This document shows positions 1 to 43,931 of a stretch of 43,931 bases of DNA, one piece after another. The DNA is from Treponema sp. GTDB lineage: Bacteria > Spirochaetota > Spirochaetia > Treponematales > Treponemataceae. Under the pieces are notes generated by a model that saw only the letters and a list, made by a program, of their open reading frames with translations, did no database searches and had not been told where the DNA came from. Each line of letters starts with the position of its first letter. The stretch's first letter is position 1. The stretch covers positions 1-43,931 of the forward strand of contig JAAYQG010000019.1 in NCBI GenBank assembly GCA_012519415.1. Reading direction: 5' to 3'. A program made the translations under genes and the position numbers.

Positions 1-396
1 ATTCCAATTTGTTTTGAAGATGCTTTCCCAGATGTTTGCAGGGAACTTTACAAAGCAGGTGCGGAAGTTCTTATAAGCATTTCTAATGATTCTTGGTCAA
101 ATTTTAAATCTGCGGAATATCAACATTTTGTAATTGCTTCTTTTAGAGCTATTGAACTAAGAACAACGCTTGTAAGAATAACAAATTCCGGTTATTCAGG
201 GGTAATAGATTCAAAAGGTCGCATTATTGCAGACCTTCCGCTTTTTGAAGAAGCAGCCATTGTAACAACAATCCCTATTTATGAACATAAGCCCACAGTT
301 TATACACAACTTGGAGATTGGATTATTATTGTTTTTGGGCTGATTTTTGCAATATTTTTTATTGGCTGCATAAAAGAAACATATAAAAAATATTGA
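1..396 (+). CDS. lnt: Apolipoprotein N-acyltransferase, C-terminal part (cut by window edge)
   Basis: The window opens inside a reading frame that ends at TGA 394-396; 131 residues are visible. The first residues read IPICFED, which matches the ICYE-type motif around the catalytic cysteine of Lnt (nitrilase fold). Further on, SISNDSW and the segment ending RITNSGYSGVID are typical of the nitrilase-like domain of Lnt, and a C-terminal hydrophobic segment (WIIIVFGLIFAIFFIGC) fits the last transmembrane helix. Lnt adds the third acyl chain to lipoproteins at the inner membrane, which fits the several lipoproteins in this window. The N-terminal membrane part and the other two catalytic residues lie outside, so completeness cannot be judged. 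Confidence 0.88.
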   Translation: MPICFEDAFPDVCRELYKAGAEVLISISNDSWSNFKSAEYQHFVIASFRAIELRTTLVRITNSGYSGVIDSKGRIIADLPLFEEAAIVTTIPIYEHKPTVYTQLGDWIIIVFGLIFAIFFIGCIKETYKKY

Positions 397-441
397 TTTT
401 TTTGCAAAGCTGCATAATTATTATTTTAATAGGAAAAACAA

Positions 442-1008
442 ATGGAAGAAAACAAACTGACAAAAAAAGAACTTAATAATCGACGCTCCATTATCGTGTT
501 ATCAATAACTTTGTTGATATGTATTAGTGCTCCAATTATTGTAAAAGCAGAACCGTTGCCATTTGTTCTGCAAAATATGATTGTTATACTTGCTGCTGTT
601 GTTTTTGGCGGTATGCAAACTGCAGGTTCTGTAGGATTATTCTTAGCCGCCGGTCTTTTTGGTCTTCCCGTTTTTGCAGGAGGAGCTCGCGGCGTCGCAC
701 ATCTTTCAACAATACGTGGCAGTTTTTTGCTAGGTTATTTTGTTGCTTCTCTTGTTATCGGTTTTATGATGAAAACACCAACTGTCGAAGAAAAAACACC
801 TATAGAAAAAATTGTATCATCTTGTGTTGCAGGATATGTAATTATTTATATTTTACCATTGCTAAAAATGTTTGACAGCGGTTTGGTGCTTTTTGCAGAA
901 ACCGTACCGAAGCTTTTACCTTATTTTATTGCAGATTTTATTAAATGCATAATAACAATTCCACTCGCTGTAATACTCCGCCCTATTATAGCAAAAAAAT
1001 TAAATTAA
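442..1008 (+). CDS. bioY: Biotin transporter BioY (ECF S-component)
   Basis: 188-residue, very hydrophobic protein with about six predicted membrane segments. The conserved BioY signatures are visible: LPFVLQNMIVILAAVVFGG in the first third (family pattern P.t.Q...vllag...G), LFLAAGLFGLPVFAGGARG in the middle, and RGSFLLGYFVAS, the counterpart of the family's tGGyllGf. BioY is the substrate-binding S-unit for biotin and works with an ECF energising module (EcfA/EcfT) or alone. No ECF genes are in the window. The start has an AGGA-type ribosome site about 8 nt upstream. It follows lnt by 45 nt and could be cotranscribed with it. Confident family call; transport of biotin itself is inferred. 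Confidence 0.9.
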   Translation: MEENKLTKKELNNRRSIIVLSITLLICISAPIIVKAEPLPFVLQNMIVILAAVVFGGMQTAGSVGLFLAAGLFGLPVFAGGARGVAHLSTIRGSFLLGYFVASLVIGFMMKTPTVEEKTPIEKIVSSCVAGYVIIYILPLLKMFDSGLVLFAETVPKLLPYFIADFIKCIITIPLAVILRPIIAKKLN

Positions 1009-1088
1009 AATTACGCAAAACCGAAGACAATGCGCATATTCTATATGGGAAAGAATTGTAAATTCACAAAAAATCGCTTTTTTCGCTA

Positions 1089-1118
1089 TTGACACCATAT
1101 ATAGTGCCGATATATGAT
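1089..1118 (+). promoter_or_regulatory. Promoter of the nrdR-nrdD operon
   Basis: TTGACA (1089-1094) and TATGAT (1113-1118) are separated by 18 nt. The predicted start of transcription near 1125 leaves a leader of about 165 nt before nrdR. An NrdR-box-like palindrome overlaps the -35 and spacer. Prediction from sequence only. Confidence 0.6.
1092..1107. promoter_or_regulatory. NrdR box 1
   Basis: ACACCATATATAGTGC matches the known NrdR-box pattern acaCwAtATaTwGtgt at 14 of 16 positions and is nearly palindromic. It overlaps the -35 hexamer of the nrdR promoter, where bound NrdR would block RNA polymerase. NrdR is the dATP/ATP-sensing repressor encoded directly downstream, so autoregulation is likely. 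Confidence 0.72.
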
Positions 1119-1134
1119 TAAACAACATTAAGCA

Positions 1135-1150
1135 ACACTATATATAAAAA
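1135..1150. promoter_or_regulatory. NrdR box 2 (half degenerate)
   Basis: ACACTATATATAAAAA keeps the left half and core of the NrdR box but has lost the right GTGT. It starts 43 bp after box 1, about four helical turns, so both face the same side of the DNA. NrdR boxes normally come in phased pairs, often about three turns apart. A third palindromic match, ACACTATGCATAGAAA, lies at 1173-1188. Confidence 0.55.
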
Positions 1151-1292
1151 GTATGTAGCGTGCTTGTGTAAAACACTATGCATAGAAAATTATAAAAATA
1201 AGCAAAAGTTATGCAATTTTGCAAATTCTTTCTTTTGTAGATATTGTATTTAAAAAATTTACTACAAATGATGTAAAACATAAGGATTATTC

Positions 1293-1754
1293 ATGCGATG
1301 TCCATATTGTGGAACTTTTGATGATAAAGTAATCGAATCGCGGACAATGGCAAACGGCGAAAGCATCCGTCGTCGCCGAGAATGTCTTGCCTGCGGCTAC
1401 CGGTTTACCAGCTATGAACTTGTTGAAGAAAAAAAGTTCATGGTTATAAAAAGAGACGGAAGACGACAGCCTTTTGATAGAATGAAACTTACAAAAGGAA
1501 TTGAACGAGCGTTGGAAAAACGTCCGGTTCAGAATAATACAATAGAAACAGTTGTAAGCGAAATAGAAGACAAAGCTGTAATGCAAGGAAAACATTCAAG
1601 AGAAATTACAACAGCAGCTTTAGGCGAAATTGTTCTTGAAAAGCTTTTTTCTTTGGATAAAGTTGCGTACATTCGTTTTGCTTCTGTTTATAGACATTTT
1701 GAGAATCTTGAAGAATTTATTTCAGAAATTAAGAATCTTGGAGGGGAATCTTGA
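1293..1754 (+). CDS. nrdR: Transcriptional repressor NrdR
   Basis: 153 residues, the normal NrdR length. The N-terminal zinc ribbon is complete: MRCPYC (Cys3, Cys6) and CLACGYRF (Cys31, Cys34) with the arginine-rich segment between. An ATP-cone follows (about residues 49-139), starting FMVIKRDGRRQPFDRMKL. NrdR senses the dATP/ATP ratio and represses ribonucleotide reductase genes. It is the first gene of the nrd operon, overlaps nrdD by 4 nt, and has NrdR-box-like sites in its own upstream region. An AAGGA ribosome site sits about 8 nt before the ATG. Nothing is missing from the domain, so a functional repressor is expected. Confidence 0.97.
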   Translation: MRCPYCGTFDDKVIESRTMANGESIRRRRECLACGYRFTSYELVEEKKFMVIKRDGRRQPFDRMKLTKGIERALEKRPVQNNTIETVVSEIEDKAVMQGKHSREITTAALGEIVLEKLFSLDKVAYIRFASVYRHFENLEEFISEIKNLGGES

Positions 1755-3871
1755 GTGAGCAAACAGTTTTTCAAGAATGGAATTCCATTCTTGAAAAGAA
1801 ACCTAAGTCAACCAATATTATCAGAAATGTTGTTAAACGTTCTGGAGAAATTAAGAAGTACGATCCTTCTAAGATAGCAGCAGCTATAAACAAAGCTATT
1901 GTAGCTGTCGAAAAAAAGCCGAATGAAGAAAAAGCTAGATTTCTAACAACAGAAGTTGAAAAAAAGCTTAAAGAAATGATGTCTTTGCGACACGAACATT
2001 CGATTCCTGCTATAGAAGAAATTCAAGATATTGTTGAAACTGTTTTAATTGAAAATGCAGAAGTTTCTGTTGCAAAAGCATATATTCTTTATCGTGCGCA
2101 ACATGAGGCTATTCGTGATACGAGAAGTCTTGTTCTTGATATCAACAAAACAATGGACGGTTATTTAAGCCAGTCTGATTGGCGTGTAAACGAAAATGCA
2201 AATGTCAATTTTTCTCTTGGCGGTTTGATTTTGCATAATTCTGGTGCAATCACAGCAAATTATTGGTTAAAAAACATTTATTCCGCTGAAGTTGCACAAG
2301 CACATAAAGACGCAGTCTTTCATATTCATGATTTATCGATGTTTTCAGGATATTGCGCAGGCTGGTCGTTGCGGCAGCTTATAAAAGAAGGATTAGGCGG
2401 CGTTCCTGATAAAATTACATCAACACCGGCAACACATCTTTCAACTCTTGTAAACCAAATTGTTAATTTTCTTGGAATTATGCAAAACGAATGGGCAGGT
2501 GCGCAAGCATTCAGCTCATTTGATACATACCTTGCTCCTTTTATCCGTAAGGATAATCTTACAGAAAAAGAAGTCCGTCAATGTATTCAAAGTTTTATTT
2601 ACGGCGTTAATACACCAAGTCGTTGGGGTTCACAAGCTCCTTTTACAAACATTACTCTCGACTGGACATGCCCTGATGACTTAAAAGCAAAACCTGCCAT
2701 TGTTGGCGGCAAAGAAATGGACTTTACATATGGTGATTGTCAACCTGAAATGGATATTATCAATAAAGCATTCATACAGCTTATGATTGAAGGCGATGCG
2801 TCAGGTCGAGGATTTGCATATCCTATTCCAACATATAATATTACAAAAGAATTTAACTGGAACAGCGAAAATGCAAAATTATTATTTGAAATGACAGCAA
2901 GATATGGAACTCCATATTTTCAGAACTTCGTTAATTCAGACTTGAATCCAAGTGATGTACGTTCAATGTGTTGTCGTCTTCAGCTTGATAAACGCGAATT
3001 ACGAAAAAGAGGCGGCGGCCTTTTTGGTTCCGATGAATTTACAGGTTCGCTTGGTGTTGTTACTATAAATATGCCACAAATCGGATATCTTTCAAATAAC
3101 GAAGAACAGTTTTTTGCACGTCTTCATTATCTTATGGATTTAGCGAAAGAAAGTCTTTGTGCAAAACGAAAAGTAATTCAAAAATTGCTTGATGGCGGAC
3201 TATTTCCATATACAAGACGTTATTTAACAAAACTTGACAACCATTTCAATACAATCGGTTTATGCGGAATGAATGAATGTTGCTTAAACTTTCTAGGTGT
3301 TTCAATAGCGGAACCAAAAGGCAAAGCATTTGCAGAAAAAGTGCTTAATAATATGAGGCAACGTCTTGCTGATTATCAAGAAAAAACAGGCGAATTGTTT
3401 AATCTTGAAGCAACTCCAGCTGAAAGCACATCTTACAGACTTGCGCGCCATGATAAGAAAAATTATCCCAATATTATTACATCAGGCAACAGCGATCCGT
3501 TTTATACAAATTCAACATGGCTACCGGTTGATTTTACATCTGACGTCTTTGAAGCACTTGATCATCAAGAATCTCTTCAAACTAAGTATACTGGTGGAAC
3601 TGTTTTTCATACTTTTATGGGGGAATCAATTAAGGATTGGGAATCATGCAGAGATTTAGTTAAATCAATTACTGCAAATTATCGTATTCCTTATTTGACA
3701 ATTTCTCCTACATTTTCGGTTTGTCGTGTTCACGGCTATCTTGAAGGCGAACATTTCGAATGCCCTATTTGCAAAGCTGAAAATGAAAAGAAATTCCGCG
3801 ATAAACTTGTACAGCTTGAAGCAGAAAGAGAAGAAGCACTCTCACAGCTTGAAGATAAATCTTGTAGTTAA
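1751..3871 (+). CDS. nrdD: Anaerobic (class III) ribonucleoside-triphosphate reductase, large part lacking the glycyl-radical motif
   Basis: 706 residues, TTG start at 1751 preceded by a strong GGAGGGG site and overlapping the nrdR stop. An ATP-cone occupies about 23-115 (NVVKRSGEIKKYDPSKIAAAI). The catalytic barrel shows YCAGWSL (Cys202, the expected substrate-radical cysteine region), a Cys407-Cys408 pair in RSMCCRLQLD, and NLEATPAEST at 551-560, typical of the NrdD forms that do not use formate. Near the end, SVCRVHGYLEGEH plus CPIC (Cys658, His661, Cys671, Cys674) looks like the C-terminal zinc site. In ordinary NrdD the glycyl-radical loop follows within about 20-40 residues. Here only a charged tail follows (KFRDKLVQLEAEREEAL...) and no RVxGY-type motif is present; that motif is on the next gene. 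The enzyme reduces NTPs to dNTPs anaerobically. Confidence 0.93.
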   Translation: MSEQTVFQEWNSILEKKPKSTNIIRNVVKRSGEIKKYDPSKIAAAINKAIVAVEKKPNEEKARFLTTEVEKKLKEMMSLRHEHSIPAIEEIQDIVETVLIENAEVSVAKAYILYRAQHEAIRDTRSLVLDINKTMDGYLSQSDWRVNENANVNFSLGGLILHNSGAITANYWLKNIYSAEVAQAHKDAVFHIHDLSMFSGYCAGWSLRQLIKEGLGGVPDKITSTPATHLSTLVNQIVNFLGIMQNEWAGAQAFSSFDTYLAPFIRKDNLTEKEVRQCIQSFIYGVNTPSRWGSQAPFTNITLDWTCPDDLKAKPAIVGGKEMDFTYGDCQPEMDIINKAFIQLMIEGDASGRGFAYPIPTYNITKEFNWNSENAKLLFEMTARYGTPYFQNFVNSDLNPSDVRSMCCRLQLDKRELRKRGGGLFGSDEFTGSLGVVTINMPQIGYLSNNEEQFFARLHYLMDLAKESLCAKRKVIQKLLDGGLFPYTRRYLTKLDNHFNTIGLCGMNECCLNFLGVSIAEPKGKAFAEKVLNNMRQRLADYQEKTGELFNLEATPAESTSYRLARHDKKNYPNIITSGNSDPFYTNSTWLPVDFTSDVFEALDHQESLQTKYTGGTVFHTFMGESIKDWESCRDLVKSITANYRIPYLTISPTFSVCRVHGYLEGEHFECPICKAENEKKFRDKLVQLEAEREEALSQLEDKSCS

Positions 3872-3906
3872 CTTATTTACATATCACAACGAAAAGGAAG
3901 GATAAA

Positions 3907-4422
3907 ATGACAAACAGACCAATCGCAGAAATTGATGCAGAAATTTCTCGCATAAAAGAAGCTCTTGCAAATGTAAAGGGCTCAGAAACTGAAGTATATG
4001 CTCGTATTGTCGGTTACTATCGCTCTGTGCGAAACTGGAACAAAGGAAAACGAGATGAATACGATCATCGCAAAATGTTTTTGCATGATTATGAATTCGT
4101 ACCAAACAAAACAATGACAGAAACAAATGTAGCAGTTGCTGAATCGAATCTTGTTTCCAGCGAAAATCCTGTACGTTACGAATTTTTTGCTAGATCAACT
4201 TGCCCTAACTGTCCGCCTGTAAAAGAATATATATCAAATACGGCAATTGTTGGAAAATTGTTTGATGTTGATACTGAATCAGGGTTCAATAGAGCTTCTG
4301 AATTGGGCATAATTGCAGCCCCGACTGTAGTTTTGTTCAATGAATATGATGCAGAAATTGGACGAGCATATAATACTATAGAGCTTGCATCTTTTTTTGA
4401 AAAAGAGCCGGCTTTGTGCTAA
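3907..4422 (+). CDS. Stand-alone glycyl-radical domain fused to a thioredoxin/glutaredoxin-like domain (NrdD partner)
   Basis: 171 residues. Residues 27-57 carry the motif usually found at the extreme C-terminus of NrdD: TEVYARIVGYYRSVRNWN followed by GKRDEYDHR, with Gly36 as the predicted radical glycine. Residues 88-165 look like a small thioredoxin-fold domain: YEFFARSTCPNC with redox pair Cys99/Cys102 and an AAPTVV segment with the expected cis-proline (Pro139). The gene lies 35 nt after nrdD with its own AAGGAAGG ribosome site and is not in frame with nrdD, so it is a real separate gene rather than a readthrough. I infer that it docks on NrdD to supply the radical glycine, is activated by NrdG, and brings its own disulfide reductant. 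The arrangement recalls GrcA/YfiD, the separate glycyl-radical partner of pyruvate formate-lyase. Confidence 0.85.
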   Translation: MTNRPIAEIDAEISRIKEALANVKGSETEVYARIVGYYRSVRNWNKGKRDEYDHRKMFLHDYEFVPNKTMTETNVAVAESNLVSSENPVRYEFFARSTCPNCPPVKEYISNTAIVGKLFDVDTESGFNRASELGIIAAPTVVLFNEYDAEIGRAYNTIELASFFEKEPALC

Positions 4423-5150
4423 ATCAATATAACATACAGAGCACTGATTTTATCGGTGCTCTTGTTAAAACATCTCTTGTTGATTATCCAAAAAAAGTTT
4501 CTGCAGTGCTTTTTTTGCATGGTTGTAATTTGCGCTGCCCTTATTGTTATAACAAAGACTTTGTAACAGGCACACCTAAAGATTATGATGCTGTTACATT
4601 CAATGATGTTATTTCACATTTAATAAAAAGAAAAAATGTTTTAAGCGGTTTTGTAATTTCAGGCGGCGAGCCATGTCTCTCTCCATTACTGCACCCTCTT
4701 ATCAGACAAGCACATAATCTTGGATATTTAGTCAAATTAGATACAAATGGAACAATTCCGGAAAAGTTAGAAAATCTTTTTTCAGAAAATATTTACAACC
4801 CTGATTTTGTTGCTATGGATATTAAGACATCTTTAGATAATTATTCTGTTCTAGGCTATGAATCTTGTGAATCGATAGATAATATTCGCACATCGATAGA
4901 TATTATTTCAAAATTACCAACAAGTAAAAGAGAATTTCGTACAGTATTAGTTCCAACATTAGTAACAAAAGAAACAATAAAAGAAATAGCAAGTATATTG
5001 CCTAAAGATTCCTCTTGGCAATTTGCTAAATTTCAGCCTGGCTCGTGTCTAAATAAAGAATACAACACAATTACACCATATACACAATCTCAAATGAACG
5101 AACTTGTTGATTTTGCAAAAAGTTTAATTCCAAATGCCACCCTGCGTTAA
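4416..5150 (+). CDS. nrdG: Anaerobic ribonucleoside-triphosphate reductase activating protein (radical SAM)
   Basis: 244 residues. The radical-SAM cluster motif CNLRCPYC gives Cys37, Cys41 and Cys44, and GFVISGGEPCLS is the SAM-contacting GGE motif. LVDYPKKVSAVLFLHGC at the start is typical of the longer NrdG type (about 220-240 aa) rather than the 154-aa E. coli type. It uses a 4Fe-4S cluster and SAM to abstract hydrogen from the radical glycine, which here is on the adjacent 171-aa protein. The start is GTG at 4416, overlapping the previous gene by 7 nt, with only a weak ribosome site, so translational coupling is likely. The operon ends at the hairpin at 5174-5213. Confidence 0.93.
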   Translation: MLNQYNIQSTDFIGALVKTSLVDYPKKVSAVLFLHGCNLRCPYCYNKDFVTGTPKDYDAVTFNDVISHLIKRKNVLSGFVISGGEPCLSPLLHPLIRQAHNLGYLVKLDTNGTIPEKLENLFSENIYNPDFVAMDIKTSLDNYSVLGYESCESIDNIRTSIDIISKLPTSKREFRTVLVPTLVTKETIKEIASILPKDSSWQFAKFQPGSCLNKEYNTITPYTQSQMNELVDFAKSLIPNATLR

Positions 5151-5173
5151 TTTTGTATATGCTGAAAACTAAT

Positions 5174-5213
5174 AAAAAAGAGGCTTTGATTTGAGTCAAA
5201 GCCACTTTTTTTA
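5174..5213. terminator. Bidirectional terminator between nrdG and cheY
   Basis: Stem GGCTTTGA / TCAAAGCC with a 6-nt loop, flanked by an A-run on the left and a T-run on the right, so it works for both converging operons. It reaches the cheY stop codon. Confidence 0.85.
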
Positions 5214-5573
5214 TTTCAAAGCAGAACTGATTCTTTCAAGAACCTTTTTTCTATCAAGCGGCTTAACAATATAGTTTTTTGCACCAATGAGTAAAGATTT
5301 TTTAACAAGCTCCTCTTTACCCAAAGCACTAATCATTACAACCTTTGCATTTTTATCAAAAGCCATAATCTGTTCAAGTGCAGAAATACCGTCCATACGA
5401 GGCATCGTAATATCCATAGTTACTAAATCTACATTCGGATATAATTCTTTGTATTTCTCTACTCCTTCTTTTCCATCACCAGCTGTAGCTACAATTTCAT
5501 ACCCTTCGCTAGTAAGGATTTGCCCTATTTGCTTTGCAACAAACATAGAATCATCAACAACAAGAACACGCAC
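5211..5573 (-). CDS. cheY: Chemotaxis response regulator CheY
   Basis: 120-residue single receiver domain. It has the acidic pair in VLVVDDS, phospho-acceptor Asp54 in TMDITMPRMDG, a Ser in MISALGKE and the conserved Lys in IVKPLDRK. I chose GTG at 5573 because GGAGGAAGG lies just upstream; a longer reading to ATG 5612 adds 13 residues without a ribosome site. Phospho-CheY binds the flagellar switch. It is the last gene of the che operon, 94 nt after cheX, whose product should dephosphorylate it. Confidence 0.93.
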   Translation of the reverse strand: MRVLVVDDSMFVAKQIGQILTSEGYEIVATAGDGKEGVEKYKELYPNVDLVTMDITMPRMDGISALEQIMAFDKNAKVVMISALGKEELVKKSLLIGAKNYIVKPLDRKKVLERISSALK

Positions 5574-5667
5574 TTTAAACCTTCCTCCTTCACTCTGTCC
5601 GATTTTCACCATTTATTAAAAGGAAAATATTCATGATTTATATTTAATAAAACTCTGGATATTTTAC

Positions 5668-6132
5668 CTATACACGTTCACGAATTGCAACGTTTACTTC
5701 GATTTTCCCTTGCTCAGTAAGCATTGGAACTATAAGAGCTTCTACTTCATGATCTGAAATTTCCATCTTTTCTCCGGTAAATAAAGATGGAGGAGTAAGA
5801 TCAAATTTGAAGCCTAAATCATGCAATTTTGTAACTGCCTGACCTGTAATCATGTTAGCAACTTCTGTTATAGTCGCTTTCACAAGATCATCGAATTCGG
5901 TCAATTCTTCACCGTTCATTTTTGAGGCAATTCTTAAAGCAGTATCCATTGACATATCAAAAAGAACACGACCTTCCACATCGCCAGCTAAACCAACTAG
6001 TGTTGCTACACCCATAACCGGCATTGAAGTAGACTTTAAAAACAAATCTCCTCTATTGACTTCTCCAGCCAAAACCTCGGACAAAATGTTGTTAGCTGCT
6101 TCAACAAATGGATTAATATACTCAACCCGCAT
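5668..6132 (-). CDS. cheX: CheY-P phosphatase CheX
   Basis: 154 residues, normal for CheX. The phosphatase signature ExxN is present as ATITEVANMITGQA (Glu90, Asn93), and the first part MRVEYINPFVEAANNIL matches the family's N-terminal helix. CheX removes phosphate from CheY; treponemes use it instead of CheZ. AAGGAG lies 7-8 nt before the ATG. It sits between the CheW/CheR hybrid and cheY, the order known from Treponema. Confidence 0.94.
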   Translation of the reverse strand: MRVEYINPFVEAANNILSEVLAGEVNRGDLFLKSTSMPVMGVATLVGLAGDVEGRVLFDMSMDTALRIASKMNGEELTEFDDLVKATITEVANMITGQAVTKLHDLGFKFDLTPPSLFTGEKMEISDHEVEALIVPMLTEQGKIEVNVAIRERV

Positions 6133-6156
6133 TGCATTTCTCCTTTAGTATTGAGT

Positions 6157-7572
6157 TTATTTTGTATAAACAACAATAGAACCTGACATTTTCTCCTGCC
6201 AGCCTCCATTAACTCCAATATTTTCATTCTCTCCCAAAATTAATATACCATTGCCTTTCAACTGATCTGTAAATGTTTCTAAAAGCAGTTCTTGTGATTG
6301 ACTTGGCAAGAACGATAAAACATCACGACAGAAAATAATATCAGAACTTGGCATATTCCCTGTATTCAAACAATCATGATATTCAAATAAAATCATATCT
6401 TTAATATCTTGAATAAAAGCATTAGCACCGCTGACATTCTTAGAAATATACGGTTTAATCCATGATGTTACAGCTGCATCAGGAACTGTAAGCATTGGCG
6501 CATTTGAGATACTTATTAAGTCAATATCTTGTGCAAAAATCCTTACACGCGATTCCGGATAACGCTTTTTAAGAACACAAGCAAGCGAATAAGTTTCATA
6601 TCCTTTTCCACAGCCTAAGTTCCAAACATTTATCTGTTTAGCTGCATTTTCCGGCAAAAGCTTATAAACAGAATTCGAATAAGCTTCACTCCAAAATTTT
6701 CCAGTACATGTTGAATAAAACGGCTTCAAAAACTCATCACAATCAGAAGCCGAAAGTAGCTGTTTAGCAGTTCCGCCTGATTTTTCAACCCATTCATTGT
6801 ATCTATGGTTTACCCATGCTTCATTTATTGAAGTTGTATAAAATTTTTTTTGAGATGCAAGAGATTCCTTTATAAAAGTATAATCAGCACTTTCTTTTGG
6901 TTCTTCTGGCACAGACAATGGCTCTTTTACTTCAGAAAAATTTTGATTATTTTTAGAAACCGATGGTTTTTCAATAGGATTTTGATTAATATTTTGAGGA
7001 TCCTCTGCATCTACTAAAGCTAAAGAAGCTGATTCATCTTTTGGTTTTGACTCTTCTTTAACCGATGATTTAGAACCAAAAATTCTTTCAATATCAAGCA
7101 ATATATACAAACGATCTGCGTTTTCAACAACACCATAAATATATTTTATGTTTATATCGCCAAACAAAGGATGCGGTGGCTGAATAGAACTTTTTTGTAT
7201 ACCGACAACTTTATCTATAGCATCTACAACAACGCCAAAAATCTGTTCCTCAATAGAAACAATTATCATATTTTCTACTTTATTAGCACTGCGTTCAGGA
7301 ACTGGAATATTGAAAAATAATCGAAGATCTATTATTGGAATAATATCACCGCGCAAGTTATACACACCCAAAACAAAATGAGAAGTATTGGGAACATAGG
7401 TAAAACGACCGGCTTTAGCTATTTCTTTAACTTTCATAATATCAATAGCATAATCTTTTCCGGCCAGTGAAAAAGAAACCATTTTAAAATCTACATTCGC
7501 AACAATTCGCTCTTTTTCATCAGCAATATTTTCAGCCGTCAACTGAGTATTAACATCAGTTACAAGTTCCAT
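6157..7572 (-). CDS. CheW fused to a degenerate CheR-like domain
   Basis: 471 residues. Residues about 27-168 form a CheW domain (FKMVSFSLAGKDYAIDIMKVKEI; VLGVYNLRGDIIPIIDLR; FGVVVDAIDKVV). A low-complexity linker rich in Glu, Pro and Asn runs from about 169 to 230. Residues about 231-471 resemble CheR methyltransferase: WNLGCGKGYETYSLAC in the SAM-binding position and SDIIFCRDVLSFL for the family's DLIFCRNVLIYF. The usual TxFFRE segment reads TGKFWSEAY, with the conserved arginine replaced, so methylation is doubtful. A CheW-CheR-like protein of this kind has been described as a structural part of chemoreceptor arrays in T. denticola. It starts 9 nt after cheA with a GGGG ribosome site. Confidence 0.9.
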   Translation of the reverse strand: MELVTDVNTQLTAENIADEKERIVANVDFKMVSFSLAGKDYAIDIMKVKEIAKAGRFTYVPNTSHFVLGVYNLRGDIIPIIDLRLFFNIPVPERSANKVENMIIVSIEEQIFGVVVDAIDKVVGIQKSSIQPPHPLFGDINIKYIYGVVENADRLYILLDIERIFGSKSSVKEESKPKDESASLALVDAEDPQNINQNPIEKPSVSKNNQNFSEVKEPLSVPEEPKESADYTFIKESLASQKKFYTTSINEAWVNHRYNEWVEKSGGTAKQLLSASDCDEFLKPFYSTCTGKFWSEAYSNSVYKLLPENAAKQINVWNLGCGKGYETYSLACVLKKRYPESRVRIFAQDIDLISISNAPMLTVPDAAVTSWIKPYISKNVSGANAFIQDIKDMILFEYHDCLNTGNMPSSDIIFCRDVLSFLPSQSQELLLETFTDQLKGNGILILGENENIGVNGGWQEKMSGSIVVYTK

Positions 7573-7581
7573 ATTTACCCC

Positions 7582-9963
7582 TTACAAAGTTACGGCTTCA
7601 CGCTCTTGTCTTGCAATCAATTCTTGTTTTACACCAAGCTCAAGTAGCTGTGAAACATCAATAATTAACGAAACTGAACCATCACCAAGAATTGAAGCAC
7701 CAGCAATACCGGGCGAATTGGTAAACTGATCTCGAAGCGGTTTAATTACAACATCCTCTTCGCCTATCAAAGCATCAACCATAACACCAATTTTTTTATC
7801 TGTAGTGCCAACAATAACAATAAAATTATAATCTGATTCCTGTTTATTTTTTAAACCAAACAATCTATCAAGACGAATAATACTTATAACTTCATTACGA
7901 ACATTTAAAACTTCGTAATTATCAATTGTTGAAATTTCTTCCTTTCTAACACGAACACTTTCAATAACAGAAGCGATTGGAATTGAATAAACTTCTGTTG
8001 AAACACGAACCAAAAGACCTTGTATAATTGCCATAGTTAATGGAAGTCTTATACAAAATCTAGTGCCAAAGCCTTTTTCTGAAGTAACAACAACAGTACC
8101 GTTTAGTTTTTCAATTTGAGTTTTAACAACATCAAGACCTACACCGCGCCCCGAAACATTAGTAACTTTACTAGCTGTTGAAAATCCAGCTGCAAAAATC
8201 AACTGATATGCATCATGATCGGAGATAATCTTATTAGGATGAATCAACCCGCGTTCAATTGCTTTTTTTCTTACTTTTTCAACATCAATTCCTGCACCAT
8301 CATCAATTATTTCAATAACGATTATGTTGCCTTCGTTGCTTGCTTTTAATATAACTGTACCTTCTTCTTGTTTTCCGGCTTCGAGACGATCATCAGGACT
8401 TTCGATGCCATGATCCAAAGAATTGCGAACACAGTGCATAATCGGATCAAGCAAATCTTCTACGACAGCTTTATCAAGTTCTGTTTCTTCACCTTCAATA
8501 ACTAAATTAATTTTTTTATTTAAATCTCTTGAAAGATCTCTTACAACACGTGGAAAGCGTGAGAAAATCTGATTAATTTGAACCATGCGGATTTTCATTA
8601 CACCTTCTTGCAATTCACTTGCAACTCTGCCTAAATTCTGTGTTGAAGAACGGAATTTGCTTGCAGTTGTTTTGAAAGCCGCATCAAAACCATCAAACAT
8701 AGAAATTAAATCACCAAAATTATCATTTATATGTGCTTTAACTTCTTTTACCGTTGAGCCGCTTTGAACCGAATCAATCATTTTCGGAACTTGATCAAGA
8801 AGACGACGAACTTTATCTTTATATTCACTTTCAATTGTTTGTAATTGATTTTGCAAATCGCCAATAAGAATTGCTGCTTGGTTAAAAGATGCTTTTGTAA
8901 TAACAGTTTCACTTACAAGATTCATCAAATAATCAATACGTTTTGAATCTACACGAAGCACACTGCCCGACGCAGAATGACTATGATTGGCATTAGCACT
9001 TGCAACTTTTTTAGGTGAAGATAATTTTTGTTCTGATGAATTAGATTTTTCCGCATCTTCATTCGAAGATGTTTCATTTGCTGAAGAAGCAGTTTCTGTT
9101 GCAGAAGTTTTAACTGGTGCAGATTTAACAACTTCACTTCCGTCAAGCGCGATAGCTTTTGAAGAAATTGTAACATCCGTTAATGTAGTTGCTTTAACAA
9201 GCTGTGCTCCTGTTTCTTTTGTTGCAAGAAAATAAAAAACATTTTCATGAAATTCATCTTCATAAAGCTCATCAAAATCAGGAATTGTACGAAGGATATA
9301 GCCATGATTTTTTAAGACGGCAAAAACTTGAATACCGCCTACAGAATTCATCGGATTTGATTCATCAAAAACAACAGCAACACACCAGAGTTTATTTCCA
9401 TCAGTACATGCTTCTTTCATTTCAAGAAGCTCATATTCACTTAATGCGGGAATTCCTTCTATTTTAGACATAGGAAGAACAGGCTTCGCCGGCTTTGCAG
9501 TTTTTTGCGCCGATACGGTCTCCATAAGGCTGCCTGTTTTTTTCTTTGCGTTTTTCGAATCAGTACCTTTTGAAATAAAAGAACGAAGAGTATTAACAAT
9601 TGGCTGAACATCACCTTGATAAACAGAACCATTAGAACGCTCTTCAAGCATCACTTTAATAATATCAATTGAAGAAAGAAGTGTATCTACAACAGCACTT
9701 GTAACTTGAATTTTATCTGAGCGAATCTCATCGAGCAAATCTTCTACAACATGTGTAAAGCTTGAAAGTTCGTTCATTTCAACAGTAGCAGAACCACCTT
9801 TTAAGGTATGTGCAGCTCGGAAAATCTCATCAATAGCTTCATGATTCGTTGGGTCATTTTCAATAACGAGAATATTGCTTTCTAAGGTTGCAACTTGTTG
9901 ATCAGCTTCGGCAAAGAAATCTTTTAAAAGCTCTTCATTGTTCACATCAAGATAATCACTCAT
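7582..9963 (-). CDS. cheA: Chemotaxis histidine kinase CheA
   Basis: 793 residues from ATG 9963. Domains in order: HPt P1 with His52 in RAAHTLKGGSAT; a P2-like segment around residues 170-270; a Ser/Ala/Glu/Asn-rich linker; the P3 dimerisation helix pair; the P4 kinase with HCVRNSLDHGIE (N box), DDGAGID (G1) and GRGVGLDVVKT (G2); and the P5 CheW-like domain at the end. The frame stays open for 40 more codons upstream, but those residues are not CheA-like, and a -35/-10 pair lies directly before 9963. No Shine-Dalgarno precedes this ATG; the -10 ends 7 nt from it, suggesting a leaderless message. CheA autophosphorylates and feeds CheY. First gene of the che operon. Confidence 0.95.
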   Translation of the reverse strand: MSDYLDVNNEELLKDFFAEADQQVATLESNILVIENDPTNHEAIDEIFRAAHTLKGGSATVEMNELSSFTHVVEDLLDEIRSDKIQVTSAVVDTLLSSIDIIKVMLEERSNGSVYQGDVQPIVNTLRSFISKGTDSKNAKKKTGSLMETVSAQKTAKPAKPVLPMSKIEGIPALSEYELLEMKEACTDGNKLWCVAVVFDESNPMNSVGGIQVFAVLKNHGYILRTIPDFDELYEDEFHENVFYFLATKETGAQLVKATTLTDVTISSKAIALDGSEVVKSAPVKTSATETASSANETSSNEDAEKSNSSEQKLSSPKKVASANANHSHSASGSVLRVDSKRIDYLMNLVSETVITKASFNQAAILIGDLQNQLQTIESEYKDKVRRLLDQVPKMIDSVQSGSTVKEVKAHINDNFGDLISMFDGFDAAFKTTASKFRSSTQNLGRVASELQEGVMKIRMVQINQIFSRFPRVVRDLSRDLNKKINLVIEGEETELDKAVVEDLLDPIMHCVRNSLDHGIESPDDRLEAGKQEEGTVILKASNEGNIIVIEIIDDGAGIDVEKVRKKAIERGLIHPNKIISDHDAYQLIFAAGFSTASKVTNVSGRGVGLDVVKTQIEKLNGTVVVTSEKGFGTRFCIRLPLTMAIIQGLLVRVSTEVYSIPIASVIESVRVRKEEISTIDNYEVLNVRNEVISIIRLDRLFGLKNKQESDYNFIVIVGTTDKKIGVMVDALIGEEDVVIKPLRDQFTNSPGIAGASILGDGSVSLIIDVSQLLELGVKQELIARQEREAVTL

Positions 9964-9970
9964 AGATAAT

Positions 9971-9998
9971 ATTTTACCAGTTAAATGACATAAGTCAA
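9971..9998 (-). promoter_or_regulatory. cheA promoter (possibly leaderless)
   Basis: On the minus strand TTGACT (9998-9993) and TAAAAT (9976-9971) are 16 nt apart. Only 7 nt separate the -10 from the ATG at 9963, so transcription should begin at or next to the start codon. There is no ribosome site. Confidence 0.6.
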
Positions 9999-10382
9999 GC
10001 AGAAAAATTGTAGAAATTCGAGAATTTTTTATACAATTTGACCTGTAAAACCTTTGCAACGCATTAACATTGCAACTAATCACAAATCTGACTAGCGATA
10101 TTCACTATTTTCTGAAATTCCATTCGTTTTAGAAAAATAAACGCTTGTATAATTTTCTAAAATTTCAGTATAAAACACATTCTAACAAAATTCAAAAATA
10201 ATGTCGACACAATTACCACAACAATTAAATATTCAAAAAAACATTTTAAACAATATCCCACAACAGGTGAATAATAATTCCCGGAACAAAGCGTCGATAG
10301 TTTTTAAATATGTTCCTCAAAAAAAGCTTTTTTGAATTTTATTGATTAGAAAATTTTATAATAATTTATCGTGATTTTTTAC
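9999..10382. other. Divergent intergenic region between cheA and the dehydrogenase gene
   Basis: About 380 bp of very AT-rich sequence with no convincing reading frame. It holds the outer parts of the two divergent promoters and a palindrome, CAAAAAAAGCTTTTTTG, near 10318-10335. I see no other recognisable element here. Confidence 0.5.
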
Positions 10383-10411
10383 TTGAAAACTGTATACAAA
10401 AAGAATAAATT
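10383..10411 (+). promoter_or_regulatory. Promoter of the dehydrogenase gene (possibly leaderless)
   Basis: TTGAAA (10383-10388), 17-nt spacer, TAAATT (10406-10411), then 6 nt to ATG 10418. No Shine-Dalgarno, so the transcript may begin at the A of the start codon. Confidence 0.5.
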
Positions 10412-10417
10412 ATATAT

Positions 10418-11407
10418 ATGAAAATTATAATTCTTGATGGCTATGCACTTAATCCGGGTGATTTAAGTTGGGAAGGTTTTGAGCAGCTTGGAGAAGTTAC
10501 ATACTACAATCGAACATCAAAAGATGAGGTTATTGAGCGTGCCAAAGATGCAGAAATCTTGATTGTAAATAAAGTTTCTATTGATGAAAAAATAATGGAT
10601 AAATGCCCGCATCTTAAATATATAGGAGTACTTGCAACAGGTTACAATATAATAGATACAAAAGCCGCAAAACAGCGAAACATTACTGTAACAAATATTC
10701 CGTCTTATAGTACAAATGCTGTTGCACAAGCAGTATTTGCACTTTTAACAGAAATAACAAACGGAGTGCATGCACATAATCTTTCTGTAATGAACGGCGA
10801 TTGGTGCAATTCTCCTGATTTTTGCTACTGGATCCATCCAATGACAGAACTTGCAGGCAAAACATTCGGCATTGTAGGCTTTGGCTCAATCGGACAGCAA
10901 GTTGCAAAAATTGCATTAAGTTTTAACATGAACGTAATTGCATTTACTCGAAGCACTGAAAAAATTGATTCGTTCAATAAAAAATATGCAGTATTAAAAG
11001 ATGATTCTACACAACCTGTAAAAATTGTTTCCAAAGATGAATTATTTAAAAATTCAGATATACTCACATTGCATTGCCCGCTTACAGAAGAAACAAAAAA
11101 TTTTATAAATGACCAAACCATTAAAAAAATGAAGTCAAATGCAATTCTAATAAATACTTCAAGAGGCTTAATTGTAGATGAATTTGCTGTACGTAAAGCA
11201 CTTGATGAAAATCGACTTGGAGCTTTTGCATGTGATGTAATTTCTGTTGAACCGATGCAAAAAACAAATCCGCTGCTTAATGCGCCACGATGCATAATTA
11301 CACCTCACGTCGCATGGGCAGCTTTTGAAACCAGAAAACGACTTATGGATATTGCAACAACAAATCTAAAAGCTTTTTTAGATGGAAAACCGGTAAACAC
11401 AGTTTAA
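10418..11407 (+). CDS. D-2-hydroxyacid dehydrogenase, glycerate dehydrogenase-like
   Basis: 329 residues of the NAD-dependent D-isomer 2-hydroxyacid dehydrogenase family. The Rossmann motif GFGSIG is at 154-159, and the catalytic set is Arg249 (INTSRGLIVDE), Glu278 (DVISVEPM) and His297 (TPHVAWAAFETR). The early segment LKYIGVLATGYNIIDTKAAKQRNITVTNIPSYSTNAV is close to HprA-type hydroxypyruvate/glycerate dehydrogenases, which interconvert hydroxypyruvate and glycerate; the exact substrate cannot be fixed from sequence. The gene stands alone downstream of a divergent promoter region, 59 nt before the Mrp gene. Confidence 0.9.
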   Translation: MKIIILDGYALNPGDLSWEGFEQLGEVTYYNRTSKDEVIERAKDAEILIVNKVSIDEKIMDKCPHLKYIGVLATGYNIIDTKAAKQRNITVTNIPSYSTNAVAQAVFALLTEITNGVHAHNLSVMNGDWCNSPDFCYWIHPMTELAGKTFGIVGFGSIGQQVAKIALSFNMNVIAFTRSTEKIDSFNKKYAVLKDDSTQPVKIVSKDELFKNSDILTLHCPLTEETKNFINDQTIKKMKSNAILINTSRGLIVDEFAVRKALDENRLGAFACDVISVEPMQKTNPLLNAPRCIITPHVAWAAFETRKRLMDIATTNLKAFLDGKPVNTV

Positions 11408-11466
11408 TTTTAAAAACAAAAATCTTCAAAATAAATTTAAGGAATTAGAGTATTAGGAGGAGGAAT

Positions 11467-12315
11467 ATGAGCGAATCATGCAACCATGACTGTTCATCAT
11501 GCAGTTCAAATTGTGAACAAAGAACAGCGGAACAAACTGATTTTCATGAAAAACCGCATGAAAAATCAAACATCAAAAAAGTTATCGGTATTGTAAGTGG
11601 CAAGGGCGGCGTTGGGAAAAGTCTTGTAACTTCGCTACTTGCAGTTCAGGCTAAAAAAAACGGTCATCAAACAGCAATCCTTGATGCAGATATTACAGGA
11701 CCTTCAATTCCAAAATCATTCGGTATAAAAGAGCGTCCATTAGGAATGGACGACGGAATGTTGCCTGTAAAAAGTGCTTTAGGCATTAAGTTAATCTCTT
11801 TGAATCTTCTTCTTGAAAATGATACAGACCCTGTTGTGTGGCGAGGACCTGTTATTGCAGGAGCTGTAAAGCAATTTTGGACAGATGTAATTTGGGAAGA
11901 TGTAGATTTTATGTTTGTTGATATGCCTCCCGGAACAGGAGATGTTCCGCTTACTGTTTTTCAAACATTGCCAATAGACGGCATCGTTGTCGTTGCTTCT
12001 CCACAAGAACTTGTAGGAATGATTGTTGAGAAAGCAGTAAAAATGGCAAATATGATGAATATTCCGATAATTGCAATTGTCGAAAACATGAGTTATTTCA
12101 AATGCCCAGATTGCGGAAAAGAACATCATATTTTTGGAGAAAGTCGCATTGATTTTATTGCTGAAAAATTTGATATTGATACAGTATGTAAACTCCCAAT
12201 TGATCCAAATTTTGCAGCCGCAACAGATAAAGGTGAAATCGAAAAAGTAGATAGTTCTATTCTAAATAAAATCATCGAGAAAATTGGAAGATTTTGCGTT
12301 TCGCATGGGGTTTAA
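11467..12315 (+). CDS. Mrp/NBP35-type Fe-S cluster carrier ATPase
   Basis: 282 residues. Deviant Walker A SGKGGVGKS (about 44-52) and DADITGPS identify the Mrp/NBP35/ApbC family; VDMPPGTGDV is the Walker B region. Cys213 and Cys216 (FKCPDCGKEH) form the bridging CxxC. The N-terminus carries four extra cysteines (Cys5, 9, 12, 16), like the ferredoxin-type N-terminal motif of eukaryotic NBP35; many bacterial Mrp proteins lack it. The protein binds and transfers Fe-S clusters. The start has GGAGGAGG. The last six residues (CVSHGV) and the stop codon are encoded inside an intergenic repeat unit (12296-12347), so the natural C-terminus may have been altered by its insertion. Confidence 0.92.
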   Translation: MSESCNHDCSSCSSNCEQRTAEQTDFHEKPHEKSNIKKVIGIVSGKGGVGKSLVTSLLAVQAKKNGHQTAILDADITGPSIPKSFGIKERPLGMDDGMLPVKSALGIKLISLNLLLENDTDPVVWRGPVIAGAVKQFWTDVIWEDVDFMFVDMPPGTGDVPLTVFQTLPIDGIVVVASPQELVGMIVEKAVKMANMMNIPIIAIVENMSYFKCPDCGKEHHIFGESRIDFIAEKFDIDTVCKLPIDPNFAAATDKGEIEKVDSSILNKIIEKIGRFCVSHGV

Positions 12316-12549
12316 TCTGAAATTTGGGGATTATGCTAGCGAAACGCCAAGTTTGTGCGGAGCACAAACTTGAAGATTGAGTGTTCGGTGGGGTTTAATC
12401 TGAAATTTGGGGATTATGCTAGCGAAACGCCGAAGTTTGCGTTTTGCGTTTGGGTTGGTGCTACGAATTTGGGACTAATCTGGCAAAACGCCGGATTGGG
12501 CGTTCAGTTGGGTTAATCTAAAAATTAGGGTTTATACTAGCGAAACGGC
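12296..12549 (+). repeat. Mosaic of four intergenic repeat units
   Basis: Four related units of about 50 bp stand in tandem: 12296-12347 (termini GCGTTTCGC and GCGAAACGC), 12381-12431, 12439-12491 (termini GCGTTTTGC and GCAAAACGC) and 12500-12549. The interiors share GGGTTTAATCTGAAATTTG or GGTGCTACGAATTTGGGA. The termini differ between units but remain complementary within each intact unit. Between the first two units lies a perfect hairpin, AAGTTTGTGC / GCACAAACTT with loop GGA (12349-12371). The first unit overlaps the end of the Mrp gene. No coding capacity. From 12550 to 12667 I see only AT-rich sequence with a TTTTGTACAAAA palindrome. Confidence 0.85.
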
Positions 12550-12667
12550 ATAATTTTGTACAAAACATAAAGATTACTAGGGGTTAACCACGATTTCAGG
12601 ATAAATATAAGGCTCTGTGTTTTATAAGATTTACAACAAGTTTAAAAAATACAAGCTTTACCAATGT

Positions 12668-12744
12668 CCAGAAATGAAGCAAAATGACGTGCCTTTGCAG
12701 ACGCGTAGCGTCGAAACCGCACGGCACTTTTGCTTCATTTCTGG
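12668..12744. repeat. Long imperfect palindrome (77 bp)
   Basis: Outer arms of 17 bp (12668-12684 and 12728-12744) are perfectly complementary. After a 4-nt bulge the arms continue as GTGCC / GGCAC, and the loop contains a second hairpin, GACGC-GTA-GCGTC (12700-12712). It lies 6 bp from another repeat unit. It could be a folded RNA or a mobile-element end. Confidence 0.75.
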
Positions 12745-12750
12745 GAAAAT

Positions 12751-12803
12751 GCGTTTTGCGTTTGGGTTGGTGCTACGGATTTGGGACTAATCTGGCAAAA
12801 CGC
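12751..12803 (+). repeat. 53-bp intergenic repeat unit
   Basis: Identical to the unit at 12439-12491 except for one base, with perfect 9-bp inverted termini GCGTTTTGC / GCAAAACGC. It lies about 50 bp beyond the stop of the converging acyl-CoA synthetase gene. Confidence 0.85.
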
Positions 12804-12852
12804 CGGATTGGGCGGTGGGGTTTATTAAAAATTTGTAGTTGTGATACAATTT

Positions 12853-14586
12853 TTATTGTGCATCGTTTGCACGAATATCTTTGCGTTTAATTTTTCCGCT
12901 TATCGTTTTAGGAAGTTCGGAAACAAATTCAATAATTCTCGGATATTTATAAGGCGCAGTTGTTGTTTTTACAAATTTCTGAATATCTTTAACAAGTTCA
13001 TCGCTTGGTAAATAACCTTTTGCAAGAACTATTGTTGCTTTTACAACTTGACCGCGTACTTCATCTGGAGCTGCTGTAACGGCACATTCTACAACAGACG
13101 GATGTTGCATTAAAATGCTTTCTACTTCAAATGTTCCGATTCTATAGCCTGAACATTTAATTACATCGTCGCTTCTTCCTGTAAACCAGAAAAAACCATC
13201 TTCATCGCGCCAAGCTGTATCGCCGGTAAAATAATAACCATCTCGAATAACTTCAGCAGTTTTTTCTTTATCGCGATAATACTCTAAAAACAATCCCGGA
13301 AATGTTCCGTTTTTTAGCGGAAATGCAATTTCACCTTGCTCGCCGTCTTCACAAAGCTCATTTTCATCATTTAAAAGCACAGCATCATAATACGGGGCCG
13401 GTTTTCCTATTGAACCCGGTTTTACTTTTTCGTTTCCGAAATTCAAAAGCGAAAGAGTTGTTTCTGTTTGCCCGAATCCTTCTCGAAGTTCAAGTCCTGT
13501 AAGTTTTTTCCAGCGGTTGAAAACTTCTTCGCTCAAAGGTTCCCCTGCAGTTGAACAATGTTCAAGACAAGACATATCAAAAAAACTTAAATCTTCCTGA
13601 ATCAAAAATCTATAAATTGTAGGCGGTGCACAAAATGATGTGATTTTATACTTTTCAATCTGTTTTATTAAATCAATCGGCTTAAATTTTGCATGATAAT
13701 CATAAACAAATACGGCACATTCACATATAAACTGTCCATAAAGTTTTCCCCATACAGCTTTACCCCAACCTGTATCTGCTACTGTAAGGTGAAGACCGTC
13801 TTTTTTTACTTGCTGCCAATATTTTGCAGTTACAATATGCCCAAGTGGATAAGTCCAATCGTGAACAACAAGTTTAGGATGATTTGTTGTACCGCTTGTA
13901 AAATAAGCAATCATTATATCATCATTCGTATTGATTTTTGCACGTTCAGCTTTATTCGGATTTTGTTTTGGAGGAGTTTTTTCTACGCCTTTTACAAAAT
14001 CGAGCCAACCGTCGGGCAAATCTTTTGATTCATGCACAGTTCCGTCAGGGCTTGTACATTCAGTTCCATTGGGAATATCAAAACCGTAAGGATTTACTGC
14101 AATTCTTATTTTCAGCGTAGGACTTTTCGGCAAAGAATCATCAACATTCTTTAAAACATCTCCGTTGTGTACTGCAACAATAGCTTTTATAGATGCTGCG
14201 TTATTGCGATAGATAATATCATCTTTTGTAAGCATATGAGTGGCAGGAATTACTATTGCACCAAGTTTATGAAGTGCTAGAATTGAAATCCAAAACTCAT
14301 AGCGGCGTTGCAAAATCAGCATAACCATATCGCCTTTTTCAATTCCACAATCAGCGAAAAACTGTGCAGTTTTATCAGTACGCATTTTTAAATCTGCGTA
14401 GCTAAATTCATGGAACAAACCTTCATCATTTGTCCATACCAATGCACGAGATTGTCCTTTTTTTTCAGCGAGCACATCCATTACATCGTATGCAAAATTA
14501 AAATGTTCCGGTACGTTTATTTTATAATTTTGAAAAAAATCATCATAATTTTCAAAATCTGTTTTTGGCAGAAATAATTCTTCCAT
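12853..14586 (-). CDS. Acyl-CoA synthetase, medium/short-chain (AMP-forming)
   Basis: 577 residues from ATG 14586, chosen because GAGGA lies about 8 nt upstream (GTG 14601 would add five residues). It is an ANL-superfamily ligase: the P-loop reads FTSGTTNHPK, later motifs are REGFGQTET and FTGRSDDVIKCSGYRIG, and the catalytic lysine is in KTISGKIKRKD near the C-terminus. Overall it resembles the acetate/butyrate or ACSM-type branch. It makes acyl-CoA from a carboxylic acid, ATP and CoA. It lies 26 nt after an XRE-cupin regulator gene and downstream of a second ligase and the VOR-type oxidoreductase genes, which suggests short or branched-chain acids as substrates. The substrate is inferred from context. 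Confidence 0.9.
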   Translation of the reverse strand: MEELFLPKTDFENYDDFFQNYKINVPEHFNFAYDVMDVLAEKKGQSRALVWTNDEGLFHEFSYADLKMRTDKTAQFFADCGIEKGDMVMLILQRRYEFWISILALHKLGAIVIPATHMLTKDDIIYRNNAASIKAIVAVHNGDVLKNVDDSLPKSPTLKIRIAVNPYGFDIPNGTECTSPDGTVHESKDLPDGWLDFVKGVEKTPPKQNPNKAERAKINTNDDIMIAYFTSGTTNHPKLVVHDWTYPLGHIVTAKYWQQVKKDGLHLTVADTGWGKAVWGKLYGQFICECAVFVYDYHAKFKPIDLIKQIEKYKITSFCAPPTIYRFLIQEDLSFFDMSCLEHCSTAGEPLSEEVFNRWKKLTGLELREGFGQTETTLSLLNFGNEKVKPGSIGKPAPYYDAVLLNDENELCEDGEQGEIAFPLKNGTFPGLFLEYYRDKEKTAEVIRDGYYFTGDTAWRDEDGFFWFTGRSDDVIKCSGYRIGTFEVESILMQHPSVVECAVTAAPDEVRGQVVKATIVLAKGYLPSDELVKDIQKFVKTTTAPYKYPRIIEFVSELPKTISGKIKRKDIRANDAQ

Positions 14587-14612
14587 AACTTTATTCCTCA
14601 CAACTTGGTCAT

Positions 14613-15164
14613 CTATATTATGATTGCTAAAAATCTGGCGTTTTGTCCATTGAGTGCCTGCATTCCATGTGGCTTTGTTGCATCAAAATAAAGACTATCG
14701 CCTGCTTCAAGTTCCATCTCTTTACCGTCAACTACAATTTTCATTTTGCCTTCAAGAACATAATTAAACTCATGTCCCGGATGTGAATTAAAATGAATCT
14801 GTTTTGTTTCTTCCGGTGTAATTGTAACTAAAAACGGATCGGCTTTTCGTTGTGAAAAACCAAAAGCCAATGACTGATATTTATAATCGCTGCGTCTGGC
14901 TACAGAAAGTCCTTTATCTTTTTTGGTCAAAAAATAACTTTTCATGCGAGGTTCATTGCCGGAAATCAACACAGTTAAATCTATATCATATTGTTTAGCC
15001 ATACATTGCAAAACACCGAGAGGAATATCAACATTTCCTGATTCATAAAGATTGTATTGTTCTGTTGAAATTCCACAAACTTCTGCTGCTTCCCTTACAG
15101 AAACATCCATAACATCACGCAAACCTTTTAGACGTTCCGCAACTGCTTTAATTTCTTCGCTCAT
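14613..15164 (-). CDS. XRE-family regulator with C-terminal cupin domain
   Basis: 183 residues from ATG 15164, which has GGGAGG just upstream; the open frame runs 12 codons further through non-conserved sequence. Residues about 4-65 are a helix-turn-helix of the XRE/Cro type (LRDVMDVSVREAAEVCGISTEQYNLYESG). Residues about 110-180 are a cupin barrel (HFNSHPGHEFNYVLEGKMKIVVDGKEMELEAGDSLYFDATKPHGMQAL) that may bind a small ligand. It probably controls the neighbouring ligase genes. A second protein with the same domain order is encoded at 16995-17579. Confidence 0.9.
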   Translation of the reverse strand: MSEEIKAVAERLKGLRDVMDVSVREAAEVCGISTEQYNLYESGNVDIPLGVLQCMAKQYDIDLTVLISGNEPRMKSYFLTKKDKGLSVARRSDYKYQSLAFGFSQRKADPFLVTITPEETKQIHFNSHPGHEFNYVLEGKMKIVVDGKEMELEAGDSLYFDATKPHGMQALNGQNARFLAIII

Positions 15165-15234
15165 AACAACCTCCCATAAATGATAAAGTTTACATCGCAA
15201 ACTTGAAACGAAACTTAATTAGAAAGTGTAATAA

Positions 15235-15283
15235 AGACGATCTGTAGCGCGAGGCGCAATATTAGTCGAGCTACGAATCGTCT
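15235..15283. repeat. Inverted repeat, possible terminator of the ligase gene
   Basis: AGACGAT (15235-15241) pairs with ATCGTCT (15277-15283) and, after one mismatch and a wobble pair, GTAGC pairs with GCTAC, giving a stem of about 14 bp with a 21-nt loop. It lies about 40 bp past the ligase stop at 15324. It is followed on the minus strand by TTATT only, so its strength as a terminator is uncertain. A smaller hairpin (AAGTTT / AAACTT) lies at 15188-15204. Confidence 0.5.
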
Positions 15284-15323
15284 CTCCATTAACTTATTAA
15301 ATTCACAATATTGTGGTCATCTT

Positions 15324-16967
15324 TTATTCAAGACCAAGTACTTCTTTTCGATACTTTGTACCGATTTCAGTAAGTTTGAATTTCTGTATTTTACCGCTAC
15401 CTGTCATAGGAAATGCATCCATAAACATAACAAATTGCGGCCATTTATATTTAGAAATTTTACCGCGGCAAAATTCAATTATATCTTGTTCTTCTAAAGT
15501 TTTACCTTCATGCAAGATAATAAAAGCACCTGTAATTTCACCATATTTTTTATCTTTTACAGCAGCAACTTGAATATCTTTAATTTCAGGCATATTAATC
15601 AAAAATTCTTCGATTTCGCGCGGATAAATGTTTTCGCCGCCGCGAATAATCATATCTTTGATACGTCCGGTAATACGGAAATTTCCGTCTTCGCCCAGCA
15701 TGCCTAAATCACCTGAATGAAGATAGCCGTTCTTATCAATAGCTTCCGCAGTCGCTTCAGGCATTTTGTAGTAGCCTTTCATTACATTCCAGCCGCGACA
15801 GCACATTTCGCCTTGCACACCGACAGGGCATTCTTTGCCTGTTTCGGGGTCAATTACTTTTACGTCTATACCATCGTAAGCGTCCCCAACTGTTGTTGCT
15901 TTAACTTCTACGCTATCATTCCAATGGCTTTGCGTCATTCCGGGGCTTGTTTCTGTAAGTCCATATACGGAAGTAATTTCCGGCATATGCATTTTATCAA
16001 TTACAGTTTTCATAAGCTCAACTGGAATACCGGCTCCTGCCATAATTCCTGTTCTAAGAGATGATTTATCGAACATATCAAACATTGGATGATTGATTTC
16101 CGCAATGAACATAGTCGGAACACCGTAAAGTGATGTGCATTTTTCCTTTTGTACTGAAGCAAGCACTAAAAGAGGATCAAAAGTCTCAAGCAGAACGTGA
16201 GTCGCTCCATGTGATAAAATAGCCATAACCGCAAGAACAATGCCAAAACAATGGAAAAGTGGAACAGGTATACATACGCGATCCTTGTCTGTGTAGCGCA
16301 TACGTTCCCCCGTAATAAAACCGTTGTTAATAATATTATGACTTGTAAGCATAACGCCTTTGGGGAATCCTGTTGTTCCTGATGTATATTGCATATTTAT
16401 AACATCATGGCAATTTGCTTCTGCTTCAATTTTCCTAATTTCATTAATATCAACATGATGACCCAAAAGCAAAATTTCCGGTGTTGAATAAAGCCCGCGA
16501 AACTTTTCAGGTCCCATAAAAACAACAGTCTTCAACAATGGAAATTTTTCAGATTTTAAGCAACCTCTTTCATAAATATCAAGTTCAGGTACAAGTTCTT
16601 TTATCATCTGTACATAATTTGAATCTTTGATACCGTCTGAAAGGCAAAGAATTGAAATATCTGCTTGTTTTACAAGATACTCAAGTTCATGTAATTTATA
16701 ACTTGTGTTTACAGTTACAGCAACAGCATTAAGGCGAGCACATGCAAACATATATGTAAGCCAGTCCGGCACATTTGTTGCCCAAATTCCTGCTTTATCG
16801 CCTTTACGAACGCCTAAAGCGTATAAACCGCACGCAAGGTCATCTACCCTTTTGTTGAATTCTTCATATGTAAAACGCAAATCCCTGTCAGCATAAACCA
16901 TAAATTCTTGATTTGGATTTTCTTTTGTTTTTTGATGTAATAATTGATTTAATGTAACTTCAATCAT
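15324..16967 (-). CDS. Acyl-CoA synthetase (AMP-forming), fatty/short-chain acid type
   Basis: 547 residues, ANL superfamily. P-loop [13 protein letters not shown], then [12 protein letters not shown], the [32 protein letters not shown] segment and the catalytic lysine in [12 protein letters not shown]. It is closest in pattern to the acyl-CoA synthetases with the N-terminus ...[28 protein letters not shown]. It forms acyl-CoA via an acyl-adenylate. The gene follows an XRE-cupin regulator by 27 nt with GGAGG before its ATG. With the second ligase and the oxoacid oxidoreductase it probably serves branched-chain or other short acids. Confidence 0.91.
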
Positions 16968-16994
16968 TTAAGGCCTCCTTTTTGCAGCAATTTA

Positions 16995-17579
16995 TCAAGC
17001 CGGTGTGTAAACTACAGCCAAAATTTTTGCAGGCTGGTCGCCTTTTGAATGCAAATGATGTGCAACAATAGAATCGTAATATATGCTATCGCCTGCACAA
17101 AGTTCATATTTATCTTTGCCATAGACAACCTCAATATTACCAGCCAATACATAAATGAACTCTTCACCCTCATGTGTTGAAAGTTTAATATTTTCACCTG
17201 AAGAAGGAAAAACATCTATTATAAACGGATCCATATGACGATCGGCTTTATTTCGAGCCAATGCATAAAAATCTAAATCTGAAGATTTAGCATTATTGCG
17301 TTCCGAAAAACGTGTAACGATATTTTCATCTTTTTTTGTATCACTGCGCATAAGAACAGGACCCAATTCCTGCTGGTCATCCATAAAAGTACCAAGTCTA
17401 ACACCAAGCACACGCGCAATTTTAATTAGAGGAGTTAGTCCCGGAATCAATTCACCTTTTTCAATGCTTTCAATGCTGTTTACAGACAAATTAGTTCTTT
17501 CGCTAACATCATCAATGCTGAGCTTTCTGTTTTCACGAACGAGCTTTACTTTTGCTCCGATTCTGTTTTTTTCAGACAT
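16995..17579 (-). CDS. XRE-family regulator with C-terminal cupin domain
   Basis: 194 residues. HTH at about 8-62 (KLVRENRKLSIDDVSERTNLSVNSIESIEKG) and cupin at about 120-190 (HEGEEFIYVLAGNIEVVYGKDKYELCAGDSIYYDSIVAHHLHSKG). The start has AGAGG about 7 nt upstream. It is the first gene of a regulator-ligase pair. A palindrome lies between its -35 and -10, where it may repress itself. It is a paralogue of the regulator at 14613-15164, and each is followed by its own acyl-CoA synthetase gene. Confidence 0.91.
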   Translation of the reverse strand: MSEKNRIGAKVKLVRENRKLSIDDVSERTNLSVNSIESIEKGELIPGLTPLIKIARVLGVRLGTFMDDQQELGPVLMRSDTKKDENIVTRFSERNNAKSSDLDFYALARNKADRHMDPFIIDVFPSSGENIKLSTHEGEEFIYVLAGNIEVVYGKDKYELCAGDSIYYDSIVAHHLHSKGDQPAKILAVVYTPA

Positions 17580-17608
17580 AACAACCTCTTTTGGTATTAA
17601 AACCTTAA

Positions 17609-17637
17609 ACTTAATTTCCTATTGATTAATAGGTCAA
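17609..17637 (-). promoter_or_regulatory. Promoter with palindromic operator for the XRE-cupin/ligase genes
   Basis: On the minus strand TTGACC (17637-17632) and TTAAGT (17614-17609) are 17 nt apart. A perfect inverted repeat CCTATT-GATT-AATAGG (17618-17633) fills the spacer and touches the -35, the ideal place for a repressor. Binding by the XRE-cupin product is inferred. Confidence 0.5.
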
Positions 17638-17746
17638 ATATCGAGTCTTAAAATCAATACAATTGAATAACTTCAATATAATTATTATTTTCAAAACTCA
17701 ACATTAATTTTACGCACGGTAAAAATATTTTCAGCTTTTATAAAGA

Positions 17747-18298
17747 TTACTTAACTTCATAATCAGCATCAAATGCTGCTTTAATCGTAGCAATGTTGAC
17801 CGGATTGAATTTCTTGTTGCGTGCAGAAATTGCTTCATCAAGCGCATATTCAAAAGGTTTTACACCGCTTACCATAGACGGAATAACTTTAGCAAGGCAG
17901 CCGAGCACAACCATATTTGCACCTCGAGCGTTGTTACATTTCTCTGCAATATCATTCGCCGGCAATGATATGGTTTTGATATCTTTCCTTGACGGTTTTG
18001 AATCAATTAAAGATGAATTATAAATCAAAAGTCCGCCCGGTTTGAGCATTTGTTCAAACTTTGTCATTGACGGTTTGTTCAAAGCAACAACAACATCGGG
18101 TTTTTCAATAACAGGCGAAGCAATTTCATCGTCAGATACAATAACCGAACAATTTGCAGTACCGCCTCGCATTTCTGCACCATATGATGGAATATGTGAA
18201 ACATATTTGCCTTCACTCATGCCGGCAAGTGCCAGAATTTTTCCGGCAAGAATAACACCTTGACCGCCGAATCCGGCAAAAATAATTTCTGTAGTCAT
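17747..18298 (-). CDS. 2-oxoacid:ferredoxin oxidoreductase, gamma subunit
   Basis: 183 residues from ATG 18298, which has GAGAGG upstream; the 22 residues added by the longer open frame are not conserved. It opens with IIFAGFGGQGVILAGKILA and contains PSYGAEMRGGTANCSVIVSD, the hallmarks of the gamma domain of pyruvate/2-oxoglutarate/2-oxoisovalerate oxidoreductases. With the alpha, beta and ferredoxin subunits upstream it forms the CoA-dependent enzyme that interconverts a 2-oxoacid with acyl-CoA, CO2 and reduced ferredoxin. An 84-bp gap with two hairpins separates it from the beta gene. Confidence 0.92.
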   Translation of the reverse strand: MTTEIIFAGFGGQGVILAGKILALAGMSEGKYVSHIPSYGAEMRGGTANCSVIVSDDEIASPVIEKPDVVVALNKPSMTKFEQMLKPGGLLIYNSSLIDSKPSRKDIKTISLPANDIAEKCNNARGANMVVLGCLAKVIPSMVSGVKPFEYALDEAISARNKKFNPVNIATIKAAFDADYEVK

Positions 18299-18311
18299 TT
18301 GTTTCCTCTCA

Positions 18312-18368
18312 GCTGTTTTTAAAAAAAAGCGAAAACAGCAATTGATAAAAAGTTTGCACCGCAAACTT
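18312..18368. repeat. Two small hairpins between beta and gamma subunit genes
   Basis: GCTGTTTT / AAAACAGC (18312-18339) and AAGTTTGC-ACC-GCAAACTT (18350-18368). The second core sequence also appears upstream of the gene at 14613-15164 and next to the repeat mosaics. They could damp downstream expression or protect mRNA ends. Confidence 0.55.
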
Positions 18369-18382
18369 GTAAATAAAAACTT

Positions 18383-19171
18383 TTATTTGCTTACTACTCC
18401 GGCTTTTGGTTCTGCTGCCTCAGGAATAACTCCGGCAGGGACATCACGAAAAACTCCAAGTGGATAATATGGTTCCATTGCGTTTTTTACCCAATCAGCA
18501 GCAGTTGTAGAGTCAACACCCCAGTTAGTCGGACACATTGAAAGAATTTCTACAAAAGAATAGCCTTTGCCTTCTTTCTGATATGTCAAAGCTTTTTTAA
18601 TTGCAGCTTTTGTCTGATTAATATGCTTAACATCATACACAGCACATCGTTCAATATATTTTGGTGCAACCAAAGTATTCAAAAGTTCCGCAGCACGAAT
18701 CGGGTAGCCTACTTCATCGGCATTTCTTCCGTATGGTGTTGTTTTTGTAACTTGACCAATCAAAGAAGTTGGTGCCATTTGTCCACCAGTCATACCATAA
18801 ATTGCGTTGTTAATAAAAATAACACTGATATTTTCACCGCGGTTTGCAGCATGAATAGTTTCAGAAGTTCCAATAGCAAGAAGATCCCCATCTCCTTGAT
18901 AGCAAATAACAATTTTGTCTTTGTGAACACGTTTCATGCCTGTCGAAACGGCAGGAGCACGCCCGTGAGCGGTTTCAACAGAATCAACATCAAGATAATT
19001 GTATGCAAAAACAGCGCAACCTACAGGAGCTGCAAGAAGAACATCTTGTTGAATGCCCATTTCATCTATAACTTGGGCAACAAGTTTATGAACAATTCCA
19101 TGACCGCAACCTGCACAGTAATGCGTTTTTACATTTTTCATTGATTTAGGAAATGAATATATTTTAGACAT
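18383..19171 (-). CDS. 2-oxoacid:ferredoxin oxidoreductase, beta subunit (TPP-binding)
   Basis: 262 residues. CAGCGHGIVHKLV near the start and the thiamine-diphosphate motif GDGDLLAIG ... NNAIYGMTGGQMAPTS identify the beta (TPP) subunit. Other parts such as GCAVFAYNYLDVDSVETAHGRAPAVSTGMK match the family. It binds TPP and, with the alpha subunit, decarboxylates the 2-oxoacid. The start overlaps the alpha-subunit gene by 8 nt with AGAAGG just upstream, so the two are translationally coupled. Confidence 0.94.
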   Translation of the reverse strand: MSKIYSFPKSMKNVKTHYCAGCGHGIVHKLVAQVIDEMGIQQDVLLAAPVGCAVFAYNYLDVDSVETAHGRAPAVSTGMKRVHKDKIVICYQGDGDLLAIGTSETIHAANRGENISVIFINNAIYGMTGGQMAPTSLIGQVTKTTPYGRNADEVGYPIRAAELLNTLVAPKYIERCAVYDVKHINQTKAAIKKALTYQKEGKGYSFVEILSMCPTNWGVDSTTAADWVKNAMEPYYPLGVFRDVPAGVIPEAAEPKAGVVSK

Positions 19172-20222
19172 AACTTTTAACCTTCTCTACAATAACATCG
19201 AGTTTTGGAATAATTCCCCCCGGCTCGCCGTAGAAATCACATTCAGACTTTTTCTTTCCACTGTACATACGAACATCTTGAAAAAGTTGTCCCATGCTCA
19301 TTTCTACAGTCAAAACTTTTTTAGCTTTTTCGCATACTGCTTCAAGCGCATCTTCCGGGAACGGCCATAAAGTAATAGGTCTGAAAAGACCGGCTTTAAT
19401 ACCTTGCGCACGAAGATCTTTTACAGCTTTTTTGCAGACACGTGCACTTGTGCCATACGCACAAATTATAAAATCTGCATCATCACACATGAAATTTTCA
19501 TATTTTGTTTCATTTTTTGCAATTTCCGCATAGACGGCAAAAAGCTCATTTTTAACATGCTCATTAAGCTCTGTATCTGTACCAAGTCTAAGTGAAGCGA
19601 GAATATTAGAATCACGGTCTTTTGTCTTGCCTGTCAAAGCCCAGGGTTTTGCAGGAAATTCTTTAACAGGTTCAGGCAAAACACACGGTTCAGACATTTG
19701 ACCGAGATAGCCGTCTCCTAGAATCATTACTACAACACGATATTTATCTGCAATTTCAAAAGCTTTTACCGTATAGTCTGCAAGTTCCTGTACTGTGCCG
19801 GGAGCTAAAACAACAACATGATAATCACCGTTGCCACCGCCGCGTGTGGCTTGAAAATAATCGCCTTGTGCACCGGCAATATTGCCTAATCCCGGTCCGC
19901 CACGCATCATATTTACAATAACAGCAGGAAGCTGCGCACCGCTCAAATAAGAAATTCCTTCCTGCTTTAGAGAAATTCCGGGCGAAGATGATGAAGTCAT
20001 TGTACGAGCACCGGCAGCAGATGCTCCCATAACCATGTTAATTGCAGCAATTTCAGATTCTGCCTGCAAAAAAGTTCCATCAACTTCAACCATTCTTTTT
20101 GAAAGATAAGCCGGAATTTCATTTTGCGGTGTAATAGGATACGCAAAGTAATAGCGACAACCTGCAAGAACAGCAGCTTCGCCGATTGCTTCGTTCCCTT
20201 TCATCAAAATTTTTTTGCTCAT
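19164..20222 (-). CDS. vorB: 2-oxoacid:ferredoxin oxidoreductase, alpha subunit (3-methyl-2-oxobutanoate type)
   Basis: 352 residues. KILMKGNEAIGEAAVLAGCRYYFAYPITPQNEIPAYLSKRM, TMTSSSSPGISLKQEGISYL and MRGGPGLGNIAGAQGDYFQATRGGGNGDY match the VorB group of alpha subunits, annotated as 3-methyl-2-oxobutanoate (2-oxoisovalerate) dehydrogenase subunits. The related KorA group for 2-oxoglutarate is similar, so the substrate is not proven. Neighbouring acyl-CoA synthetases favour branched-chain acids. In anaerobes this enzyme can run in reverse to carboxylate isobutyryl- or isovaleryl-CoA for amino acid synthesis. Confidence 0.9.
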   Translation of the reverse strand: MSKKILMKGNEAIGEAAVLAGCRYYFAYPITPQNEIPAYLSKRMVEVDGTFLQAESEIAAINMVMGASAAGARTMTSSSSPGISLKQEGISYLSGAQLPAVIVNMMRGGPGLGNIAGAQGDYFQATRGGGNGDYHVVVLAPGTVQELADYTVKAFEIADKYRVVVMILGDGYLGQMSEPCVLPEPVKEFPAKPWALTGKTKDRDSNILASLRLGTDTELNEHVKNELFAVYAEIAKNETKYENFMCDDADFIICAYGTSARVCKKAVKDLRAQGIKAGLFRPITLWPFPEDALEAVCEKAKKVLTVEMSMGQLFQDVRMYSGKKKSECDFYGEPGGIIPKLDVIVEKVKSYV

Positions 20223-20238
20223 ATATCTACCCTACGTC

Positions 20239-20448
20239 CTAATTTTTTTCTATTTCAATAGCACAGTCCGGACACATAGTTGAACAGAAAGTACATGCTA
20301 TACATAAACTTTCATCAAAACAGACAGGATAATGAACACCCTGACCATTTGTGTCTTTTGACATTTCAAGAATTTTCTTTGGGCAAGCTCGAATACAAAG
20401 ACCACAGCCCTTACATATTTCTACATTAATAACTGGCTTTCCTGCCAT
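20239..20448 (-). CDS. 2-oxoacid:ferredoxin oxidoreductase, delta (ferredoxin) subunit
   Basis: 69 residues with two complete 4Fe-4S motifs: CKGCGLCIRACP and CIACTFCSTMCP. It transfers electrons from the TPP subunit to ferredoxin. First gene of the four-gene operon, 16 nt before the alpha gene, with GGAGG upstream of its ATG and a good promoter at 20481-20509. Confidence 0.94.
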   Translation of the reverse strand: MAGKPVINVEICKGCGLCIRACPKKILEMSKDTNGQGVHYPVCFDESLCIACTFCSTMCPDCAIEIEKN

Positions 20449-20480
20449 CTACAAACCTCCATTACAAGACACTGATTTGG

Positions 20481-20509
20481 AGTATATTGAAAATAAGCAT
20501 ATTATTCAA
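20481..20509 (-). promoter_or_regulatory. Promoter of the oxidoreductase operon
   Basis: On the minus strand TTGAAT (20509-20504), 17-nt spacer, TATACT (20486-20481). The start of transcription near 20474 leaves a leader of about 26 nt that contains GGAGG. Confidence 0.65.
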
Positions 20510-20533
20510 TTATTAAACATTAATCTTCTTTAA

Positions 20534-20558
20534 TTTTACTAAAGCTTTTCTAGTAAAA
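20534..20558. repeat. Small inverted repeat
   Basis: TTTTACTA / TAGTAAAA (20534-20541 and 20551-20558), next to the upstream end of a GGDEF relic. Function unknown; it may be a terminator or an old insertion junction. Confidence 0.4.
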
Positions 20559-20581
20559 CTAAAGATTTTTTGCACATTTAG

Positions 20582-20791
20582 AAATATGCAAAAAACATAA
20601 TTTTTAAAATACCTGTTGCAATAGAAAAATTAGACGGTAAAGATATATTTGTTACTATTTCAGTCGGAGTATCTTTGTTCCACCCTAAAGATAAATCTAT
20701 TGAAGATGTTATAAGTCGTGCAGACAAAGCATTGTACATTGTTAAAAAAGCAGAAAGAACCAAGTCTGTTTGTATAATTTTAATTAGATAA
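20582..20791 (+). pseudogene. Relic of a GGDEF (diguanylate cyclase) gene, C-terminal end
   Basis: A 69-codon open stretch between TAG 20579-20581 and TAA 20789-20791 has no start codon at its head. It reads IPVAIEKLDGKDIFVTISVGVSLFHP... followed by VISRADKALYIVKKAERT. This is the last third of a GGDEF domain (TISVGVS; RADKALY.vKk). The GG(D/E)EF active-site loop and everything before it are gone. It is transcribed, if at all, away from the oxidoreductase operon and toward the lipoprotein gene. Confidence 0.8.
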
Positions 20792-20811
20792 TTTCCTGTG
20801 TAAATTTCAAA

Positions 20812-22497
20812 TTAAAGTTTTGAAATACGAACCAGCCAAACTCGCCCTGATGAAAAGCCCCAGTTTTCAGAAATGTATCTGTCTAATTTTACAGCAGAAT
20901 CATAAAAACCTTTTCCGTTTGTCTCAATCACATAATCCACAAGTTCCGGAAAACGTTCATTTATTGTGCGTCTTGGCGCAATAATTTTTGTAAAATAATC
21001 TGCAACTTCACTCAGCGGTTGTTGTAAAAGATATGCCATAAATTCATTTTGAACTAAATATTCATCTTTAATATCATAATTAAGAGAAGGTGTTACGCTA
21101 AAATATTTCAAAAGGAATTCAAGGCTTTTTTTATCGCACGAATCATATACTTCAGAAACTTTTCTTCTAAAATCTGAATTTATAAAATAAAGACAATGGA
21201 ATCCTTCGTGAGCAATGAATTTCCAACGAAGATATCTGCTTGATTCTTGCGAGATTGAAATTAAAGCACCGAGTCCTGCACCGTAAGAGTTGTCTGTTCT
21301 AACAGTAATAATTCCATGTGCTATAAGAATATCACGAAGTATTATCTCATATTCGTTAAGCGGAAAATTATTGAGTCGCGCAAGCTCAAAAAAGTCTGCA
21401 AGACTTTCAGCTCTATAATCGTGAGCATTAAAACCATGCTGAAAACTCAAAACGGAATCTACAACAAGTTCTCCTCTGTAACCTGCTTTTTCAACAAAAA
21501 ACGCAAGCCGCTTGAAAAACAAATCTTGAACAGCATAATCTCTTGTATCAAAAATCAAAATATTTGGAAACTGTTCCCATGAAAAAACTTCAAAATCTTC
21601 GCGCCGCCATGCAGATTTAGGCCAGTCTGCAATAAAGCCCGGCTCGGCAACAATTGGAGCAAGCGGCGTTTCTACAAAAACGGGAAGAACCGGCTCAAAA
21701 ACAAGCCCTGCAACAAGATCGCTTCCGTTTATTATGGAAGCTGTTTTTTCAGCATCTGCTTTTTGAAGCAAAGCCGGATAAATCGTTATGTTTTTTTGAT
21801 GGGGAGCAATTTGAATATCAACGCCGCTACCGCCAACATTCAGTCTGACTATTTGATTAAAATATTTTGAAATAAGCACAGTATCTTCTGTTAGCTGAAC
21901 AGTAAGTTTCATTGCAGGCTTTTCACTTATACTAACAGGCTTGCTAAAACCTCCGACTTCTCCACCGTCTGCGCCGAAACCAAACCAATCAACATCGCTT
22001 TTTGTAGACCAACCTATTTTAGCATTAACAATTTCAGCAGAATCTATAATTGTTGGTACTTCAGAATAGAGAAAAAAACCACGCACATTTTTGTTATCCG
22101 GAACAGCAAGTGAAACACGCAAAGATTTTTCCGCTTTACCTGTAATAAATTGATGAACACCAAGATTTTCTGCAAGCTTAAAAGGTGCAACAAAATCTTC
22201 ATCGAATAACCAGCCGAAATAAAAGCGCGGTTCTTCTGCATATGTTTTGCCGAAAGATAATTTCAACTCTAATGCCATTTCTTTGCAAATTTTATCGCCA
22301 AATTCATCAAAAGCAAAATACATATAACCGGAATTCGGTTTTTTAGGTATTTCTGCATTTATAGCATTTTTGTTCAAAGCATAAAGAGGAATTTTTGCAG
22401 TACCTGATTGTGCCATAAGTATGCTGGCAGTTTTTCTTGAACAAGAAAACAAGCTAACAATGCAAACAAGAGTTAAAAACATTTTTTGCAATTTCAT
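20812..22497 (-). CDS. Lipoprotein with zinc-metallopeptidase-like HExxH motif
   Basis: 561 residues. A signal peptide ends in LFSC with the lipidation cysteine at Cys19. Residues about 30-280 have no motif I recognise and look beta-rich. The C-terminal third has WKFIAHEGFHCLYF (His430, Glu431, His434) and, 50 residues on, YLVQNEFMAYLLQQP (Asn484, Glu485), the spacing and context of a gluzincin-type HExxH...E zinc site. I infer a membrane-anchored, periplasm- or surface-facing metallopeptidase of a poorly described family. The start has AGAGG before the ATG. It diverges from the unknown gene that follows. Confidence 0.75.
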   Translation of the reverse strand: MKLQKMFLTLVCIVSLFSCSRKTASILMAQSGTAKIPLYALNKNAINAEIPKKPNSGYMYFAFDEFGDKICKEMALELKLSFGKTYAEEPRFYFGWLFDEDFVAPFKLAENLGVHQFITGKAEKSLRVSLAVPDNKNVRGFFLYSEVPTIIDSAEIVNAKIGWSTKSDVDWFGFGADGGEVGGFSKPVSISEKPAMKLTVQLTEDTVLISKYFNQIVRLNVGGSGVDIQIAPHQKNITIYPALLQKADAEKTASIINGSDLVAGLVFEPVLPVFVETPLAPIVAEPGFIADWPKSAWRREDFEVFSWEQFPNILIFDTRDYAVQDLFFKRLAFFVEKAGYRGELVVDSVLSFQHGFNAHDYRAESLADFFELARLNNFPLNEYEIILRDILIAHGIITVRTDNSYGAGLGALISISQESSRYLRWKFIAHEGFHCLYFINSDFRRKVSEVYDSCDKKSLEFLLKYFSVTPSLNYDIKDEYLVQNEFMAYLLQQPLSEVADYFTKIIAPRRTINERFPELVDYVIETNGKGFYDSAVKLDRYISENWGFSSGRVWLVRISKL

Positions 22498-22542
22498 AAA
22501 AACCTCTTTAATAAATCAAAAAAAAAGCGCATAGTTCAAATA

Positions 22543-23097
22543 ATGAAAACATTCAAAGTCGCAGTATTAATTCCTCATGGAAACATACAATTTAAGCTCA
22601 TACAAGAACAAAAACTTTTTTGCAGTCAAACAAAAATAGTTAAAGCCACACCATTTTTATGTATTCTTGAAAAATTTGAAAAAGATATTCAAGTCGAGCT
22701 AATTTTATCCAAATATTTAAAACTTTTCCAGTCATTAACCTGTATTCCGGAACTTTTGCCTATAAAAATTGAAAATTCCAGAGCATTTAGAAGATTAAAC
22801 GAAGAAGTATCATCGCTTTTAACTGATAAATCTTTTCTATTAGGTAGCTTTTTATATAGAATCGGCGAATTTCTATACGGAACTTCAAAAATTAATTCTC
22901 AATCGGATTTCCAAATACAAGATGAAGATAATTTTAAGAATCTTTCAAAAAACATACCAAGCACAAATGAAAGAATTAAATGTAGAATTTTTCAGATTGC
23001 AGTTTTTACAATAAACGAAAATGAAAATTGTGTAACATGGCATATAGAAGCTGCAAAGTGGGTGCGTTCAAACCAGCCGGTTTTGCATAAGGATTGA
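22543..23097 (+). CDS. Conserved-looking protein of unknown function
   Basis: 184 residues from ATG 22543 (MKTFKVAVLIPHGNIQ); the open frame begins 19 codons earlier but those codons overlap the divergent lipoprotein gene and look random. No signal peptide, membrane segment or recognised motif. The middle is acidic and the end reads VTWHIEAAKWVRSNQPV. No Shine-Dalgarno is visible; CATAGT ends 7 nt before the ATG, which would fit a leaderless start, but the -35 is weak. Its stop codon touches the first base of a 53-bp repeat unit. Function not recognised. Confidence 0.65.
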   Translation: MKTFKVAVLIPHGNIQFKLIQEQKLFCSQTKIVKATPFLCILEKFEKDIQVELILSKYLKLFQSLTCIPELLPIKIENSRAFRRLNEEVSSLLTDKSFLLGSFLYRIGEFLYGTSKINSQSDFQIQDEDNFKNLSKNIPSTNERIKCRIFQIAVFTINENENCVTWHIEAAKWVRSNQPVLHKD

Positions 23098-23150
23098 GCG
23101 TTTCGCATTTAAATTGGAGCTACAAATCTGAAATTAATCTAGCGAAACGA
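23098..23150 (+). repeat. 53-bp intergenic repeat unit
   Basis: GCGTTTCGC (23098-23106) and GCGAAACG (23142-23149) form the inverted ends; the interior TTGGAGCTACAAATCTGAAA is related to the 12-kb units. It begins right after the TGA of the unknown gene. From 23151 to the asnS promoter I see no further feature. Confidence 0.75.
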
Positions 23151-23312
23151 TAGATTGGCAAAACCAGATTCTGTGCATTGTCTTTAGATTTGTACAAAGC
23201 CAAGATTCCAAAGGCAATAAGCACTTTAATCGTGGCCAAGCAAATGGAGTCAAGAAGAGAAAAACAGTAGCCTTAGTACTTTGAGCTAATGTCCTTCCCA
23301 TTTAATTAATGC

Positions 23313-23341
23313 TTGAACACATAACTAAAAAGTGGTATTAA
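23313..23341 (+). promoter_or_regulatory. asnS promoter (possibly leaderless)
   Basis: TTGAAC (23313-23318), 17-nt spacer, TATTAA (23336-23341), then 8 nt to the ATG at 23350. No Shine-Dalgarno is present. Confidence 0.5.
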
Positions 23342-23349
23342 TTTAATTT

Positions 23350-24795
23350 ATGAAAACTCAATTAATTAAAGATTTGCTTGTTTCCAATCCAGATGGACGG
23401 AAAGTTATTGTATGTGGCTGGGTACGCACAATGCGCGATTCAAAAAACCTTTGTTTTGTTCAAGTAAATGACGGTTCTTGCTTTGCAAATATTCAGCTCA
23501 CGTATGATCGCAATAATCCAGGAGATGCAAACCCGGAAAATATAGAAAGTGAATTAAAACGAATTTCAACAGGAGCTTCTGTTGTGGCAGAAGGAAATAT
23601 AATTCCATCGCCTGCATCAGGGCAAGCTGTAGAAGTTTCGCTGATTTCCCTTAAAGTTATAGGAGAATCTCCATCTGATTATCCGCTTCAGAAAAAAGGA
23701 CATTCTATAGAATTTTTACGGGAAATTGCACATCTTCGCCCGCGCACAAATATTATAGGTGCAGTTGCCCGCGTGAGAAGCAAAATGGCTTTTGCCGTTC
23801 ACACTTTTTTTCAAGAAAGAGGATTCCAATATTTTAATGCACCGATTATTACTTGCAGCGACTGCGAAGGTGCAGGCGAAATGTTTCAAGTTACAACACT
23901 TGATTTGAATCGCATTGCAGAAGAAGGAATTAAAGCGGGCGCAAAAGGCATGAATCCTTCAAAAGCAGCAGATTTAATTGATTACAGCAAAGATTTTTTC
24001 GGTAAATTAGCAAATCTTACAGTTTCAGGCCAACTTGAAGCTGAAACTTATGCTACGGCACTTTCTCGAGTTTATACATTTGGACCGACTTTCCGTGCCG
24101 AAAACTCAAACACACCTCGCCATCTTGCAGAATTCTGGATGATTGAGCCTGAAATGGCATTCTTTGAACTTGAAGACAACATGGATATTGCAGAAGAATT
24201 TGTAAAATATCTTTTGGATAAAGCACTTGTAGAATGTTCGGAAGATATGGCTTTCTTTGACAGTCGTGTGCAAAAAGGTATTATCGAAACTTTGACGCAC
24301 GTTGCAAAATCCGATTTTGTACGTATGAGTTATACAGATGCAATTAAAGAGCTTGAAAAGAATAACGACAAATTTGAGTTCAAAGCATTTTGGGGATGCG
24401 ATCTCCAAACAGAACATGAACGTTTTCTTACGGAACAAATTTTCAAAAAACCGGTTATGGTTTATGACTATCCAAAGGAAATAAAAGCTTTCTACATGAA
24501 ACTTAATCCAGATGAAAAAACCGTTCGCGCAGTTGACGTTTTAGTTCCGGGAATAGGTGAACTTATCGGCGGCTCAGAACGCGAGTCAGATTATGAAAAA
24601 CTTAAAAACCGCATAATAGAACTCGGCATGGATCCTAAAGATTACTGGTGGTACCTTGATTTACGAAAATATGGAACAGTTCCACACTCTGGGTTTGGTC
24701 TGGGTTTTGAACGACTAATCCGTTACATTACTGGAATGGGAAACTTGCGCGATGTAATTCCATTCCCGCGCGCTCCAAAACTTGCAGAGTTTTAA
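23350..24795 (+). CDS. asnS: Asparagine-tRNA ligase
   Basis: 481 residues, usual AsnRS size. An N-terminal OB-fold ([31 protein letters not shown]) is followed by the class II catalytic core: motif 1 around [17 protein letters not shown], motif 2 [25 protein letters not shown], and motif 3 [27 protein letters not shown] at the C-terminus. It charges tRNA-Asn. The last 122 bp, covering motif 3 and the stop, are duplicated at 28067-28188 with two mismatches, which suggests that DNA was inserted or exchanged at the gene's 3' end. The protein itself is intact. Confidence 0.97.
24674..24795 (+). repeat. 122-bp direct repeat, left copy (asnS 3' end)
   Basis: Same 122 bp as 28067-28188 with two mismatches (C/T at the ninth base and TTT/TTC in the last codon). 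With the right copy it frames a 3.27-kb segment with three genes. Confidence 0.92.
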
Positions 24796-24962
24796 GGAAT
24801 ATAAGCTATAAAAAGCAATAGGCTGCCTATAAATATCTTGCGTATTATTCACACTATATATGGTGGTTTCGACTTCGCGATTAGTGTGATATCGAACCAC
24901 AACCATTGATTTTATTCTTTGATTAGACTGCCCTTTTTTCTTAGTTCATATCTTCACACGAA

Positions 24963-25307
24963 TCATCTGTTTTGATTCAAGCACTGTTCGATTTCTTCCT
25001 TGATTTCATGGCGGATACTGTTTTTTATTCTTGAATACAGTTTTTCTACAAGTTCATCAGAAAACTGCCCGTCTATATCACGAAGTTTCTGCTCGATTGG
25101 ATTTTCTGCAAAAAGAAGCACTGGTTTTATTTCAAGCACCCTCGCAATTTTTTCAATTACATCGGGTTGCGGAAAATATTTCTGTTGCTCAACACCGTTT
25201 ATGTAATTATATCCCATATCAATTGCAAGCGTCAGCTCATTTTGTGTGAGTTTTTTCTGCTTGCGGTAATATTTCAAATTTCTAACGAATAATTCCTGCA
25301 GTGTCAT
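24963..25307 (-). CDS. XRE-family transcriptional regulator
   Basis: 114 residues. An HTH of the XRE/Cro type fills residues about 8-62 (NLKYYRKQKKLTQNELTLAIDMGYNYINGVEQQKYFPQPDVIEKIARVL), followed by a short acidic, helical tail (about 70-114). No Shine-Dalgarno is visible before the ATG. It is divergent from the acyltransferase genes, and two direct repeats in the shared upstream region are candidate operators. It lies inside the segment framed by asnS repeats. Between 24796 and 24962 there is only non-coding sequence with an imperfect GTGGTTTCGA / TCGAACCAC inverted repeat near 24861-24899. Confidence 0.85.
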   Translation of the reverse strand: MTLQELFVRNLKYYRKQKKLTQNELTLAIDMGYNYINGVEQQKYFPQPDVIEKIARVLEIKPVLLFAENPIEQKLRDIDGQFSDELVEKLYSRIKNSIRHEIKEEIEQCLNQNR

Positions 25308-25342
25308 ACAGACAATATCATGCTAAACCAAATAATAAACAC

Positions 25343-25422
25343 AGATAATTACACTTTATTTATCTTAAACAGCATTGACATAACGATAAATTACCTGTAT
25401 TTATAAAGATAATTACACATTA
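25343..25422. promoter_or_regulatory. Pair of direct repeats, candidate operators for the XRE regulator
   Basis: AGATAATTACACTTTA (25343-25358) and AGATAATTACACATTA (25407-25422) differ at one base and start 64 bp apart, about six helical turns. They lie between the divergent XRE and MBOAT genes. Confidence 0.5.
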
Positions 25423-25530
25423 ATTAACTTTCAAAACATACTTTTACAGCTAAAAGCACTGTTTTTGTACTGATTCGAATGCATTAACTCATTTGCGCTG
25501 TAATAGCTGTAATATCGGAGATAATCAATC

Positions 25531-27072
25531 GTGCTTTTTAATTCATGGCAGTTTCTACTATTTTTTGCTGTTGTTTGCATAGTTTGGCTTTTTATGACCA
25601 TAAACACTGTTACAGCAATGCAACTTCTTCTGCTTGCAGCAAGTCTTTATTTTTACGCTTGCTGGAATCCGTTTTATCTTATGCTCATTTTGTTTTCTGT
25701 ATTTATCACATGGCAAAGTGGTCTTTTAATTGAAAAATATCCGTCAAAAAAGAAGCTCGTGCTTATCAGTTCTCTTGTAACAAATCTTGCGATTCTTTTC
25801 TTTTTTAAGTATTTCAATTTCTTTTCTGATTTGGTGAACCGAGTTGGGCACATTACAAGAATCGGGCGCATTCTGCCCGGCTTTTCCGTCCTGTTGCCCG
25901 TAGGTATAAGTTTCTACACTTTTCAAACACTCGGTTATTCAATTGACGTATACAAAGGCACTGTAAAGGCTGAACGTAGTTTGTTAACATACGCTCTCTT
26001 CGTAACGTTCTTTCCACAACTTGTCGCAGGTCCGATTGAGCGCAGTGCAAACCTGCTTCCACAATTCAGGACAGTTCATAAATTTGAATACAACCGCACG
26101 GTTGAAGGGCTTTTGCTTGCAACATGGGGTATGTTCAAGAAAGTATTCATTGCAGACAGGCTTGCCGTGTATGTCAATTTGATTTACGGCAACATTACTG
26201 GTTCATCCGGCATTGCTTTGCTTACGGCAACTGTGTTCTTTGCTTTTCAGATTCTGTGCGATTTTTCAGGCTATTCTGATATTGCAATCGGAATTGCAAA
26301 AATACTCGGCTTTGACCTTATGCGCAATTTCCGTCATCCGTATTTTTCAAAGTCAATCGCCGAATTCTGGCGGAGATGGCACATTTCACTTTCAACATGG
26401 TTCAAAGATTATGTGTATATTCCACTTGGCGGAAACAGAGTAACCATTCCGCGCTGGTATTTTAATCTGTTTATAACATTCTTGATTTCTGGGCTTTGGC
26501 ACGGTGCGGCACTTCATTTTGTTGCATGGGGCGCACTTCATGGATTCTATCAAATTGCAGGGCATTTCACCAAACCAATACGCATGAAGCTGCTAAAAAA
26601 ATGCGGTATTGCAACAGACGATGATGTAAAGCAATGGTGGAAATATGTACAGACTATTATTACATTTACTCTTGTCTGTATAGGATGGATTTTTTTCAGA
26701 GCACCCGGCCTGCGTGGCGCAATGCAGGTCGGTAAACGTATTTTCTTTATACCGAAAGAAATCTGGTGGGTTTTGAAAACAGGTTTTGCCGAAATGGGGA
26801 TTTTAGACTGCATCCGGCACTTGCTGTGCATAAACTGGACATGCTTCACAGATTCACTTTATGGCGTTGCACTTTGTATAGCTTGCATTTTACTACTTTT
26901 TACAGAAGCACTGATTACAAGAAACCATCGCGGCTACGTGCTTGTGCGCACATTTCCTGTACTGGTGCGATGGGCTTGTTATTATGTGCTTTTTTACGGT
27001 GCATTCGCTCCAATCGTGTGGAATTTATATAAGAACATTCCTGTAAGCGAATTCGTGTACTTTCAGTTTTAA
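25531..27072 (+). CDS. MBOAT-family membrane O-acyltransferase (AlgI/PatA/DltB type)
   Basis: 513 residues with about ten membrane segments. Family landmarks: PQLVAGPIERSANLLPQF, CDFSGYSDIAIGIAKILGF, WRRWHISLSTWFKDYVYIPLGGNR and FLISGLWHGAALHFVAWGALHGFYQ, where the WHG histidine is the catalytic one. These proteins move acyl groups across or onto the outer face of the membrane to polysaccharides or peptidoglycan. The start is GTG 25531 with GGAG about 10 nt upstream. It forms a pair with the next gene, an SGNH-like partner, as in patA/patB or algI/algJ systems. The acceptor is unknown. Confidence 0.93.
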   Translation: MLFNSWQFLLFFAVVCIVWLFMTINTVTAMQLLLLAASLYFYACWNPFYLMLILFSVFITWQSGLLIEKYPSKKKLVLISSLVTNLAILFFFKYFNFFSDLVNRVGHITRIGRILPGFSVLLPVGISFYTFQTLGYSIDVYKGTVKAERSLLTYALFVTFFPQLVAGPIERSANLLPQFRTVHKFEYNRTVEGLLLATWGMFKKVFIADRLAVYVNLIYGNITGSSGIALLTATVFFAFQILCDFSGYSDIAIGIAKILGFDLMRNFRHPYFSKSIAEFWRRWHISLSTWFKDYVYIPLGGNRVTIPRWYFNLFITFLISGLWHGAALHFVAWGALHGFYQIAGHFTKPIRMKLLKKCGIATDDDVKQWWKYVQTIITFTLVCIGWIFFRAPGLRGAMQVGKRIFFIPKEIWWVLKTGFAEMGILDCIRHLLCINWTCFTDSLYGVALCIACILLLFTEALITRNHRGYVLVRTFPVLVRWACYYVLFYGAFAPIVWNLYKNIPVSEFVYFQF

Positions 27073-27090
27073 GGATAAGATACAAAAAAA

Positions 27091-28041
27091 ATGAAAAAGA
27101 TTGTGCTTTATGTGTTAATTCTCGTATTACCGGCTGTTGCTGTATTTTTAGCCCTAAATATTGCATACAAGCAGACAAACCACTGGAAAGCTCAATATTA
27201 TAATTTTGATCGATTTAATCATGTGCCTAACGGTATAAAGCTCTGCAATGTGGGAACAAGTCATAGTTGCTGGAGCTTTAAATGGGAAGATTATCCTGAA
27301 TTGAATGCATTTAATTTTGCTGTTACAAATCAACCATTTTTTATTGATTTGATAATGCTAAAACATTTTGAAAGCAAAATCGAAAAAGACGCAATTGTAT
27401 TGATTCCTCTTTCGTTTCATCAAGTATATAAATATTGGGAAGAAGAATACTCTGATTTTTATCATATAGTTTTGAATAAAAAAGAATATCCTTTATGGAA
27501 CAGAGAAACATATATTCGGAAACAGCTTTTTCCTCTTCTGGAAGATCCAAACGAAAAACTCAAATACATACATGATGATATTGCAAAAGAGAAAATCGAC
27601 CGTTTTCATTGTGAAGAACGCTTTACAAAATGGCTTTCTGAAGAACAAATGAAGAAGCTTGTCGACGAACACGGTGCACAGTGGTTTTTAAATAATTTTG
27701 ATGAAAATGCATATAAAAAGAATTTTGATGCAGTCTGCAAAATTGTTGATTATTGTCAAGAACATGATTGGAAACCGATTTTTATCACAGTTCCAGTATA
27801 CAACTACTTTTTCAACGCTTTCGGCGAAATAGCACCATATACTAAAAAATACTTTTATCAGTTTTCAGCTGATTTAACTGAAAAATATCCGGATATACCA
27901 TACTGGGATTATTCACATGATGAAGAATTTTCTCCGAATATCGAACTTTTTATGGATGATGACCATCTTAATGTATATGGTGCAGAAAAGTTCACAGCAC
28001 GAATTATTCAAGATTTACGCAAAGCTGGCTACCTAGAATAA
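27091..28041 (+). CDS. SGNH-like acyltransferase partner of the MBOAT protein
   Basis: 316 residues. One N-terminal membrane anchor (IVLYVLILVLPAVAVFLALNIAY) is followed by an extracytoplasmic domain. LCNVGTSHSCWSF supplies the GxSxS-type nucleophile serine, and DDDHLNVYGAEKF near the end gives the Asp-His pair of an SGNH hydrolase/acyltransferase. Such proteins (AlgJ, AlgX, PatB, DltD analogues) receive the acyl group from an MBOAT protein and place it on a sugar. It follows the MBOAT gene by 18 nt and is probably cotranscribed. Confidence 0.85.
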   Translation: MKKIVLYVLILVLPAVAVFLALNIAYKQTNHWKAQYYNFDRFNHVPNGIKLCNVGTSHSCWSFKWEDYPELNAFNFAVTNQPFFIDLIMLKHFESKIEKDAIVLIPLSFHQVYKYWEEEYSDFYHIVLNKKEYPLWNRETYIRKQLFPLLEDPNEKLKYIHDDIAKEKIDRFHCEERFTKWLSEEQMKKLVDEHGAQWFLNNFDENAYKKNFDAVCKIVDYCQEHDWKPIFITVPVYNYFFNAFGEIAPYTKKYFYQFSADLTEKYPDIPYWDYSHDEEFSPNIELFMDDDHLNVYGAEKFTARIIQDLRKAGYLE

Positions 28042-28066
28042 AAACGTCAGCCGCTCATAAATCGCA

Positions 28067-28188
28067 GAACAGTTTCACACTCTGGGTTTGGTCTGGGTTT
28101 TGAACGACTAATCCGTTACATTACTGGAATGGGAAACTTGCGCGATGTAATTCCATTCCCGCGCGCTCCAAAACTTGCAGAGTTCTAA
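28067..28188 (+). pseudogene. Duplicated 3' end of asnS (right copy of 122-bp direct repeat)
   Basis: Encodes only the last 39 residues of AsnRS in frame (from [14 protein letters not shown] to PKLAEF and TAA), with no start. It differs from the intact gene at two bases. It is immediately followed by a terminator-like hairpin that the intact asnS lacks, which suggests this end carries the original downstream flank. Confidence 0.92.
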
Positions 28189-28215
28189 CTACGAAATTAC
28201 TTCCCGTAGTTTTTA
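28188..28215 (+). terminator. Hairpin after the asnS fragment
   Basis: ACTACG (28188-28193) pairs with CGTAGT (28205-28210), 11-nt loop, followed by TTTTA. Probably the former asnS terminator. Confidence 0.55.
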
Positions 28216-28285
28216 GCTTGAGCTTGCCGTTCATAGTGCGCAAATTTTGCATAAATTCAATTAAAGTCGGAAAAAATCAATTTTT

Positions 28286-28317
28286 GGGGAATTAGAAAAT
28301 TCCCCGATTTTATTTTT
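28286..28317 (+). terminator. Rho-independent terminator upstream of the xylanase gene
   Basis: GGGGAATT-AGAA-AATTCCCC (28286-28305) followed by a T-rich run. The 28042-28370 gap holds the asnS fragment, two hairpins and the xylanase leader only. Confidence 0.8.
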
Positions 28318-28370
28318 TCAATACATATGTCATACTGGAATCCTAAACGAAATTTTTAAGGATACTTAGT

Positions 28371-29636
28371 ATGAAAAAAAGCAAAATCATTCTTCTAACT
28401 TGTTTTTTTTGCATTACAGCACTTCAAAACATAAGTTGCAAAGGCAAAAAAGAAATAAAAAAAGAACCTGCAAATGACCCAAAAGCGGCTTCGGAATCAA
28501 CAGTAGAAACTGAAATTATGCGGCCATTATATGAACTTGCGGCAGAAAACGGTTTCAAAATGGGCGGAGCGATGGGTTATCAGGAAATTGATATTGAAAA
28601 GCATAAAAATATGCTTAAAGAAGATTTCAATTCAGTAACATTCACAAATGAACATAAAGCATATTCATTGCTTGATTGGGGCGTCCGCCAAAAAAACGGA
28701 ATGGTTGCTCTTAATTTTACAAAAGCAGATAAGCTTATGGATTTTGCCCAAAGCGCAGGACTAAAAGTGAGAGGTCATACGCTTGTTTGGGACGCATATA
28801 TGACTGAATGGTTTTTCTATGAAGATTACAAAAACAAAACTTTTGCTTCAAAAGAAGTTATATTAAAACGCTTGAAGAATTATATTGAACAAGTCATAGT
28901 TCATTTTGAAACTAAATACCCGGGTGTAATTTACGCATGGGACGTTGTAAATGAAGCTGTAGGCGACGGCGGAGATTTTAAATCAGACGACAAAAGTCAT
29001 ATAAGAACAACACGAAGCGGCACGAAAAATTTGTTTTATGAAACAATAGGTCGCGACTATGTAAAATATGCTTTTAAATATGCGTATGACTGCGTAAAAG
29101 AAAATGGATACGACATCACTCTCTTCTATAATGATTACAATACATTCCAATACGCCAAAAGAACAGCTATTTGTAATCTTGTTAACGAAATAAATGCAAA
29201 AGATAAGATAAACCCGGACGGCAGCAAATTATGTCAAGGAATTGGAATGCAATGCTATGTAGGCGGATACGGCACACAAAGCGGTTGTATGAATAAAGGC
29301 GATATATATGCCATAAAAGAAACAATCGAAATTTTTGGAAATATGGATTTACAAGTTCACATTACAGAAATGGCAGTAAGAAATTACCAAAAAGACCCCG
29401 CTTCAATAGCTTCTCATGCAGAATTTTATGCAAGCATTGCAAAAATGCTGAAAAACATCAACAGCACTTGTAATAACAATTTTACATGCTGGGCAATATG
29501 GGGCTTACTTGATAATCCATCTCTTACAGAATCAGATTATTCTTACAAAATGAACGGCCCATATTGCGGTCTGTACTCGTGGGACTATAAAAAGAAAGAC
29601 GCTTACAAAAAAGTAAACGCAGCCCTTGCAAATTAA
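28371..29636 (+). CDS. Endo-1,4-beta-xylanase, GH10, lipoprotein
   Basis: 421 residues. The signal peptide ends in NISC with the lipidation cysteine at Cys23, so the enzyme is membrane-anchored. The GH10 domain fills about 50-421: VRGHTLVWD, acid/base Glu195 in YAWDVVNEAVGD and nucleophile Glu333 in VHITEMAV are all present. It cuts beta-1,4-xylan chains; this supports a plant-fibre-fed host habitat. An AAGGA site lies before the ATG. It is followed by a terminator and then a sugar-ABC ATPase gene under its own promoter, which may take up the released oligosaccharides. Confidence 0.93.
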   Translation: MKKSKIILLTCFFCITALQNISCKGKKEIKKEPANDPKAASESTVETEIMRPLYELAAENGFKMGGAMGYQEIDIEKHKNMLKEDFNSVTFTNEHKAYSLLDWGVRQKNGMVALNFTKADKLMDFAQSAGLKVRGHTLVWDAYMTEWFFYEDYKNKTFASKEVILKRLKNYIEQVIVHFETKYPGVIYAWDVVNEAVGDGGDFKSDDKSHIRTTRSGTKNLFYETIGRDYVKYAFKYAYDCVKENGYDITLFYNDYNTFQYAKRTAICNLVNEINAKDKINPDGSKLCQGIGMQCYVGGYGTQSGCMNKGDIYAIKETIEIFGNMDLQVHITEMAVRNYQKDPASIASHAEFYASIAKMLKNINSTCNNNFTCWAIWGLLDNPSLTESDYSYKMNGPYCGLYSWDYKKKDAYKKVNAALAN

Positions 29637-29654
29637 ATCTTCCCTCATGTAAAT

Positions 29655-29705
29655 CCTCCGGAACCTTGTTAAGACAAAAACCTCGCAGAATCCGGAGGAG
29701 TTTTT
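29655..29705 (+). terminator. Terminator after the xylanase gene
   Basis: CCTCCGGA (29655-29662) pairs with TCCGGAGG (29691-29698) across a 28-nt loop, followed by AGTTTTT. Confidence 0.7.
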
Positions 29706-29747
29706 ATAATGAACATTGGAAACCTTAGCGTTTTCTTAAAAATTTGT

Positions 29748-29776
29748 TTGACAGCGGAGTTTTTATCGCATAGAAT
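29748..29776 (+). promoter_or_regulatory. Promoter of the sugar-ABC ATPase gene
   Basis: Perfect TTGACA (29748-29753), 17-nt spacer, TAGAAT (29771-29776). The leader of about 27 nt contains AAGGAG, so this is a canonical promoter with a leader, unlike the leaderless-looking ones in the window. Confidence 0.85.
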
Positions 29777-29809
29777 GGAAAACATAAAATAATTCTAAGG
29801 AGTCCTTAG

Positions 29810-30922
29810 TTGGCAAAAGTAGAACTTAAAGGTATCGGAAAAGTCTACGATGGCAATGTTCGCGCAGTTGATAATGCGAACATCACGATTGAAGATCGTG
29901 AATTTGTCGTTTTCGTTGGACCTTCCGGATGTGGTAAGTCAACAACACTTCGCATGGTTGCGGGTCTTGAAGACATTACAGAAGGTGAACTCTACATCGA
30001 CGGTGAATTGATGAATGATGTTCCACCAAAAGATCGTAACATTGCAATGGTTTTCCAAAACTATGCATTGTATCCTCACATGTCCGTTTACGATAATATG
30101 GCATTCGGTCTTAAAATTCGTAAAACAGACAAAGCTGAAATCGAGCGACGTGTACGCGAAGCTGCACGTATTCTTGACATTGAAAAACTTCTTGATAGAA
30201 AACCAAAAGCACTTTCAGGCGGTCAACGCCAGCGTGTTGCTGTAGGTCGTGCAATTGTTCGTAATCCAAAAGTATTCCTTTTTGATGAACCGTTGTCAAA
30301 CCTTGATGCTAAGTTGCGTGTTCAGATGCGTGCTGAAATCTCTGACTTGCACCACCGTTTGAACGCAACAATGATTTACGTTACACACGATCAAGTTGAA
30401 GCTATGACAATGGGTGACAAAATCGTTGTTATGAAAGACGGAAAAGTACAGCAGATTGGTTCTCCACTCTATTTGTATAATCATCCTGTTAATAAATTTG
30501 TTGCAGGATTCATCGGTTCTCCGCCAATGAACTTCCTCTCTGTAAAAATTGTTGAAAAGGGCGGACAGCTACTTGCAGATGAAGGTACATTTGAAATTGT
30601 TCCTACACCGGAACAAGCACAAACTTTGAAACCTTACATCGGCAAAGAAGTTTATTTCGGTATTCGTCCTGAAGATCTTATTTTCAACAAAACACCGGCA
30701 CAAGTAAGCAATATGCAGATGAAAATTTCTGTTATTGAACCGCTTGGTGCTGAAACAAACTTGTTCTTAACCACAAAAACACAGGCACTTACAGCTCGTT
30801 GTTCTCCGGATAACAAGTACACAATCGGCGAAATTGTAAACTTTACTCCTATCATGGAAAAAGGTAAATTCTTCGATAAAGACACAGAACTTAACATCTG
30901 TGAAAAAGTTACTTCTGAGTAA
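29810..30922 (+). CDS. Sugar ABC transporter ATP-binding protein (UgpC/MsmK type)
   Basis: 370 residues, TTG start with AAGGAG upstream. Walker A GPSGCGKST, Q-loop VFQNYALYPHM, signature LSGGQRQRVAVGRAI, Walker B VFLFDEPLSNLD and the switch histidine in YVTHDQVEAMTMGD are intact. The C-terminal TOBE/MalK-like region (about 240-370) is typical of ATPases shared by several CUT1 sugar importers. No permease or binding-protein gene is adjacent, so it probably serves transporters encoded elsewhere. Its codon use (frequent CGT, CTC, GGT) suggests high expression. It ends at a strong terminator. Confidence 0.94.
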   Translation: MAKVELKGIGKVYDGNVRAVDNANITIEDREFVVFVGPSGCGKSTTLRMVAGLEDITEGELYIDGELMNDVPPKDRNIAMVFQNYALYPHMSVYDNMAFGLKIRKTDKAEIERRVREAARILDIEKLLDRKPKALSGGQRQRVAVGRAIVRNPKVFLFDEPLSNLDAKLRVQMRAEISDLHHRLNATMIYVTHDQVEAMTMGDKIVVMKDGKVQQIGSPLYLYNHPVNKFVAGFIGSPPMNFLSVKIVEKGGQLLADEGTFEIVPTPEQAQTLKPYIGKEVYFGIRPEDLIFNKTPAQVSNMQMKISVIEPLGAETNLFLTTKTQALTARCSPDNKYTIGEIVNFTPIMEKGKFFDKDTELNICEKVTSE

Positions 30923-30924
30923 TT

Positions 30925-30956
30925 AAAAAACCCCGACGGTTGCGTCGGGGTTTTTT
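30925..30956. terminator. Strong bidirectional terminator
   Basis: Six A, stem CCCCGACG / CGTCGGGG with loop GTTG, six T. It lies between the converging ABC ATPase and RNase II-family genes. Confidence 0.93.
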
Positions 30957-30975
30957 GTTCCCTTATTATATATTT

Positions 30976-32622
30976 TCATTTTTTCATTTTGAAAGTAACA
31001 AGCTGTTTTGGAATATCAATATTAGCAGAAACTACTTGAATCGTCTGATTGAGTTTTGTTCCCATTGGAGAAAAAATTTGCGTTTCTAAAGCTAATTCCG
31101 GAATAAATACAAGAGCTTTATTATCTTTTATTTCAACAACAACAGCAGTTCCAACCCATTCGGGATTTTGCATCAAATAACAAAGAGTCCAATGAAGAGA
31201 GCTTTTTCGTTCAGCTTTTACAGCAGCAGAAGCGGCTGCATCACCGGCGGAAATTCTTTCGAGCACAGTATCTTTATCTAAAAGCTTTCTGCCATCAATA
31301 AAAGCTCGAAGTTGCTGATGAGCCACTAAATCACTATAGCGTCGCAACGGACTTGTAACTTGACTATACATACCAAGCCCAAGACCTGCATGATTAGAAG
31401 GTATAACACCTACACTTCTTGCTCGCATGGAACGCCGTAAACGATATTGCCCTGCAAGGCCGTCCGGAATATCTTTTGGAATATTCGGCTCCTCTTGGCT
31501 TATGAATGGAAAAGGAATGTTGTTTTTAAATGCAAAACGGGCGGCACCTTCACCTGCAAGCAACATCATTTCGCGAATCATAGCAGAAGATTTTGTCTGT
31601 AAAACTTGATTTATAGAAATAACAGGTTCTTTTTTTTCACTGTCCTGTTCAATATGAAGGTGAATTTCCGGCAAGTCTATAAATACTGCGCCATTTGATT
31701 TGCGTCTTTTTATGTTACGTTCTGCAATCAAAAACAAAGGAGCGAGTTCTTCTGATTCGCAAAGTGAATCTGCCTCTGTATAAGTGAGCCGTTTTACTTT
31801 TATGCTTGTTTTTAAAACAGCAGTTTCTTTAATGGAACAATTTTCATCTAACAAAATTCTAAAAGAAAGAGCATTAGACCATTCCGTTAAACCGAGCGCA
31901 TAATCTTCAAGTGATTCTTCTGCAAGCATTCGCGCAGCACCCTCCGGAATGTAAAGAGTTGCACCTCTGTTTCTTGCGGAAATATCAATATCCGAATCAG
32001 GCAAAACCGTACTTGCCGGATCTGCAATATGAATCCAAAGATACTCACCGTCAAAACAAATTGCATCATCAGGATCTGAACTCCAAGAATTATCAATAGC
32101 ATATGAAACAGCATCTAGTTTTAATCGTTCTTCTAAAGCCGGGTGGCTTAAACATAACGTCGCAGATTGCATAGAAAGTCCCCATCTAGACGTAAAGGGG
32201 TTTTTATAATATGGCCAAAAATCCGTTTCAAGAAGAATCTTATGAGCATTTTCTTCTGTTTCGGCAAATCCTGCTTCTTTAAGAATGCGAGATTTCGAGC
32301 TTTTTCCCAAAGCAAATGCTTCAATTTCCTGCATAAATTTTGCATCTTGTGGCAACTGAATCTTTTTCTGCTTCAATCGCGCAAGAAAAGCTTCACGCAT
32401 AGAAGATTCACTGTCTTTTTCAAGACTTTTGCGAATAATTTCAGCAACTTCTTCCGCACTTCTGCATGTATAATATACGCCGTCTTGCGTTATTATTTCC
32501 GAAAATAAAGGCGAAGTATGAAAATAGCAGTAAATTCCCCATGAATTTTCAATTGGAAATTCACCAAAAACAAGTTCTGCCAAATCAGAAATTGATGTCT
32601 GAGAGTTGCCGTCTGAAAGCAA
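30976..32622 (-). CDS. RNase II/R-family (RNB domain) protein, main part after an in-frame stop
   Basis: 548 residues from a TTG at 32622. The RNB catalytic domain is intact: SYAIDNSWSSDPDDAICFDG holds the metal-binding aspartates, and RYSDLVAHQQLRAF matches the family's later motif; a short S1-like end follows. It would degrade RNA 3' to 5'. The same frame stays open to 32724, just after TAA 32725-32727, and an upstream 51-codon piece in the same frame (32728-32880) has the proper promoter and ATG. So the gene is either broken by one nonsense change, read through, or expressed from an internal start such as the TTG, which lacks a good ribosome site. Confidence 0.8.
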   Translation of the reverse strand: MLSDGNSQTSISDLAELVFGEFPIENSWGIYCYFHTSPLFSEIITQDGVYYTCRSAEEVAEIIRKSLEKDSESSMREAFLARLKQKKIQLPQDAKFMQEIEAFALGKSSKSRILKEAGFAETEENAHKILLETDFWPYYKNPFTSRWGLSMQSATLCLSHPALEERLKLDAVSYAIDNSWSSDPDDAICFDGEYLWIHIADPASTVLPDSDIDISARNRGATLYIPEGAARMLAEESLEDYALGLTEWSNALSFRILLDENCSIKETAVLKTSIKVKRLTYTEADSLCESEELAPLFLIAERNIKRRKSNGAVFIDLPEIHLHIEQDSEKKEPVISINQVLQTKSSAMIREMMLLAGEGAARFAFKNNIPFPFISQEEPNIPKDIPDGLAGQYRLRRSMRARSVGVIPSNHAGLGLGMYSQVTSPLRRYSDLVAHQQLRAFIDGRKLLDKDTVLERISAGDAAASAAVKAERKSSLHWTLCYLMQNPEWVGTAVVVEIKDNKALVFIPELALETQIFSPMGTKLNQTIQVVSANIDIPKQLVTFKMKK

Positions 32623-32724
32623 AAGTTCAGCAGTTTCTTCCGCCTGTTTAAGATAATTTTCAGCAGTTTTTGCAAAACTTTCAGCATTTATAAGCAGTTC
32701 TTTCGGTTGAACTACAGAATTATT

Positions 32725-32880
32725 TTATTTGCACAAAAGTACAATATCTTTTTGCCTTACACTTTGCGTTACTGTTTGAAGTTTTTGCCCTGAAGCAAAT
32801 TGAATCGTATATTTTTCACCGCATCCGATTATTACGGCGGGCTGATTTTTATAAATAACAACCGAACCTTTTGTAAACAT
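32725..32880 (-). pseudogene. N-terminal piece of the RNase II-family gene, ending at an in-frame TAA
   Basis: ATG 32880 opens a 51-codon frame (MFTKGSVVIYKNQPAVIIGC... to ...VRQKDIVLLCK) that stops at TAA 32725-32727. The following codons (NNSVVQPKELLINAESF...) continue without shift into the RNB protein. The piece looks like the small N-terminal beta domain of spirochaete RNB proteins. Confidence 0.7.
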
Positions 32881-32885
32881 AATTC

Positions 32886-32914
32886 ATTATAGAGAATAAA
32901 TCCTCAAGGGTAAA
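32886..32914 (-). promoter_or_regulatory. Promoter of the RNase II-family gene (possibly leaderless)
   Basis: On the minus strand TTTACC (32914-32909), 17-nt spacer, perfect TATAAT (32891-32886), then only 5 nt to ATG 32880 and no ribosome site. Confidence 0.6.
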
Positions 32915-32980
32915 GAGTTCAGCAATTAAAACCATTTTGAGGCAACAACCACAACAAACTTTCAGTAAATTTAAACTTTT

Positions 32981-33508
32981 TTATCTTAATTTTATACGCA
33001 CAAAATAGCCGTTTTCATTTTTATGATGAATCACACCGCCGTTTTTAAGCATAACACGAAGGCTTGATTGATTGTCCAAATTGCAGTGAAGATAAAGCTC
33101 ATTTTCAGGCACGATTTTTTTTGCTTCTTCTACAAGAAGACGCAAACCCTCCGTGCAAAATCCCCTGCCCCGAAAGTCCTTGCCGATAAACTGACCGACA
33201 TGGCCGCTTCCTTTCTCAAGTGAAGGAGTCAAATTATGGCGCAAGCGGAACTCTCCCACAATCACAGGCTCACTTGATTCGTCATCCTCAAACCATAAAA
33301 AGTAAAATGTTTCAGGAACATATCCTTCCGGAAGCCCCTCACCTTTTGAAGCTGCAATCATGCCCGGAAGCCCTTTTTGTTTGAAAGTCTCAAAATCCAT
33401 TCCGGCATTTGTATTGATAAAGCCGTTCTCATCGGCAGGTACACAAGAAACAAAAGAAAACTCTTTCTCTATATCTTCCATGTTTGCAGGTTTCAAGTAA
33501 AGTTTCAT
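32981..33508 (-). CDS. GNAT-family N-acetyltransferase
   Basis: 175 residues from ATG 33508 (MKLYLKPANMED); the frame is open 27 codons further upstream but those codons overlap the preceding small gene. The acetyl-CoA loop is seen as VGQFIGKDFRGRGFCTEGLRLLVEEA (Q/R-x-x-G-x-G/A type), followed by LYLHCNLDNQSSLRVMLKNGG, the usual C-terminal part. The substrate is unknown. No clear Shine-Dalgarno; it follows the small gene by 22 nt and may be translated by coupling. Confidence 0.85.
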   Translation of the reverse strand: MKLYLKPANMEDIEKEFSFVSCVPADENGFINTNAGMDFETFKQKGLPGMIAASKGEGLPEGYVPETFYFLWFEDDESSEPVIVGEFRLRHNLTPSLEKGSGHVGQFIGKDFRGRGFCTEGLRLLVEEAKKIVPENELYLHCNLDNQSSLRVMLKNGGVIHHKNENGYFVRIKLR

Positions 33509-33530
33509 ATGCTTGAAAAGTCCGATGTAT

Positions 33531-33764
33531 TCAGACCATATCCCGTGTAAACTTCGGGCAACCAAGCGCAAAATCAGCCAAATATTCATAATCTTTAGGA
33601 TTTATGAAAAACTTATCAAGCGAATGACGCATATGAAAAATCCAGCGTGAATTGCTTACGCCGTCAAGAACAAAATCAATGTTACAGTCTTTTATCTGGT
33701 TCTCAATATTTTTGAACAAAATGAGTATCCGCGAATAAATACTATCAGTCAATGCCCTTTCCAT
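33531..33764 (-). CDS. Small protein of unknown function
   Basis: 77 residues from ATG 33764, which has TTGGAGAA upstream at good spacing. It reads MERALTDSIYSRILILF ... and ends FALGCPKFTRDMV. No recognised domain, signal or membrane segment. It may be a complete small gene or the head of a longer gene that was cut. It lies just upstream of the acetyltransferase gene on the same strand. Confidence 0.5.
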   Translation of the reverse strand: MERALTDSIYSRILILFKNIENQIKDCNIDFVLDGVSNSRWIFHMRHSLDKFFINPKDYEYLADFALGCPKFTRDMV

Positions 33765-33839
33765 GCATTTCTCCAATATTCTGATTTCACTTTTGGGATT
33801 ATAAACTACAATTTTAAGATTAGTCCAGCTGAACTCACT

Positions 33840-34108
33840 GCCAATTTCGCAAACATAAACCCCAAATTTTAGATTAAACCCAAATTTGTAACTCCAATCC
33901 CAACCGCACGCCCAATCTTCAAGTTTTACTCCGCAAAATTATGCCGCACCTGTACAAAGCCGCACTGCATGGAGGCAGTGCACAAGCGTGAGTTTTGTGA
34001 AACAAAACTCGGCAGTTTAATCAGACAAGGAAGTCTGATTAAACTGCAAACTTCGGCGTTTTGCCAGAACAGTCCCAAATTTGTAGCTCCAATCCCAAAG
34101 CAAAACGC
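33840..34108 (-). repeat. Mosaic intergenic repeat with three-hairpin core
   Basis: Minus-strand relatives of the 12-kb units frame this block: one at about 33840-33938 and an intact 53-bp unit at 34056-34108 (GCGTTTTGC / GCAAAACGC). Between them a core has three perfect hairpins in a row: GCACTGC / GCAGTGC (33962-33981), GAGTTTTGT / ACAAAACTC (33990-34010), and a 15-bp stem from GCAGTTTAATCAGAC (34012-34047, loop AAGGAA). The 124 bp at 33931-34054 recur at 43808-43931 with one mismatch. The block ends 2 bp before the -35 of the topoisomerase promoter. No credible coding frame. Confidence 0.88.
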
Positions 34109-34110
34109 AT

Positions 34111-34139
34111 TTGCATGTAATCTAAAAATATGCTACACT
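34111..34139 (+). promoter_or_regulatory. Promoter of the topoisomerase genes (possibly leaderless)
   Basis: TTGCAT (34111-34116), 17-nt spacer, TACACT (34134-34139), then 7 nt to ATG 34147 with no ribosome site. The -35 lies 2 bp from the end of a repeat unit. Confidence 0.55.
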
Positions 34140-34146
34140 AAAAAAC

Positions 34147-35973
34147 ATGGGTGGAAAATCTTCTAACTACGACGAATCAAAAATCAAGACACTTAGCTCT
34201 CTTGAACATATAAGGTTGCGCTCAGGAATGTACATCGGGCGCATTGGAGATGGTTCAAATCAAAATGACGGAATCTATATTCTTTTAAAGGAAATAATTG
34301 ATAATGCCGTTGACGAATTTATTATGGGCAACGGCGAAACAATAGATATAGGTGTAAAAGACCGCAGAGTGCGTGTCCGCGATTATGGACGAGGAATTCC
34401 TTTAGGAAAACTGGTCGAATGTGTGTCTATAATTAACACAGGTGCAAAATACAATGACGAAGTTTTTCAATTTTCAGTTGGATTAAACGGCGTAGGCACA
34501 AAAGCTGTAAATGCACTTTCAAGCTATTTTAAGGTTATTACAATTAGAGATGGAAAATGTGCAGAAGCGGTATTTGAACGCGGTATATTACAAAGCGAAA
34601 AAAAAGGCAGTGTTAAAACAGGCATAAAAAACGGAACATATGTAGAATTTGAACCGGATACAGAAGTTTTTGGCGAATATGCTTTTAACATGGAATTCTT
34701 AGAAAAGCGCATCTGGAATTATGCATATCTTAATATCGGTTTGACCCTTAACTTCAATGGACGCAATTTTGTCAGCAATAACGGTCTTTTAGATTTGCTG
34801 AACAAAGAAATTGACGAAAATTCTATTTATCCTTTGGGATATTATCGCGGAAAACAACTCGAATTCTCTTTTACCCACACAAATGATTACGGTGAAAATT
34901 ATTTTTCATTTGTAAATGGGCAATATACAAGCGACGGCGGCACTCACCTTTCAGCTTTTAAAGAAGGTTTTTTAAAAGGAGTAAATGAATTTTTCCAGAA
35001 AAACTATAAAAGCGAAGATATTCGTGAAGGAATGACAGCCGCAATTACCGTAAAAGTGCAAGCACCTGTTTTTGAAAGTCAAACCAAAAACAAGCTTGGA
35101 AACACAGATGTTCGTGCATGGATTGTGCCTGAAACAAAAGCCGCAATAGATGATTGGCTTAGACGCAACAATGAAGCTGCAAAAATGCTTCAGGAAAAAA
35201 TTGAATCAAATGAAAAACTCCGAACAGAACTTAATTCTGTAAAAAAAGAAGCAAAAGAAGCCGCAAAACGCATAAGCATTCGCATTCCAAAGCTTAAAGA
35301 CTGCAAGTATCATATTCAAGACGGCAAAAAAGGCGAAGATTCGATGATTTTCATCACTGAAGGTGATTCTGCATCAGGCACAATGACCCATTCAAGAGAT
35401 GCAAATTATCAAGCTATTTTCAGCCTGAGCGGGAAACCTGAAAATATGTACGTGCGAAAACAAAGCGATATTTACAAAAACGATGAGCTTTATCAACTTA
35501 TGATGGCACTTGGAATTGAAAATGATGTAGCAAATATTAAATATTCTAAAATTATAATTGCAACAGACGCTGATAATGATGGCTTTCATATTAGAAACTT
35601 AGTGTTAACTTTCTTTCTTGGTTTTTTTGAAGAACTTGTTACAACCGGACGCGTATTTATTCTTGAAACACCGCTTTTCCGTGTCAGAAACAAAAAAGAA
35701 AATATATACTGCTATTCAATAGACGAACGCGATAAAGCACAAAAACAACTTGGAGCTTCTAGCGAAACAACTCGCTTTAAAGGTCTGGGAGAAATAAGCC
35801 CTTCGGAATTCAAAGATTTTATTTCTCCTGATACGATTCATCTTACACCTGTTGAAATAAATCAGCTTAAACTTGTGCCGCCGCTTTTAGCGTTTTATAT
35901 GGGTAAAAACACACCGGAACGTCGCGCTTTTATAGAAAAACATCTTCTAAGCAATGCGGACATTGATGTTTAA
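34147..35973 (+). CDS. parE: Type II topoisomerase subunit B (ParE/GyrB-like)
   Basis: 608 residues, shorter than GyrB. GHKL ATPase motifs: KEIIDNAVDEF with Asn53, RDYGRGIP (Asp79) and GLNGVGTKAVNALS. FESQTKNKLGN is the QTK loop. The TOPRIM domain shows ITEGDSASG and ATDADNDGFHIR, and the C-terminus RFKGLGEISPSEFKDF matches the family. It hydrolyses ATP and forms the gate with the ParC-like protein encoded 9 nt downstream. The gene pair resembles the second gyrase-like pair of some spirochaetes, chlamydiae and Bacteroidetes, so the assignment as topoisomerase IV rather than gyrase is inferred. Confidence 0.9.
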   Translation: MGGKSSNYDESKIKTLSSLEHIRLRSGMYIGRIGDGSNQNDGIYILLKEIIDNAVDEFIMGNGETIDIGVKDRRVRVRDYGRGIPLGKLVECVSIINTGAKYNDEVFQFSVGLNGVGTKAVNALSSYFKVITIRDGKCAEAVFERGILQSEKKGSVKTGIKNGTYVEFEPDTEVFGEYAFNMEFLEKRIWNYAYLNIGLTLNFNGRNFVSNNGLLDLLNKEIDENSIYPLGYYRGKQLEFSFTHTNDYGENYFSFVNGQYTSDGGTHLSAFKEGFLKGVNEFFQKNYKSEDIREGMTAAITVKVQAPVFESQTKNKLGNTDVRAWIVPETKAAIDDWLRRNNEAAKMLQEKIESNEKLRTELNSVKKEAKEAAKRISIRIPKLKDCKYHIQDGKKGEDSMIFITEGDSASGTMTHSRDANYQAIFSLSGKPENMYVRKQSDIYKNDELYQLMMALGIENDVANIKYSKIIIATDADNDGFHIRNLVLTFFLGFFEELVTTGRVFILETPLFRVRNKKENIYCYSIDERDKAQKQLGASSETTRFKGLGEISPSEFKDFISPDTIHLTPVEINQLKLVPPLLAFYMGKNTPERRAFIEKHLLSNADIDV

Positions 35974-35982
35974 GGAAAAATT

Positions 35983-38250
35983 ATGGCATTTGTAAAAAAT
36001 ATTTTTGATAAAAACTTTATAGAATACGCCAGCTACGTTATAAGAAGCCGTGCAATTCCAGACCTCGAAGACGGACTAAAACCTGTTCAACGACGAATCA
36101 TGCACACACTTTTTCAAATTGATGACGGACGAATGCACAAAGTTGCAGGCGTTGTCGGCGACTGCATGAAATATCATCCGCACGGAGATTCATCTATTGG
36201 AGCAGCACTTGTTGTTCTTGCAAACAAAGGTATTTTTATTGAAAAGCAAGGAAACTTTGGCAATATATTTACAGGCGATGGAGCTTCAGCTTCTCGTTAC
36301 ATAGAATGTTGCGTTCATCCTCTTGCAAAAAAATTTTTGTATAACCCGAACATTACTGAATATATTCCAAGTTATGACGGCAGAAACAAAGAACCTGTTG
36401 TTTTTCGTGCAAAAATTCCGGTTGTTCTTATCGGCGGAGCGGAAGGAATTGCAGTCGGTATGTCTACAAAAATCCTTCCATATAACTTGAAAGAAGTAAT
36501 TGAAGCAGAAATAAAAACATTAAAAGGCGAGCCGTTCGAGATTTTTCCTGATGTTCCAACAGGCGGACTAATTGATGTTTCAAATTACGACGACGGTAAC
36601 GGAAAAATTATTACTCGTGCAAAAATAGACACAAGTGATGAAAAGCGTATAGTTATTACTGAACTTCCTGTTGATACAAACTCAAAAGAACTCCTTGACT
36701 CAATAGACAATGCTTATAAAAACGGAAAAATAAAAATAAGTTCTGTTGAAGATTTTACAACAGACCACTGTGAAATTGAAATAAAGCTACCGCGCGGCGT
36801 TTATGCCAAGGATATTGAAAAAGCACTTTATGCCTACACCTCATGTGAAAAATCAATTTCATGCCAAATGCTTGTAATAAAAGATAATATGCCTGTTACA
36901 ATGACTGCTACAGAAATTATCAAATATTATGCACAAAAACTTACAGGAATTATAAAAGACGAACTTGAATATGAGCGAAATTCTTTAACGGAAGAACTTC
37001 ACCTGCGCACATTAGAGCGAATTTTTATAGAAGAACGTATCTATAAATCAATAGAGCAAATGAAAACAGCCGAAACAGTAAAAAAAGCCGTAAAAGACGG
37101 TTTTATTCCATTTAAAGCTGAACTAATAAGAAGCGTTACAGACGATGATGTCGAACAGCTTTTGAAAATTCCAATTAGACGCATTTCGCTTTTTGACATC
37201 AACAAAAATAGAGAACAAGTAAAATCAATTAATGACCGTCTTAAAGAAATTGCACGTCGACTAAAACATTTGACAGAATGTGCAATTGAATATCTTGAAG
37301 AAATGCTGAATGAAATAAAAAATTTTACAAAACTCGATAGCAAAAAAGATCAACGTGCAGTTGATCCAAATCTTCTTATAAGACAAACCAAAATAGCAAA
37401 ATTCGACAAAATTGACGTAAAAGATGCTGCTAGCCAAGATATTTCACTTAGATATGATGAAAACACCGGATATTTAGGCATAAATGTAAGCAGCGGACAT
37501 GAAATAATGAAAGTCGGACCTTATGACCGCATTTTTGCTCTTCGAAGAACCGGTGTCTATACTGTTTTGGATGTTCCGCAAAAAGTATTTGTAGATAAAA
37601 ATTTGTGGTACTGCGGACCGGCAGAAAAAGAAAAGCTCAGCAAAGTACTCTTTACGATTTTTTATCGAGACCCACAGACAAAATTCGTTTTCATAAAAAA
37701 ATGCCGTGTTGAACAATATATTATCAACCGCGATTATGTAATAATTCCGGACAACATGGAACTTCTTCATGTCGATACAAGAGTAAAATTCAGTTTTACC
37801 CTACACTATGAAAAAAAACCGCGCTTAAAAATTTTAACAGAAACATTTAAAGCGCAAACTTTTGAAGAAAAAGGTTTGAAAGCACAGGGGGTTAGGCTTG
37901 CTGCTAAAGAAACAGACTTTATTGAAATTGAACCAGAAAAAACAGAATCATTTGTACAAGGTGAATTAGAACTTGAACAAGATAAACAACAAACAGTAGA
38001 AAAATCATCTACAAAGCAAGTTGCTGGAAAATCTACAAAGTCTTTATCTGCGCCAAAAAAATCAGCTTCTAAAACTTCTGCTGCTTCAAAGGCTGCTTCA
38101 AAAAAACAATCTAAATCTGCACTTGCAACTTTAGAAACAAAAACTTCAAAAATAAAAAAAACGACTGAAAAATCAGACGAAAAACCAAAGGGGCTTTCTT
38201 CAAAAGCATCTGCTATAAAAAACAAAACAAAAGATACTGAAAAAAAGTAA
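35983..38250 (+). CDS. parC: Type II topoisomerase subunit A (ParC/GyrA-like) with lysine-rich tail
   Basis: 755 residues. The breakage-reunion domain has EYASYVIRSRAIPDLEDGLKPVQRRI, KYHPHGDSSIGAALV and the catalytic Tyr106 in ASASRYIECCVHP. The C-terminal region lacks the full set of GyrA beta-propeller repeats. From about residue 666 a tail rich in Lys, Ser, Ala and Thr (for example SAPKKSASKTSAASKAASKK) runs to the end and looks like eukaryotic histone H1 or the bacterial H1-like tails. It probably binds DNA. The tail has no sign of frameshift. Second gene of the two-gene operon; AAGGA precedes the ATG. Confidence 0.9.
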   Translation: MAFVKNIFDKNFIEYASYVIRSRAIPDLEDGLKPVQRRIMHTLFQIDDGRMHKVAGVVGDCMKYHPHGDSSIGAALVVLANKGIFIEKQGNFGNIFTGDGASASRYIECCVHPLAKKFLYNPNITEYIPSYDGRNKEPVVFRAKIPVVLIGGAEGIAVGMSTKILPYNLKEVIEAEIKTLKGEPFEIFPDVPTGGLIDVSNYDDGNGKIITRAKIDTSDEKRIVITELPVDTNSKELLDSIDNAYKNGKIKISSVEDFTTDHCEIEIKLPRGVYAKDIEKALYAYTSCEKSISCQMLVIKDNMPVTMTATEIIKYYAQKLTGIIKDELEYERNSLTEELHLRTLERIFIEERIYKSIEQMKTAETVKKAVKDGFIPFKAELIRSVTDDDVEQLLKIPIRRISLFDINKNREQVKSINDRLKEIARRLKHLTECAIEYLEEMLNEIKNFTKLDSKKDQRAVDPNLLIRQTKIAKFDKIDVKDAASQDISLRYDENTGYLGINVSSGHEIMKVGPYDRIFALRRTGVYTVLDVPQKVFVDKNLWYCGPAEKEKLSKVLFTIFYRDPQTKFVFIKKCRVEQYIINRDYVIIPDNMELLHVDTRVKFSFTLHYEKKPRLKILTETFKAQTFEEKGLKAQGVRLAAKETDFIEIEPEKTESFVQGELELEQDKQQTVEKSSTKQVAGKSTKSLSAPKKSASKTSAASKAASKKQSKSALATLETKTSKIKKTTEKSDEKPKGLSSKASAIKNKTKDTEKK

Positions 38251-38340
38251 GGTAGCGTGAACAACCTTAATAATACGCTGTTTTTACTGCGTGAATACTT
38301 CAGCTAAAAGTCCTGTCTGAAGTATGATAAACTAAATCAT

Positions 38341-39186
38341 ATGGAGAAACAATTGACTACAAAAGAGAGAGTAGCATTCTGCACAAATATTCAAAAAAAA
38401 CATGGCCAAAAAATAATTTTTGCAATTTTTGCCTTATTTATTTCTCTTTATTTTGGCGCAATATCCATAAGTTTTTTTATTCTTTTTGTTGCATCGTTTC
38501 CCGGAATTGGCACACTACTTGCGTTTTTAATGGTTTTTTTTGTGTATGTAGGAATTTTTGCCCTACATACGGGTTTTTGTTTAATTTTATTAAAGATTAT
38601 CAGAGATGAATATACAATTCTTGGCGATTTATTTGTTCCTTTTAAAAACTTTAAAAGAACAATTAACATTAGCACACCTTTTGCATTATCTGCATTTGCA
38701 TCAAGCTTTGCATCTGCACTTGTTATTTTAAGCATTGGAAGTTTTGAATCCATCTTTTCTGATGTTGCAAATATACAAAACAACACAACTTTTATTGTTA
38801 TAATTTATATTTTTTTATTTATCACATTACTTTTTAATATTCCTTTTGTATATTTACCTTTTTTTGGATTTGATATGCAAAAAAAATCACCGAAAGAAAT
38901 AAAAAAAATATCATTGATTTTATTTAAACAAAGTTTTAAAGAATTATTCTCAGGCTATATTGCTTTTGCAGGAAAACAAATAGTATTTTTTTTAATTATT
39001 CTTATTTTAAGCTTTTTAAATATCAAAGTTATAAGCAATTTAGCATCTGTAATTTCTTCATTTTTTTTATTTTTTGTATACACATCTATAATGCTAATGA
39101 CAGCTCGTATATATCAAGATTTTGTACAACCAGAACCTAAAGTTGAAATTTCAAGCATAGAAAAAATTGAAAATACTCAAGAATAA
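38341..39186 (+). CDS. Integral membrane protein of unknown function
   Basis: 281 residues with about six hydrophobic segments: near 24-45, 48-70, 110-135, 150-175 and 215-260. Phe and Ile are very frequent. No catalytic or transport motif is recognised. The start ATG has no Shine-Dalgarno; TAAACT ends 7 nt upstream but its -35 is poor. It lies between parC and the cyclase gene, with about 90 bp and 117 bp gaps. Confidence 0.75.
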   Translation: MEKQLTTKERVAFCTNIQKKHGQKIIFAIFALFISLYFGAISISFFILFVASFPGIGTLLAFLMVFFVYVGIFALHTGFCLILLKIIRDEYTILGDLFVPFKNFKRTINISTPFALSAFASSFASALVILSIGSFESIFSDVANIQNNTTFIVIIYIFLFITLLFNIPFVYLPFFGFDMQKKSPKEIKKISLILFKQSFKELFSGYIAFAGKQIVFFLIILILSFLNIKVISNLASVISSFFLFFVYTSIMLMTARIYQDFVQPEPKVEISSIEKIENTQE

Positions 39187-39303
39187 ACAGTCGGGAAACT
39201 TTCATTTTTTTAGAATTTTATTTTTTATCATATATCACATAATCTTTGTATTTTTTCCTAACTTCATGATATAATCTTATATCTTTTGATATTGGAGATT
39301 TCC

Positions 39304-42117
39304 ATGGCAGAAAAAGAAGTTACTGCTAAACAAATTGTAGAAAAATCTAAACAAATCGGTACAACAATCAAAGATTTTCTTTCCGAAAAACTTGAATATG
39401 TTATAACTTTTATTGTTTGTGCTGTTATTTTCACATTATCATTATCCAGCGGTTTTAAAGCTCTTGAATTTAAATACTATGATACATATCTAAAATTTAA
39501 AGCAGAAATTCCGCAAAACAAAGATATTATCATGGCATTTGTCGATGATGCGGCAATCGGTGAAATTGGAACTTATCCATGGAGCCGAGATATTTATGCA
39601 AATATGCTTATTCGCATGAAAGAAGTCGGCACAAAGACCGCTGTATTTGATATAGAATTTCTTGACCGTTCATCTTTGGGCGTAAATCCGGATTATGTAA
39701 ACAATAAATTACCGCAAGAATATTCTTCTATGCAAAGAGAAATCATCTCGTCTGTCAACGATTTTTCAAAAGCAATCGAAACTAAATCACTTCCAGCAAG
39801 TGCGGCAGGCGAAGTCGGGGAAGAAATTAACAATTATTTATCTCCAATTATGGATGATATGTACAATTCCATTAGAACTAACATTTTCCGTGATAATGAT
39901 GAATATTTTGCAAAAGCATTAAAATATTTTGGCAATTCATTTTTGACAATAAATTATTGTAAAGTTATTACAGAAACGGAACTTTCTGATGAATCTATAG
40001 AATATTGCTTTAAAAATATGCTTCACGAAAATGTAGAAGACCCTAAAGCGTACATTAAAAAAAACAATTTGCAGGAATTGAAAAATCTAAGACAAGATTA
40101 TGGAATCGGACCTGCTATTACACCATTGATGAAAAGTGCGAAAGGTGCAGGTTTTCCGAATGTTATTGTTGATTCGGACGGTGTTCGTAGGCGTTATCAG
40201 CTTTTATCAGAATATAAAGGCAAATATGTAGCAGAACTTATATTTGAACCGTTGCTTTTTCAAATGGAACCTGAAAAAATCATACGAAAACGTCATTCAC
40301 TTATTTTGAAAAATGCTCTGCCGCCTGACAATTCTTCAGAAAAAAGAACGGATTTGAAAATTCCCCTCGATAAAAACGGCTGTATGCTTATAAACTGGGT
40401 AAAAACTCCAATAGAAACAAGTTTCAAAGCAGATTCAATTCTCTTTCTTTATGAAATAGATAAAAGAGAAGAATCTATCATTTCCATTTTCAATGATTTA
40501 GCAAATTTACGATGGCCATTCAATTTTTGTAATATTTCAGAATATATAGTAAACGAATATAATGAACTTTCTAAAATAAAAGAACAGCTTTTAAACGGCG
40601 AAAGAAATGATTTTGACGATTATTTCAAAAAAAGAAAAGAACTTTTTGCAGATATGAATATGCTTAATGATGAAAATATTCAAAGCGAAGTCTTTGATTA
40701 TTTTGAATCTTTTAGAAAACAAAGTAATGACGAAACAGCTTATAATGATGTTGAAGCTCTCATAAAAAAATATTTTGAAGCTTTTGCTAGTGATTACGAA
40801 ATATACAATAACAATTTTAAGCGTCTTGTAGATTTTTACGATGGCAGTTTCTGTCTTATCGGTAACAAAGCAACGGGCACAACAGATTTAGGTGTAACGC
40901 CTTTCTTCGGATATTATGCAAATGTCGGCACTCACGCCAACCTCTACAATACTATTGTAAATCAATCTTTTATTACGCCGCTTCCTCGAGCATTTTCAAT
41001 GGTTATAATGCTTGTGATAAGTCTTTTGTTTTCGCTTTTGTTCCGACGCTTAAAAACACTTAATTCACGATTTATTATTGGTACTATTGCTGTTTCTGCT
41101 GTTATTTTCTGTTTGTATTTTGCTTTTGCAACATTCAATATTTATATAGAATCGCTTGCAATTATAACTTCGCTTATTTTAATCTTTATAAGCATTACAA
41201 TTGCTAGATTTATTTTGTCGGAAAAAGACAAAAACTTTTTGCGCAAGGCGTTTTCAACTTATCTTTCAAACGATATTATTGAAGAAATTGTAAAAGACCC
41301 CAAAAAGCTCGCACTTGGCGGACAAGAGAAAGAACTTACAGCAATTTTTACAGATGTCCGCTCTTTCTCTTCTTTATCTGAAAAAGTTACGCCTACACAG
41401 CTTGTTTATATCCTTAACATTTATCTGTCGCGCATGAGTGATATTGTTCTTGAAAACAAAGGAACTATCGATAAATTCGAAGGCGATGCTATCATTGCGT
41501 TTTATGGTGCTCCTGTTGATAATGAAGAACATGCACGATGCGCAATTACAAGTGCAATAAGAATGAAACAAGCCGAAGTAGAAATCAACAAATATTTGCT
41601 TGAACGCGGAGAAGCTCCAAGCGAGCTTTTAACCAGAATTGGAATAAATTCAGGACCTATGGTTGTTGGAAACATGGGTACAGAAGCTAAAATGAACTAC
41701 ACAATTATGGGAAACGACGTAAACCTCGCAGCACGTCTTGAGGGTGTAAATAAAGTTTACGGCACATGGATTCTTGCATCTGAATCATGTTACAACAAAG
41801 CCGGCCCGGGCTTTTTAGCTCGCCGTCTTGACCGTGTTCGTGTTGTCGGCATTAATACTCCGGTTCAGCTTTATAACATTATTGGTATTGAATCTGAAAC
41901 ATCAGACGATATAAAAGAAGGTGTTGCACTTTTTCATGATGCACTTGATACGTATCTTTCTCAAGATTTCGAAGGTTCCATAAAGAAGTTTACGAAAGTA
42001 CACGAACTAATACCTGATGATCCGCCGACAGCCCTGTACATGGAAAGGGCAAGAAAACTCATTATTACAGGTGTTCCTGATGAATGGGATGGCGTTGTAA
42101 ACATGACATCAAAATAA
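39304..42117 (+). CDS. CHASE2-domain class III adenylate cyclase
   Basis: 937 residues from ATG 39304 (TTGGAG upstream); an in-frame start 18 nt earlier has no ribosome site. Order: one membrane segment (about 32-50); a large extracytoplasmic CHASE2 sensor beginning ALEFKYYDTYLKFK, with long charged helical inserts; three membrane segments (about 560-640); then the cyclase domain. There FTDVRSFSSLSE and FEGDAIIAFYG hold the metal-binding aspartates, with Lys in DKFEGD, and YTIMGNDVNLAARLEG has the Asp and the Asn/Arg pair expected of an adenylate cyclase. It makes cAMP in response to an unknown signal. A short helical repeat-like tail follows. The YigZ gene overlaps its stop. Confidence 0.92.
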   Translation: MAEKEVTAKQIVEKSKQIGTTIKDFLSEKLEYVITFIVCAVIFTLSLSSGFKALEFKYYDTYLKFKAEIPQNKDIIMAFVDDAAIGEIGTYPWSRDIYANMLIRMKEVGTKTAVFDIEFLDRSSLGVNPDYVNNKLPQEYSSMQREIISSVNDFSKAIETKSLPASAAGEVGEEINNYLSPIMDDMYNSIRTNIFRDNDEYFAKALKYFGNSFLTINYCKVITETELSDESIEYCFKNMLHENVEDPKAYIKKNNLQELKNLRQDYGIGPAITPLMKSAKGAGFPNVIVDSDGVRRRYQLLSEYKGKYVAELIFEPLLFQMEPEKIIRKRHSLILKNALPPDNSSEKRTDLKIPLDKNGCMLINWVKTPIETSFKADSILFLYEIDKREESIISIFNDLANLRWPFNFCNISEYIVNEYNELSKIKEQLLNGERNDFDDYFKKRKELFADMNMLNDENIQSEVFDYFESFRKQSNDETAYNDVEALIKKYFEAFASDYEIYNNNFKRLVDFYDGSFCLIGNKATGTTDLGVTPFFGYYANVGTHANLYNTIVNQSFITPLPRAFSMVIMLVISLLFSLLFRRLKTLNSRFIIGTIAVSAVIFCLYFAFATFNIYIESLAIITSLILIFISITIARFILSEKDKNFLRKAFSTYLSNDIIEEIVKDPKKLALGGQEKELTAIFTDVRSFSSLSEKVTPTQLVYILNIYLSRMSDIVLENKGTIDKFEGDAIIAFYGAPVDNEEHARCAITSAIRMKQAEVEINKYLLERGEAPSELLTRIGINSGPMVVGNMGTEAKMNYTIMGNDVNLAARLEGVNKVYGTWILASESCYNKAGPGFLARRLDRVRVVGINTPVQLYNIIGIESETSDDIKEGVALFHDALDTYLSQDFEGSIKKFTKVHELIPDDPPTALYMERARKLIITGVPDEWDGVVNMTSK

Positions 42118-42704
42118 TGAAAATTTTAGTTGAAACCGCAAAAATCGAGATTGAAGTAAAAAAATCAAAGTTTCTTGCGGAAACATTTATAGTCAATTCT
42201 CAAACAGAAGCACGTAATATTTTAAAAGAACAGAAAGCAAAATATAAGAATTCATCGCATGTTGTTCATGCTTTTGTTTCAGGAGTAAATGCGGAATTTT
42301 CCGGATGTTCTGACGATGGAGAACCTTCAGGAACAGCAGGAAGACCTATCTTAGAAATTATAAAAGGTAGAAATTGTACAAATATTATGATTACTGTTGC
42401 AAGATGGTTCGGCGGAACACTACTTGGAACAGGCGGGCTTGTAAAAGCTTATAGTGATGCTGTAAAATCAGTGCTTGAAATCTCCAATTTTGAAGAATAT
42501 ACACCAAAAGTTCAGTTTGAATTTGAAACACCTTATTCATTGTATGAACAAATTAAGACTATATTAAATAAATATTCTGTAGAAAATATTAGTGAAGATT
42601 TTTTAGAAAACATTTGCATAAAAGGTTCTATTCCGAAAGTCGACAAAAGCGATTTTCAAAAACAGATTTTTGAATTTAGTAATGGCAAAATATCAGTTAT
42701 ATAA
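42117..42704 (+). CDS. YigZ/IMPACT family protein
   Basis: 195 residues from ATG 42117, which overlaps the cyclase stop by one base (TAATG); this coupling fixes the start against a longer frame from 42084. KKSKFLAETFIVNSQTEA, SDDGEPSGTAGRPILEII and ITVARWFGGTLLGTGGLVKAYSDAV are the family signatures. The family includes E. coli YigZ and the yeast/mammal IMPACT proteins, linked to translation control; the bacterial role is unknown. Confidence 0.93.
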   Translation: MKILVETAKIEIEVKKSKFLAETFIVNSQTEARNILKEQKAKYKNSSHVVHAFVSGVNAEFSGCSDDGEPSGTAGRPILEIIKGRNCTNIMITVARWFGGTLLGTGGLVKAYSDAVKSVLEISNFEEYTPKVQFEFETPYSLYEQIKTILNKYSVENISEDFLENICIKGSIPKVDKSDFQKQIFEFSNGKISVI

Positions 42705-42743
42705 ATTTTGCTAAAAAATAAACGCCGATTGCAATGTTTGATT

Positions 42744-43652
42744 TTAATAAAACTCATCTATGTTAGTTATGTTTTTTTCTTCAAGAATTTCGTCTATTTC
42801 ATCTTCTACTTCTTCAGCGGGAAGAATATATTCTTCGTTTTTTGAAACGGAATAATCTGTTAAATCCGGCTCAACTTCAAGCTCCATTTTTGCAATTTTT
42901 CCTTGCAGGAATATCCTAACAAACTCTTTAATCGAAGCTCTTACAGAATAGCCAATAGACTGCGTAAAAACTAAAACAATAGTAAGCTTTTCGTCATTTA
43001 CAGTAGCCATAAGAACGGCAGCACTACATTTGTATGTTTTATTATGAATTATAAGAGTAAATTCTCTTACAAGCATATTTACCTTAAAAAGACTTGCATA
43101 TTTAGCAGGTGCAACACATGAAATACCGGCAGAACTTATACTTTTGATTTTCATAACAAAGCGGTTATCACCAAAATCAAAGAAAACGCCTATTTTAGGA
43201 TCATCTATAGAATCAGCACGAACAAAACGTCGCCGCCCTTTTGCACCATTTAAATCCAAAATACTTCTAATTTGTTCAATTATATCCTCATCAGACTGAT
43301 CTAAACCCACAAAACCAGCAGGAACTACAGACTGCATAAGAAAATGTATTTTTTGAGCATTGTCAAGTTTTGAAGAAACAATACCTAAAAAAATAGTTGA
43401 AAGCATTGGATCGTCTTCAAAACTTGCCATAAAATTGAACCATTCATTAAGCGGCAACCCTTTATCAACATAAATAAAACATATAGAATCCGGATAATTT
43501 TTTAATATATTTTTTGCACGACGATAATCATTTATTTCATAAACCTCATACTCTTTATTAAATAAAGCAGGAATTACAGCACGTTGAAAATCATAAGACA
43601 TATTGAGAAAAAATACTTTACGTCCAAAATCTGTATTTTCATGGAGATTCAT
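42744..43652 (-). CDS. Receiver-like domain with divergent PilZ domain
   Basis: 302 residues. Residues about 10-135 have the shape of a response-regulator receiver, but without a clear acidic pocket. From 140 the PilZ pattern appears: the arginine motif RRRFVR (140-145) and KSISSAGIS (171-176), a [D/N]xSxxG motif with Ser in place of the first Asp/Asn. A long acidic tail ends ...VEDEIDEILEEKNITNIDEFY. PilZ proteins bind cyclic di-GMP and in treponemes affect motility and virulence; binding here is uncertain because of the change. The ATG has no ribosome site but follows TAGAAT by 6 nt. Confidence 0.7.
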   Translation of the reverse strand: MNLHENTDFGRKVFFLNMSYDFQRAVIPALFNKEYEVYEINDYRRAKNILKNYPDSICFIYVDKGLPLNEWFNFMASFEDDPMLSTIFLGIVSSKLDNAQKIHFLMQSVVPAGFVGLDQSDEDIIEQIRSILDLNGAKGRRRFVRADSIDDPKIGVFFDFGDNRFVMKIKSISSAGISCVAPAKYASLFKVNMLVREFTLIIHNKTYKCSAAVLMATVNDEKLTIVLVFTQSIGYSVRASIKEFVRIFLQGKIAKMELEVEPDLTDYSVSKNEEYILPAEEVEDEIDEILEEKNITNIDEFY

Positions 43653-43658
43653 ATAGTA

Positions 43659-43687
43659 ATTCTAAATCTATATCATCAAAAAAACAA
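43659..43687 (-). promoter_or_regulatory. Promoter of the PilZ-like gene (possibly leaderless)
   Basis: On the minus strand TTGTTT (43687-43682), 17-nt spacer, TAGAAT (43664-43659), then 6 nt to ATG 43652 without a ribosome site. Confidence 0.45.
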
Positions 43688-43738
43688 GCAAAAAAAATTA
43701 GAAGATATGCGAGCAAAATCCAGAAACACCAAACTACA

Positions 43739-43931
43739 GGTTTTGCTAGATTAATCCCAAATTTGTAGCACCAACCCACCTAAATGCCCAATCCTCAAGT
43801 TTTTGCTCCGCAAAATTATGCCGCACCTGTACAAAGCCGCACTGCATGGAGGCAGTGCACAAGCGTGAGTTTTGTGAAGCAAAACTCGGCAGTTTAATCA
43901 GACAAGGAAGTCTGATTAAACTGCAAACTTC
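43739..43931 (-). repeat. Second copy of the three-hairpin intergenic repeat (cut by window end)
   Basis: Starts with a degenerate unit (interior ATCCCAAATTTGTAGCACC) and continues into the same core as 33931-34054. The 124 bp at 43808-43931 match it at 123 positions, with all three hairpins kept; the only change (A to G at 43879) shortens the pairing of the second hairpin slightly. It continues past the window. Confidence 0.88.

Follow-up and report, generated by a model that had tools for sequence, protein, structure and literature searches.

A putative envelope zinc metallopeptidase, lipid-anchored and gluzincin-like, from a probable new protein family of treponemes and their relatives

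Gluzincin metallopeptidases form clan MA(E) of MEROPS. Enzymes that combine an HExxH motif with a further glutamate are mostly peptidases, and the zincins share an order of elements in which a sheet and an edge strand are followed by the active-site helix and the glutamate helix. One HExxH zinc peptidase of the bacterial envelope is BepA, a periplasmic member of family M48. Treponema pallidum has an HEXXH lipoprotein of its own, Tp0751 or pallilysin, that was reported as a metalloprotease (PMC3406077) and is described as a lipocalin-fold protein with constructs extending to residue 237 (PMC7521688). The history of Tp0751 shows that activity needs to be measured (PMC7521688, PMC3406077).

Here, we describe a putative spirochaete lipoprotein that contrasts with Tp0751 in that its HExxH motif is under total constraint. 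Its gene lies on contig JAAYQG010000019.1 of a Treponema sp. assembly (GCA_012519415.1); the whole stretch of 43,931 nucleotides that was analysed is called the window, and the features of the locus are collected in Table 1. We read the product as a zinc metallopeptidase that is held on a membrane of the envelope by a lipid anchor, belongs to a new gluzincin-like family and has been inherited mainly vertically among treponemes and their relatives, and we put the probability of this reading at roughly two in three.

Table 1. Features of the lipoprotein gene, its product and the divergent neighbour (window positions)
Feature	Position	Strand	Basis
Complete gene for 561 aa, beginning at ATG	20812..22497	(-)	Open reading frame; sole copy in genome
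AGAGG, ribosome-binding-site-like, before ATG	22503..22507	(-)	Read by eye
Signal peptide with lipobox-like LFS-C19	22441..22497	(-)	Sequence; homologue alignment
Variable N-terminal region, residues 20-275, mostly beta in low-confidence model	21673..22440	(-)	Alignment, AlphaFold
Conserved C-terminal catalytic-type domain, residues 276-561	20815..21672	(-)	Alignment
HGFNAHDY motif, residues 354-361	21415..21438	(-)	Y361 178/178, H359 174/178; D360-F438 coevolution
HEGFH, residues 430-434; would supply two zinc ligands and the general base/acid	21196..21210	(-)	H430, E431, H434 each 178/178
Tyr474, candidate transition-state stabiliser	21076..21078	(-)	Tyr 174/178, Phe 4/178
NEFMAY, residues 484-489; third zinc ligand would be Glu485	21031..21048	(-)	E485 178/178, N484 173/178; helix-helix coevolution
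Divergent neighbour, 189 aa from ATG, not proven part	22528..23097	(+)	Close copies in 3 congeneric loci

The position, minus strand and length of the open reading frame given by the sequence-only reading proved exact when the DNA was read again, and HEGFH and N484-E485-F-M-A-Y489 are present where they had been seen. The GC content of the gene (0.359) is in keeping with its surroundings (0.354). A cysteine at position +1 of the signal, the feature of bacterial lipoproteins, can be read from the sequence as C19 of the window protein. The same column holds Cys in 59 of 61 aligned homologues and a gap in the other two, a count that is biased towards cysteine as the start codons of homologues were chosen partly by the lipobox; a lipobox-like pattern occurs in 55 of the 61 with starts chosen in this way. 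The lipid-anchor signal of the sequence-only reading is supported. The predicted anchor is not family-wide, since members from the Borreliaceae and from outside the Spirochaetia deviate; the two intact Borreliaceae members that were read have a signal-like start and no Cys at the lipobox position. The N-terminal region had been described as long and beta-rich. It is indeed long, and variable, while its richness in beta structure was seen solely in a low-confidence model. In one genome (G069, contig C169:8751-11003) this region seems to be duplicated before a single catalytic domain, within an 803-codon frame.

One line of evidence for our reading is the conservation of the putative zinc site. 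The alignment of the C-terminal domain comprised 202 rows, of which 178 were kept after dropping duplicates and rows with less than 75% coverage, and the median pairwise identity in a subsample of pairs is 39%. Only eight non-gap columns of 288 are fully invariant, namely R330, Y361, E384, H430, E431, H434, L481 and E485, and four of these eight are the two histidines and the first glutamate of HExxH, a motif that is conserved family-wide as in gluzincins, and Glu485. The chance of all four motif columns landing among the invariant ones is about 1e-6, a figure that counts 11 invariant columns, three of them without a query residue. Because the four motif columns are invariant among so few invariant ones, the pattern of HExxH and glutamate is not a product of chance, and the C-terminal gluzincin-like domain that had been suggested is upheld at the level of its predicted motif residues. 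Near-invariant in the same 178 sequences are Q324, E336, K337 and Q492 (177 each), N357 (176), H359 (174) and Y474 (174 Tyr and 4 Phe). The distance from H434 to the glutamate varies between 48 and 58 residues, being 48 in 87 sequences, 51 in 77, the window protein included, and otherwise 49-58 in the remaining 14.

A second line of evidence comes from mean-field coevolution, calculated on 272 columns at an effective depth of 145 sequences. Among the top pairs, Y451-V482, F443-M487, F443-L491, Y437-Q483 and S448-Q483 link the helix that carries Glu485 with the extended active-site helix. Between the HExxH helix region (residues 424-451) and the Glu485 helix (478-493) fall 4 of the top 30 pairs, with 0.38 expected, and 5 of the top 60, with 0.76 expected; when segments of these sizes were placed elsewhere, 64 of 23,948 placements gave the latter count. 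These predicted contacts argue, as an indirect test, that the HExxH helix packs against the Glu485 helix. The sequence-only reading had named histidines that lie apart or buried as the outcome that would speak against it, and since the coevolution sets the two helices against each other, the indirect test points away from such a fold. The invariance of E485 and the coevolution suggest, from sequence rather than from coordinates, that the third ligand is a glutamate whose helix lies against that of HExxH. Two further pairs, D360-F438 and S365-F438, place the NAHDY motif near the HExxH helix, and I313-A411 pairs one strand with the GALISIS strand. The order of elements deduced for the C-terminal domain would agree with the zincin order, as expected of a zincin. 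AlphaFold was run on the full-length protein and on the domain only, with six and five close relatives as input, and gave mean pLDDT values of 40.5 and 47.2, models too poor for zinc placement. The better of them has, at low confidence, a strand directly before the HExxH helix and E485 on a further helix, and a Foldseek search with this poor model returned unrelated proteins only and no match at E <= 0.001.

The sequence-only reading had recognised no family, and profile searches of Pfam and NCBIfam point the same way. The window protein matched nothing in Pfam and NCBIfam at E <= 10. Among 48 members searched at E <= 1, 14 Pfam and 5 NCBIfam families appeared, each matching one member only, so no consistent family match was found; the best stray E values were 0.0017 (Pfam) and 4.1e-4 (NCBIfam), and the Pfam profile of M48 matched none of the 48. 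Six more proteins were scanned, one of them the neighbouring oxidoreductase; the other five (distant relatives or a Borreliaceae member) gave sub-threshold profile matches only, and two additional members had likewise no Pfam family above the cut-off. Against the sequences of the PDB, the profile built from alignment A1 gave a single chain, at chance level (E 1.6), and the A4 profile none. No paper on this protein family was recognised in searches of an open-access library. By these searches of Pfam, NCBIfam and the PDB, the protein belongs to a predicted new gluzincin-like family of a known kind of enzyme, not to a new kind of system.

The family is single-copy in the window's genome. Relatives were found in 97 of 118 genomes of the order, in 211 of 394 genomes of the class at E <= 1e-20, and in 139 (alignment A1) or 143 (the wider alignment A4) of 392 genomes of the phylum. 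The A4 matches include five genomes that lie outside the class and belong to a single family; the protein there is a shorter core. At four loci outside the Spirochaetia (L118, L119, L206 and L207) the relatives have about 240-260 residues and the same core, with neither the N-terminal region nor an evident signal; the match in the fifth genome (G276) is short and weak (E 4.9e-6). The relatives of about 240 residues retain equivalents of R330, E336, G342, E384, HExxH and E485, and since they keep these core residues without the N-terminal region, the C-terminal domain is an independent unit. They adjoin at all four loci a 203-aa protein that looks by eye like a DNA glycosylase. No family member was found in 21 of the 118 order-level genomes; these are genuine absences, and they include all seven sampled genomes of one genus (g15) and a 1.1-Mb single-contig treponeme genome in another (g20). 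The absence from g15, from 183 of the 394 class genomes and from one of two sister genera of Borreliaceae, together with decayed copies in three Borreliaceae genomes, indicates that the gene is dispensable. In a tree of 177 sequences the 78 members from the window's taxonomic family fall together in a single clade (support 0.998), and 13 of 20 multi-member families are monophyletic, while 7 are not. As the tree mostly follows taxonomy, inheritance looks mainly vertical. A scan of one genome per species across 84,980 species confirmed five loci, all from records whose titles name spirochaete MAGs; it used a single-protein pattern of low sensitivity and is the only wide test of distribution. In a scan of IMG/VR with the family alignment, 33 stretches fitted a pattern and none was confirmed, and tblastn against plasmids and phages gave no match. 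An origin from phages or plasmids was rejected, given this lack of matches and a tree that runs mostly along taxonomy.

In the window the lipoprotein gene stands apart, with the divergent gene upstream of it and, beyond about 400 bp downstream, a ferredoxin-like small ORF followed by a 2-oxoacid:ferredoxin oxidoreductase pair. Read by eye, this ORF (about 20236-20445, minus strand, about 68 aa) resembles a two-cluster ferredoxin with two CxxCxxC-type patterns and lies before the oxidoreductase genes. At 20594-20791 on the plus strand, about 66 open codons resemble by eye a GGDEF domain in its C-terminal half; every frame is stopped upstream of them, and they are probably what is left of a decayed diguanylate cyclase. 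The divergent upstream genes of many loci encode a fast-changing protein of about 200 aa, often starting ...PHGN or ...PHRD, and no Pfam family was above the cut-off in the two that were tested. In 27 of 57 loci from several families, a second gene family is found directly upstream on the same strand and usually overlapping (for example L037:9788-10564, with 26 other loci; alignment A5). It has weak DUF4037/nucleotidyltransferase similarity, with a best Pfam E of 3.4e-5 and matches in 7 of 12 members. The two genes are adjacent in 36 of the 40 order-level genomes that have both; in the window's genome the nucleotidyltransferase-like neighbour was not found. Despite the adjacency, a functional link is weakened by one-sided genomes, as 5 of 45 order-level genomes with the nucleotidyltransferase-like gene lack the zinc-protease family and 57 of 97 with the latter lack the former. 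We read the pair as an old operon that was later broken up, a joint function being not proven.

Among the Borreliaceae, 36 genomes were searched, and a match was found in 18 of 18 genomes of one genus and in 0 of 18 of its sister genus. Within the genus that has it, the gene is decayed in three genomes (G210, G322 and G334), in three different states; G323 and G325 have an open frame of 480 codons and, beside it, a single TAG inside the aligned stretch. In two loci of this genus that were read fully the gene is flanked by an insulinase-like gene on one side and a TPR-bactofilin pair on the other, and these neighbours led us to drop the idea that the Borreliaceae copy is BB0543. In the sister genus, all four loci read from the 18 genomes have the same neighbours only about 0.44-0.47 kb apart, compared with 1.9 kb between the corresponding neighbours at L101 in the genus that keeps the gene. 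From the gene order and the BB0537-BB0538 numbering in PMC13393453, we infer that the genus with the gene is the relapsing-fever group and the genus without it the Lyme group. In B. burgdorferi, the bactofilin BB0538 has been reported to organise the insertion of peptidoglycan (PMC13393453). A functional link to the bactofilin was rejected, and the proximity is regarded as positional because the same neighbourhood is kept in the sister genus that lacks the gene.

Several other readings have to be weighed against a peptidase of a new family. The protein could be a very diverged branch of a described clan MA family (SprT-like, M48 or M78), which would be compatible with the mechanism proposed below. 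One Borreliaceae member has a sub-threshold SprT-like match (E = 0.087) that scores 13.1 bits where the cut-off is 25.6, but the failure of any Pfam or NCBIfam family to match more than one of the 48 members, or the window protein at all, and the lack of a credible match to a solved chain make this origin rather doubtful. A zinc hydrolase that acts on a non-protein target, such as a peptidoglycan cross-link, a glycan or a lipid-linked group, appears unlikely to us. The motif sets the zinc chemistry and leaves the substrate free, the position next to TPR and bactofilin-like genes in two Borreliaceae loci would suit work on the wall, and 14 of 57 loci have a glutamate racemase-like gene (by eye) at a distance of two to four genes downstream; this has to be set against the rule that enzymes with HExxH plus Glu are mostly peptidases and against the persistence of the bactofilin neighbourhood without the gene.

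That the protein works on the cell surface, as a protease directed against the host or against competitors, is very improbable. Spirochaete lipoproteins can reach the surface, yet this one is single-copy, mostly vertically inherited and kept across many families of the class, and it has no match on plasmids or phages. Finally, the HExxH motif might be structural or merely bind metal in a non-catalytic protein, for which Tp0751 is the cautionary parallel by its history (PMC3406077, PMC7521688). The invariance of both histidines and both glutamates in 178 sequences, the coevolution of the two helices and the retention of the same residues in very distant relatives weigh against such a protein and leave it quite improbable.

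In the membrane-anchored peptidase that we favor, Cys19 would be lipidated after export, leaving the protein on the membrane and facing the periplasm. The protein very probably holds a catalytic zinc ion, which H430, H434 and E485 would coordinate, E431 would activate the zinc-bound water, and Y474 or the NAHDY loop may steady the transition state. The edge strand that aligns the substrate would be GALISIS (410-416), which immediately precedes the active-site helix, and the variable N-terminal region might select or position the substrate. Given the wide, single-copy and mostly vertical retention, a housekeeping role in processing or clearance of envelope protein, not in attack on the host, seems most likely. 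As a tentative extension, the family may be the founding one of a spirochaete envelope zinc peptidase, present already before the Spirochaetia and at least one further spirochaete lineage separated, that clears or matures periplasmic envelope proteins in most members of the class; its loss, in the presumed Lyme-type Borreliaceae and in the reduced 1.1-Mb treponeme, would possibly mark a changed running of the envelope in some host-restricted lineages. A protein that bears a full zinc-enzyme signature, is kept in single copy throughout much of a bacterial class and still lacks a family name is an annotation gap, and the clean split in presence and absence between two Borreliaceae genera offers a natural comparison.

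How the spirochaete family relates to the described systems can be seen in both likeness and difference. Like the gluzincins, it has HExxH on a predicted helix and the later Glu on a second, coevolving helix, a strand right before the active-site helix and a near-invariant Tyr ahead of the third ligand. Unlike them, it spaces H434 and the glutamate by 48-58 residues, has conserved upstream HGxNAHDY and KRLAFFxEKxGxxG blocks, and shows no profile match to any described family. With M48 and BepA it would share the nature of an envelope HExxH zinc peptidase, while its third Glu stands in NExxAY and the 48 members gave no Pfam M48 match. The DUF4037-type nucleotidyltransferase-like protein is a neighbour and not a relative, a separate and presumably cytosolic protein. 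Tp0751 is likewise a treponemal lipoprotein with an HEXXH motif; however, the HExxH of the window protein is located in a C-terminal domain of 286 residues that is mostly helical and includes the invariant Glu485, and the length of 561 aa together with the helical HExxH segment of the low-confidence model would argue tentatively against a lipocalin like Tp0751.

Follow-up and report, generated by a model that had tools for sequence, protein, structure and literature searches.

Organization of the locus

The window, a 43,931-nt stretch of Treponema sp. DNA, corresponds from end to end to contig C56 of the source genome (G000). The segment under study lies between two divergent genes, a GNAT acetyltransferase gene on the minus strand (32981-33589) and a plus-strand gene of the GyrB/ParE family (34147-35973). 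Read on the plus strand, it begins with decayed array modules (33795-33930), namely remnants of B type and a degenerate A-type hairpin, recognized by their similarity to array units elsewhere. These are followed by a three-hairpin core that resembles TD-2 RNA (33931-34054), delimited by the Rfam scan and by comparison of copies. The right end of the array is a B module (34056-34108; module comparison and A+B model) whose 9-bp stem, GCGTTTTGC/GCAAAACGC, encloses a conserved 35-nt loop. The putative sigma-70-like promoter of the parE-like gene (34111-34139; TTGCAT, 17 nt, TACACT) begins 3 nt past the array end, as assigned by a promoter scan and by the orthologues in G004 and G006. No plus-strand promoter was found before the core.

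The core folds into three consecutive hairpins. Hairpin 1 (33962-33981) has 7 bp and the ANGGA-type loop ATGGAG (folding and loop analysis), while hairpin 2 (33990-34010) has 9 bp and a loop without GGA (folding). Hairpin 3 (34012-34047) has 15 bp and the loop AAGGAA closed by AC/GT, which gives the layout AC-ANGGAN-GU (supported by covariation and by a published consensus, PMC7652899). A second plus-strand copy is found at 43808-43931 (hairpins at 43839-43858, 43867-43887 and 43889-43924), where it is cut by the contig end; half of a B-type module, identified by matches to array units, lies to its left (43740-43777). The near identity of the two 124-nt copies and their three hairpins, both reported in an earlier note on this DNA, were borne out. 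The sole difference is at position 34002, where copy 1 has A and copy 2 has G. Stems have 7, 8-9 and 15 bp; those of copy 1 are free of mismatches, and in copy 2 the change leaves hairpin 2 with T-G as its top pair. The core is more stable than shuffled sequences on both strands (z of -5.5 on the plus and -5.8 on the minus strand), none of 200 shuffles being equally stable.

The final 127 nt of copy 2 are identical to the final 127 nt of contig C55. An exact common suffix of this length is what an assembly graph with k=127 should leave when a repeat interrupts it, and four 127-mers of this kind, shared or joinable, turned up at the 49 contig ends examined. Position 43931 is thus an assembly limit, and assembly also explains where copy 2 stops and why it has no right flank. 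The divergence of the flanks claimed in the earlier note is accordingly visible on the left, while the right side of copy 2 cannot be judged because the contig stops there.

The window carries further repeats. Another A/B module array (12281-12833) and a solitary diverged B module (23098-23173; E 5.8e-7) are both on the minus strand. A second hairpin repeat, CCAGAAATGAAGCAAAA..TTTTGCTTCATTTCTGG, occurs in or beside arrays at about 12664-12744 and in contigs C16 (L054) and C149 (L059). A 122-nt direct repeat of 98% identity is present at 24674-24795 and 28067-28188. The first of these forms the 3' end of an ORF (23350-24795) whose translated end resembles, by eye, asparaginyl-tRNA synthetase; the second, a fragment, lies about 3.4 kb downstream.

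Copies of the core and relation to TD-2 RNA

The copy count suggested by the earlier note, performed by blastn with a 270-bp region, gave 106 genome matches. The core, reported there as present twice, occurs in the genome in about 13 full-length copies and some 14 partial ones. Full three-hairpin cores are found in contigs C14, C21, C37/C171, C55, C56 (two), C88, C122, C146, C153, C185 and C187. Hairpin 2 is missing in C11/C103, C33, C121/C151 and C125 through a single deletion between two GGCAGT repeats, and other partial cores retain only hairpins 2 and 3, only hairpin 3, or hairpin 1 and part of hairpin 2. Random loss of hairpins, named beforehand as an observation that would speak against a meaningful core, was not seen, since copies lose entire hairpins and show no random decay. 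The occurrence of near-identical copies at sites unrelated to each other speaks for recent spread; C55 and C56, for example, share the repeat and then part abruptly to its left. The earlier note had overlooked that the core belongs, as a single module, to a repeat system of far greater extent.

No match was found in Rfam at the gathering threshold. A scan of a short stretch at a lower threshold aligned positions 33963-34049 to the full model of TD-2 RNA (RF03162) with 40.1 bits (E 1.2e-4 to 3.3e-5). This score and the 48.4 bits of the best copy in the genome (L008) are both below the TD-2 gathering score of 48.7 bits. Ten core copies align to TD-2 end to end (model positions 1-98, three consecutive hairpins) with 36-48.4 bits, the nine outside the scanned stretch scoring 36.2-48.4. 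Judged by these full-model matches against the 48.7-bit threshold, the core is a diverged TD-2 relative that falls slightly under the curated cut-off. Of 90 family genomes, 53 carry TD-2, and several single-contig ones have at least 39 copies each; the 14 controls gave no match. TD-2 was reportedly described by Weinberg in 2017 and is, to our knowledge, a candidate RNA without an assigned function. Our literature search, whose coverage stopped short of that presumed description, returned nothing on the core or array repeat, nor on TD-2 together with CsrA. At two loci (L258 and L263) an identical stretch, AACCAAAGTTCTTTTTCGGTAACCTTGGTTCTTTTT, which resembles an intrinsic terminator, lies directly 3' of the TD-2 element.

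The A/B hairpin arrays

The arrays are built from two modules. The A module is a hairpin of about 10-12 bp that exists in several forms (CAAGTTTTTGC.., CAAGTTTTCG.., CAAGTTTGTGC.., GTAGTTTGCG..), and in the B module a conserved loop of roughly 35 nt is enclosed by a 9-bp stem (forms GCGTTTTGC, GCGTTTCGC and GGGTTTTGC). A covariance model of A+B (R1) has at least 151 matches in the source genome, forming 89 clusters of which a single one is of mixed orientation; inverted A/B pairs occur in G006. Within the genus, R1 has 106 matches in G006, 103 in G004, 60 in G003, 51 in G001, 17 in G002, three in G007 and none in G005. Only one marginal match was found in the sampled genomes of other genera of the family and the A/B repeat is thus genus-specific. 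Same-genus records bearing names (L064-L066) are rumen or gut Spirochaetales MAGs. Searches of PLSDB and INPHARED gave no match that would point to carriage by plasmids or phages. Pattern scans of IMG/VR returned one viral contig with AAACTTGGCGTTTYGCYAG (L224, IMGVR_UViG_3300012936_000052, positions 3907-3925).

Base pairing in the modules is maintained. It is kept in 96.0% of cells across 146 distinct copies from the source genome, with 226 two-sided changes against 70 in shuffled data, while in relatives 96.4% of cells pair and 16 of 20 pairs display two-sided changes. The result holds when stems are ignored in the search: among modules of relatives found by their B-loop sequence, 64% have complementary flanks of at least 7 bp, compared to 16% with shuffled partners, and about nine different stem sequences are represented.

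Two local arrangements were observed in passing. Three loci of G006 (L198, L201 and L202) have in common an inverted A/B pair within a larger repeat, which is bounded by TGGCGGAAA..TTTCCGCCA and may be a composite mobile element. In contig C84 of the source genome the same array with its flanks is found at 6586 and 10732, in opposite orientation and 4 kb apart, which is either an inverted duplication or an assembly palindrome.

Position of the arrays relative to promoters and gene ends

At their 3' (right, B) end the arrays adjoin a -35 box or, where a gene converges on them, its stop codon. Among the 34 strong sigma-70-like promoters predicted to the right of arrays, 24 start 0-9 nt from the array end, when 12% would be expected under uniform insertion (p about 3e-15; the null derives from 12 array-free promoter regions, a small sample). 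Where the gene to the right is convergent, its stop codon mostly lies within about 0-11 nt or is provided by the array itself. The same docking recurs in G004, G006 and L064 and, for TD-2, in L230, L257 and L260. In G004 and G006 the promoter of the orthologous parE gene occupies the same position, but no array is present. The left ends of arrays are decayed and undocked, with fuzzy limits. Arrays can be old, since some of them occupy corresponding gene ends in different species (L105/L207, L111/L116/C33 and L064/L098); some arrays are flipped. A conserved specificity of insertion site was considered and rejected, the right flanks having no visible consensus. The right flanks of L099, L100, L186, L192, L206 and L220 bear a recurring hairpin-like sequence, CGCYTCGGAnTAGGGG..CCCTTA, which separates the array from converging genes and is perhaps a terminator family.

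Predicted promoters are not enriched upstream of TD-2 (6%, the same as in shuffled sequences) and are enriched downstream (32% versus 8%); the core copies likewise have no upstream enrichment. Many copies would consequently reside outside obvious transcripts.

GGA loops and the CsrA hypothesis

GGA is found in two apical loops, those of hairpins 1 and 3, in 31 of 32 TD-2 copies from other genera, and in at least two in all 12 core copies, frequencies matched by 0.3% and 0% of the respective shuffles; these counts are not independent events because the copies are homologous. On the reverse strand, GGA loops are present in none of the 32 TD-2 copies and core copies have at most one. Hairpin 3 was analyzed in 40 distinct sequences. 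Its loop-closing pairs are invariant (A-U in 40/40, C-G in 39/40) and GGA is kept, while each of the four pairs below them has 13-21 two-sided changes. Its covariation score is 0.460, versus 0.152 when shuffled and at most 0.075 when slid.

The CsrA consensus selected by SELEX is RUACARGGAUGU, in which ACA and GGA are invariant and AC pairs with GU around a six-base loop (PMC7652899). The AC-ANGGAN-GU layout of hairpin 3 is the CsrA site defined by SELEX and NMR, although the SELEX ligand stems are typically no longer than 4 bp, far shorter than the 15-bp stem of the core (PMC7652899). The exact SELEX consensus occurs in 8 of 32 TD-2 copies, and in 17 of 32 if any base is accepted at R. The sequence RTACANGGATGTAY occurs 90 times in G094, 11 times in G075 and never in reversed controls. 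The source genome encodes a canonical 76-aa CsrA with L4 and R44. On this sequence evidence the loops of hairpins 1 and 3 look like CsrA docking sites, which gives TD-2 a direct functional hypothesis, binding of CsrA.

Interpretation and alternative explanations

The explanation that we favor, at about even confidence, is that the core would be a TD-2-like, CsrA-type hairpin module amplified within REP/BIME-like, RAYT-less and genus-specific arrays of intergenic DNA. Transcription of its plus strand would come from a remote promoter or from read-through. In the resulting RNA, hairpins 1 and 3 might each occupy one face of a CsrA dimer, with hairpin 2 as a spacer, and the scattered copies could serve as CsrA sites or decoys. 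Copies may have spread via recombination, gene conversion or some enzyme, arrays being lengthened by tandem duplication. The earlier suggestion that the core acts as a structured RNA gains from the end-to-end, if sub-threshold, TD-2 match, the covarying stems and the GGA loops confined to one strand; it is not proven because the window core lies between divergent genes and lacks an upstream promoter.

These last two points, together with rare G-U pairs and stems much longer than those of SELEX ligands, leave a serious rival that we consider possible but rather doubtful, a selfish or structural DNA repeat of REP/MITE type for which RNA would be irrelevant. Its hairpins would act as single-stranded DNA or cruciforms during copying, or its quasi-palindromes would be corrected by template switching. 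In its favor is the scarcity of G-U: the A helix of the source genome has 173 two-sided versus 3 one-sided changes, and TD-2 and core taken together have 1258 Watson-Crick versus 32 G-U pairs. Mismatches in G000 are also strand-symmetric (31 G-T versus 29 A-C; in relatives the same test is skewed by a few alleles), and the tandem arrays, the inverted pairs of G006 and the location of copies between divergent genes fit a DNA-level repeat. Palindrome correction, however, does not predict one-strand GGA loops with an invariant AC/GU closure, and the genome has no Y1 transposase or reverse transcriptase. The mobile-repeat and the protein-binding-site readings may both be true at once. The close docking at -35 boxes, including its recurrence in relatives and for TD-2, could instead mean that arrays are retained for an effect on the downstream gene, as an insulator or supercoiling-sensitive upstream element. 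We judge this improbable, as parE in G004 and G006 has the same promoter without an array and many arrays adjoin stop codons of converging genes (about 0-11 nt) with no promoter involved. Least credible of all is that both copies derive from a single sequence duplicated by the assembler: copy 2 does stop at a contig end with the suffix found in C55, but the copies differ by one core base and diverge further leftward, and more than 100 family matches placed in the genome, with more in relatives, already refute an artefact for the family as a whole.

More broadly, and only as a tentative proposal, TD-2 and its relatives may be mobile CsrA hairpin modules of which treponemes hold dozens of dispersed copies, together forming a scattered network of CsrA decoys or sites; they would spread by docking beside gene ends and promoters and would grow into lineage-specific arrays of hairpins. 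Whatever their role, the arrays make up a genus-specific repeat system that docks precisely at stop codons and -35 boxes, has no obvious transposase and contributes to the fragmentation of the genome assembly (189 contigs).

Comparison with known systems

The core shares with TD-2 (clan CL00124, with TD-1) three hairpins in the same order, the second hairpin GAGTTTT..AAAACTC, GGA loops in hairpins 1 and 3, alignment over the full length and a high copy number in the family. It differs by a score below the gathering value, a shorter hairpin-2 loop and its setting within A/B arrays. The A+B unit recalls organelle double-hairpin elements, which also combine two adjacent hairpins with covarying stems in dispersed intergenic DNA, but it is bacterial and has a conserved 35-nt B loop; this is no more than a resemblance. 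Integron attC sites were discarded by inspection, as they need RYYYAAC ... GTTRRRY while the B arms read GTTTYGC ... GCRAAAC, a misfit of both box order and letters.

The arrays have much in common with REP/BIME/REPIN elements: more than 100 extragenic palindromic units (the R1 matches and their clusters), mosaic arrays, spread within the genome and, in the sister species G006, inverted pairs. Within the arrays of G000, however, units share one orientation, alternating or inverted units being absent outside the one mixed cluster. The arrays differ also by docking at -35 boxes or stop codons and by the GGA loop constraint of the core. The transposase RAYT (Y1_Tnp, PF01797) was not detected in G000, while 2 of 8 genomes of the genus and the controls were positive. 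A RAYT was hence rejected as the mover in this genome, as was a reverse transcriptase, none being encoded.

Like the CsrA-sequestering RNAs of CsrB/RsmZ type, the core has ANGGAN loops in several hairpins (two GGA loops per copy, with the full AC/GU closure in hairpin 3) and belongs to a genome with a canonical CsrA. Each copy has only two GGA hairpins, scattered over many loci, the stems are very long, and no promoter or terminator of its own was seen; an own upstream promoter was likewise not apparent as enrichment in 31 TD-2 copies. If the CsrA reading is true, treponemes would titrate CsrA by many scattered repeat copies and not by one or two sponge RNAs.
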